Shown here piece by piece: positions 1 to 35,526 of a stretch of DNA of 35,526 nucleotides; positions within the stretch are counted from its first letter, which is position 1, and each line of letters begins with the position of its first letter. The position numbers were made by a program, and so were the translations under genes. Source of the DNA: Bacilli bacterium (GTDB lineage: Bacteria; Bacillota_I; Bacilli_A; RFN20; CAG-826); NCBI GenBank assembly GCA_017450325.1, contig JAFSVB010000131.1, positions 1-35,526 on the forward strand, given 5' to 3'. The notes under the pieces were generated by a model that saw only the letters and a program-made list of their open reading frames with translations, was not told where the DNA came from and made no database searches.

Positions 1-395
1 CGGCGCGCCCGGAAACGCGGAAAAGGGGGCAAAAGGCAAAAAAGCGTGACGTTTCGGCGGCAAAAAAGAATGACGGCGGGAAGCCTGTTCGCGACCCGCG
101 GCGTTTTCCTACCCACCGCTATAACTCATGCGTTTGTCCTGAAAAAGAGAAAAGACTACTTGACAAGACTTATCCTATTTCGTTATTTAGAGACCACACG
201 ATACGATGGGAGTTTCGCGAAATTGAAAATGCCTCCATAATGCAGTCGCTAAACGCACAAGGAAGCATGTCAAAGGTAGACATCAACGTTTTAGCATTGT
301 TCGGCATCGAAATCACCGAGCTGGAAAGCTTTTCCTTTTCCTTCGCATCTATGACAAAGGATGGACATAATGGAACAAACAAGGAGAATTTCGCC
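1..395. other. Upstream non-coding stretch before the first leader-peptide gene
   Basis: I see no convincing gene here. Open frames exist (for example 46-240 on the plus strand) but have no ribosome binding site and an unconvincing composition. A perfect -35-like TTGACA lies at 160-165, and weak -10-like A/T-rich sequence follows about 17 bases later (TTATTT at 183-188). This could be the promoter of the gene starting at 396, giving a leader of about 200 bases. The promoter call is weak because the -10 match is poor. Confidence 0.3.
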
Positions 396-665
396 ATGAG
401 AGAAGAGCTGCTCAAAGGTTTAACCGAAGAACAAATCGCTAAAATCAAAGCGTGCAAAAACCAAGAAGAGATCCTAAAAATTGCCAAAGAAGAAGGGATT
501 GAGCTTTCCGACGAACAACTAGAGGCTGTTTCCGGTGGCAGCTGCCATGATGGTGCCTGGTGCCCGTTTTGCTATCAACACAACACCCGTTTTCTTGATC
601 GAGAGGGCAACGTTATGATCTATATGTGCGATGATTGCCATAAAGAATTTAGAGCGTCTTTCTAA
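396..665 (+). CDS. Double-glycine leader peptide with zinc-ribbon core (copy 1)
   Basis: This 89-residue peptide has a helical, charged leader (residues 1-48) beginning MREELLKGL and ending in AVSGG, followed by a 41-residue core. The leader resembles Nif11-like/double-glycine leaders of ribosomally made peptides. The core carries CPFC and CDDC separated by 18 residues, the pattern of a zinc ribbon, plus an extra Cys right after the GG. The start was chosen at 396 because AAGGAG lies at 381-386; the open frame extends to 240, but that extension has no ribosome binding site. The leader is about 85% identical to the one at 1049 (41 of 48 residues), while the cores share only the Cys pairs. No maturation enzyme or C39-peptidase transporter is adjacent. 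A secreted, processed peptide is inferred; an intracellular zinc-binding protein is the alternative. Confidence 0.8.
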   Translation: MREELLKGLTEEQIAKIKACKNQEEILKIAKEEGIELSDEQLEAVSGGSCHDGAWCPFCYQHNTRFLDREGNVMIYMCDDCHKEFRASF

Positions 666-1048
666 TACAGCGTTACACAACGATAGACTTGCGTTTATGG
701 GCTGTGAGGGTAGTTGCCGGAGGTAATTTTCCTTCGCCTTGAAACTCATGCTTCCTAAGCGCAAAAACTTTATGACTGTGCTTTATACGAAGCTTTCGGC
801 TTGAAGCAGCATTTCCTTCAATTCGTTTTTCTCCATCATTTTTACCTCGTGAATTTTTTATACAGTTTGCCTTCACGAAGAAAACGCTCGATGGGTTTCC
901 GCTTTCTGAGAGGAACGGCACGAAAAAACGTTGGATGAAGACTCTTGCCAAACAAGGTGCGCGGATGGATTCATAGACCGTGCTATTTCGTCTATAGCGC
1001 ACATATAGAGCCGTTTGGTATCATATGAATAAAGAAAGGGGCCTCGCC
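666..1048. other. Intergenic region between leader-peptide genes 1 and 2
   Basis: No gene is supported. An 18-codon minus-strand frame (783-839) has a plausible GAGG ribosome site, and a TATAAA-like sequence lies upstream of it on the same strand. It is too short to call. Longer minus-strand frames here look random. No clear terminator follows the first peptide gene. Confidence 0.3.
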
Positions 1049-1324
1049 ATGAAAGAAGAACTTTTAAAAGGGCTATCCGAAGAGCAGATCGCCAAGATCA
1101 AAGACTGCAAATCCCAGGAGGAGATGCTGAAGCTCGCCAAAGAAGAGGGCATCGAGCTCACCGATGAGCAATTAGAGGCCGTCTCTGGCGGTAGCTGCCT
1201 CACCGATTTTGATTGCCCTAAGTGCAAAGGCACGATCAAAGGTAGCAGTTGCGACGATTATTACAATTACGTCTGCCCACATTGCGGATATAGATTTAAA
1301 AAGCCTCGCGGCGTCATGTCTTGA
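1049..1324 (+). CDS. Double-glycine leader peptide with zinc-ribbon core (copy 2)
   Basis: A 91-residue paralogue of the gene at 396. Residues 1-48 form the leader (MKEELLKGLSEEQ..., ending AVSGG). The 43-residue core has CPKC and CPHC separated by 16 residues, with one further Cys between them and one directly after the GG. The start at 1049 is preferred over the in-frame ATG at 1025 because the purine-rich AAAGAAAGGGG (1031-1041) sits 7 bases upstream and the protein then begins exactly like its paralogues. A strong terminator follows at 1363-1388, so the gene is probably not cotranscribed with the metallochaperone at 1692. The product is inferred to be either a secreted leader-cleaved peptide or a small zinc-binding protein. 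Confidence 0.8.
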   Translation: MKEELLKGLSEEQIAKIKDCKSQEEMLKLAKEEGIELTDEQLEAVSGGSCLTDFDCPKCKGTIKGSSCDDYYNYVCPHCGYRFKKPRGVMS

Positions 1325-1362
1325 TCGCTAGAGCGAGCAAAGCCCCCTCTACCGAGCGCTTG

Positions 1363-1388
1363 GCCATCCGTCAACGGGTGGCTTTTTT
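1363..1388 (+). terminator. Rho-independent terminator after leader-peptide gene 2
   Basis: GCCATCCG pairs with CGGGTGGC across the loop TCAA (8 bp including one G-T pair), directly followed by six T residues. Confidence 0.85.
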
Positions 1389-1640
1389 GAAATTTCCACT
1401 GCAAAACCCTGATCAATTTAATTTTATCCTCATTGTTTAGGACTTTGAGGAGTTTGCAGAAAAAGATGAATATCCCTTTGGTGGGAACTCGCGCTGCTTG
1501 ACTAATGGAGAATCTCGATACCGATACTTTTTGCCGTTTATGTGCTTCCCGAAACGTTTTTCTTTCTGTGACATCCTGGGGAAAGGGGCTCGAAGCGCGC
1601 CGAAGTGTTAAAAAGAATCAATTCACATTGAGATGTGGTT

Positions 1641-1668
1641 TTGAAGAAACAAAATATAGTGGTATAAA
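1641..1668 (+). promoter_or_regulatory. Candidate promoter of the zinc metallochaperone gene
   Basis: TTGAAG (1641-1646) and TATAAA (1663-1668) are separated by 16 bases. A purine-rich AAGAAGGA ribosome site follows just before the ATG at 1692. Confidence 0.5.
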
Positions 1669-1691
1669 TTCTATTCGAAGAAGGATTTGTT

Positions 1692-2933
1692 ATGACGAAA
1701 TTTAAAACGGTGCCCATCACCTTAATCACCGGCTATCTTGGAAGTGGAAAAACCACATTGATTAACCACATTTTAAAGAACGCTAAAAACCATAAAATCG
1801 CGGTCATCGTCAACGATATCGGCGAAGTCAATATCGACGCGGATTTGATCGCTAGCGGAGGCGTCGTCTCTGGACAAGACGATTCTTTGGTGCCTCTCTC
1901 CAACGGGTGCATTTGCTGCACGCTGAAGGAAGATCTCATTAAGCAATTAGCGGATCTGGTCAATTCCGGGAACTTTGACTATATCCTCATCGAAGCGTCC
2001 GGTATTTGCGAGCCCGTTCCTATCGCGCAGACCATTACTTATATGGAAGGCGAGTTTGAGAAGCAGGGACTACCCAAGTTCTATACATTGGATTCCATCA
2101 TCTCGGTCACCGATGCGTTAAGGCTATCCGACGAATTCGGCTGTGGAGAAGTGCTTAAAGAAACGGAAAGAGGGGAAGAGAACCTCGAAAACCTCGTCAT
2201 CCAACAATTGGAATTCTGCGACATTGTCTTGCTCAATAAAGTCAGCGAGATTTCTGCAGAGGAATTAAAGAAGGTGAAATTGGCAATTAAAGCCATCCAA
2301 CCGGAAGCGAAGATCATCGAATGCGATTATTGTGCTGTCGATATTGACGAACTGGTCGATAACCATCTATTCGACTTCGAAAAGGCCGCGGGAAGTGCCG
2401 CATGGATTCGCGAATTCGAAGATCGGGACAACGAAGTCGACCATAGTGAAGAGGAGCACCATCACGATGACGATGATGACGATGACGAAGAGGAACATGA
2501 ACACCACGAACACGGCCACCATCATCACCATCACCACGGCATAGAAAACGAAGAAGAAGGCACCGCTTTAGAATACAACATCAATACCTTTGTCTATTAC
2601 CGTAGAAAGCCCTTTGACAAACAACTGTTCACGAAATGGGTGGAAGAATCTCCGAAACATAAAATCATCCGAGCGAAAGGCATTTGCTATTTTGCTGACG
2701 ATGAAAAGAACGTCTATATTTATGAGAGCGCCGGCAGGCAAAGAACATTGGGCTGCACGGGAAAGTGGTTATCGGACCGTATCAGCAAACAACAAATTCA
2801 AAACCTCCTAAAAACCGATAAGAACTTCGCCCATGACTGGGATGACCAATATAAAGAAAAATTGATTAAACTGGTCTTTATCGGACAAAACCTCGATGAA
2901 GTGGCCATAAGGAACGAACTCGATCAAATCTAA
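1692..2933 (+). CDS. CobW/COG0523-family GTP-dependent zinc metallochaperone
   Basis: A 413-residue G3E GTPase. Visible parts: Walker A GYLGSGKT (14-21), the family metal motif CICC (73-76), a switch-like IEASGICEP (100-108), a guanine-specificity-like NKVS (182-185), and a CobW C-terminal domain (about 296-410). Between the domains lies a very acidic, His-rich linker (about 251-289) with runs of Asp, Glu and His, including seven His in a row. Family members of this type use GTP to deliver zinc to client enzymes, often under zinc starvation. The His/Asp-rich linker probably binds or buffers metal. Neighbours are two Cys-rich zinc-ribbon peptides upstream and a ferritin downstream, which fits a metal-handling locus. 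The metal is inferred; cobalt or nickel delivery is possible in related branches. Confidence 0.88.
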   Translation: MTKFKTVPITLITGYLGSGKTTLINHILKNAKNHKIAVIVNDIGEVNIDADLIASGGVVSGQDDSLVPLSNGCICCTLKEDLIKQLADLVNSGNFDYILIEASGICEPVPIAQTITYMEGEFEKQGLPKFYTLDSIISVTDALRLSDEFGCGEVLKETERGEENLENLVIQQLEFCDIVLLNKVSEISAEELKKVKLAIKAIQPEAKIIECDYCAVDIDELVDNHLFDFEKAAGSAAWIREFEDRDNEVDHSEEEHHHDDDDDDDEEEHEHHEHGHHHHHHHGIENEEEGTALEYNINTFVYYRRKPFDKQLFTKWVEESPKHKIIRAKGICYFADDEKNVYIYESAGRQRTLGCTGKWLSDRISKQQIQNLLKTDKNFAHDWDDQYKEKLIKLVFIGQNLDEVAIRNELDQI

Positions 2934-3164
2934 TCGAATCGCCGCAACGAATGGACTGAAAAAGCCGGCTAATCAAAAACCAAACGCTGAGGAAAGCAAC
3001 AAACGCTTGTCTCGGCCCTACAAACACGAATATCGAATCGATGAACGCTCTTTTACTATCGGCAATCCAGGGGCCGTCGTTAGGGGGTTCGTTTTGAAGA
3101 CAATAGAGGGCGGCGTATCTTGCCTTGAGGCCCTAGTCCGTATCGCATAGGGCGGGGGAGGCTT

Positions 3165-3170
3165 TATAAT
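3165..3170 (+). promoter_or_regulatory. -10 box of the ferritin gene
   Basis: A perfect TATAAT lies 31 bases before the ferritin ATG. No good -35 is seen at the expected distance. The purine-rich ribosome site AGAAAGGA is at 3182-3189. Confidence 0.5.
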
Positions 3171-3201
3171 AGTCGCTAACAAGAAAGGACATAAACGATT
3201 T

Positions 3202-3693
3202 ATGAATCAGCAATTACGCGACCTCATTGAAGATCAGATCAACAAAGAACTTTGGAGCGCCTATATTTATCTCGACATCGCCGAGTTCTATCAGGCCAAA
3301 GGACTCCATGGCCTCCACGCTTGGTTCGAGAAGCAGGCAAAGGAAGAAGTCGAACATGCGGAGAAATTCATGGAATTCCTTCATGACCGCGACGAATCCT
3401 TCCGCCTCAAGCCAATCGAAGCCCCGAATAAGGTCTATAAGGACCTCCGCGAGCCTCTTGCCTACCAGCTCGAGCACGAAAAACTCGTCACCTCCCTCAT
3501 CCTTGCTATCTATGGCAAAGCTAAGGAAGTCGGAGATCCAATCGTTTCCCACTTCATGGCGTGGTACGTTAACGAGCAGGTTGAAGAGGAAGGGCATTCC
3601 AAAGAACTGCTCGACCAATATGACCTCTTCGCCAAAGACGGCGGACTCGGCTTACACGAGTTCGACAAAGATTGCGGCAAGGCCGTCAAATAA
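3202..3693 (+). CDS. ftnA: Non-haem ferritin (FtnA-type iron storage)
   Basis: A 163-residue four-helix ferritin that oxidises Fe(II) and stores it as mineral inside a 24-subunit shell in the cytoplasm. The ferroxidase ligands can be read in order: E16 (KELWSAYIYLDIA), E49 and H52 (KEEVEHAEK), E93 (EHEKLV), and E125/E128 in NEQVEEE, with Tyr23 near the centre. The length and the C-terminal helix match prokaryotic FtnA. It lacks the haem-ligand Met context of bacterioferritin and the N-terminal pattern of Dps. It has its own -10 box and ends in a large structured terminator. The metal-chaperone gene upstream is in the same direction, 268 bases away. Confidence 0.95.
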   Translation: MNQQLRDLIEDQINKELWSAYIYLDIAEFYQAKGLHGLHAWFEKQAKEEVEHAEKFMEFLHDRDESFRLKPIEAPNKVYKDLREPLAYQLEHEKLVTSLILAIYGKAKEVGDPIVSHFMAWYVNEQVEEEGHSKELLDQYDLFAKDGGLGLHEFDKDCGKAVK

Positions 3694-3707
3694 TCGCGAG
3701 CATTAGC

Positions 3708-3773
3708 GGGGCTGTAATAGAACCTCAAGCCAATGATTGGCCAAAAGGTTAAAGTTATGGCCCCTTTCTTTTT
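3708..3773 (+). terminator. Long three-tier hairpin terminator after ferritin
   Basis: GGGGCTGTAA (3708-3717) pairs with TTATGGCCCC (3755-3764). Inside it AACCT pairs with AGGTT, and inside that GCCAA pairs with TTGGC around a TGA loop. TTTCTTTTT follows. It lies between the ferritin stop and the converging gene that ends at 3772. The outer arm is nearly the same as that of the hairpin at 11091. Confidence 0.8.
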
Positions 3774-4653
3774 ACATCCTGCTCGGATCCTCTTTCTTGA
3801 GATCCGGATCGACGGAGGAGGGCGGGAGCCCGCCTTCCCACGAGGAGCTTTCGCCCGCCCTTGCTAAAGCGAGCTTTCGGTGCTGCGACCCTTTGATCTC
3901 TTTGTAATCCTCCCAAGCCTCTTTACTATAAGATTCGAATTCCTTCTCGCGTTCCTTCTTATCCATCCCTTCGTGGTAAATCTCAAAGTGCTCTTTGGCT
4001 TTGGCGACGGTCTCCTCAGCCCAGTTGAGGACGCCATATTTGCCAAGGTAGATGTCGATGAGGTATCGGTGGCCTTCTTTGTAACCGCCATCGATGGCCT
4101 CCTCGATCTTCTTAATCGCCGCGAAATGCTCTTCGCCCATCGGGCCAATGTAGTTGAGCCCATTGCTGCAAAGCGGGCAGCGCTTGAAGTCCTCCAAACC
4201 AAGAAGCGCCAACGCGGAGGGGTCGTTCTTCGCGATTTCCTCGAGCTTCTTGCGCTGGCCTTTGCTCAGGGGGTCCCCATAAGGATCGAGGACGCTTTCC
4301 TTAACGCGATCGATGTCCAACTGGATTTCGGGTTCCACCCTTTTGACGCGGGCTCTAAACGCGATCCCGAGTTCCTTGCCTTGGGCGATGAAAAGGAGGA
4401 GGTAGCGCTTCGTCCCGATATAGAAAGAAAGCGAAAGAGGATGATTCGGCGAGAAACGAACGAAGTTCTGGGGTTCTTCCGGGGCGAATTGATAGCCATC
4501 CTCCCCGTCGGTGGAAAGGAGGAATCTCGTCCCTTCGTAGGGCTCGCCTTCCGGCAAGGAAACGAGGCCCGGCGCCTTAAAGAAATAGACGTCTCTTTCC
4601 TTATAGCCATAACCTTCGTCGCGGTAGATCTTGATGGCAATGTGCTTTTTCAT
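3772..4653 (-). CDS. Unknown protein with beta-rich N-terminus and helical C-terminal half
   Basis: A 293-residue protein that I do not recognise. The N-terminal part (1-115) alternates hydrophobic and charged residues like a beta domain. A CPLC pair (159-162) could bind metal together with unseen partners. Residues about 175-260 are helical, with EAIDGGYKEGHRYLIDIYLGKYG resembling a degenerate Sel1/TPR unit. The C-terminal tail is low in order. The start at 4653 was chosen over the ATG at 4731 because AGAGGAGG lies just upstream. It is downstream of the gene at 5505-4756 in the same direction (102-base gap) and divergent from the eleven-gene operon. Composition is GC-rich like its neighbours. 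The Sel1-like segment links it to the rightward operon, which also has Sel1 proteins. Confidence 0.75.
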   Translation of the reverse strand: MKKHIAIKIYRDEGYGYKERDVYFFKAPGLVSLPEGEPYEGTRFLLSTDGEDGYQFAPEEPQNFVRFSPNHPLSLSFYIGTKRYLLLFIAQGKELGIAFRARVKRVEPEIQLDIDRVKESVLDPYGDPLSKGQRKKLEEIAKNDPSALALLGLEDFKRCPLCSNGLNYIGPMGEEHFAAIKKIEEAIDGGYKEGHRYLIDIYLGKYGVLNWAEETVAKAKEHFEIYHEGMDKKEREKEFESYSKEAWEDYKEIKGSQHRKLALARAGESSSWEGGLPPSSVDPDLKKEDPSRM

Positions 4654-4755
4654 ATTGCTTCGTCCTCCTCTAGGAGTTTCCATCCCAATGTTAGCCCCGC
4701 GTCGCTTAAAGGGGAACGCGCCTAAGCGCATTGTCTCTTAGTAAGCGACTGGGTC

Positions 4756-5505
4756 TCAGTCTTCGTCGTCGATGTGGGGGTTTTGGGCCCAAGGGGGCCG
4801 GTTTTGGAGCAACTCTTTGCCCATGGCGATCCAGGGGATGCGGCTGTCCTCGTCGTTTTGATTGACCGCCTGGATCAGGCAATAGAAGCGGCCATCGTGG
4901 AACAAGGTGTCGAGATAGTACTTCTTGTCTTTCGAGGTGTAATGGAAGGGATCGGAATCCAGGTTCGCCCGCACCTTCTCGATGAAGGCTTTCCGCAGGG
5001 GCTCAAAATGCTCCATCTCGCTCTCTTCAATCTTGTAGCTCAGGGCGATGAGGCTTGCGTACGCCATGAAGAATACGGGGATCATCGGGTAGGGGAAGTC
5101 GGGGACGATGGGGTCGATCCGATGCTTCTCGAAGAAATAGATCGCCTCGTCTTCTTTGGAAGGTGGAGTCACTTTCCCTTCCTTTAAATAAAGGAATAGG
5201 GCCTCGATTTGATGCTGGGTGAGAGGCCGATAATCGCCCTTAGGGCCCATGCGGCAAAGAATCAGGTCGGAGGGGATCTCATCGTAGCCGGAAAGCCGGG
5301 CGGCGAGGGGCGTTCCGCCTTTTCCCCGATCGTCGCAGAAGCCGCCGATGGGGAAACCCAGGGTTTTCGTGAGGCGCTCGGTGGCGGCGGTGGAAACCGT
5401 ATAAAGGCGGGCGAAGCCGCTCGTTTCTTTCAGCGCGTTATAAGTGGAAAAGTCGATGGCGACCTTTTCGAAGTGGTCGCTGACCCGGATGGCGTTTTCC
5501 TTCAT
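4756..5505 (-). CDS. Unknown 249-residue cytoplasmic protein
   Basis: No family is recognised. The protein has no signal peptide. A stretch at about 140-160 (MIPVFFMAYASLIALSY) is hydrophobic but is probably a buried helix, because acidic helical sequence follows. The N-terminal third has a Gly/Asp-rich segment around GGFCDDRGKGGTPLAARLSG. The start is fixed by AGGAGAG just upstream of the ATG at 5505. It is the first gene of the leftward pair and shares a 169-base divergent intergenic region with the operon starting at 5675. The ribosome site sits in the loop of a GC-rich hairpin (see 5506-5529). Confidence 0.75.
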   Translation of the reverse strand: MKENAIRVSDHFEKVAIDFSTYNALKETSGFARLYTVSTAATERLTKTLGFPIGGFCDDRGKGGTPLAARLSGYDEIPSDLILCRMGPKGDYRPLTQHQIEALFLYLKEGKVTPPSKEDEAIYFFEKHRIDPIVPDFPYPMIPVFFMAYASLIALSYKIEESEMEHFEPLRKAFIEKVRANLDSDPFHYTSKDKKYYLDTLFHDGRFYCLIQAVNQNDEDSRIPWIAMGKELLQNRPPWAQNPHIDDED

Positions 5506-5529
5506 GGGGCTTCTCTCCTGGTTTGCCCC
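5506..5529 (-). promoter_or_regulatory. Hairpin enclosing the ribosome binding site of the 5505 gene
   Basis: On the minus strand GGGGC and GCCCC flank a 14-base loop that contains AGGAGAG. The right arm abuts the ATG. Such a fold could limit initiation; the effect is inferred. Confidence 0.45.
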
Positions 5530-5572
5530 ATTTTAATCTCGCGCCCATTTCTTTGGTGTCTTTTCGGCCGTT

Positions 5573-5593
5573 ATGTCGCCTCAAAAGCGACAT
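5573..5593. promoter_or_regulatory. Inverted repeat in the divergent intergenic region
   Basis: ATGTCGC and GCGACAT form a perfect 7-base inverted repeat with a 7-base centre, midway between two divergently transcribed operons. It is a candidate operator for a dimeric regulator or an untranslated hairpin. No proof of function is visible. Confidence 0.4.
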
Positions 5594-5674
5594 TTCCGAC
5601 CCTTTCCTATGGAAACGATGGGGACTCTTGTAAAAGCGAATAAATATATCGATTATGAAATTGGAGGGATGAAT

Positions 5675-5878
5675 ATGGGACACAATCCGAACCAAGAAGA
5701 CGCCGAGACGCTTTTCCGTAAGGGACTCGCCCTTTTTAACGGAGACGGCGTCGAAAAAGACGAACAAGAAGGCGCTTATCTGATCTCTTTGGCGGCCAAA
5801 AAAGGCCACGCCGAAGCGAAAGATTGGATCGACGACTACACCTTCGACGATAACGCCGGCGTTCAGGGAGCTTCCTGA
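5675..5878 (+). CDS. Single-unit Sel1-repeat protein
   Basis: A 67-residue protein, almost entirely one Sel1-like repeat: AETLFRKGLALFNGDGVEKD followed by EGAYLISLAAKKGHAEAK. Sel1 repeats are short helix pairs used for protein contacts. The start at 5675 is favoured because GGAGGG at 5663-5668 leaves a 6-base spacer, whereas the in-frame ATG at 5669 would abut the site. It is the first gene of the rightward operon and its stop overlaps the next start (TGATG). A single isolated repeat may act as an adaptor or pair with the larger Sel1 protein at 9840; this is inference. Confidence 0.75.
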   Translation: MGHNPNQEDAETLFRKGLALFNGDGVEKDEQEGAYLISLAAKKGHAEAKDWIDDYTFDDNAGVQGAS

Positions 5879-6105
5879 TGAAGAAGCGTCTCTGTCCCGA
5901 ATGCGGGCATTTCGCCTTGGAACTCGTTCTATCGAGCAAGCCAGGCGAAAAAGACCGCCTCGTCTGCGGACACTGCCACAAAGAGTTCCCCTATGAGGAG
6001 CCTACCGTCTCCTTAGACAGGGATTCCGTTCAGCGTTTCCCAAACCCGAACGACTTTGATGGCGAGACCGAATTAAGCAAAGCGATGCGGAGGAAAAAAC
6101 AATGA
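5878..6105 (+). CDS. Small zinc-ribbon protein
   Basis: A 75-residue protein with CPEC (6-9) and CGHC (30-33) separated by 20 residues, a treble-clef/zinc-ribbon pattern, then an acidic tail. It overlaps the genes on both sides (TGATG at the start, ATGA at the end), which signals translational coupling. The CGHCHKEF end is similar to CDDCHKEF in the leader-peptide core at 396; this may be convergence of the fold. Nucleic-acid or protein binding is possible, and no enzymatic motif is seen. Confidence 0.75.
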   Translation: MKKRLCPECGHFALELVLSSKPGEKDRLVCGHCHKEFPYEEPTVSLDRDSVQRFPNPNDFDGETELSKAMRRKKQ

Positions 6106-6665
6106 GCAAAGCCATTGGCATTCGTTTCGTTCCTTACGACAAGAAGAAGCATTTAACGAACCATTTCTTCGGCAAGCCCGTTTGCCCGAGGAGCATGGAA
6201 GGGGAGTTTGACGATCAAGTCCTCTTCTTAGGCATGATCCATCTCCCGGAGATCGCCCCCTTCGACAAAGAGAACCGGCTGCCCCATACGGGCTACCTTT
6301 ATTTCTTCCTCGACGTGAGCAACCCACGCCGGATGGGTCCGATCGTCCGCTACGTCGAAACCGAGCCCGAGGTCATCATCGATGACTACAACCACCTCTT
6401 GGCCTTAGAAGGCTTCTCCGGCATCGAGACCCCGCGGGGCATCGCGTTTGAGGAAGTGGAGGCGGACGCGGAAGGCTGCAAGCTCCTCGGCGTCCCCTGC
6501 GATTGGAATTACCCCGATCCCCCGAAGAGCGATCTCTTATTGACCCTTGACCACATCTCCGAAGAGTTGAATTTCCAGGTCCAGCTCAATGGCTTTACCT
6601 ACATCTTCTTCGGACCAAAAGGCGAGGAGTTCTCCGGCGTCTATGGCTATGGCGAATACGACTAA
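6102..6665 (+). CDS. YwqG-like (DUF1963) protein, first copy
   Basis: A 187-residue protein. The pattern LFLGMIHLPEIAPF...GYLYFFLDV followed by VRYVE, then a C-terminal SDLLLTLDHI and FTYIFFGPKG, matches the YwqG/DUF1963 fold. In that fold LLLQID and WG..G..YFFI are typical; here they are degenerate, with LTLDHI and TYIFFGP. The biochemical function of this family is not established. Its start overlaps the previous stop by 4 bases. It shares the short motif CKLLGVP with CKLLGAP in the second copy at 7249, although at a different place in the protein. Confidence 0.75.
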   Translation: MSKAIGIRFVPYDKKKHLTNHFFGKPVCPRSMEGEFDDQVLFLGMIHLPEIAPFDKENRLPHTGYLYFFLDVSNPRRMGPIVRYVETEPEVIIDDYNHLLALEGFSGIETPRGIAFEEVEADAEGCKLLGVPCDWNYPDPPKSDLLLTLDHISEELNFQVQLNGFTYIFFGPKGEEFSGVYGYGEYD

Positions 6666-6674
6666 GGAGCCTTT

Positions 6675-6956
6675 ATGAAACTCATCGTGCAAGGCTACAT
6701 CATCGTGCGAGGCCAGAAGGCTGATTTTTCCTCGGCCTATGATTCGCCTCTTTCGCTGATAAACAAAAAGACGACCACCGCGATCCAAGACGTCTGCTTC
6801 GTCGTGAATGAAGCGACGGCTTATGTCGTTTCGCTCGTCTTAGCGCGTGGCGAAACCCGGGATCTTATCAATCTTCGGGTCGGCGAAAACGTTGCCTACA
6901 CCCACAAAGGCAATGCCTATGAATACCTGCTTTCCTTCGGATTGGAGGGCGAATGA
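6675..6956 (+). CDS. Small beta-rich protein, paralogue 1 of 4
   Basis: A 93-residue protein of unknown function preceded by AAGGAG. It starts MKLIVQGYIIV, has a central hydrophobic strand pair (VCFVVNEATAYVVSLVL), and ends with a G-x-AYEYLLSFGLEGE strand. The same architecture (N-terminal MKL/MRI strand, central strand pair, then a gexxxv...G..y.y strand and acidic end) recurs in the genes at 6953, 8767 and 9054. A small beta-sandwich is inferred. There is no signal peptide. Its stop overlaps the next start. Confidence 0.7.
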   Translation: MKLIVQGYIIVRGQKADFSSAYDSPLSLINKKTTTAIQDVCFVVNEATAYVVSLVLARGETRDLINLRVGENVAYTHKGNAYEYLLSFGLEGE

Positions 6957-7237
6957 TGCGCATCCATTACGATGGCTTCTGCCGCTTGACCCGCGGTAGC
7001 GGCGCCCCTTTTGAGGACAATGGCGGCGCGCTCGACCTCGAAGTCGGGCAGACCGTCGATCTCCCTTGGCAGGACACGCATCTAGAAATCGCGGACGCCG
7101 ACGAAGAAGGCGCCTCCGTCAACCTCTACCTTGGCGAGAGTAAAAGCAGCGCCTACATCGCCTATAACGGCACGAAGACCTTCGCCTTGGAACGCGCCGC
7201 GCTCCATCTCGAAATCCAAATCAACGTCCAAGCATGA
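6953..7237 (+). CDS. Small beta-rich protein, paralogue 2 of 4
   Basis: A 94-residue protein overlapping its upstream neighbour at ATGATG. Either the ATG at 6953 or the one at 6956 could serve. Features shared with the other three small proteins: an N-terminal strand (MRIHYDGFCRL), a central SVNLYLGES strand followed by AYIAYNGTKTFAL, and a hydrophobic C-terminal strand (LHLEIQINV). No family is recognised. The size and layout suggest it arose by duplication within the operon, although sequence identity is low. Confidence 0.7.
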   Translation: MMRIHYDGFCRLTRGSGAPFEDNGGALDLEVGQTVDLPWQDTHLEIADADEEGASVNLYLGESKSSAYIAYNGTKTFALERAALHLEIQINVQA

Positions 7238-7248
7238 AAGGAGTGACT

Positions 7249-7833
7249 ATGGAACGCATCACTTACCGCTTAATCCGCGTGGAAAACGAGGAGAATCAAG
7301 ACCTCGACGCCTGCAAGCTTTTGGGCGCCCCCGTTTTGGCGAAGGGCCTTTTGGAAGCCCTCCACCTCAAAGACACCGAATACTTCATCGCCCAGATCAA
7401 CTGCGCCCAAGTCAAGAACCCGCCCTTCCCGGAGAAAGGCTGGCTCCATTTCTTCTTGGATGTCGAAAGCTTAAAACCCCGCGTCGTCTACACCGAGAAA
7501 GACCCGGCGGAGGTCATTGACGACATCAACGAACCCTTCGACGCCGACGCCTATGGCGACCCCACTTGCCTCAAGATGGAATTCCCGGGCGAAAAAGGCT
7601 CGTTCCTCTTCGGCGAGAATGACCCTGACATCGGCTTAGAGGGCAGCACCAGCACCGCTGGGAAGCTCACCCTTCTTCAAATCGACGCGCTCGCCCTTCC
7701 CCAAGGAAAGCAGAAGCCCCTCCGCTTCGGCGACTTCGGCTTCGGCGATGGCCATTGGGTCTTCTTAATCAAAGAGAAAGATCTCAAGAAGCGCGACTTC
7801 CGCCACGTCGAATTCGTGGAGGTTGAATCATGA
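7249..7833 (+). CDS. YwqG-like (DUF1963) protein, second copy
   Basis: A 194-residue protein with the clearest YwqG/DUF1963 pattern in the window: GWLHFFLDVESLKPRVVYTE in the middle, then LTLLQIDALALP, GDGHWVFLIKEKDLKKRDF and a final strand VEFVEV. The function of the family is unknown. The start at 7249 is set by AAAGGAG (7237-7243) rather than by the ATG at 7234, which overlaps the ribosome site. The stop overlaps the next start. The first copy (6102) lies two genes upstream, so the operon carries two diverged versions. Confidence 0.82.
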   Translation: MERITYRLIRVENEENQDLDACKLLGAPVLAKGLLEALHLKDTEYFIAQINCAQVKNPPFPEKGWLHFFLDVESLKPRVVYTEKDPAEVIDDINEPFDADAYGDPTCLKMEFPGEKGSFLFGENDPDIGLEGSTSTAGKLTLLQIDALALPQGKQKPLRFGDFGFGDGHWVFLIKEKDLKKRDFRHVEFVEVES

Positions 7834-8753
7834 GCCTGCCCCAGGGTGAGATGTTCGATCCCTTGGATCTTCGCAAGAAGGTTCTCGCCAAACGCAGCGA
7901 GTTTTCCTTCTTGCCTTCTTACCTAGGCCCCTTCGGCATGATGAAGGCCCTCCAAAGGGAGATGAACAAAGGGGCGGTCAACCCCAAGGTCAATTTCTAT
8001 GCGGTCGAGCTCTCCGAATATATCTCGTTCGGCAAGTCTTTCGTCATCGAGCAAAGCCAGGCGCATAGGAACGAAGAAGCCCCCTTTGTCATCGCCTTCG
8101 CCCGCGACGCGTTCAGTGACTCCGAATTCGAGGAAAGCGAAGCCCTCTTAGAGCATCTTCTTCTTTGCTTCAACGACGAGGAATTGATCCCCGCGTCCCG
8201 GGAAGCGTATCTATCGACCATCCTTCTTGGCTATATGCGGATCGGCCGTTATTTCAAAGGCCTCCGTTATGCCTACGCCTTAGAAGAAGCGGCCAGTGGC
8301 GGAGACTGCTACGAGATCCTTGGCCGCTACCTCTCGATGAACCTCAGCTTCCCGAAAGCGGCGGATGCCTATCTAAAAGGCGCCGAAGTCTTCTTAAAAG
8401 CCGGTAACCGTGCCAAAGCCGCGCGGCTCGCCTGTTCTGGCTATGCCCACCTTGCCCAGATCCCCGGGTCCTCGCTTCCCACGGAAGAAGAGATCAAGAA
8501 GAAATATGGCGAGGAAGCCCCCATCGTCCTCGCTTATCCTAAGCGCCTCGCCATCAAGCATGACCCCGTTGAATTCACCCCCGAATTCCAGAGGGTCTAC
8601 GCCCAAGCGATGGAAGAGGCCTACGACGAATTCGAGAAGCGGGGCAAGGCCCACGCCTTCGTCCTTTGGGAAACGATGGAAAAGGCGTTTGCCAAGCGCG
8701 GCATCGCCTGGAAAAACCCACAGAAAATGAACCCAAACGTAAAGTTTGATTAA
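7830..8753 (+). CDS. Unknown protein with helical-repeat (TPR-like) middle
   Basis: A 307-residue cytoplasmic protein that I do not recognise. Residues about 95-215 are helix pairs with TPR-like spacing, such as the Leu-rich EALLEHLLLCFNDEE, LSMNLSFPKAADAYLKGAEVF and RAKAARLACSGYAHL. The N-terminus has FSFLPSYLGPFGMMKALQ. The C-terminus is rich in Lys and aromatic residues. The start overlaps the preceding stop by 4 bases, so it is translationally coupled to the YwqG gene. A scaffold role fits the abundance of repeat proteins in this operon; this is inference. Confidence 0.72.
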   Translation: MSLPQGEMFDPLDLRKKVLAKRSEFSFLPSYLGPFGMMKALQREMNKGAVNPKVNFYAVELSEYISFGKSFVIEQSQAHRNEEAPFVIAFARDAFSDSEFEESEALLEHLLLCFNDEELIPASREAYLSTILLGYMRIGRYFKGLRYAYALEEAASGGDCYEILGRYLSMNLSFPKAADAYLKGAEVFLKAGNRAKAARLACSGYAHLAQIPGSSLPTEEEIKKKYGEEAPIVLAYPKRLAIKHDPVEFTPEFQRVYAQAMEEAYDEFEKRGKAHAFVLWETMEKAFAKRGIAWKNPQKMNPNVKFD

Positions 8754-8766
8754 GGAGGAAACAACC

Positions 8767-9051
8767 ATGAAACTGCGCATCATCGATTATGGCTGGGGCA
8801 TCGACCGCCGAAGCGGCGAGCGAAGCGAAAGCGTCTGCGCGGAAGTGAATTTCCACGTCAAGGAAGGAGCCCTCCCCCCGGTGGGGCCGGAGAAGAAGGT
8901 CTTCAAGATCACCAAGGTCGGCGAAGGCTCTGTTTCCGTTTGGCTCTCCGACAAACAGGGCGAAGCCACCATCTCGATCGGCAAGCCCTATGAATATCGC
9001 CCAATGAGCATCGATGGCGGCCATTATTACCGCTTCGAGCTGGAGGAATAA
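8767..9051 (+). CDS. Small beta-rich protein, paralogue 3 of 4
   Basis: A 94-residue protein starting MKLRIIDYGWGID. The start at 8767 is fixed by a strong AAGGAGG (8752-8758); the open frame extends to 8746 without support. The central VFKITKVGEGSVSVWLSD and the terminal G-KPYEYRPM...YYRFELEE match the strand layout of its three paralogues. Function unknown, no signal peptide. The next gene begins three bases after its stop. Confidence 0.7.
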   Translation: MKLRIIDYGWGIDRRSGERSESVCAEVNFHVKEGALPPVGPEKKVFKITKVGEGSVSVWLSDKQGEATISIGKPYEYRPMSIDGGHYYRFELEE

Positions 9052-9053
9052 CG

Positions 9054-9338
9054 ATGAAGCTCCACGTTCGCGCCATCTTCCTCCAAGACAAGAAGATGCA
9101 GGAAGCCTGCTTCGATCTCCCTTATGAGAATGGCGAGCAGCGCTTCCCCAAAGAAGCGCCCTTTGATCGGGCCTTCTACCTCGGCCCGGATTACGGCTAT
9201 TCGCTCGACGTCATCAAAATCGACGTCGAGAAACGTTCCTTGAACCTCGGCTATGACGAGACCGTCGTCTTAGACGAAGGCGGCCACGCCCATTGGCGGG
9301 GCGGGGGCGTGGAACTCGATTTCAACTTAAATGAGTAA
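9054..9338 (+). CDS. Small beta-rich protein, paralogue 4 of 4
   Basis: A 94-residue protein starting MKLHVRAIFLQDKK and ending VELDFNLNE. It has a middle strand pair, SLDVIKIDVEKRSLNLGYDE, comparable to the KITKVGEGSVSVWLSD of the gene before it. The stop overlaps the start of the following gene by 8 bases. Function unknown. The two neighbouring small genes (8767, 9054) look like a second tandem pair, mirroring the pair at 6675/6953. Confidence 0.7.
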   Translation: MKLHVRAIFLQDKKMQEACFDLPYENGEQRFPKEAPFDRAFYLGPDYGYSLDVIKIDVEKRSLNLGYDETVVLDEGGHAHWRGGGVELDFNLNE

Positions 9339-9840
9339 AGGCAAGAAGACAACGACATTTTGGAGCGAAGAAGAGCTCGCGAAGCTTCGCGAATTTGCCC
9401 TTTTCGGTCCGCCTTCGATCCTTAGGGATCGGAAACGTTTCCGCACGGTCCCCCTCTCCAAGCAGCAGGAGAACGACGCGATCGATTTTATCGCCGAGAC
9501 GATGGAACTTTCCTTCTCCGACGCCTTGCTAAGGATGATCGATCTCCGCGGCAAGACCGACCCCGAAGTCTATAAAGACGCGAAGATCGACCGCCGCGTG
9601 TTCTCAAAGCTTCGTTCGAGCCCGGCTTATCAGCCTTCCCGAAGCACCGCGATCCGCCTCTGCTTGGCGCTTCATCTCCTCCCCGCCGAGGCGATGGCCT
9701 TGCTCGAAAAAGCCGGCTTCTGCCTCTCCCGTTCCAAGCGGGAGGACATTGTCGTGCTCTATTGCCTGCAGAACCATATCTATGACGTCGACACCGTCAA
9801 CGATGCGTTGAAGAAACTCGGTTTGGAGGTCCTTTGCTGA
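9331..9840 (+). CDS. Helix-turn-helix-like protein of a stress-associated family
   Basis: A 169-residue protein. Residues about 50-72 form an amphipathic helix, and residues 85-130 (KIDRRVFSKLRSSPAYQPSR, then AIRLCLALHLLPAEAMALLEKAGF) look like a lambda-repressor-type HTH bundle. A conserved-looking end, CLSRSKREDIVVLYCL and YDVDTVNDALKKLG, follows. I recognise this as a recurring family in gut Firmicutes, often near stress or macrodomain genes, but its exact role is unknown to me. It could regulate this block, possibly via the inverted repeat at 5573, or act as a structural partner. The start overlaps the preceding stop by 8 bases and its stop overlaps the next start (TGATG). Confidence 0.75.
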   Translation: MSKGKKTTTFWSEEELAKLREFALFGPPSILRDRKRFRTVPLSKQQENDAIDFIAETMELSFSDALLRMIDLRGKTDPEVYKDAKIDRRVFSKLRSSPAYQPSRSTAIRLCLALHLLPAEAMALLEKAGFCLSRSKREDIVVLYCLQNHIYDVDTVNDALKKLGLEVLC

Positions 9841-11081
9841 TGGCGAAGAAACCCACGGCCAAAGACCTGCTTTTCCTCCTCGATGACCGCTTAGAGGTCA
9901 ACCTCAAACCGGGCGAAGGGGTCGAAAAGGCCAAAGAACGCCTTGAAAAACGCCTTAAAGAAGGCGAAGAAGACCTTGTCTTATTAAAGAGGGCGATCTC
10001 GATTTATGACGCCCTGCTTTCTTTGGGCATAGCGAGCAAAGAAGCCTTGGCCGCCAGCCTTCTCGAGCATGCGAAGAAACGCCAAGCCAAAGGGGAGATG
10101 GACTCGGCTTACGAAGCCCTGGAACTCGCCTCCCGTTTCGGCGGCGCGAGAGAAAAGATTGCCTTCGCCAAAACCTTGATAAGCGGAACCTTCGGCGTCT
10201 CCTCCCGCGAAGAGGGGCTCTCGATTCTTTCGGAACTCGCCGATTCCGGTTACCCCGAAGCCTCTTATCTCATCTACCTCCTTCATCAAACCTCGCCCGA
10301 TCTCGTCGAAGGGAAGCTGGCCAAAGAAGAATACCTAAGGGCCAGAGCCCTTGGCTATCCGCTCGCCCTTCAGCCCTTAAGCGAAGGCTTTGACGAACGC
10401 CCCTATACCGCGATCCTTTTGGAACGCTTCCATAAGGGCGAAGAGTCCTTGGCTTTCGCATTATCCAAACGCAAGGACCTTGACGAAGAAGCGAGAAGGA
10501 AATACCTCCTTCTTGCTTTAAAACAAGAAAACGCGGAGGCCGAAGAGGCTTATGCCGAGATGGTTAAAGAAGAGAAGAAAGAAGAAGGAAGGCGCTATTT
10601 CGAGCTCGCCGGGAACCATGGCAGGCCCAAATGCTACTTGAAGGCCGCTTCGCTATTGGAGGCCAGCCCATCCTTCTATCAAGGCGGAGAAGGGGAGAAA
10701 CAAAAAGAAGAGCTCCGCCTTTATCGCTTGGCCCAAGAGGCCAATGTCCCCGAGGCGCTGACGAAGATCGGCATTGCGACCCTCTTTGGCTACGGCTTAG
10801 AAAAAGAGCCCAAACAAGGCCTCGCCCTCTTGCGCTTGGCTTTAGCCAAGGGTGAGCGTTACGAAGCCCCATATTGGCTTGGCGAATGCCTTTATCGCGG
10901 GCTTGGCGCGAAGAAGAACCCCAAGCGGGGAACCGACTATTGGAAGATTGCCGCCAAAGAAGGGAACGCCCTCGCATTGGATGCGCTCGCCTCGATCTAT
11001 GAAAGCGGCGCGAAAGGCGTGAAGAAGAACCCGCGCCTCGCAGCCAAATATTCCTTCGCCAGCGGGAAGAACCGCGATTGA
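9840..11081 (+). CDS. Sel1/TPR-repeat protein
   Basis: A 413-residue cytoplasmic solenoid. The N-terminal half holds degenerate helix pairs (for example residues 85-105 and 120-150). The C-terminal part has three clear Sel1 repeats at about 304-339 (ALTKIGIATLFGYGLEKEPK), 341-376 (PYWLGECLYRGLGAKKNPKR) and 378-412 (ALASIYESGAKGVKKNPRLA). Sel1 proteins act as adaptors. The start is the ATG at 9840, inside the TGATG overlap with the previous stop and about 10 bases after GGAGG; an in-frame TTG at 9834 is less likely. It is the last gene of the operon and is followed by a hairpin at 11091. It may dock the single-repeat protein at 5675. Confidence 0.85.
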   Translation: MAKKPTAKDLLFLLDDRLEVNLKPGEGVEKAKERLEKRLKEGEEDLVLLKRAISIYDALLSLGIASKEALAASLLEHAKKRQAKGEMDSAYEALELASRFGGAREKIAFAKTLISGTFGVSSREEGLSILSELADSGYPEASYLIYLLHQTSPDLVEGKLAKEEYLRARALGYPLALQPLSEGFDERPYTAILLERFHKGEESLAFALSKRKDLDEEARRKYLLLALKQENAEAEEAYAEMVKEEKKEEGRRYFELAGNHGRPKCYLKAASLLEASPSFYQGGEGEKQKEELRLYRLAQEANVPEALTKIGIATLFGYGLEKEPKQGLALLRLALAKGERYEAPYWLGECLYRGLGAKKNPKRGTDYWKIAAKEGNALALDALASIYESGAKGVKKNPRLAAKYSFASGKNRD

Positions 11082-11090
11082 AAGAAAAAA

Positions 11091-11142
11091 GGGCTGTAAC
11101 AAAATCTCTCATTTGATTAGGGGGAATGATTACGGCCCTTTA
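11091..11142 (+). terminator. Hairpin at the end of the eleven-gene operon
   Basis: GGGCTGTAA (11091-11099) pairs with TTACGGCCC (11130-11138), 9 bp with one T-G pair, followed by a short TTTATAT. The arm sequence matches that of the hairpin at 3708. It acts either as a terminator or as a copy of a dispersed palindromic element. Confidence 0.6.
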
Positions 11143-11298
11143 TATGCCTACCACAAACTCTTTGCGCAGCGTCCACTAAATATGACAGGACGAAAAGCGG
11201 CGCAGCAACGAAAATGGCTGTCTAGTGTTCGGAGCAAAATAATAAAAGATACGGGGAATTTGCGGGGTTTTATGGATTTCGAAGGCCAAGAAATATTC

Positions 11299-12045
11299 TT
11301 AATGGACTGTTTTCTTCTTATAAAGGAAGCCCGTTAAGAAAAGCAGGGCGGAGAGGACTATAAAGATCAAAACAAAGAAGTTGATTTCTTCGGTCCAACG
11401 CAAAGCGATGAGCGGGACGTCAATGACGACGGCCAAGATCATGGGCCAAGGTGAGAAAAGGCCCGCATTATCGTGGAATAGGCGAATGAGCAAATAAGTG
11501 AACGCCCCCACCAACGCGATAGAGCCTATCGCTTCGAGGGCATGGAAGAAAACATGTGCCTCAATTTGGGATGGGTACATGACCGGAATCGCCATAGAAA
11601 AAGCGACGAGGTATGCGAAAGATAGCCAGAGGAGCGGTTTGTTGTCGCTGCTTGAGTGAATGGAGATCGTTTTGAGCAAAATCCCGAGAATCCAAATGCC
11701 ATAGGAAGCGAATTGAAGACCGGAAATGGTGTAATGGGTATGAACCATGCCCGAGAGCAAAAGGACGCCGCCGGCGAGGCAAAGGCTACCAAAATGCAGA
11801 TCCTCATTTGGCTTCACAAGCGCCTTTACGTTGGGGCGGCATTTCAAGATGAGCAAGACCATGAAGACGATGGCAGAAAGAAAAACGATGGAATAGACAT
11901 AACCATCGAACGCCGTGCCAAACAAATTCACTCCGCTACTTAAGGATAGGATGACGGAGATGGACCTTTCGGTAAGCAGAAGGACGAAGTAGAGGAAAAA
12001 GCAGAGATTGATGAGGTAGGCTATGGTTTTGGATTTGTTCTTCAT
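11299..12045 (-). CDS. Polytopic membrane protein of unknown function
   Basis: A 248-residue protein with about seven hydrophobic segments (for example YLINLCFFLYFVLLL near the N-terminus, IVFLSAIVFMVLLIL, LCLAGGVLLLSGMV and FFVLIFIVLSALLFL near the C-terminus) and a basic C-terminal KKK. No transport or enzymatic motif is visible. The start at 12045 follows AAAGGAG at a slightly long distance (about 12 bases). It is divergent from the regulator at 12190, with about 145 bases between them, so that regulator could act on it. Nothing more specific can be said. Confidence 0.75.
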   Translation of the reverse strand: MKNKSKTIAYLINLCFFLYFVLLLTERSISVILSLSSGVNLFGTAFDGYVYSIVFLSAIVFMVLLILKCRPNVKALVKPNEDLHFGSLCLAGGVLLLSGMVHTHYTISGLQFASYGIWILGILLKTISIHSSSDNKPLLWLSFAYLVAFSMAIPVMYPSQIEAHVFFHALEAIGSIALVGAFTYLLIRLFHDNAGLFSPWPMILAVVIDVPLIALRWTEEINFFVLIFIVLSALLFLTGFLYKKKTVH

Positions 12046-12189
12046 GCTGTTTTATCATACTCCTTTATCCATGCCGTTTGATGAATGTGGCTTAGGCCTT
12101 TCTTGCCGAATTGCCTTGAAAAGACCGCAACGAGGTGTTGCTACTATGCCCAAGGGGTGTTTGATATGATTTCGTTGGAGGCAAAAACG

Positions 12190-12954
12190 ATGGAAACAAA
12201 ACAAGTCCTATATGAACTCAGAACCAAAAACGGATTATCCCAAGACGAGCTCGCGGAGAAAGTCTTTGTGACTAGACAGGCGGTTTCGCGCTGGGAAAAC
12301 GGAGAGACGATTCCCGCAACGGAGACTCTGAAACTGTTATCCAAACTCTTCAACGTTTCCATTAATACGTTGCTTGGATCCCCTCATCCGCTTTATTGCC
12401 AGTGCTGTGGCATGCCGCTAGATGATTCAATCATTGGCAAGAACGGCGATGGTTCCCTAAATGAGGAATATTGCAAGTGGTGCTACGCGGATGGGACCTA
12501 CACCTACGAGGACATGGATGACCTCATCGATGCTTGCGTTCCCCATATGGCCAAGGAAGGGTTTTCTGAGGAAGAGGCTCGCGCCTATATGAAAGAAAAC
12601 CTTCCCCATCTCAATTATTGGAAACACCATGACGAGCTGAGCGACAATGGGAAGTTCGACGCTTTTAAGAAAACCTTAATCAAAGAAATAAACGGCCTGC
12701 ACATCGAGGGTATGCCCCCAGTAACCAAGCTAAGCGCCCTCGTAGGCTCATACGTAAACTTGGAATACCCATTGTCTAACGGGGCGAAGGTGAAATTCCT
12801 CAACGATGAGACGACGTACCTAGGCACTCAGCTCGATTCCGAAACCGACAGGGGGTTCTGCTATGGCGTCGTGGCCAATGTGGACTTCATCCTTGTTTGT
12901 ACCTACGGCGAGGGAGGCTCCGACCCAAAGCTCGTCATGTACAAGAAAAGATAG
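12190..12954 (+). CDS. XRE-type regulator fused to a zinc-ribbon domain
   Basis: A 254-residue protein. Residues 4-60 are a classic XRE/Cro HTH (LSQDELAEKVFVTRQAVSRW). Residues 68-145 form a putative zinc ribbon (Zn_ribbon_2-like) with C70, C72 or C73, C95 and C98, in the pattern CQCCGMPLDD...YCKWCYADG. Residues 155-254 are a beta-rich domain of unknown role. The start at 12190 was chosen because GGAGG lies 8 bases upstream; the open frame extends to 12085 with no ribosome site. The HTH should bind DNA, and the Cys domain may sense metal or redox state. The gene is divergent from the membrane protein at 12045 and ends at a strong terminator. Confidence 0.85.
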   Translation: METKQVLYELRTKNGLSQDELAEKVFVTRQAVSRWENGETIPATETLKLLSKLFNVSINTLLGSPHPLYCQCCGMPLDDSIIGKNGDGSLNEEYCKWCYADGTYTYEDMDDLIDACVPHMAKEGFSEEEARAYMKENLPHLNYWKHHDELSDNGKFDAFKKTLIKEINGLHIEGMPPVTKLSALVGSYVNLEYPLSNGAKVKFLNDETTYLGTQLDSETDRGFCYGVVANVDFILVCTYGEGGSDPKLVMYKKR

Positions 12955-12979
12955 TCTTTGTCCTGTAGCAAGAACCATC

Positions 12980-13009
12980 ATCTCCGTCTAGCAAAACGGA
13001 GATTTTCTT
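12980..13009 (+). terminator. Terminator after the XRE/zinc-ribbon regulator
   Basis: ATCTCCGT pairs perfectly with ACGGAGAT (8 bp) over an 8-base loop, followed by TTTCTTT. Confidence 0.85.
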
Positions 13010-13203
13010 TCCGTCTTCAAAAGAAAAATAAGGTGGATTTGCGCGGAAAACGAAAATATTGGAGTTAGAGCGATTCCCTGAATAATGAAGATTTATGGGC
13101 TGATTCTCAAAAAGCCGTTATTGTTCCCCCCAATCTCGGCATAAACCAAATCACGTCAAAAAGCGAGGACTCCTAAGACTCGAAAATCGACAAAAGGCAG
13201 AGG

Positions 13204-14979
13204 CTATTTGGTGAGCATGGACTCAAGGGCGTCAAGGTCGTAGAACTGATAATAAGGCACTTCGATATCGGGCGTTGCGCCGAGTTCCACTCCGCGAACT
13301 ATTTTCTTTCCATCGTAATTGCAAAGAATCGTGTTGGAGGAATACTGGATTGCCCTTCCGGATGGCAGGTATGTGCTTGCGACGGCGCATTCGCCTCCAC
13401 CACTGGTCTGGCCGATGATTTTGGCATCGCCCTTATATTGGGCGAAGACGGGGAGGAGATTTCCGCAAGAGAAGGAAACGGGAGAAGTGAGGATGGAGAT
13501 CTTAAAGTCATCGCCATAGACATCGTCCTTATCGTATTTGCCGTCATGGTTGCTATCGACCTGGCAATTCAGATCGACCAAGGAATGGTTGAGGGTGTCA
13601 TATTGGTGGACGCTGCCGACGTTGTTTTTAGAAATTAGAGCAAGGAGCTTGACGGCGATGCCCACGGTTCCGCCGCCGTTGCAGGAGTCATCGATGATGA
13701 CGTTTTCGACTCCAACATGCTTTTTGATTTCCTCAAATGCGTGGACGAAGAAGAAATAACTGTCGCTTTTCCACAGTTCGTCAGTTTTCGTGGGGTCATA
13801 GCGGTTCATGTCGAATATGAAACTGTCGAAATAGAAATAGGCTGTCTTACCGCTTTTTGAATAATAGACACTGCCGTCGATTCCATACGTTGAAGGGCTG
13901 GTGCCGAAGGTGTTGTTCCTTTGCGCGGTGAGCGACCTCTTTAGCATTTTCCTTTCGGTGGAACGCTGCCCGCGGAAAAGTTGCTCTTTGGAATCGCCAA
14001 ACCAACTGGCTAGGCCGTTAACGCCAGAATGGTCGTCTTCCAATCCGGCGAAAAGCTCGAAATAGGCGTGGCACCTCGCATCGTCGTTTTCTGCCGTCAG
14101 CTTTTCGTCATAGCCGAGCATAGAGAAATATTGGGACATCGAAGCAATGCCGCGATGGTCGCGGAGGCCATATTGGTATTCGAGCGTCTGATATAGAGAA
14201 GCCTTATCTAGAAGCCTTAGGTCATAGGGCATGCCGTTTTTATCGTGATATGCGGTCAGCTTATTCGCGACAGACCCGTCCGCATTCCCTAAAGGCAAGG
14301 CAAGGGCAATGTTGCTGTTATATTGGACAACCCTTTCGAAGTCATAGATGTGGTAAGCGTTTACGTATGAGCCAAAGACGGAGTCGTATAAGGCAAGTGG
14401 GGCATAAAGGGTGTTGCCTTCGACGACTAAGTCGAAGTCCTTGGCAAAAACCTCATAGCCGATCGTCGTGTACGTATCTTCCGGCTCGATGACGCTGTCC
14501 GACGTGAACTTCATGTCGGCGAGCAAAGATCCGGCGATAGAGCTTATGTCCGACCCCTCCGTACCAAGCGATATTTTGCCAGCGGTTTTGAATTGCATTT
14601 TGTCGATATCCAAAATGGCAGTGAAAACGGTTTTTGCATCGCCGTCTTTCACGTTGATGGAGTTATCAGAAAAAGAATATTCGTAAGCGGAGGGAAGAGA
14701 GCCGCTGAGCAATTTTCCATATCCCTCGAACGTCGTATAGAGGACGTTTTGATATTCAGGGTGGACGTAATAAGTCATCGCCCCCTTTTTGCTATGTTCC
14801 GCCCATTTCACAGGGTCGGGGACAAGGGGCGTGACATCGGCATTCATGACGTCGACGACGGAATAGGTGTCCACGGTTTTTTCAACAAGCTTCACCTTTT
14901 CCTTAGAAGAAGCTGCAGGGGTGGAGCAACTGGCCAAAGCGATGGCGGGAAGGACAAAAAACAAGGCATTTTTCTTCAT
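13204..14979 (-). CDS. S41-peptidase-like lipoprotein
   Basis: A 591-residue surface lipoprotein: signal peptide 1-17 with lipobox LASC and lipidated C18. The C-terminal half is S41/C-terminal-processing-protease-like: a strand VIIDDSCNGGG (about 427-437) equivalent to the usual DLRGNGGG, then VSFSCGN with candidate nucleophile S504, then GQTSGGGECAVAS. Residues 475-486 (DSNHDGKYDKDD) read as an EF-hand-type calcium loop inserted before the catalytic strand. An LEDDHSGV segment (313-320) resembles the D(D/N)HS motif of bacterial S41 proteins. The start follows AAGGAGGG. Substrates are unknown; processing of exported proteins or peptides is possible. Its active Lys is not certain by eye. Confidence 0.85.
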   Translation of the reverse strand: MKKNALFFVLPAIALASCSTPAASSKEKVKLVEKTVDTYSVVDVMNADVTPLVPDPVKWAEHSKKGAMTYYVHPEYQNVLYTTFEGYGKLLSGSLPSAYEYSFSDNSINVKDGDAKTVFTAILDIDKMQFKTAGKISLGTEGSDISSIAGSLLADMKFTSDSVIEPEDTYTTIGYEVFAKDFDLVVEGNTLYAPLALYDSVFGSYVNAYHIYDFERVVQYNSNIALALPLGNADGSVANKLTAYHDKNGMPYDLRLLDKASLYQTLEYQYGLRDHRGIASMSQYFSMLGYDEKLTAENDDARCHAYFELFAGLEDDHSGVNGLASWFGDSKEQLFRGQRSTERKMLKRSLTAQRNNTFGTSPSTYGIDGSVYYSKSGKTAYFYFDSFIFDMNRYDPTKTDELWKSDSYFFFVHAFEEIKKHVGVENVIIDDSCNGGGTVGIAVKLLALISKNNVGSVHQYDTLNHSLVDLNCQVDSNHDGKYDKDDVYGDDFKISILTSPVSFSCGNLLPVFAQYKGDAKIIGQTSGGGECAVASTYLPSGRAIQYSSNTILCNYDGKKIVRGVELGATPDIEVPYYQFYDLDALESMLTK

Positions 14980-15284
14980 AATGCGCCCTCCTTTTATGGT
15001 TAAAATAATAATCGAAAAAGAGGGCTATAGAAATAGCGGAATAAGGGGATTTTGGAACGATTAGTCGGGTTTTGCAGGGATTTTGCAATTCTGTCGGATT
15101 ATTAGGAGTGGCTTCCCCCTATTCTAGGCCTCACTTGTATGAGCCGCCTTGCCCGTTAGCCTGCATAGTCTAAAATAGAATTCGTCAGAGCTTTTCGTGT
15201 CGGAGGTCCTCACGTCGGGGTGATTTGGACCGAAAAACGATATCTTGCGAAGAGGCTAATTAATTCACTAATCAGGAATAGTTA
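14980..15284. other. Spacer between the two leftward lipoprotein genes
   Basis: It contains the candidate promoter at 15005-15033. I see no gene and no convincing terminator for the 15285-16472 gene. Confidence 0.4.
15005..15033 (-). promoter_or_regulatory. Candidate promoter of the S41 lipoprotein
   Basis: On the minus strand TTTCTA and TATTAT are separated by exactly 17 bases, just upstream of the AAGGAGGG ribosome site. The -10 matches at 5 of 6 positions; the -35 is weak. Confidence 0.4.
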
Positions 15285-16472
15285 TTACGCGTTTTTCGGA
15301 ATCACTTGCATAATGACCTGATCCATGAACTCGTTCGGATCGGTAAACACCGTGGGATCTTCTTCCATCGATGGCTCTTCTTCATGCTTGCCATGATGAG
15401 AATATCCGTTGGCTTTAAATTCCATGCTCGCCGTATGGACGTAATTTGAGTTTTGATCAAAGTTCTCCTCAATATGGACGATCGTATATTCGAAGTTATC
15501 GAGTTCTTTGGTTTCTTTGTTTAAGTACAATGTTCCTTTGACGGCTCCGGGAATGATATCGCTCTCGCCTAATTGCTCGATGTATTTTTCTTCTTGGAGC
15601 TCAAAAGATAATTCCGAATACTTGTCGGATTCAGCGTACTGAAGATTATTATTGATGATGAACTCGCTGATTTCTTTATCGCTGCTTTCTAATAGCGAAA
15701 AACAAATTTGATAATACAAAGAGTCAATGGTTTCGCAATACCCTGGACCATCGTAGATATTTATCCTAGAAAATACATTGCTCAATGCTTCTGTTGTATA
15801 GGCGCCAAACAAGATGTCTTTTCCAATGGTCCCGTTGAATATGCGGTAATCATTATTGTCATCATCAAAATAATCGCTGAAGATGTAATAGTTCTGAATT
15901 TGAAGATTCGTTTCATCGAATTGTGCTTGAACTTGTTGAATGTAAGTGCTTCGTTCACGATCTTCCTTTTCTTCAAACTCGTCATTTAAAAACGAATTTG
16001 TCGTGGCGTATTGAACCAAACCATAATATCCATACCCCTGACACATGATGTCGAAGGTATTGGTGTTCTTATCTTCTATTAGCTGTTTGTAGGTTTCTAC
16101 GTCTACATCGTAGTAATAACCAACGTTGCCAAGTCCATTGTAATTGATGAACTCGATGTATTTGCCATCGTCGCCAATCAAATTCGTGTAGACGCTGAAG
16201 TTTTGCCTAAATTCGGCCACAAAGGCCTTTTCATTAAAGGGTGATAAGTCCTGTTTTGCTAATAATGCTTTGAGATTATCGACGTCTTTTTGATTAACGA
16301 TGATTTCTTCGGAAGACGACTCTTCGCTCTTTCCCTCGTCGCTTTTCTGACTATCGATCGACTGTTCGGGAACCGATTCAGAGCTGCTTCCTTTGCCGCC
16401 TTCGTTTCCACCGCATGAAGTGATCGAAAGAGCTAATGGAAATAGAATTATAGGTAATAATTGTTTATTCAT
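15285..16472 (-). CDS. Lipoprotein of unknown function with Ser/Glu-rich linker
   Basis: A 395-residue lipoprotein. The N-terminal hydrophobic helix ends in the lipobox SITSC with C20, followed by a low-complexity Gly/Ser/Glu linker (about 21-57) that would lift the domain off the membrane. The remainder is acidic with many Tyr and Asn residues and no recognised motif. The start at 16472 is preferred to the ATG two codons upstream because AGGAGG lies about 8 bases before it and only 2 bases before the other. Its codons are visibly more A/T-rich than those of most neighbours, which may reflect recent acquisition. It lies upstream of, and in the same direction as, the S41 lipoprotein. Confidence 0.75.
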   Translation of the reverse strand: MNKQLLPIILFPLALSITSCGGNEGGKGSSSESVPEQSIDSQKSDEGKSEESSSEEIIVNQKDVDNLKALLAKQDLSPFNEKAFVAEFRQNFSVYTNLIGDDGKYIEFINYNGLGNVGYYYDVDVETYKQLIEDKNTNTFDIMCQGYGYYGLVQYATTNSFLNDEFEEKEDRERSTYIQQVQAQFDETNLQIQNYYIFSDYFDDDNNDYRIFNGTIGKDILFGAYTTEALSNVFSRINIYDGPGYCETIDSLYYQICFSLLESSDKEISEFIINNNLQYAESDKYSELSFELQEEKYIEQLGESDIIPGAVKGTLYLNKETKELDNFEYTIVHIEENFDQNSNYVHTASMEFKANGYSHHGKHEEEPSMEEDPTVFTDPNEFMDQVIMQVIPKNA

Positions 16473-16710
16473 TTTCATTACCTCCTAATACGTTTTTAGT
16501 GTGTCTGGAATCTCGTGTAGACGATTCCTGTTGCTACGTTCGAATTCTAATCGCTTCAGCTCGTAATAGGCAACTATTTCCCATCAGCATCTAGCCTTGC
16601 TCTTTTTTATTAGAAAACAGTCTCAATAAAACACCCCTGTCCAATCTCCTTTGTGATGCTTTCGCTACAAAACGCATGGTAAGATTACGTAGCGAAGGAG
16701 GACTTTGAAA

Positions 16711-16983
16711 ATGAAGGAAGAACTATTAAAAGGCTTATCCGAAGAGCAGATCGCCAAATTAAAGGCCTGCAAGGGAACGGAAGAAATATTAGCGGCCGCC
16801 AAAGAGGAAGGTATCGAGCTCACCGATGAGCAACTAGAAGTTGTCTCTGGCGGCAGTCTGTGCGCCCCGGCTTGCCCGAACTGCGGAACGAAAGAATACG
16901 TGTATAAAGGCACCGAAGAACACAACCAAGACAAGTATGTTTGCAAAAAATGCGGCGCGATATGCGGCGACTTCGGCATTTGA
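16711..16983 (+). CDS. Double-glycine leader peptide with zinc-ribbon core (copy 3)
   Basis: A 90-residue paralogue of the genes at 396 and 1049, about 15 kb away. Residues 1-48 are the leader (40 of 48 identical to copy 2), ending VVSGG. The 42-residue core has CPNC and CKKC separated by 19 residues, plus Cys residues near the junction and near the C-terminus. The start at 16711 has AAGGAGG (16695-16701) at ideal spacing; an in-frame TTG two codons earlier is less likely. As in the other two copies, Cys20 in the leader is conserved. The nearest exporter genes (18673-22253) have no C39 peptidase domain, so no dedicated leader peptidase is visible. Confidence 0.8.
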   Translation: MKEELLKGLSEEQIAKLKACKGTEEILAAAKEEGIELTDEQLEVVSGGSLCAPACPNCGTKEYVYKGTEEHNQDKYVCKKCGAICGDFGI

Positions 16984-17174
16984 TTGAACCGTTTAATCTT
17001 TATTGATGCATCTAGTCCCAAAGACCTTGCTTTTATAGCGCCGTTCTTTGAGATGGCGTTCCTGAAGCCCGCTCTATAGGACAAGGGAGGCTTTTGCCCT
17101 AGGGCCATAATGGGCTTGTAAAGCCCTTTCCATAAGGATATCGAAAGCCTCGTTACAAAACTTGAAGCATAGAA

Positions 17175-17211
17175 AAAAGTCGGAAGCGTTTTGTTTCCGA
17201 CTTTTGCATTT
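17175..17211. terminator. Bidirectional terminator
   Basis: AAAAGTCGGAA pairs perfectly with TTCCGACTTTT (11 bp) over a 9-base loop. The T-run and A-run on the two sides allow termination from both directions. It probably serves the leader-peptide gene at 16711. Confidence 0.8.
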
Positions 17212-17663
17212 CCTGCGCAAAAACCCCGTTATTTTTCAAATATAGAGGATTTCGCGGAGCGCAAGCTGCTTTTCTTTCACCGAAATTGCTGAGTTTGCTC
17301 CTATTCCGTCAAATATGTTTGTCGCAGCGTCCAGGTCGGCAATATCCGCAGCGGACGCACACCTCGTCTCTATAGATGCGCTCGTGGCCGCCGGGGCATG
17401 TGGTCCCAAAAGCCGGCATAGGTGACTTCGAAAGCCCTGTAGCGGCCGTTGGAGCCTCACCAGCTTCCATATTCGCATCTCGGTTTTGAACGAAACAAAG
17501 GTATGCCGCTTCTTTTCAAAAGGTTCGCTTTTATGTATCGATAAACATCGTCTATTTTCTCTTCGACTCAAAGGTTTCGAAAAGTCGGCAAAGGGTCATG
17601 CGTATCTAGGGCGATAACGCGAAATGATGGTCAAAGAACCCATTTAATTTTTTGGTCTCCCTA

Positions 17664-17669
17664 TATAAT
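17664..17669 (+). promoter_or_regulatory. -10 box of the TetR-type regulator gene
   Basis: A perfect TATAAT lies 27 bases before the ATG at 17697. No clear -35 and no Shine-Dalgarno site before the ATG. Confidence 0.5.
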
Positions 17670-17696
17670 TAATGAAATATTGGATTTCTGGTTAAG

Positions 17697-18323
17697 ATGA
17701 AAACGCTCAGTAAGAGAACGCGCATTGCATTAAAGGCGATTGAAGATGCCGTATTCTTTCTCCTCGCCGAGAAAGAGTTCGAATGCATAACGGCTCAGGA
17801 TATCTATCGTCGGGCTGGCGTCAACAAGATGACCTTTTACAAATACCATAAAAACAAATACGATGCCCTAGCCAAAGCATTTACCTCGCGTCTAAATGAG
17901 GAATACGACATTGAAGAAGCTAAATGGCGAAAGACACAAGAGAACATGAGCGTAGACGAGGCAAGCTACCTTGGCCTATTGTTCGTCGCGAACTTCTTCG
18001 GCCGTTACCGCGTTCAGTTCGCCCACCTCGTCTCTAGTTCGGGCGATTTTCCAAAAGACGTCGTATTCTCCGCTCTCTTTGCCAATTATCGTCCATATTT
18101 CTCCTATATGATTGGGAGGGAACTGAACCAAGAAAACGAATATCTTATCCACTTCGTCTTCGGCGCGTTTTGCGCCATCTATGAATGCCAGATGCAGAAG
18201 TTTGCCCAAAACCCCGATGATGGGTCCTCTAGTCAAGACGTAGAGAAGGCGTGCCGCATGATCAGCAAATCTTTTTCCGCGTTGTTTCGTTCTCTTCACG
18301 AAGAAGATTGCCGAACGCACTAG
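17697..18323 (+). CDS. TetR/AcrR-family regulator
   Basis: A 208-residue one-component regulator. The N-terminal HTH can be read at about 30-52 (ITAQDIYRRAGVNKMTFYKY), the typical TetR recognition unit with a final aromatic Tyr-x-Tyr/His. The rest is an all-helical ligand domain with many aromatic residues. It lies just upstream of, and in the same direction as, a two-gene ABC exporter (18673-22253), so control of that exporter in response to a toxic ligand is likely. The inverted repeat at 18398-18424 is a candidate binding site. The translation start lacks a good ribosome site; no better start codon is visible. Confidence 0.85.
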   Translation: MKTLSKRTRIALKAIEDAVFFLLAEKEFECITAQDIYRRAGVNKMTFYKYHKNKYDALAKAFTSRLNEEYDIEEAKWRKTQENMSVDEASYLGLLFVANFFGRYRVQFAHLVSSSGDFPKDVVFSALFANYRPYFSYMIGRELNQENEYLIHFVFGAFCAIYECQMQKFAQNPDDGSSSQDVEKACRMISKSFSALFRSLHEEDCRTH

Positions 18324-18672
18324 GTTGCAGGTGAATGCTCCGCTTCTTTTCGTAGGACATTTGCGCATCAAGTGTATTACGGGCGCGGGATAATACGTTT
18401 AATCAAAAACTACCGGTGATTAAATAAGTGCATGGCATTTCCAAACGTTTTTCGCTGAGGTCCTTGAAACGGGACTTTCAGCATTTGTTTCTGGGCCGTT
18501 TTCTTCTATGGCGTGGCTTAAAAACCCTGCAATGGCCCCGTGGTTTGCCTGCCTCCTCCGCGTTAGGATTTGCTCAGCCGTCGTGCTGGGAAACGCTGCA
18601 TGGGGGCATTAACTCCGTTCATGCTTCGGGCTTCCGAGGCTTCCTATAAACCGATGAAAGAAAGGAAAACAC
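18324..18672. other. Regulatory region upstream of the ABC exporter
   Basis: No gene is supported. It contains the inverted repeat at 18398-18424 and a GATAAT at 18389-18394 that could be a -10. The leader from there to the exporter start is long (about 270 bases) and may contain structured RNA; I did not identify a known riboswitch. Confidence 0.35.
18398..18424. promoter_or_regulatory. Candidate operator upstream of the ABC exporter
   Basis: TTTAATCA and TGATTAAA form a perfect 8-base inverted repeat around an 11-base centre (27 bases in all). The position, between a TetR-type gene and an exporter and just after a GATAAT -10-like box, fits a repressor site. Confidence 0.5.
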
Positions 18673-20454
18673 ATGGGTTATTTGTTCAAAAAATTCACCG
18701 CGTGGAACTGGATATCGATCTTTGTCATCGTGCTTCTCACCCTCGTGCAGGTCTACTTCACGATGGCTGTCGTTGCCTGTGTCAATGAGTTGATGAGTGT
18801 CGTCCAGCGTGGGATTGTCGATGAAATCTGGAAAAATGGTTTCTGGATGATCCTCTCCGCGTTGCTGCTCGCCATCGCGCAGACGGTGATCTCCATCATC
18901 GCCTCCGCTACTGCGAGTTCCATCGTGACCAGGACTCGTAACGAGCTCTATCAGAAAATCAATGCGCTGTCGCTCGCCGACATGGCTGGATTCTCCACCG
19001 AATCCCTCATCACCAGAACCACCAACGACATCCAGAATGTCCACTTGGCGTTCCTCACCGCTTTGCGCACGGTCTTCGTCGCTCCGATCACGATGGTTTG
19101 GTCCATCATCTTGCTCGTCCAAACCGGCGTTGCGGAGCTGACCATCGGCACCATCATCTGGCTGGTGCTGCTCGTCGTCGCCGTCATCTTCTTAATCCTC
19201 TTGGTCATCCCCAAGTACAAAGCCGTTCAGCGCTTGACCGATGCTTTGAACGTCGCTAGCCGCGAAAACCTCACGGGTATCCGCGTCGTCCGCGCCTTCA
19301 ACGCCGAAAGATATCAGGAAGAGAAGTTCGAAAAGGTCAACGTCGAGTTCACGAAGAAACAGATCTTTGTCGCCAAAGCCTTGGCCTTCTTCACCCCGTT
19401 TGTCATGTTCGTCATGATGGGCCTCACCCTCACGATTCTGTGGATCGCCTGCATCATCCTGCACGGCAACGCCACCATGGAGCAGGCTACGGCGGCTTTC
19501 GCTGCGACGAACTCCTTCGTTATGCTCGCTTCGCAGATCGTCATGGGCTTCATCTTGCTCATCTCGATCATTCTCCTTTGGCCTCGTGCGACCGTCTCCG
19601 CGAGACGTATCCGCGAAGTCCTTACGCACCTTGAATCCATCGTCGACCCCGAAAACCCCGAGGAATTCAAGGAAGAGGGCACCATCGAATTCCGCGATGT
19701 CGGATATGCCTATCCTGGCGCGGATAAAGAATCGGTTTCCCACATCAGCTTCAAAGTCAAAAAAGGCGAGACCATCGCTTTCATCGGTGCGACGGGCTCT
19801 GGCAAAACGACCATCATCAACATGATTCCGCGCTTTGCCGACGCTACGACTGGCGAAGTCTTCGTCGATGGCGTCAACGTCAAAAACGTCCGTCAGGAAG
19901 ACCTCCGCAACAAGATTGGGTATACCCCACAACGCGGCTTCCTTTTCAAAGGGAACATCCGCGAAAACATCGCTTTCTCGAATCCTGAGATGACGATGCA
20001 GGACGTCAAGAAAGCGGCCGATATCGCCTGCGCGAGCGAGTTCGTTGAATCCAAGCGCGAGCAATACGAGTCGGAAGTCGCTCAAGGCGGCACCAACTTC
20101 TCTGGCGGTCAGAAACAGCGTCTTTGCATCGCTCGTTCCGTCGCCAAGTTCCCGGAAATCCTCATCTTCGACGACTCCTTCTCCGCCCTTGACTACCGCA
20201 CCGACAAGGTCGTGCGCCAAAACATCAAGGAATCGATGCCTGGCGTCACCCGCGTTATCATCGCTCAGCGCGTCGGCACCATCATGGACGCCGATCAGAT
20301 CGTCGTCCTCGACAAGGGTGAAATGGTGGGCTTAGGCAAACACGAAGACCTCGTCCGCAATTGCCCTGTCTATCAGGAAATCGCCCTTTCTCAGCTCAGC
20401 AAAGAAGAGCTCGGACTTGCGCCCAAGCAAGCCGCCGCCAAAGGAGGTAACTAA
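18673..20454 (+). CDS. ABC exporter subunit with degenerate ATP site
   Basis: A 593-residue half-transporter: six hydrophobic segments (about 1-310) and a nucleotide-binding domain (about 335-575). Walker A is GATGSGKT (372-379), Q-loop Q420 and signature FSGGQ (476-480). Walker B ends FDD, so the catalytic glutamate is Asp501, and the H-loop His is replaced by Gln532 (IIAQRVGT). These are the marks of the non-hydrolytic half of heterodimeric type IV exporters such as BmrC or TM287. The ribosome site AGAAAGGA lies just upstream. The partner gene starts two bases after its stop. The substrate is not readable; drugs, lipids or peptides are possible. There is no C39 peptidase domain. Confidence 0.92.
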   Translation: MGYLFKKFTAWNWISIFVIVLLTLVQVYFTMAVVACVNELMSVVQRGIVDEIWKNGFWMILSALLLAIAQTVISIIASATASSIVTRTRNELYQKINALSLADMAGFSTESLITRTTNDIQNVHLAFLTALRTVFVAPITMVWSIILLVQTGVAELTIGTIIWLVLLVVAVIFLILLVIPKYKAVQRLTDALNVASRENLTGIRVVRAFNAERYQEEKFEKVNVEFTKKQIFVAKALAFFTPFVMFVMMGLTLTILWIACIILHGNATMEQATAAFAATNSFVMLASQIVMGFILLISIILLWPRATVSARRIREVLTHLESIVDPENPEEFKEEGTIEFRDVGYAYPGADKESVSHISFKVKKGETIAFIGATGSGKTTIINMIPRFADATTGEVFVDGVNVKNVRQEDLRNKIGYTPQRGFLFKGNIRENIAFSNPEMTMQDVKKAADIACASEFVESKREQYESEVAQGGTNFSGGQKQRLCIARSVAKFPEILIFDDSFSALDYRTDKVVRQNIKESMPGVTRVIIAQRVGTIMDADQIVVLDKGEMVGLGKHEDLVRNCPVYQEIALSQLSKEELGLAPKQAAAKGGN

Positions 20455-20456
20455 CG

Positions 20457-22253
20457 ATGTCACAAGCAATCGCCGCGAAAAAGCCGAATAACTTTGGCCG
20501 TTTGAAAGACCTCTTTAAATTCGCCCGCAAGTATTATGTGCCGATGGCAATCTCCATCGTGTTGCTGATTGGCTCTGCGGTGCTTTCCATCCTCACCCCG
20601 CGTTACGTGCAAACGCTCACCAACCTCATTTCCCCCGCGGAACTCACCGTTGGCGCTAATGGCATGGTCGAGGTCAAGATGGACCTCTTCGTCCAGAACG
20701 CGATCTTCCTCCTTAGCTTCATCATCTTAAGTTTCTTGCTCTCGATGATCTCGGGCATGATCTTCAACGTGGCGGTCCAAAAACTTAGCCGCGATATCCG
20801 TACCTCCATCAGCGAGAAGACCAACCGGATGCCGTTAAATTACTTCGACACCAGGCAAATCGGCGACATCCTCTCCGTCATCACCAACGACGTCGATGCC
20901 TTGTCGACTTCCTTGCAGAACTCCATTACTTTGGCTGTTCAGGCCGTGGTTACTCTCGTCGGCGTCATCATCGCGATGTTCATCTCCGAGTGGCATATGG
21001 CCCTCGTCGTCTTGATTTCGCTCCCCATTATCCTCATTGCTATCTTCGTCATCTTCCACTTCGCCACCCCGTTATTTGGCAAGAACCAAACCCTCTTGGG
21101 CGAAGTCAACGCCGAAGTCGAAGAAAGCTTCACCGGTCAGATCGTCATTAAGGCCTTCGGCGCCGAAAAGCGTAAGAACGCCCAGTTCGAGAAGAGGAAC
21201 GCCGCCCTTGGCAGGACGCTGTTCACCTCGCAGGCCCTCGGTGGCATCATCGAGCCGGTCATGAGCGTCCTCTCCTACCTCACCTATGCGGCCGTCATGA
21301 TCGTCGGCGGTCTCCTCTTTGTCAAAGGGGATATCAAACTCGGCCTCATCACGGGCTTCCTCGTCTACGTCTCCTTGTTCCAGCAACCGCTTTCCGAAAT
21401 CGGCCAAATCGGCTCCACCGTCCAGCTTGGCATCGCCGCGGCGGGACGTGTCTTCGACTTCCTCGCCGAAGAAGAACTCCCCGACGAATCCGAGAAGAAG
21501 ACGGGCCTCCTCGATCACGACCACATCCGTGGCGAAGTCGAATTCCGCAACGTGGCCTTCGGCTATGATCCTGCCAAGCTCACCATCAAGAACTTCAACC
21601 AGAAGATCCAGCCTGGCATGAAGGTCGCCATCATCGGTCCTACCGGCGCTGGCAAGACCACCTTGGTCAACTTGCTCATGCGCTTCTACGAGACCACCAA
21701 AGGCGATATCTTAGTCGATGGTGTCTCCATCCACGACATGACGCGTGAAGAGCTCCGCACGGTATTCGGCATGATCTTGCAGGAAACCTGGGTCATCAAT
21801 GGCACGCTCCGCGAGAACATCGTCTATAACCTCAAGGATGTCTCCGAAGACCGCCTGAATGAGATCTTGAAAGAGACCTCTTTGGATCACTTCGTCTCCA
21901 CCCTGCCGCAAGGCATCGACACCGTCATTCAGAAGGATTCCGCCCTCTCGGCTGGACAGAAGCAGTTGGTCACCATCGCCCGCGCAATGGCCGAGAACTC
22001 GCCGATGCTCATCCTCGACGAGGCGACCAGCAACGTCGATACCCGCACGGAAATCCTCATCCAAAGCGCGATGGATTCGTTGACCAAAGGACGCACCTCC
22101 TTCGTCATCGCACACCGTCTCTCTACCATCAAGAACGCCGACCTCATCATCGTTATGAAATCTGGCGACGTCGTTGAGACTGGTACCCATGACAGCCTCA
22201 TGGCCCTTGGTGGACTCTATAGCGAGATTTATAACTCGCAATTCAATAACTAG
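20457..22253 (+). CDS. ABC exporter subunit with canonical ATP site
   Basis: A 598-residue partner of the upstream half-transporter. The membrane domain is about 20-330. The nucleotide-binding domain is about 355-595, with Walker A GPTGAGKT (394-401), Walker B LILDE with catalytic E522, and switch H553 (IAHRLST). Its signature is LSAGQ (497-501) rather than LSGGQ. In the heterodimer that altered signature faces the degenerate Walker site of the first subunit, while the intact FSGGQ of that subunit faces this one's catalytic site. This is a consistent asymmetric pair. The ribosome site AAGGAGG lies within the end of the upstream gene. A strong terminator follows. Confidence 0.93.
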   Translation: MSQAIAAKKPNNFGRLKDLFKFARKYYVPMAISIVLLIGSAVLSILTPRYVQTLTNLISPAELTVGANGMVEVKMDLFVQNAIFLLSFIILSFLLSMISGMIFNVAVQKLSRDIRTSISEKTNRMPLNYFDTRQIGDILSVITNDVDALSTSLQNSITLAVQAVVTLVGVIIAMFISEWHMALVVLISLPIILIAIFVIFHFATPLFGKNQTLLGEVNAEVEESFTGQIVIKAFGAEKRKNAQFEKRNAALGRTLFTSQALGGIIEPVMSVLSYLTYAAVMIVGGLLFVKGDIKLGLITGFLVYVSLFQQPLSEIGQIGSTVQLGIAAAGRVFDFLAEEELPDESEKKTGLLDHDHIRGEVEFRNVAFGYDPAKLTIKNFNQKIQPGMKVAIIGPTGAGKTTLVNLLMRFYETTKGDILVDGVSIHDMTREELRTVFGMILQETWVINGTLRENIVYNLKDVSEDRLNEILKETSLDHFVSTLPQGIDTVIQKDSALSAGQKQLVTIARAMAENSPMLILDEATSNVDTRTEILIQSAMDSLTKGRTSFVIAHRLSTIKNADLIIVMKSGDVVETGTHDSLMALGGLYSEIYNSQFNN

Positions 22254-22280
22254 TTCCGCCTTGAACAAACGTTGACGAAC

Positions 22281-22324
22281 AAGCCGACTCGTGCGATGGC
22301 CTATCCATCGCCGGTCGGCTTTTT
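22281..22324 (+). terminator. Terminator of the ABC exporter operon
   Basis: AAGCCGAC pairs with GTCGGCTT, with an inner perfect stem GCGATGG/CCATCGC, followed by a T-run (22320-22324). Confidence 0.88.
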
Positions 22325-22392
22325 GCGTGAACGGGCGTTCCAAATGCACGGGCTCCTGTTAGATATCCCTACCCGCCGTGCTTAATCCGTTT

Positions 22393-22398
22393 CATAAT
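22393..22398 (+). promoter_or_regulatory. -10-like box immediately before the amidotransferase start
   Basis: CATAAT lies 7 bases before the ATG at 22406, which places the expected transcription start at or next to the start codon. No Shine-Dalgarno site is present. Confidence 0.4.
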
Positions 22399-22405
22399 TG
22401 TTGGC

Positions 22406-23359
22406 ATGAGGCCAAAAAGATTATCCCTAATCGTCATTTCCCTCGCGGTGACATCCCTTTTTTCTTCCTGTGGCCAAGCGTCATTAAAAAAGAACATCTA
22501 CGTCGCTTGGAGCAACAAACAGGACAGCTACAGTTTCATCTCCACGTTGAAAACGATTGAGGCCATCGGCTGCAATCCCGTCGTTCTGGATATGGTCCGC
22601 TCATCCGATTTGGACTATGCAGAAGACAATAGGCTGGTCGATGCAATCGACGAGCATGGCATTCTTCTTTCCGACTTTGCGAAGCAAGTGAAAGCAAACA
22701 CTTGGGAACATTCCAATGCGGCAGAAATCGCGAAAGACATCGACTGCATCATCTTTCCTGGCGGCTCCGACATTTGCCCGACATTATGGAAGGCAGAAGG
22801 GCAGTGGCACGGCATCGAAGAAGATACCGACTATTCCGCGGAGCGCGACGTTTCGGATTACCTGCTGACCTCGTATTGCCTAGCAAAGGACATTCCGATG
22901 CTCGCCATTTGCCGTGGCATGCAGATGCTTTCGGTCGTGTCCGGGGCTTCCATGATCAACGATATTCCGACTTATTTCGCTTCGTTAGGGAAGGAAGATG
23001 GCCATACGCACCGCGACGCCGAGAAAAAGACATTTGCGGCGCATGATGTCAAAATCACCGACAAAACCTCGCTGCTTTTTAAAATAACGAATACCGATAA
23101 TCTCAAAAACGTGCCTTCATGGCATCATCAAGGCGTCTTGTCCGTAGAGGACACTCGCCTTGTGGTTACGGCGAAAAACCAGACCGATGGAGTCGAGGTC
23201 ATCGAAGCGGTAGAAAGGAAGGACCTTACCTTCTGCCTTGGGCTACAGTTCCATCCTGAGGTCGCTGTTCGGAAGGTCGTAGATAAAGAGACAGACGCGG
23301 ACCATTACATGGACTTAGAATCGGCGTCTTCGTTCTTCAAGGCGCTTGTCAACCGGTGA
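22406..23359 (+). CDS. Lipoprotein class-I glutamine amidotransferase (peptidase C26-like)
   Basis: A 317-residue protein combining a lipoprotein signal (lipobox FSSC, C22) with a class-I glutamine amidotransferase fold of the PuuD/gamma-glutamyl hydrolase (C26) type. Visible motifs: FPGGSDICP (117-125), nucleophile elbow LAICRGMQ with C169, SWHHQGV (238-244), and GLQFHPEV with H283 and E285, completing the Cys-His-Glu triad. Cytosolic relatives hydrolyse gamma-glutamyl amides; export to the cell surface is unusual and suggests cleavage of gamma-glutamyl bonds in external peptides or wall fragments. It is preceded by a terminator and appears monocistronic. No ribosome site is visible. Confidence 0.85.
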   Translation: MRPKRLSLIVISLAVTSLFSSCGQASLKKNIYVAWSNKQDSYSFISTLKTIEAIGCNPVVLDMVRSSDLDYAEDNRLVDAIDEHGILLSDFAKQVKANTWEHSNAAEIAKDIDCIIFPGGSDICPTLWKAEGQWHGIEEDTDYSAERDVSDYLLTSYCLAKDIPMLAICRGMQMLSVVSGASMINDIPTYFASLGKEDGHTHRDAEKKTFAAHDVKITDKTSLLFKITNTDNLKNVPSWHHQGVLSVEDTRLVVTAKNQTDGVEVIEAVERKDLTFCLGLQFHPEVAVRKVVDKETDADHYMDLESASSFFKALVNR

Positions 23360-23527
23360 TAAGACGGCGAAACCGGGACAGCGCATTACGGAATAGTTTC
23401 TATCGCATAGTAATTATTTGATGTTCTCTATTCACGCACGGTCGAAGCATCTATAGTTTTTATATCGAAAGGAGAAGACTCAAAAGGGGATCACGGCCCT
23501 TGTTTTAGCGGGAATAGTTTGGAAAAA

Positions 23528-24898
23528 ATGATCAGGTTTGTCCATTATCAGCATGAACACTACCAGCAAGTCTGCGATTTTCTCATTGAGTTGAACGAAG
23601 AAAGCCGTTGCCATGCGAACTGGAATTGGGCGCGCTTTGAATGGATGTACGAGCACCCCTTTACCAAGAAAGAACTACTTGGTTCCATGGGCTTATGGTT
23701 TGACGATGATCACCTCATCGGCGCCGCATTGATCGATATGTTCTTTGGCGAAGCGTTCGTCGGCGCGCTGAATGACTTCTCGTACCTTTACCCAGAAATC
23801 CTTGAGTATGCTTTCGCGAACCTCAAAAACGACCAAGGATTGGGCGTTGCCATCCATGACCAATGCCGACGGGAAATTAATGAGGCGTTAAGGCAGGGAT
23901 TTCACAAAGCTGATGCCGAAGAATCTGATTGCGAAATCGGCTTAGAGCAAGAGCTCCCGATATCCTTGCCCGAAGGGTTTTCCGTAGACGAGTTCGACGC
24001 GCAAGAGCATCCGAAGGAGATGGAATGGCTAGTGTGGCGCGGGTTTGATAACGGCGACGACAAAGAGGATTTCCTAAAGCAATACAAAAAACCACTGCAA
24101 AAACGCCCTCATTTTGATAAATACTTGTGCATCATCATCCGAAATGCCGAGGGAGAAGCCGTCGCTACAGCCTCGACTTGGTATGATAAGAGGGTGGATT
24201 ACGCCTATATCGAGCCCGTATGCGTCCTCCCTGAATACCGCAAGGAAGGGCTTGGCAAAGCGGCTGTTTACGCGGCCATCAACCGTGCTCGTGACAAAGG
24301 CGCGAAACGGGCGACCGTCAACTCGGGACAAGAGTTCTATAAACGCATCGGATTCCGTTTGGCCAATCACTATTCGTTCTATTGGAAAAAGGAAGAGCGC
24401 GTCGTCCACGGCGTGACGTATCAAATCGAAAGGCTGCTTGGAAAGGGGAAGGGCGGATACTCCTATCTCGCCAAAGTCGCTGGCCAAGAATGCGTTCTGA
24501 AGCAGATTCACCACGAGCCCTGTGACTATTATCAGTTCGGAAATAAAATCGAGGCGGAAAGAAACGACTATCAACGCCTGTTGGACGCGGGCATCCGAAT
24601 CCCCAAGATGCAAGACATCGATTTGGAGCAGGAAATCGTTATCAAGGAATACATTCAAGGCGACGTGGCCTTTGACTTGATTCAAGAAGGTAAGCCCATC
24701 GACGATTATCTGCCTCAGCTGAGGGAAATGGCGAGTCTAGCCAAAGACAAGGGTCTTAACATCGACTACTACCCGACGAATTTCGTCATACGGGATGGAC
24801 TCCTTTATTACGTTGACTACGAATGCAACCAATACATGGACGAATGGAGTTTGGACCAATGGGGGATAAAACACTGGGTCAAAGGAACGAACCAGTAA
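23528..24898 (+). CDS. GNAT acetyltransferase fused to a kinase-like domain
   Basis: A 456-residue cytoplasmic fusion. Residues 1-140 look like a degenerate GNAT domain. Residues 150-288 are a clear GNAT domain with motif A VLPEYRKEGLGKAAV (233-247), which binds acetyl-CoA, and a following EFYKRIGF. Residues 300-450 resemble a small protein/aminoglycoside-kinase fold: GKGKGGYSYLAK (305-316), VLKQ (candidate ATP Lys325), NIDYYPTNFVI (411-421, catalytic loop) and YYVDYECN (427-434, metal site). Analogy to bifunctional acetyltransferase/phosphotransferase resistance enzymes is structural only; the substrate is unknown. An upstream TTG (23519) is an alternative start. A TATAGT lies at 23452-23457. 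Confidence 0.8.
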   Translation: MIRFVHYQHEHYQQVCDFLIELNEESRCHANWNWARFEWMYEHPFTKKELLGSMGLWFDDDHLIGAALIDMFFGEAFVGALNDFSYLYPEILEYAFANLKNDQGLGVAIHDQCRREINEALRQGFHKADAEESDCEIGLEQELPISLPEGFSVDEFDAQEHPKEMEWLVWRGFDNGDDKEDFLKQYKKPLQKRPHFDKYLCIIIRNAEGEAVATASTWYDKRVDYAYIEPVCVLPEYRKEGLGKAAVYAAINRARDKGAKRATVNSGQEFYKRIGFRLANHYSFYWKKEERVVHGVTYQIERLLGKGKGGYSYLAKVAGQECVLKQIHHEPCDYYQFGNKIEAERNDYQRLLDAGIRIPKMQDIDLEQEIVIKEYIQGDVAFDLIQEGKPIDDYLPQLREMASLAKDKGLNIDYYPTNFVIRDGLLYYVDYECNQYMDEWSLDQWGIKHWVKGTNQ

Positions 24899-25034
24899 AA
24901 GCCGCCTTTGATTTGCCTAAGGTTAAAACGGGAACTTCTATGGCCACGCTTTTGCTTTTTGGCAGCGACTCAACCAACGGTATGTAGATTTTTAAAGACG
25001 CCCCGATTACAGTGAGGACGAAGGAGGGCGAGAC

Positions 25035-25661
25035 ATGGACCAGATTAAAATCGGTAAATTCATCGCCGAAAAAAGAAAAGCGAAGAACATGACGCAAAGC
25101 CAACTGGCAGAGCGCCTATGCGTAACGGATCGGGCGGTGTCGAAGTGGGAATGCGGCAGGTCGCTGCCGGACACTTCGAACATACTCGAACTCTGCGAAA
25201 TTCTAGAGATTAGCGTTAACGAATTATTAACGGGGAAGGAACTAAACATGGAAAGCTATAACGCACAGGCAGAGGCGAATCTGCTCGAAGCCGTGAAGCA
25301 AAAAGAGGAATCGGACAAGAGACTGCTTCGAATAGAGATCGTCATAGGGCTCACGGGAACCATTTCGTTCTTTGTTCTTCTTATCACGGGTGTCCTCGGC
25401 TACAGGTATTGGGATTTGCCATTATGGGCGATGATCGCCATGGGGGCGTTTGGGTTTGTCTTGTTCATCATCGCATGTCTCTTCGCGTTGAGGATCGAGC
25501 AGAAGGCGGGCTACTACGAATGCAAGGAGTGCCATCATCGCTTTGTTCCAACCTATGCTCAGACCTTGCTTGCGCCGCACGTCCATAGAAGCCGATACAT
25601 GAAATGCCCGCACTGCGGAAAGAAGACATACTGCAGGAAAGTGATTTCCGAAAAAGAATGA
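25035..25661 (+). CDS. Membrane-anchored XRE regulator with C-terminal zinc ribbon
   Basis: A 208-residue protein. Residues 5-66 are an XRE HTH (MTQSQLAERLCVTDRAVSKW). Two membrane helices follow at about 101-122 and 130-152. A cytoplasmic tail has paired Cys motifs CKEC (163-166) and CPHC (191-194), giving a zinc ribbon. This HTH-TM-TM-ribbon layout is recurrent in Firmicutes, but its signal is unknown. The start follows GAAGGAGG with normal spacing. It is the second XRE/zinc-ribbon protein in the window (see 12190), but here the ribbon is of a different type. A terminator follows directly. Confidence 0.88.
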   Translation: MDQIKIGKFIAEKRKAKNMTQSQLAERLCVTDRAVSKWECGRSLPDTSNILELCEILEISVNELLTGKELNMESYNAQAEANLLEAVKQKEESDKRLLRIEIVIGLTGTISFFVLLITGVLGYRYWDLPLWAMIAMGAFGFVLFIIACLFALRIEQKAGYYECKECHHRFVPTYAQTLLAPHVHRSRYMKCPHCGKKTYCRKVISEKE

Positions 25662-25670
25662 GTAGGGTAG

Positions 25671-25691
25671 CCGAGCGTCATGCTCGGTTTT
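25671..25691 (+). terminator. Terminator after the membrane XRE regulator
   Basis: CCGAGC pairs with GCTCGG over a 5-base loop, followed by TTTT. Confidence 0.8.
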
Positions 25692-25954
25692 CCTTACGCG
25701 AGCCAAATTAAAATCCTTCTAGTTTGCAAAGGATATCCGCGATTTGCGGCGAAAATAAAGAAAGCATGGATTTTGATAATAAGGCTCGTTTTGCAAAGAT
25801 ATTTCGCAACATGAGTTCTTTTCAATGTTGCAGCGTCTTAAAGCGCCAGCGAGGGAGCGAATACGAACGTTGCCGGCTTAAGCCGGCTCTCGTAGGAGGA
25901 TTTACACGTTTTTCCGCGAGATTATTCGACAAAAAATCCTACAAAACTCCATTA

Positions 25955-25965
25955 TATGATATAAA
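25955..25965 (+). promoter_or_regulatory. -10-like sequence just before the histidine kinase start
   Basis: TATGAT (25955-25960) and the overlapping TATAAA (25960-25965) lie 7-12 bases before the ATG at 25973. No ribosome site lies between. A perfect palindrome GCCGGC-TTAA-GCCGGC and an AGGAGG occur further upstream (about 25870-25902). Confidence 0.4.
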
Positions 25966-25972
25966 AAATAAT

Positions 25973-28510
25973 ATGAAGAGAATTTGGGTAATCCTCGTCA
26001 ACGTATTCATCATGCTTGGCATCCTGTCTTTCGTGGTGGTCTATTCCACTGTTGAATCCCAGGCCGTGACCCAAAGGCAGATCGATCTTTTTGAGAACAA
26101 CACGATTACGATGGAACGCGTCACCGAGAACTATTTTGACGGTGAGCAGCGCATCTGCGACGTGTGGTCCCATTACATCAATAGCAAAGACATGACCATC
26201 GAGGAGGCCACCTCGTTCGTCCGCATCTCCCATGTTCTTCCTAATGCCTCCGCGCATATCATTTATGCCGACACGCTTCAAGGTTTATCCACCAGGCCTC
26301 GCTTAGACGCACCCGACAAATACGATGTGTCATATGAACGTTTGGAGCTGTTGAAGGACGTGAGCTGGATCGAAGAGGAAATCGGAAAATCGATCAACGT
26401 CTCCCGTGCCTATACCAATCCCGTCAACGGGGAACAATCCATCGCTTTCTGTAACTTCATATCGCTGCATGATACCGGTAGTGGTTCCTCAAAGAAAGCG
26501 ATCCTGCTTCGCATTTTGCCCGTCTCGGAACTCACGCTGAAATGGGCCTTCCCCCGCGGGGAGTTCCAAAACGCCGAGCTCTCGATCATCGACGTTAACG
26601 GCGACTACATCATCAAGGGACATTCCTTTAAGAACTCCAGTTTCTTTGAGTTCTATCGCTCTTACAACAAAGGCGATCCCGCTGCGGCGCAGGCGTTATT
26701 TAGCAAAATCACCTCCTCGACTGGGTCGTTTACCATGCTCAACTCCCATGGTGAGGAGTGCATCGTATCCTATACGCCCTTCAACGCGGCAGGCGGCTGG
26801 ACGCTTTTGAATATGATGCAGATGCAGTATTTGAAGATAAACACGGAGAACTGGATGCTCATCGGCGTCGTCTCGGCAGGGCTTCTCATGCTGTTCGTGT
26901 TCGACATGATATTCATGCTCTACTTCAATAAGAGACTTCAAACCGTCGCGAAGGAAGCGGAATCGGCGAATAAGGCGAAGACCGACTTCCTCTCCACGAT
27001 GTCTCACGATATCCGCACGCCGATGAACGCCATCATCGGTCTTACGACGATCGCGGAAAAGAACATCGACGACAAGAAGACCGTTCGAGAGAGCCTGCGC
27101 AAGGTCACGCTTGCCAGCAATCACCTTCTGACGCTGATCAACGATATTCTGGATATCTCCAAAGTCGAAAGCGGGAAACTGAACCTCTCCCCGCAGACAT
27201 TCTCCATCGTAGAAATGGTGGACAACCTCATCAATTTGTCGCAGCCGATGGTCAAGGACAAGAACATCGACTTCCGTTTCCGCACGAGCGGCATGGACAA
27301 AGAGTTCCTCTACGCCGACCAGCTCCGCTTGAACCAGATTTACATCAACCTTCTCTCCAACGCGGTCAAATATACCGGACCTGGCGGTTCCGTCAGCGTG
27401 GACATGAAGGAAGAGCCGAGCCAGAAGCCGAACTGCGTGAAGTTGACCTATATCGTCGCGGATACGGGCATGGGCATGTCTCCGGAATACATGGCGACCA
27501 TGTACCAGCCCTTCACCCGTCAAACCGATAGCCGCGTGAATAGCATCCAAGGAACCGGCCTTGGCTTAACGATCACCAAGAAGATGGTCGATTTGATGGA
27601 AGGCACGATCGATTGCCAGAGCGAACTTGGAAAAGGAACGACTTTTACGGTGATTTTGGATATTCCCGTCGCCGAGGGGCAACCTACCGAGATGAAATTC
27701 GAACCGATGGACGTCTTGCTCGCCGACGACGAGATCTTTATGGAGACCTCTGCGGAAACCTTGGAATCCCTCGGTTTGCGCGTTGAGCGAGCAAGAAGCG
27801 GGTCGGAGGCGCTTGAGATGATTCAAAAGCGCCACGAAGATGGGAACGATTACCGCATCGTCATCATGGACCTCAAGATGCTAGACGTCGGCGGCATCGA
27901 GACGATTCGCCGCATCCACGCGGATGTGGATTCCCACCTGCCCGTCTTACTGATTTCCGCCTACGATTGGTCGGACGTCGAGAAACAAGCAAAAGAAGCG
28001 GGGGCGAGCGGATTCCTCAGCAAGCCACTTTTCCGCTCTACGTTATATGGCAAGCTGAATGAAATATTAGGAACCGAGACGAAATCCACCGAAGTGGAGA
28101 ACGATGATTCGGACTTAGAGGGTCTCAACATCCTCATTGCGGAAGACAATGAAATCAACTGGGAGATCATCTCCACCTTGTTGGATTCCTACGGCATCAC
28201 GACCGAGCGTGCGGAGAACGGCCGCATTTGCGTGGAGAAGATGAAGTCCGCCGAGAAGGGAAAGTACCTGCTCATCTTCATGGATATCCAAATGCCGGAG
28301 ATGAATGGCCTCGAAGCGACGAGGGCCATCCGCGCATTGGACGACCCGTGGGCTTCGTCCATCCCCATCGTGGCCATGACCGCGGATGCGTTCTCGGAAA
28401 ACATCACCGAATGCCTCAATGCAGGCATGAACGGGCACATCGCTAAGCCCATTGACATCAAGCTAGTTATCAAGGAGATTCGAAGGATCAAGGAGGAATC
28501 AAAACAATGA
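25973..28510 (+). CDS. Hybrid sensor histidine kinase with two receiver domains
   Basis: An 845-residue membrane kinase. TM1 is about 6-25, the extracytoplasmic sensor 26-294 (Cache-like), and TM2 295-317. A dimerisation/H-box [14 protein letters not shown] has phospho-acceptor H345. The ATPase domain has [10 protein letters not shown] (N463), DTGMG (497-501) and GTGLGLT. Receiver 1 (about 580-700) has D585/D586, phospho-D633 and K684. Receiver 2 (about 718-840) has E724/D725, phospho-D771, T803 and K825. No DNA-binding output or Hpt domain is present, so phosphate must pass to another protein. An in-frame extension upstream to 25724 lacks a good ribosome site and does not look like protein; the ATG at 25766 is the alternative. 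Its stop overlaps the start of a solute-binding lipoprotein, its probable sensing partner. Confidence 0.9.
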
Positions 28511-29790
28511 AAAAACTGCTTTGCACCGCTTTGGCCGTCCTCGCGACGACGCTTGTGACATCCTGCGGGGGGAGCTCTGATGACCCTTCTGCGGAGTTCA
28601 AGCCATCGATGGACAAAAACACGAAATGCAGCATTAAGGTAGTCGGCGATTACGGCAACTTTGAAGCGCTTGAAGCGGAGTTCGACCGCTTTAATGAATA
28701 CTACCCGGACGTGAGCCTGAGCTACGTGAAGCTCGACGATTACCAGAACACGCTTGGCACCGTTTTGGAGGGGAACGACAAACCCAACATCTTCTTCTTC
28801 TACACGTGGATGATCGGGAACGAGAAATACGCCCCCGCCATCTCCCACATGGAAGAACTGTCCGCCGCCGCTTTGAAGTTTAATTTAGATTGCATCCGTC
28901 CTGGCCTGCTCAACCGCGATGCGCAGGGCAAAGTGTTCATGGTTCCGGTCTTCTCCAGGACATATGGAATGCTGGTGAACAACGACTTGTTCCAAAAGGA
29001 AGGGCTAAGCGTCCCGACCACCTGGAGCAACTTGCTCACCACGTGCAAGTCCTTCGCGGACATGGGATACGTGAATCCGATGATGGGATATAGCAAGGAC
29101 TCCTCGAGCTGCTGGATGAACCCGGTGGCCTATCCGATGTTCGTCGCGGATCTTGCAAAAAATCCCGATGCCTTAAAGAAAGCGAACGATTTAGATCCCG
29201 CGGCTGGCGAATATATGCGCGCAGCGCTCACCGCCGTGGGCAAACTCGTGGATGAGAAGTGCGTGAACATGCAGGAGTGCGATACGATCGGAGATAACTA
29301 CACGAAGGTGATCTTGCGCTTCTTTGAGGGCGACGTGCCGATGATGATCTGCACGGGCGACACCGTCTCTGGAACGAAGAAACGCGAAAGTCAGTCCGAA
29401 GCCTTCATCAAAGCTCCGTTTAACTATTCCTTCGTCCCGATTCCCGTAACCGAGCAGGGCGGGTATTTCGTGGACACCGCTTCCGTGGAATTTTCCGTGA
29501 ACAAGCAATGCGACAACCTGGATATGACGAACGAGTTCATGAGGTTCTTGATTAGCGACAAGGAACTCAATCAAATGGCGTCTGCCAAGCGTCTTGTGGC
29601 CCCGACGAAGGCGATGTCCTTCGACCCGGTCTACGCTGCCTTTGGCAACGTTCCGACAGAACGCACCTTCTGCCCGGAAGTCCTCGGCGTCAAAGACCCG
29701 TTGGCCGTGCAAATCCGCAAGGCCGCGCACAAAGTCGGAAAGGGTGAACTTACCGTCGACGAAGCCGTCGCTATGTACGGGCAGTTCTAA
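28507..29790 (+). CDS. Family-1 extracellular solute-binding lipoprotein
   Basis: A 427-residue lipoprotein: lipobox LVTSC (C20), then a family-1 SBP fold (I[23 protein letters not shown] at the start, [17 protein letters not shown] and [15 protein letters not shown] in the middle). Such proteins usually bring sugars to ABC permeases, but no permease is present. The gene overlaps the hybrid kinase by 4 bases (ATGA), so it is translationally coupled to it. It probably binds a ligand outside the cell and signals through the kinase's sensor domain; this is inferred from the arrangement. A ribosome site (AAGGAGG) lies in the end of the kinase gene. A strong terminator follows. Confidence 0.9.
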
Positions 29791-29816
29791 AAAAGCAGAT
29801 CAACACCATCAACGCA

Positions 29817-29841
29817 AAACCGTCCTCACGACGGTTTTTTG
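29817..29841 (+). terminator. Terminator of the kinase/SBP operon
   Basis: AAACCGTC pairs with GACGGTTT over a 5-base loop, followed by a continuous T-run. Confidence 0.85.
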
Positions 29842-29930
29842 AAATATCAAGGCGGTTTTGCAGAGAAAACGCGTCAATTTTGGCCAAAAAAGACGTGTAT
29901 ATTTCACGAGCGCGCTTTCCATCCCTTTTC

Positions 29931-29936
29931 TATAAT
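29931..29936 (+). promoter_or_regulatory. -10 box just before the beta-repeat protein start
   Basis: A perfect TATAAT ends 11 bases before the ATG at 29948, leaving a transcript leader of only about 5 bases. No Shine-Dalgarno site and no clear -35. Confidence 0.45.
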
Positions 29937-29947
29937 AATGATGGATT

Positions 29948-30715
29948 ATGAGGCGGCAGCATTTCCTTTGGGCGTATCTCGTCTTCGCGATCGTGACGAC
30001 CCTATATGGAGGCTTTTCCCTTTTTTCCAGCGCCGTTAACCATAAAGAGCCGCCTCTATTAGGTATCGTCTTCCTTGTTGTTGGGGCAAGCATGTTCGTC
30101 CTCCTGCTCATTGCCTTCCTCGTTGGCGTATTCAAAAAGAAAAGAACCGCTGTGGCCGCTAAAGAGGCGAAAGAGGACGAAACGAGCACCGCCTCCCCCG
30201 AGGCTATAGAAGCTACGAAAGAACCACAAGTTGATGATGAGCCGCAAGTTGATGATGAGCCAAAAGAAGAACCGTCTCAAGAGATACGGCAGATAGCTTC
30301 GCGCGAAGTAGTGGTTGATGATGAAGAAAGGCCTGTTTATCGGCGTTCATACGCTTCGGATGAAGGTTCGGCCTACGTCAGGCAAGTCGGTTACGGCCCC
30401 GTTCTGAGGGTGGAGGGCGCGGATATCTTGGATATGCGCAGCAACACCTATTACCGGATAGAGGGGAACGTAATAAAAAGAGCGGGGGCAGGGCTCGTCT
30501 ATGAAATCTCCGGAAACAGAATCAAGAGCGCGTTTGGCAGTTACCTCTATGAGATTTCCGGCAGCAGCGTCAACAAAGTATTCGGGGGGTATTACGCCTC
30601 GTTTGACGGTAACGGCCTAAAGACGTCCGACCTTAGGGCCTGCTATGAAATATCGGGGTCGCTCAGTTTACGGCAAAAGCTCGCCATCGTCGCATTGCTG
30701 TTTGGGTCTTATTAG
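29948..30715 (+). CDS. Membrane protein with C-terminal beta-repeat domain
   Basis: A 255-residue protein. TM helices lie at about 7-29 and 37-61, then an acidic linker containing a duplicated PQVDDE (93-104), then a C-terminal domain (152-240). That domain is built of four or five units of about 20 residues around YRIEGN, VYEISGN, LYEISGS and CYEISGS with intervening I-K or V-N strands. Such regular strand units suggest a small beta-propeller or 'beta-flower' fold. The function is unknown. The linker carries an 18-base tandem repeat at DNA level (30224-30259). The start lacks a ribosome site, as discussed under the -10 box. Confidence 0.75.
   Translation: MRRQHFLWAYLVFAIVTTLYGGFSLFSSAVNHKEPPLLGIVFLVVGASMFVLLLIAFLVGVFKKKRTAVAAKEAKEDETSTASPEAIEATKEPQVDDEPQVDDEPKEEPSQEIRQIASREVVVDDEERPVYRRSYASDEGSAYVRQVGYGPVLRVEGADILDMRSNTYYRIEGNVIKRAGAGLVYEISGNRIKSAFGSYLYEISGSSVNKVFGGYYASFDGNGLKTSDLRACYEISGSLSLRQKLAIVALLFGSY
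30224..30259 (+). repeat. Two-copy 18-base tandem repeat inside a coding region
   Basis: Two copies of CCACAAGTTGATGATGAG, the second with one change (CCGCAAG...), encode PQVDDE twice. It is in-frame and could expand or contract without a frameshift. Confidence 0.8.
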
Positions 30716-30803
30716 GCATGGCCCTATGTGTGAGCTTATGCACGGCTATTACCGTTCTTTGAAACTATTGGCAACAATGTGTTCGTATTCGCGTAAACGG
30801 GGG

Positions 30804-30809
30804 TAAAAT
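30804..30809 (+). promoter_or_regulatory. -10 box placing transcription start on the GTG of the acyltransferase
   Basis: TAAAAT ends 7 bases before the G of the GTG start at 30816, the usual distance to the transcription start. No Shine-Dalgarno site lies between. Confidence 0.45.
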
Positions 30810-30815
30810 AGGCCC

Positions 30816-32012
30816 GTGGAAAAACGCAGATTTAGAGCGCAAGACGCCGCGAAGGGCATCATGGTTCTTGGAGTTGTCTTTTTCCATAGCTTCATGATGA
30901 CGTTTGTCGACAAAGGGGATTCCCTTCAAACGTTTAATCCCCTTATGGCGATGTTCCCGTACCTGCTTGGGACGTTCTTCTTTTATTCGGGCTACAACTA
31001 CACCCCAAATAACAGGACGTTTGGACAAAATGTCGCAAGGCGCGCTAAACAACTATTGATTCCTCTTGTGGCGGCATTCTTAATCTCCGCGGTATTGATC
31101 TCCGCCATGGAATTGGCCTTCCATCACGACGACATCGCGCGGTCGCTTCAAGACCTTGGCAACAGCGTCCTCTATAGCCTTATGTCGGAGCCTCTTTCGC
31201 TTCTAATAGGGTTCCCAAAAGAAGGCGCTTTGGTATTCGAGCTTTATTTAGGCCTGTGCCTGCTTTGGTTCCTCTATGCGCTTTTCATCTGCTCGGTGTT
31301 CTTCTTCTTGTTGGTCAAATTCACCAATAAGAGCCTCCCTGCGCTGATTTCCGTTGTTTTGGGCCTGCTAATTCTTGCGTTTTGCATCAATCAATTCATC
31401 GGCACCTACCTTCCTTATTCCGTCAACGCTTACCCCGTAATCCTTGCGATTATGCTCACGGGTGCCTACCTCAGACAATCGAATTTCCTCGAACGGGAAA
31501 TCACCTCTAAGAGGGACATCGCCCTCCATGCCGTTAACATGGTCGTCGCCGAAGGCCTCGTCGTCGGCACCTGCTTGTTCTGCTATTTCCAATACGGCTC
31601 GACGCTTGTTGGCGCGATGGCGGGCGGCTTGCTCGAGCCGAGGTTGAAAGGGTTCGACGCATTTATCTCCTTTGCTTTCAGCATCATCGGGACCTACTTC
31701 ATCCACACGCTTTGCCGCTTGATCATCCGCATCCCCGTGATTGGCAAATGCCTGCAATGGCTTGGCAACCATTCGGCCATTTTCTACCTCTTCCATCCAG
31801 TATTCCTGGAACTGACCGCGATCGTCATCTTCCAAAAGAAAATCATGTGGGGGATCGGGCAAGCGTTCTTCTATGCAGCGGTGGTGGTCGTTTTGCTCAT
31901 CTTGACATGTCTATTGATGGATCTCATCGTCCAAAAGCGCAAGAGAAAGAAACCTCTCGCAGAGAACGTCCCTACCGAGGTAATTGAAAACAATGAGCGC
32001 GAGCAGCAATAA
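30816..32012 (+). CDS. Acyltransferase-3 family membrane protein
   Basis: A 398-residue polytopic membrane protein with about ten hydrophobic segments. The N-terminal FRAQDAAKGIMVLGVVFFHSF has the conserved His (H24) after TM1, and a late NHSAIFYLFHPVFLE is typical of acyltransferase-3 (OafA/YrhL-like) proteins, which pass acyl groups across the membrane to sugars or wall polymers. The start is GTG with a -10-like TAAAAT just upstream. Its end overlaps the following acyl-adenylating enzyme by 20 bases, so the two are coupled: the ligase may activate the acyl group that this protein transfers. The acceptor is unknown. Confidence 0.82.
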   Translation: MEKRRFRAQDAAKGIMVLGVVFFHSFMMTFVDKGDSLQTFNPLMAMFPYLLGTFFFYSGYNYTPNNRTFGQNVARRAKQLLIPLVAAFLISAVLISAMELAFHHDDIARSLQDLGNSVLYSLMSEPLSLLIGFPKEGALVFELYLGLCLLWFLYALFICSVFFFLLVKFTNKSLPALISVVLGLLILAFCINQFIGTYLPYSVNAYPVILAIMLTGAYLRQSNFLEREITSKRDIALHAVNMVVAEGLVVGTCLFCYFQYGSTLVGAMAGGLLEPRLKGFDAFISFAFSIIGTYFIHTLCRLIIRIPVIGKCLQWLGNHSAIFYLFHPVFLELTAIVIFQKKIMWGIGQAFFYAAVVVVLLILTCLLMDLIVQKRKRKKPLAENVPTEVIENNEREQQ

Positions 32013-33651
32013 ACATGAAGTAGGGTACCATCTCTTTGAGGATACCTATAAAGCCACCGCTATGAAAAAGAACCTCGCCGCCGTTTGGTTCGAGAAGACG
32101 AGCTATACCTTTGAGGAACTGGAGAAAAGCGTCCATTATTACGCGCGCTTTCTTGCCGACCATGGCGTGAAGCCAGGGGATCATGTCGCCTTGCTCGGCG
32201 CGAACTCCTATAACTGGCTCGTCGCCTTCTATGCCATCATTCGCTTAGGAGGCGTCGCCGTCTTGCTCAACTATATGGCGCGGCACGAAACTCTTGTGGA
32301 CCTCATCAAGGGCACCGATTGCAAGTTCCTTTGCTATGGCAAATATACGGCTCTTATCAAAAATGAGGGCGAATTTGCGTCGCTTTTGCAGGAAACAGGC
32401 ATGGATGTTGGCCATTCATTTTGCATCCAGCACGCTACGCTGGACTTCAAATCCATCCTTCAAACCGTGACCATTGAGCCCTTCGCCTCGCCCTTCTCTC
32501 GGGAAGAAGAGAGCAAGAGGACTTCCTATATCATCTTTACCACGGGAACGACCGCGAAGCCAAAAGCGGCGATGCTTAGCCAGTATGGGCTACTCAATGT
32601 CGTTTACGTGAATTTCGTCCGCCTGAATCCCTATATCCCTCAGAAGTTCATGTGCTTGTTGCCCATGTTCCATTGCTTTGGCTTGTTCGTGGTCAGCTCA
32701 TGCGCCGCCTTCGATAAAACGGTTTATCTCAACTCCCTGTTCGACAAAAAGAAACTCTATGCCGAGTTCTTGAAGAACCGGTGCGGGGCCTATGCTTCCG
32801 TCAGCCTCGTCTTCGACCGTTTGTCCAAAGGCCCGTTCTGGTGGCTCCACCGCGCGTTCTTCGTGAAGCGCTGCATCGTCGGCGGAGGGTTTACTTCGAA
32901 GGATGAATTCGCCTTTCTTGAGCGTAAATACGGCAAGGGTAAGTTCATGAATGGCTATGGCCAAACCGAATGCTCGCCCCTTATTTCCCTCGTTTTTCCC
33001 GATGCGCCCGCGACCAAGCAAAAGACCACGGTCGGAACTCCGATTGAGAATATCGAGATTGCATTTATGGATCCCGTCACCAAAGAGCTTTTGCCTAAAG
33101 GTAAACAGGGCGAGATCCTCGTAAAGGGGTATAACGTTTTTAACGGCTACTACAAGCGCGGCAAAGAAGAACAGCCTTTTGACGAGGCGGGCTATCTCCA
33201 TACGGGCGACCTCGGCTATCTTGACGAAGATGGCTACCTCGTTCTTTCGGGCAGGCTCAAAGACCTTATCATCCGCAAGGGAGAGAACATCTCCCCGGGG
33301 GAAATCGAGGACGTCCTGCGCAAATACCCTGAATTCGGTGGCGTCCGCGTCTTGGGATTCCCTTCCGTCGATGAGGGCGAATTCATCATCGGGTGCGTTG
33401 AGTTAAAGAAGAAACCGCCGCATTTCTCAGAGAAAAAATACCTTATCGACATGCAAAAGTACCTCCCGAGCATCAAAATCCCCTCCCACATTGTCTATAT
33501 GAAGAGGTTCCCGCTGACTGCAAATGGAAAGCTTGACGAAGCGAAGCTCCGTGAGCTCTGCATGATTAAGATTGCTAAGTTCCTCGATGAGGAAGTCCTC
33601 GCGGCGAAAACCCGCAAACTCATGGCGGAGACCAGCAGCAAAAGGCGCTGA
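31993..33651 (+). CDS. AMP-forming acyl-CoA/acyl-acid ligase
   Basis: A 552-residue ANL-superfamily enzyme that adenylates a carboxylic acid and usually transfers it to CoA or a carrier. Motifs in order: A3 YIIFTTGTTAKPKAA (179-193), A5 NGYGQTECSP (320-329), A7 YLHTGDLGYLDEDGYLVLSG (401-420), A8 RLKDLIIRKGENISPGEIE (421-439), and A10 PLTANGKLD with catalytic Lys513. The start at 31993 was chosen because GAGGT lies upstream; a TTG at 31984 is possible. It overlaps the acyltransferase gene by 20 bases. No carrier-protein gene is seen nearby. Substrate specificity cannot be read by eye; a fatty or hydroxy acid is possible. Confidence 0.9.
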   Translation: MSASSNKHEVGYHLFEDTYKATAMKKNLAAVWFEKTSYTFEELEKSVHYYARFLADHGVKPGDHVALLGANSYNWLVAFYAIIRLGGVAVLLNYMARHETLVDLIKGTDCKFLCYGKYTALIKNEGEFASLLQETGMDVGHSFCIQHATLDFKSILQTVTIEPFASPFSREEESKRTSYIIFTTGTTAKPKAAMLSQYGLLNVVYVNFVRLNPYIPQKFMCLLPMFHCFGLFVVSSCAAFDKTVYLNSLFDKKKLYAEFLKNRCGAYASVSLVFDRLSKGPFWWLHRAFFVKRCIVGGGFTSKDEFAFLERKYGKGKFMNGYGQTECSPLISLVFPDAPATKQKTTVGTPIENIEIAFMDPVTKELLPKGKQGEILVKGYNVFNGYYKRGKEEQPFDEAGYLHTGDLGYLDEDGYLVLSGRLKDLIIRKGENISPGEIEDVLRKYPEFGGVRVLGFPSVDEGEFIIGCVELKKKPPHFSEKKYLIDMQKYLPSIKIPSHIVYMKRFPLTANGKLDEAKLRELCMIKIAKFLDEEVLAAKTRKLMAETSSKRR

Positions 33652-33678
33652 ACGTAAGAAGGCAACGTAAAGTCGAGA

Positions 33679-35526
33679 CTATTCTCTTTCTTTAACCGAC
33701 TCAGGGAGGTTCCATTTTCGCATCGAAGCCATTACGAGGTAATGGGACACGAGCAGGAACGCCAAGACGATAAACGTCGAGAGGACATACATCGTCCACG
33801 TCTGTGGGAAGGGGTGAATCTGGCTCGGGATGGAGATGGATTCCAGTAGAATCTTTGACAAAAGGACTCCTAGCGGAATCGCAAGCGCCATCGCGATGAG
33901 GAACTGGAAGAGGCTCACGAAGAGATTCGCCCGAGAAATAGAACTTCGTTGATACCCGAGCGTCCGCATGGTCGCGAAGGTCCTCTTCTGTTCTTTTAGG
34001 TTGGTCTGCATCATGTTGAAGACAATCATGAAGCCGATGATGATGGCCATCGTGGTCAAGAGGATGCTGGAGATTTCAAAGGCGATCAGGCGGTCGCTGA
34101 ATTCACCATGGATAACCTTGGTATAGGAGATATAGGTCACATGGTCCGCGTCTTTGTATTTGTTGAAGAACTCGTCGAGGTCATGGACTTTCACCAGTAA
34201 GGATCCCCGCGCGTAATCGGGCTGGTACTCGTCATAGGACGTATAGCTGACGGGATAGAGGTATTGCGTGGAAATGAGGGTGACCGTCAAAGATTGGTCG
34301 TTGGCCTTAATGACGTCGCCGACGACCGCGTCGAGCAAATAGGCGTGGTAGGAAGAAAGGATAATGCCATGCTCTGGCACGGGGACGACGTGCGAATAAT
34401 CGTCGACGACGCGGACGAGGTCCTGATCGGGCTGGATGCCATTGATCAAGGCGGTAGTCTTTTTGCCGGTTCGTTCATTCGCGAGCTCGCTCGGGAGGTA
34501 CTTAATAAGAGTCCTAGAGGTGATGTTTGGGTCATCGATGGTGAAGACATCGTTGATTTCTTGCTCCGTGGGCAGGTTATCGAAATAGACCTGTGCGTCA
34601 TAGTTCAGGCGCGTTTCGAAGAGCTGATCCATCATCGCGTTCTTGCTTTCGCCGATGGACAAAGCGGTGAAAATCAGCATGCCGCTTGCGAGCAGACACG
34701 TGCCAGATAGGGCGTATCTGCGGATATTTCTTAATGTTTGAGAGATGGTTACCTTTAAAGTGATCGGGGCGTTTTTGAAAACGGTTCGCGTGAGCAAAGG
34801 GGTGTTGTTGTTGGTCGGGGGCAAGGCCTTCATCGCCTCAACGGGCTTGATTTTCGCGATGCCTAAGGAGGCGAAGAACGCGGTCATCAGCATGACGGTG
34901 ACCACGATCCCAAGCGAGACGAGAATGGCGCTTGGGTGAAGGACGAAAGGCTGAGGAAATAGCTTTAATGCCGTTCCATAGGCTCCATTGGCTAAAACGG
35001 TGAAGATAGAACCGATGCCGACGCCTAATAGCCACGACATAGCGCCAACCACGAAACCTAGAGAAAGGAAGAGGAGGGAGATGCTCCCTTTCTTTTCGCC
35101 AAGGGCGCGCATGACCCCGATGTCTTTTCGGCATTGCCGCACGATCTGGAACAAGAATAGCGACGTCACGATCAACACGACGACAAAGAACACGGCTGGG
35201 GCGGAGATGGTGATGAGGTTTAGGTTCCGAAGGGCGTCCCGGTAATAGCTGATGACTTCCGAATCGTCGTACGTGGTGGCAAACGCCACGTCTTTTCGGA
35301 GCATTTTGACTTGATCTTCGGTAATCTCGATGCCCGCTTCCTGCTTGATGTATTGCTTTAGGGCGTCAATTGTTTCATCGAGCGTCTTCTTTTTGCCTTC
35401 TTCGAACTTGTAGAGGATCTGATTGAAGTATGTTCGGTCGTCATGCTCGACGATGGTATTCTTCGGGACATAAACATAAGCGAAATCGCGCGAGGAGGAG
35501 ATGGAGTAGGGGTCGGCTTTGACAAA
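33679..35526 (-). CDS. Large FtsX/MacB-type ABC transporter permease, 5' end beyond window
   Basis: Partial: 615 codons are visible and the frame runs open through the window edge at 35526 (the segment 35305-35526 is also coding, including IKQEAGIEITEDQVK), so the true start lies outside. There are two FtsX-like units. The first has LFLFQIVRQCRKDIGVMRALG and LGVGIGSIF. The second, nearer the C-terminus, has MQTNLKEQKRTFATMRTLGY and LGVLLSKILL. Large extracytoplasmic domains separate them. Such permeases with an ATPase partner export or process lipids, peptides or wall components; the ATPase must be outside the window. It converges with the acyl-ligase gene with a 27-base gap and no obvious terminator between. 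Confidence 0.88.
   Translation of the reverse strand, partial: FVKADPYSISSSRDFAYVYVPKNTIVEHDDRTYFNQILYKFEEGKKKTLDETIDALKQYIKQEAGIEITEDQVKMLRKDVAFATTYDDSEVISYYRDALRNLNLITISAPAVFFVVVLIVTSLFLFQIVRQCRKDIGVMRALGEKKGSISLLFLSLGFVVGAMSWLLGVGIGSIFTVLANGAYGTALKLFPQPFVLHPSAILVSLGIVVTVMLMTAFFASLGIAKIKPVEAMKALPPTNNNTPLLTRTVFKNAPITLKVTISQTLRNIRRYALSGTCLLASGMLIFTALSIGESKNAMMDQLFETRLNYDAQVYFDNLPTEQEINDVFTIDDPNITSRTLIKYLPSELANERTGKKTTALINGIQPDQDLVRVVDDYSHVVPVPEHGIILSSYHAYLLDAVVGDVIKANDQSLTVTLISTQYLYPVSYTSYDEYQPDYARGSLLVKVHDLDEFFNKYKDADHVTYISYTKVIHGEFSDRLIAFEISSILLTTMAIIIGFMIVFNMMQTNLKEQKRTFATMRTLGYQRSSISRANLFVSLFQFLIAMALAIPLGVLLSKILLESISIPSQIHPFPQTWTMYVLSTFIVLAFLLVSHYLVMASMRKWNLPESVKERE

What the first reader, a model, noticed from the sequence alone, without database searches (positions are those of the whole stretch)
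396..1324. Leader-plus-zinc-ribbon peptide family with conserved leader and divergent cores
Seen: two neighbouring genes (and a third at 16711) share a 48-residue leader at 83-85% identity ending in VSGG, while the cores keep only CxxC...CxxC pairs with spacings of 16-19. Known: double-glycine leaders direct ABC-peptidase cleavage and export, and Nif11-like leaders guide modification enzymes. Inference: a family of exported zinc-binding or Cys-modified peptides. The zinc-ribbon core is unlike ordinary bacteriocin cores and could be a metal-binding, redox or structurally locked peptide.
Basis: partly seen in the sequence, partly recalled or inferred. Interest (0 to 1): 0.75.

Follow-up and report, generated by a model that had tools for sequence, protein, structure and literature searches.

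The report
Exported zinc-ribbon peptide precursor family
A group of mostly rumen bacteria carries up to 35 scattered genes for tiny zinc-ribbon proteins that all share one export tag, and these genes occur almost only in genomes that also carry one particular cut-and-export machine, pointing to an undescribed arsenal of secreted zinc-ribbon peptides.

Summary
The three window genes belong to a family with 16 copies in this genome and up to 35 in relatives. Of 270 distinct members read, 248 carry a four-Cys zinc-ribbon core (CPxCG…CxxCG) behind a 48-residue leader ending in GG. The leader resembles Nif11 leaders (below curated cut-offs) and has V-4/L-7/L-12, the residues that a published C39 peptidase structure contacts. 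Among 78 related genomes, leader and NHLM peptidase co-occur (16 both, 4 leader only, 1 NHLM only, 57 neither); in a further set it was 3/3 versus 0/14. In many relatives precursors and export clusters share one promoter (11-bp-period direct repeats), although the window's own zinc-ribbon genes lack it. A fifth Cys near GG is shared with a short single-Cys peptide in the NHLM/radical-SAM clusters. Best reading: GG-cleaved, exported zinc-ribbon miniproteins, the likely effector arm of a regulated secretion system. I found no earlier description of zinc-ribbon cores behind such leaders. Export and zinc binding are inferred, not measured.

The parts
396..665 (+). Precursor gene 1 (89 aa): leader 396-539 (48 aa, ends VSGG), core 540-662 (SCHDGAWCPFC...CDDCHKEFRASF), stop 663-665; AAGGAG at 381-386 upstream
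   Evidence: leader profile E 3.4e-29
1049..1324 (+). Precursor gene 2 (91 aa): leader 1049-1192, core 1193-1321 (SCLTDFDCPKC...YVCPHCGYRFKKPRGVMS), stop 1322-1324. A member of the same core type lies beside the NHLM cluster in genome G003 (L180:4141-4416)
16711..16983 (+). Precursor gene 3 (90 aa): leader 16711-16854, core 16855-16980 (SLCAPACPNC...CKKCGAICGDFGI), stop 16981-16983; GAAGGAGG just upstream. Core type found in three further loci
1692..2933 (+). Neighbouring CobW/ZigA-like GTPase with a His-rich insert: probably incidental, not a recurrent neighbour of the family
   Evidence: domain hits; not among recurrent neighbours

Best explanation
These are precursors of secreted zinc-ribbon miniproteins. 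A Nif11-like 48-residue leader with a double-glycine site docks (through L-12, L-7 and V-4) on the C39 peptidase domain of an NHLM-type ABC exporter, is cut off after GG, and the 35-55-residue core is exported. Four Cys of the core (CPxCG...CxxCG) hold a zinc ribbon; a fifth Cys next to the cut site is kept separately and is shared with the short single-Cys peptide encoded inside the NHLM/radical-SAM cluster, so it may be the site of a common modification. One or two export clusters per genome serve many precursors scattered over the chromosome. In many relatives precursors and export clusters share a promoter with 11-bp-period direct repeats, probably bound by the SARP-like response regulator found in several of the clusters. 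The most likely role is the effector arm (antagonism or signalling to neighbours) of a regulated secretion system. Shown computationally: family, leader motif, zinc-ribbon pattern, co-occurrence, adjacency, shared promoter in relatives. Inferred: cleavage, export, metal binding, modification, role.
For: Leader family: 16 copies here, up to 35 in a congener. 248/270 distinct members have a zinc-ribbon core. Positions -4, -7 and -12 are V/I/A, L/I/M and L in all 268 members scored, matching the contacts in the LahT C39-leader structure (PMC6363468). C39/NHLM ABC1+ABC2 clusters in the genome, one containing a zinc-ribbon precursor. Co-occurrence over 78 relatives 16/4/1/57, Fisher p about 4e-12; further set 3/3 versus 0/14. 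Zinc-ribbon precursors beside or inside NHLM clusters in L026, L172, L177, L178, L180 and, in Lachnospiraceae, L081 and L086. Shared promoter: 133 of 176 motif hits lie just upstream of leader genes, others upstream of the 394-aa protein, rSAM, STAS and short-peptide genes of NHLM clusters. Precursor profile matches RPB9/TFIIS-type zinc ribbons over the core (1qyp 2.5e-4, 3qt1 1.3e-4). Low dN/dS in cores (0.15) and leaders (0.14) among similar-core pairs.
Against: Leader scores below the curated cut-offs of TIGR03798 and PF07862; the NHLM proteins score just below TIGR03796/97 cut-offs and the HlyD-like protein is much shorter than its model. Three genomes have 1-3 leader genes without detected NHLM or rSAM; a fourth lacks only NHLM (all incomplete MAGs). 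The zinc-ribbon genes of this very genome lack the shared promoter (0/14). AF2 model of gene 2 is poor (pLDDT 60) and Foldseek finds nothing significant. Related genomes are not independent samples, and the in-cluster short peptide itself counts as a leader hit. The dN/dS pairs were chosen for core similarity, which biases that test.
Confidence: 0.78

Rival explanations
1. The Cys-rich cores are substrates of the cluster's radical-SAM/SPASM enzyme (thioether or C-C crosslinks), so the mature peptide is a ranthipeptide/sactipeptide-like RiPP rather than a zinc ribbon; or it is a zinc ribbon that is also modified at the GG-proximal Cys.
For: rSAM464 is found in 17 of 20 leader-bearing genomes and in only one without leaders. 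A GG-proximal Cys is kept in 246/248 zinc-ribbon cores and is the only Cys of the short in-cluster peptides; its position is tied to GG (sd 0.9) and not to the zinc knuckles (distance 5-20). In Lachnospiraceae L086 a zinc-ribbon precursor lies just upstream of the rSAM cluster. Best PDB relative of the enzyme is SkfB.
Against: CPxCG...CxxCG knuckles with a following aromatic residue and a loop of 13-27 residues are the signature of metal-binding ribbons; the profile hits RPB9/TFIIS ribbons. Most rSAM-bearing clusters also encode a nearer candidate substrate, the short single-Cys peptide.
Confidence: 0.25
2. Cytoplasmic zinc-ribbon proteins with a Nif11-like interaction domain, never exported; GG is incidental.
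For: Zinc ribbons are usually cytoplasmic nucleic-acid or protein binders; gene 3 hits a TFIIB-like model weakly (PF08271 7e-6, below cut-off).
Against: Tight co-occurrence and clustering with a C39 exporter; conserved GG and C39-contact residues; similarity among members stops at GG as in double-glycine precursors.
Confidence: 0.08
3. Secreted metal scavenger (zincophore) used under zinc limitation.
For: Four-Cys zinc site; two window copies lie 0.4-1 kb upstream of a ZigA/CobW-like GTPase with a His-rich insert.
Against: CobW is not a recurrent neighbour of the family; the shared promoter is built of direct repeats, not the inverted repeat expected for a Zur box (general knowledge); a dozen or more different conserved core types per genome are hard to explain by metal capture alone.
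Confidence: 0.08
4. Classical class II-type bacteriocins, each with a dedicated immunity protein.
For: Double-glycine leader, C39 exporter, many core types, likely two-component regulation; resembles Blp/Pln-type systems in organisation (from general knowledge).
Against: No recurrent small partner gene follows the precursors: 84 of 131 downstream ORFs with a ribosome site form one group of further precursors of the same family, and no other group exceeds 3.
Confidence: 0.2

Closest known systems
Nif11-derived precursor peptides (N11P, TIGR03798/PF07862) with NHLM transporters (TIGR03794/03796/03797), Haft et al. 2010 (PMC2887384)
   Same: Conserved leader ending in GG, large paralogous families, divergent cores, association with the NHLM peptidase/ABC system.
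   Different: Leader is short and below the family cut-offs; cores are zinc ribbons, not low-complexity Cys/Gly/Ser; no LanC-like or YcaO domain in the genome; rSAM, HipA-like kinase and regulator genes in the cluster; Bacilli and Lachnospiraceae hosts.
Prochlorosins / LahA peptides with ProcM or LahT (PMC6363468, PMC10783134)
   Same: Many precursors with near-identical Nif11 leaders and one processing and export system; C39 recognition by V-4, L-7, L-12.
   Different: Lanthipeptide cores there; here zinc-ribbon cores and no LanC-like domain detected.
TFIIS/RPB9-type zinc ribbons
   Same: CPxCG-like double knuckle, profile match E about 1e-4.
   Different: Those are intracellular transcription factors or subunits; here the ribbon follows a likely cleavable export leader.
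SARP-controlled antibiotic promoters (AfsR, PMC10936776)
   Same: Direct repeats with 11-bp period just upstream of the -10 element; DNA-binding domain of the cluster response regulator weakly matches EmbR and AfsR.
   Different: Repeat sequence TTGTGRCA; regulator is a receiver-domain protein in Bacillota; match only E 0.3-0.9.

Membership tests
Nif11-like leader RiPP precursor (TIGR03798 / PF07862) | Score above curated cut-off | tested here: not met
   24.3/21.2/21.3 bits versus 32.3 (TIGR03798); 21.2/18.9/17.2 versus 23.8 (PF07862)
Nif11-like leader RiPP precursor (TIGR03798 / PF07862) | GG site ending family-wide similarity; large paralogous family | tested here: met
Nif11-like leader RiPP precursor (TIGR03798 / PF07862) | Low-complexity core rich in Cys, Gly, Ser | tested here: not met
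   248/270 cores are zinc ribbons
C39 (double-glycine) exporter substrates | Hydrophobic residues at -4, -7, -12 and GG | tested here: met
   268/268 members scored; motif from PMC6363468
C39 (double-glycine) exporter substrates | Cleavage after GG by the cognate peptidase | not testable with these tools
   needs in vitro cleavage
NHLM export system | C39 peptidase-ABC plus second ABC in one cluster | tested here: met
   PF03412 over cut-off at C186 and C199; TIGR03796 831/819 bits (cut-off 853) and TIGR03797 640/653 (cut-off 709), so slightly below the curated cut-offs
NHLM export system | HlyD-like protein TIGR03794 (421 positions) | tested here: not met
   only a 129-aa protein matching positions 2-52, 29.9 bits versus 156.2
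Lanthipeptide | LanC-like cyclase domain in the genome | tested here: not met
   PF05147 none
Thiazole/oxazole peptide (TOMM) | YcaO cyclodehydratase | tested here: not met
   PF02624 none
Radical-SAM RiPP | Radical SAM/SPASM enzyme genetically linked | tested here: met
   PF04055 and PF13186 in the C186 cluster; 17/20 co-occurrence
Radical-SAM RiPP | Crosslink in the product | not testable with these tools
   needs mass spectrometry
Zinc ribbon | Two CxxC (CPxCG) knuckles | tested here: met
   248/270; CP in 225/248
Zinc ribbon | Beta-ribbon fold | tested here: inconclusive
   AF2 pLDDT 60 with short strands; no significant Foldseek hit
Class II bacteriocin | Adjacent immunity gene | tested here: not met
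   no recurrent downstream partner

The most novel reading that the evidence does not exclude
A regulated secretion system that exports dozens of distinct zinc-ribbon miniproteins through a C39 peptidase exporter, with a short modified peptide acting as the system's own pheromone and a radical-SAM/HipA-like kinase pair marking the GG-proximal Cys or C-terminal Ser: a new class of secreted metalloprotein effectors among rumen bacteria.
Probability: 0.25. Interest if true: 0.88.

Novelty: new variant of a known kind. Interest (0 to 1): 0.7.

Why it matters
It would extend Nif11/NHLM peptide export from modified natural products to zinc-ribbon miniproteins, and gives one export system that explains hundreds of orphan small ORFs in rumen Bacilli. 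It makes questions testable: can a C39 exporter pass a metal-bound fold, what do secreted zinc ribbons do to neighbours, and what does the conserved cut-site Cys carry. The leader and the promoter give simple handles for mining more cores.

Tried and rejected
Link to zinc homeostasis through the CobW/ZigA neighbour: not recurrent. Natural experiment 'G030 and G024 export clusters lack rSAM, so cores are unmodified': rejected because both genomes carry rSAM elsewhere. First label of the cluster response regulator as LytTR (used in my scripts): dropped after reading its C-terminal part; Pfam gives only the receiver domain, with a weak SARP match. Plasmid, phage and viral-contig origin: no matches. 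Structure of gene 2: model too weak to use. The PDB hit 2i13 (6e-7) was set aside as a sum over repeated fingers. The own-genome zinc-ribbon genes do not carry the shared promoter, and a k-mer search among members without it gave no clear alternative. A phylum-wide draw found the family in 4 of 295 genomes, all of one family, so it is rare.

Full report
Observation. The two neighbouring genes (396-665, 1049-1324) and the third (16711-16983) are real ORFs with near-identical 48-residue leaders ending in VSGG and four-Cys cores. The leader searched against the window's own genome gives 16 good copies on many contigs (16 at E <= 0.001); 14 have a zinc-ribbon core and two (C199, C232) a short core with a single Cys.

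Family. Genome collections gave 76 loci, mostly rumen-derived MAGs labelled Bacilli or Erysipelotrichaceae and a few Lachnospiraceae. Among 78 relatives, 20 carry the leader, with 1-35 copies. In a draw of 295 genomes across the phylum only 4, all of the same family, carry it. I read 270 distinct members: 248 have CxxC-x(13-27)-CxxC after GG and most of the rest are short, with one or no Cys. 225/248 start the first knuckle CP; 233/248 have an aromatic residue just after the last knuckle. Cores form 62 clusters at 50% identity, 28 of them singletons (the largest, of 70, is a single-link merger of several types). Pairs with similar cores show low dN/dS in core (0.15) and leader (0.14); those pairs were selected on core similarity, so this shows constraint within types, not across the family. 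Tandem arrays reach 11 genes.

A fifth Cys. 246/248 zinc-ribbon cores have an extra Cys within five residues of GG. Its distance from GG is tight (sd 0.9), whereas the first zinc Cys lies 5-20 residues away. The short in-cluster peptides have their only Cys at the same place. This points to a shared role near the cut site, for example modification or a disulfide; not tested.

Export machinery. The genome has two C39 peptidase/ABC proteins. Both lie beside a second NHLM-type ABC and a STAS gene. The C186 cluster also has an HlyD-like 129-aa protein, a radical SAM/SPASM enzyme, a 394-aa protein, a SpoIIE-type phosphatase, an RsbW-like kinase and a zinc-ribbon precursor; the C199 cluster has a histidine kinase, a response regulator and a short precursor. 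The ABC scores are slightly below curated cut-offs (831 and 819 versus 853; 640 and 653 versus 709), and the HlyD-like protein is far below its cut-off. The peptidase start shows QLE(x)LECGAAS and GGGHFVVL(D/N)G. The window's own ABC pair (18673-22253) was not hit by the C39 model.

Recognition. In the LahT structure (PMC6363468), V-4, L-7 and L-12 of the leader pack into the C39 groove. Of 268 members scored, position -12 is L in all, -7 is L/I/M and -4 is V/I/A.

Co-occurrence. NHLM peptidase at E < 1e-190 is in 17 of 78 genomes; with leader presence the table is 16/4/1/57 (Fisher p about 4e-12; within the genus 13/3/1/14, p about 4e-5). The rSAM enzyme gives 17/3/1/57. A further set gave 3/3 leader-positive genomes with full NHLM at E < 1e-247 and 0/14 leader-negative genomes, which show only generic ABC matches lacking the peptidase region. 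Limits: relatives are not independent, MAGs are incomplete, and the in-cluster short precursor counts as a leader; but every genome with both has at least three copies. Adjacency repeats in L172, L177, L178 and L180 and in Lachnospiraceae L081 and L086; in L086 the order is precursor, ECF sigma, rSAM, phosphatase, STAS, RsbW, HlyD, ABC1, ABC2 (sigma domains).

Shared promoter. Upstream regions of 226 precursors are enriched in TTTGTGAC/TGTGGCAC words (70 versus 0.7 expected). The unit is TTGTGRCA-N3-TTGTGRCA, period 11 bp, mostly 45-65 bp before the ATG, with TAnnnT starting 10 bp after the second repeat (88 occurrences over 94 promoters). In 1.5 Mb of loci, 133 of 176 hits lie just upstream of leader genes; others precede the 394-aa protein (5 clusters), the rSAM gene, a STAS gene and short precursors. 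This resembles the published layout of SARP promoters (repeats 11 bp apart, 8 bp from -10; PMC10936776). The response regulator found in several clusters has a conserved C-terminal domain whose first and third PDB profile hits are EmbR and AfsR, both SARP-type, but only at E 0.3-0.9. In the window's genome the motif precedes the short precursor on C232 and two C114 genes of another family, but none of the 14 zinc-ribbon genes; co-regulation is therefore supported for relatives only.

Core and fold. A full-length profile hits RPB9/TFIIS-type ribbons over the core (1.3e-4, 2.5e-4). AF2 gave pLDDT 60 with three leader helices and short core strands, and Foldseek nothing significant. Zinc binding rests on the Cys pattern.

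Modification. No LanC-like or YcaO domain in the genome. The rSAM enzyme is distantly related to SkfB and others. The 394-aa protein models confidently (pLDDT 88) and matches HipA/CtkA kinases. Whether either acts on zinc-ribbon cores is open.

Function. Against classical bacteriocins, no immunity-like partner recurs downstream. Against zinc scavenging, the CobW neighbour is not recurrent. The effector reading (antagonism or signalling) is inference from organisation: many different conserved cores, one exporter, two-component or partner-switching regulators in the cluster, and in relatives a common promoter.

Novelty. Nif11/NHLM precursors are known (PMC2887384); searches of the held library found no report of zinc-ribbon cores behind such leaders. 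The library lacks most subscription papers. I file this as a new variant of a known kind: it works like a Nif11/NHLM precursor system, but it misses the curated leader cut-offs and the expected core type.

Noticed in passing
L026:6982-8166 and homologues in 12 relatives: 394-aa HipA-like kinase (AF2 pLDDT 88; Foldseek top hits HipA/CtkA) in the NHLM clusters; short in-cluster peptides often end in Ser or acidic residues (KFES, RKIDS), a possible substrate
   Followed up: partly
upstream of precursors in L045, L048, L060, L065, L070, L106 and others: Shared promoter TTGTGRCA-N3-TTGTGRCA-N10-TAnnnT linking precursors, NHLM clusters and several signal-peptide-like proteins into one predicted regulon
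   Followed up: partly
L024:3893-5026, L024:5194-5838, L167 and L176: Proteins starting M(A/P)(R/K)LTK...SMAD(F/Y), with no Pfam match for the one scanned, share the same promoter; own-genome copies at C114 sit near a zinc-ribbon precursor
   Followed up: partly
L026, L170, L177, L178, L180, L086: STAS, SpoIIE-type phosphatase and RsbW-like kinase genes (partner-switching set) recur in NHLM clusters; an ECF sigma factor joins them in Lachnospiraceae
   Followed up: partly
window 1692-2933 and 3202-3693: CobW/ZigA-like GTPase with a long His/Asp-rich insert, followed by a ferritin-like ORF
   Followed up: no
window 18673-22253: Two adjacent MsbA-like ABC exporter ORFs (593 and 598 aa), downstream of a TetR-like ORF; no C39 hit on this contig
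   Followed up: no
contigs C21, C36, C114, C127, C210, C219 of G000: Many precursor genes lie within about 800 bases of contig ends, so the true copy number is probably higher than 16
   Followed up: no
L106:4433-8586 and L060:5676-10279: Arrays of 11 consecutive precursor genes with different cores
   Followed up: no

What the first reader, a model, noticed from the sequence alone, without database searches (positions are those of the whole stretch)
3772..11081. Candidate undescribed two-operon system: YwqG + Sel1 + small beta proteins + HTH
Seen: eleven rightward genes joined by overlaps or gaps of under 15 bases, opposite two leftward unknowns, with shared GC-rich composition and flanking related hairpins. 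Contents: Sel1 proteins at both ends, two YwqG/DUF1963 proteins, a zinc ribbon, four paralogous 93-94-residue proteins, a helical repeat protein, and an HTH-like protein. No enzyme for a known pathway is present. Inference: a multi-subunit complex or conflict/stress system. The abundance of protein-contact repeats and duplicated small subunits suggests assembly of one large particle.
Basis: partly seen in the sequence, partly recalled or inferred. Interest (0 to 1): 0.78.

Follow-up and report, generated by a model that had tools for sequence, protein, structure and literature searches.

The report
Undescribed YwqG-centred multi-protein operon
A block of 13 tightly packed genes, almost all of unknown function, is kept in the same order in five related bacteria, and its core proteins recur elsewhere beside ATPases and a protease of the kind seen in bacterial conflict systems, so it is probably an undescribed multi-protein sensing or defence assembly that nobody has yet tested.

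Summary
Window 3772-11081 carries an 11-gene rightward operon and a divergent 2-gene unit. The rightward block recurs in order in four other genomes (whole layout in one; truncated or partly absent in the others). It is accessory: 4 of 31 genomes of the genus have it, at unrelated sites. The core is a duplicated YwqG/TYPP pair. One copy (w8) keeps the conserved pocket glutamine of the first repeat; the other (w5) has lost it in all five loci. Around the pair sit a TPR-like protein with a strict C-terminal motif (w9) and four small proteins, of which only w6 and w7 are demonstrable paralogs. Shorter relatives in other genera and families keep w2-YwqG-w9 but add NTPases: DUF4062 (TEP1-like) proteins, or a STAND-like protein plus an AAA+-AAA+-trypsin protease in a gene order shared by two families. 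The window's version lacks the NTPase and the protease. No known-system library or paper I searched describes it. The best reading is an adaptor/sensor complex of a conflict or stress system, controlled by an HTH protein whose domain elsewhere is joined to macro domains. That function rests on gene association only. The particle idea is untested.

The parts
3772..4653 (-). w1: beta-rich N-terminal domain plus helical C-terminus (about 293 aa from the ATG at 4653, which has a good ribosome-binding site)
   Evidence: No family match. N-terminal relatives in L017 and next to the core in L026.
4756..5505 (-). w2: 249 aa; conserved N-terminal domain of about 110 aa, start of the leftward unit
   Evidence: Orthologs in L017, L020, L022, L023, L026, L083, L135. 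AF2 pLDDT about 92 over residues 1-110, no PDB match.
5506..5572 (.). 67-base divergent intergenic region; presumed promoter/operator region
   Evidence: Position between w2 and w3; no consensus promoter found.
5573..5878 (+). w3: small Sel1-repeat protein
   Evidence: PF08238 E=4.5e-5, below cut-off; orthologs in L017, L018, L020 and a longer one in L134.
5878..6105 (+). w4: zinc-ribbon protein with two CxxC pairs
   Evidence: Weak zinc-ribbon matches; orthologs in all five long loci.
6102..6665 (+). w5: YwqG/TYPP paralog that lost the pocket glutamines
   Evidence: DUF1963 18.3 bits. Repeat-1 Q is M in 5/5 orthologs; repeat-2 Q kept in 1/5.
6675..6956 (+). w6: 93-aa eight-stranded beta protein
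   Evidence: AF2 pLDDT 94.5. Homologous to w7 and to the small beta protein of L083/L135.
6953..7237 (+). w7: 94-aa paralog of w6
   Evidence: hhalign w6-w7 97.8%; orthologs in L017, L018, L020, L134.
7249..7833 (+). w8: YwqG/TYPP protein with pocket glutamine retained
   Evidence: DUF1963 48 bits against a cut-off of 23. Family profile matches YwqG structure 1PV5, E=9.7e-4. Repeat-1 Q 5/5, repeat-2 Q 3/5.
7830..8753 (+). w9: helical, probably TPR-like protein with C-terminal motif HDPVE...GI.W.SP..NP.V.FD
   Evidence: Alignments A1 and A4; weak matches of profile A4 to TPR chains.
8767..9051 (+). w10: 94-aa beta-type protein
   Evidence: Orthologs 45-54% identical in four other loci; homology to w6/w7 not shown.
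9054..9338 (+). w11: 94-aa beta-type protein
   Evidence: Orthologs 22-40% identical in four other loci; homology to w6/w7 not shown.
9331..9840 (+). w12: HTH protein; its HTH domain elsewhere is fused to macro domains or stands next to vWA genes
   Evidence: HTH_26 E=0.0031; tblastn to macro-domain proteins; contexts. Orthologs in L017 and L020.
9840..11081 (+). w13: Sel1-repeat protein (413 aa)
   Evidence: PF08238 43.5 bits over cut-off 30.7; ortholog in L017, E=1e-105.
3700..3775 (.). Left flanking hairpin with T tail, between convergent genes; probable bidirectional terminator
   Evidence: Fold -27.9 kcal/mol; same motif as the right hairpin.
11082..11150 (.). Right flanking hairpin, related to the left one
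   Evidence: Fold -23.8 kcal/mol; 12-nt arms, 92% complementary.

Best explanation
The block is a real, accessory, co-inherited operon encoding a multi-protein assembly built on a duplicated YwqG (TYPP) pair. It is the long, NTPase-free derivative of an undescribed cassette whose core is YwqG + w9, often with w2 and a small beta protein. In short versions the same core stands with signalling NTPases (TEP1-like DUF4062 proteins, STAND-like proteins) and, in two or three loci, an AAA+-AAA+-trypsin protease. The likely mechanism: w8 uses its TYPP pocket to bind an exposed or extended peptide as ligand. w5, pocket lost, is a structural partner. w9 (TPR-like), the Sel1 proteins and the small beta proteins are the scaffold that turns binding into a signal. 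w12 sets expression from the divergent promoter. Where an NTPase/protease gene is present it would be the output; in the window's lineage the output is unknown. Shown: operon, conservation, accessory distribution, pocket-residue divergence, gene associations. Inferred: complex formation, ligand, regulation, conflict or stress role.
For: Conserved order in five loci with broadly concordant gene trees. Found in 4 of 31 genus genomes, at unrelated sites; absent downstream of the same ferritin gene in relative G008. Short versions with DUF4062 proteins beside or a few genes from YwqG in L023, L024, L025, L136. The DUF4062 region of one matches TEP1, E=7e-10, and is followed by a P-loop. Order w2-YwqG-w9-STAND-like-AAA/AAA/trypsin-x122-small beta in two families (L083, L135), partly in L084. 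Both Walker A motifs and the trypsin H and GNSG motifs are present. TYPP proteins have a deep conserved-Q pocket and were proposed to act in protein contacts or as chaperones (PMC4275035). w5/w8 pocket split. w12-type HTH fused to macro domains.
Against: The window's own block has no NTPase, protease or other enzyme, and its assembly has no STAND-like homologue (A10 profile only, draft assembly). Several short loci (L019, L022, L026) also lack an adjacent NTPase. Protein contacts and any phenotype are untested. No defence model matches the block, and no copies of the core were found in phages, plasmids or viral contigs, so a defence-island or mobile context is not shown.
Confidence: 0.45

Rival explanations
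1. A stress or proteostasis module: the TYPP pair and TPR/Sel1 proteins act as chaperone-like assembly factors for a cellular target, unrelated to conflict, with the AAA+/trypsin versions being quality-control proteases.
For: TYPP was proposed to be chaperone-like (PMC4275035). AAA+ plus trypsin-like protease is also a quality-control pairing.
Against: Patchy distribution (4 of 31 genomes in the genus) and repeated DUF4062/STAND-like partners fit conflict better than housekeeping.
Confidence: 0.3
2. A poly-immunity array: neighbouring genes each neutralise a different secreted toxin of rivals.
For: Small diverse proteins and Sel1 proteins in a row; accessory presence.
Against: Order and content are fixed across five diverged loci and no toxin gene is next to it. 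The standard polymorphic-toxin survey (PMC3482391) does not mention DUF1963 or YwqG.
Confidence: 0.1
3. A structural particle or a degraded prophage/secretion remnant.
For: Several small beta proteins and many contact repeats.
Against: No PHROG match except the HTH and weak Sel1 matches. No viral structure match to w6 at E<=0.001. w9 not found in viral contigs.
Confidence: 0.07

Closest known systems
YwqG / DUF1963 / TYPP superfamily (PDB 1PV5; Burroughs and Aravind 2014, PMC4275035)
   Same: w5 and w8 belong to it by profile, orthology and the GxP motif; clustered multi-copy YwqG operons were noted there.
   Different: That survey, as read, does not report this cassette, its partners w2/w9/w6/w7/w10/w11, or NTPase neighbours. 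w5 lost the hallmark glutamine.
NTP-dependent conflict systems: iSTAND, trypsin and AAA+ ternary systems (Kaur et al. 2020, PMC7159879)
   Same: Short relatives combine a P-loop-poor STAND-like protein, AAA+ and trypsin with adaptor proteins.
   Different: No MoxR-vWA pair recognised at the loci examined, and the window's version has no NTPase. TYPP is not mentioned in that paper.
Macro-domain/vWA-linked HTH proteins
   Same: The HTH domain of w12.
   Different: No macro or vWA gene in the block.

Membership tests
YwqG/DUF1963 (TYPP) | Family profile match | tested here: met
   w8 48 bits (cut-off 23); w5 18.3 bits, below cut-off but orthology clear; family profile matches 1PV5, E=9.7e-4.
YwqG/DUF1963 (TYPP) | Conserved pocket glutamine | tested here: inconclusive
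   w8: repeat-1 Q 5/5, repeat-2 Q 3/5. w5: repeat-1 Q 0/5, repeat-2 Q 1/5. Short-type proteins: repeat-1 Q 11/11, repeat-2 Q 10/11.
NTP-dependent conflict systems (Kaur 2020) | AAA+/STAND NTPase encoded in the system | tested here: not met
   None in the window block. STAND-like profile A10 finds no homologue in the window's draft assembly; DUF4062-type and AAA/trypsin genes were not searched genome-wide. Present in several short relatives.
NTP-dependent conflict systems (Kaur 2020) | MoxR-vWA pair or GTPase core | tested here: not met
   No such gene in the window block; none recognised among the ORFs of relatives L083, L135, L136 (not every flanking ORF was scanned).
Known anti-phage defence systems (PADLOC 2.0) | Signature protein match | tested here: not met
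   0 matches for the 9 block proteins scanned; the four small proteins were not scanned.
Polymorphic-toxin immunity array | Linked toxin gene or variable gene content | tested here: not met
   Fixed order in five loci, no toxin domain in the block.
Macro/vWA-linked HTH systems | Macro or vWA gene adjacent | tested here: not met
   Only the HTH domain is shared.

The most novel reading that the evidence does not exclude
A new class of bacterial sensing or immune assembly in which a TYPP (YwqG) pair, one receptor-like with a pocket and one pocketless, acts with dedicated small beta subunits and a TPR-like protein, coupled in different lineages to a TEP1-like STAND NTPase, to an AAA+-trypsin protease, or to an output not yet seen.
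Probability: 0.3. Interest if true: 0.8.

Novelty: new variant of a known kind. Interest (0 to 1): 0.58.

Why it matters
YwqG/DUF1963 is widespread in bacteria and related to the eukaryotic ribosome-biogenesis factor TSR4/PDCD2, yet its bacterial role is unknown. This cassette gives YwqG fixed partners and NTPase/protease neighbours, so its role becomes testable. It also adds several protein families with no model in Pfam, NCBIfam or PHROGs.

Tried and rejected
w2 as a DUF3846 relative (a resemblance from memory): hhalign 3.3%, not supported, though the DUF3846 profile was built from only three sequences. Fold matches: w6 best VIA Z 7.7 (rmsd 3.1, 86 aligned) and Foldseek E above 0.05 in PDB, i.e. 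an ordinary beta-sandwich arrangement with no assignable relative in PDB or BFVD; w2 best Z 3.7. w9 in plasmids and viral contigs: none. YwqG in phages or plasmids: none. The genome-contig scan with w8 found only one distant relative, L016. Horizontal transfer between G011 and G261 was considered from the gene trees, but the unrooted trees are also compatible with vertical descent. The small-beta fusion to w9 in L085/L136 is only weakly supported (best domain E=0.002).

Full report
Observation. Eleven rightward ORFs from 5573 to 11081 are joined by overlaps or gaps of at most 13 bases, and two leftward ORFs start just across a 67-base divergent gap (5506-5572). GC is 0.55 in the block against 0.46 and 0.50 in its flanks. 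The two flanking hairpins are related and fold well, but they sit at convergent gene junctions and look like bidirectional terminators. I call the genes w1 (3772-) to w13 (9840+), as listed under parts.

Conservation. All-against-all comparison with loci fetched from other genomes shows that the block is real. G005 (L017) has the complete arrangement, including the divergent w2/w1 unit. G011 (L020) has w3-w12 with w2 on the same strand. G012 (L018) has w3 to w11 without w6. G261 from another genus (L134) has w3 to w11 at a contig end. Some assignments rest on position and length (for instance L018 10722-11018 as w11). Gene trees of w5, w8, w9 and the concatenation agree; those of the short proteins are weakly resolved. 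A search with w9 found it in 4 of 31 genomes of the genus, at unrelated sites. In the relative G008, which carries the same ferritin gene (94% identical), the block is absent downstream of it. It is therefore an accessory unit inherited as a block.

Components. w8 is a clear YwqG/DUF1963 protein. w5 is its diverged paralog. The family profile matches the YwqG structure 1PV5. Burroughs and Aravind (PMC4275035) describe a deep pocket with a near-invariant glutamine in this TYPP domain and suggest protein contacts or a chaperone-like function. Here w8 keeps the repeat-1 glutamine in all five orthologs, whereas w5 has methionine there in all five and keeps the repeat-2 glutamine in only one. Of the short-type proteins in other genera, all 11 keep the repeat-1 and 10 the repeat-2 glutamine. 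This suggests duplication with division of labour, one pocketed and one structural copy (inference). w9 is helical with weak TPR-like matches and a strict C-terminal motif. w6 is predicted with high confidence as an eight-stranded beta protein (pLDDT 94.5) without an assignable structural relative. w6 and w7 are homologous to each other and to a small protein of the short systems. w12 contains an HTH domain found in the same bacterial order and on plasmids, fused to macro domains or next to vWA-like genes. The genome has a second, unlinked w12 paralog (L057).

The wider family. In other genera of the same order, and in another family of the class, w2-YwqG-w9 or YwqG-w9 recurs without the long set. 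Four such loci have a large DUF4062 protein directly beside or a few genes from YwqG (L023, L024, L025, L136). The DUF4062 region of one matches telomerase-associated protein 1 (E=7e-10) and is followed by a P-loop GRDGSGKS. The others mostly lack a canonical P-loop, and calling them STAND-like is my inference. L083 (G314) and L135 (G233), from different families, share the order w2, YwqG, w9, a 750-765 aa STAND-like protein, a 1103-1120 aa protein with two AAA+ domains and a trypsin domain, a 122-type protein and a small beta protein; L084 shows part of it. The trypsin domains keep the H and GNSG motifs and both AAA+ domains their Walker A motifs. The window's assembly has no homologue of the STAND-like protein by profile A10; the search did not cover the AAA/trypsin protein, and the assembly is a draft.

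Interpretation. The best-supported reading is that the block encodes the adaptor/sensor part of a conflict or stress system, in a lineage-specific long form without the NTPase. The inference from short relatives is guilt by association. Complex formation, ligand and output are not shown. Rivals are a proteostasis module, a poly-immunity array, and a structural particle; the last two fit poorly for the reasons given.

Known or new. PADLOC, PHROGs, NCBIfam and Pfam have no model for w1, w2, w9 or the small proteins where these were scanned. Open-access papers naming DUF1963 or YwqG do not describe this cassette as far as I searched; subscription papers were not searched. The closest conceptual relatives are the iSTAND/AAA+/trypsin conflict systems of Kaur et al. 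(PMC7159879). I rate it a new variant of a known kind, with a 0.3 chance that it is a class of its own.

Noticed in passing
L141 (G012:C66) 1-11400: A STAND-like homologue (691 aa) stands divergent to an AAA (ClpB-like), PP2C phosphatase and protein kinase gene cluster; possibly another conflict or signalling module.
   Followed up: partly
L020:4434-5369 and L134:10-291: A GGDEF (diguanylate cyclase) gene lies just downstream of the block in two of the five long loci, but not in the window.
   Followed up: partly
L057 (G000:C130) 3661-4146: A second, unlinked w12-like HTH protein (57% identical) in the window's own genome.
   Followed up: partly
window 1-146: 93% identical to a stretch 3' of the ferritin gene in relative G008 (L101:14621-14766), although the genes around it differ; perhaps a mobile repeat.
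   Followed up: no
window 1692-2933: CobW-type GTPase with a long His/Asp-rich loop, probably metal binding, next to a ferritin gene.
   Followed up: no
L017:8399-9157: In G005 an ORF downstream of w13 resembles w1 (E=3e-11), so w1-like parts occur at both ends of the block there.
   Followed up: no
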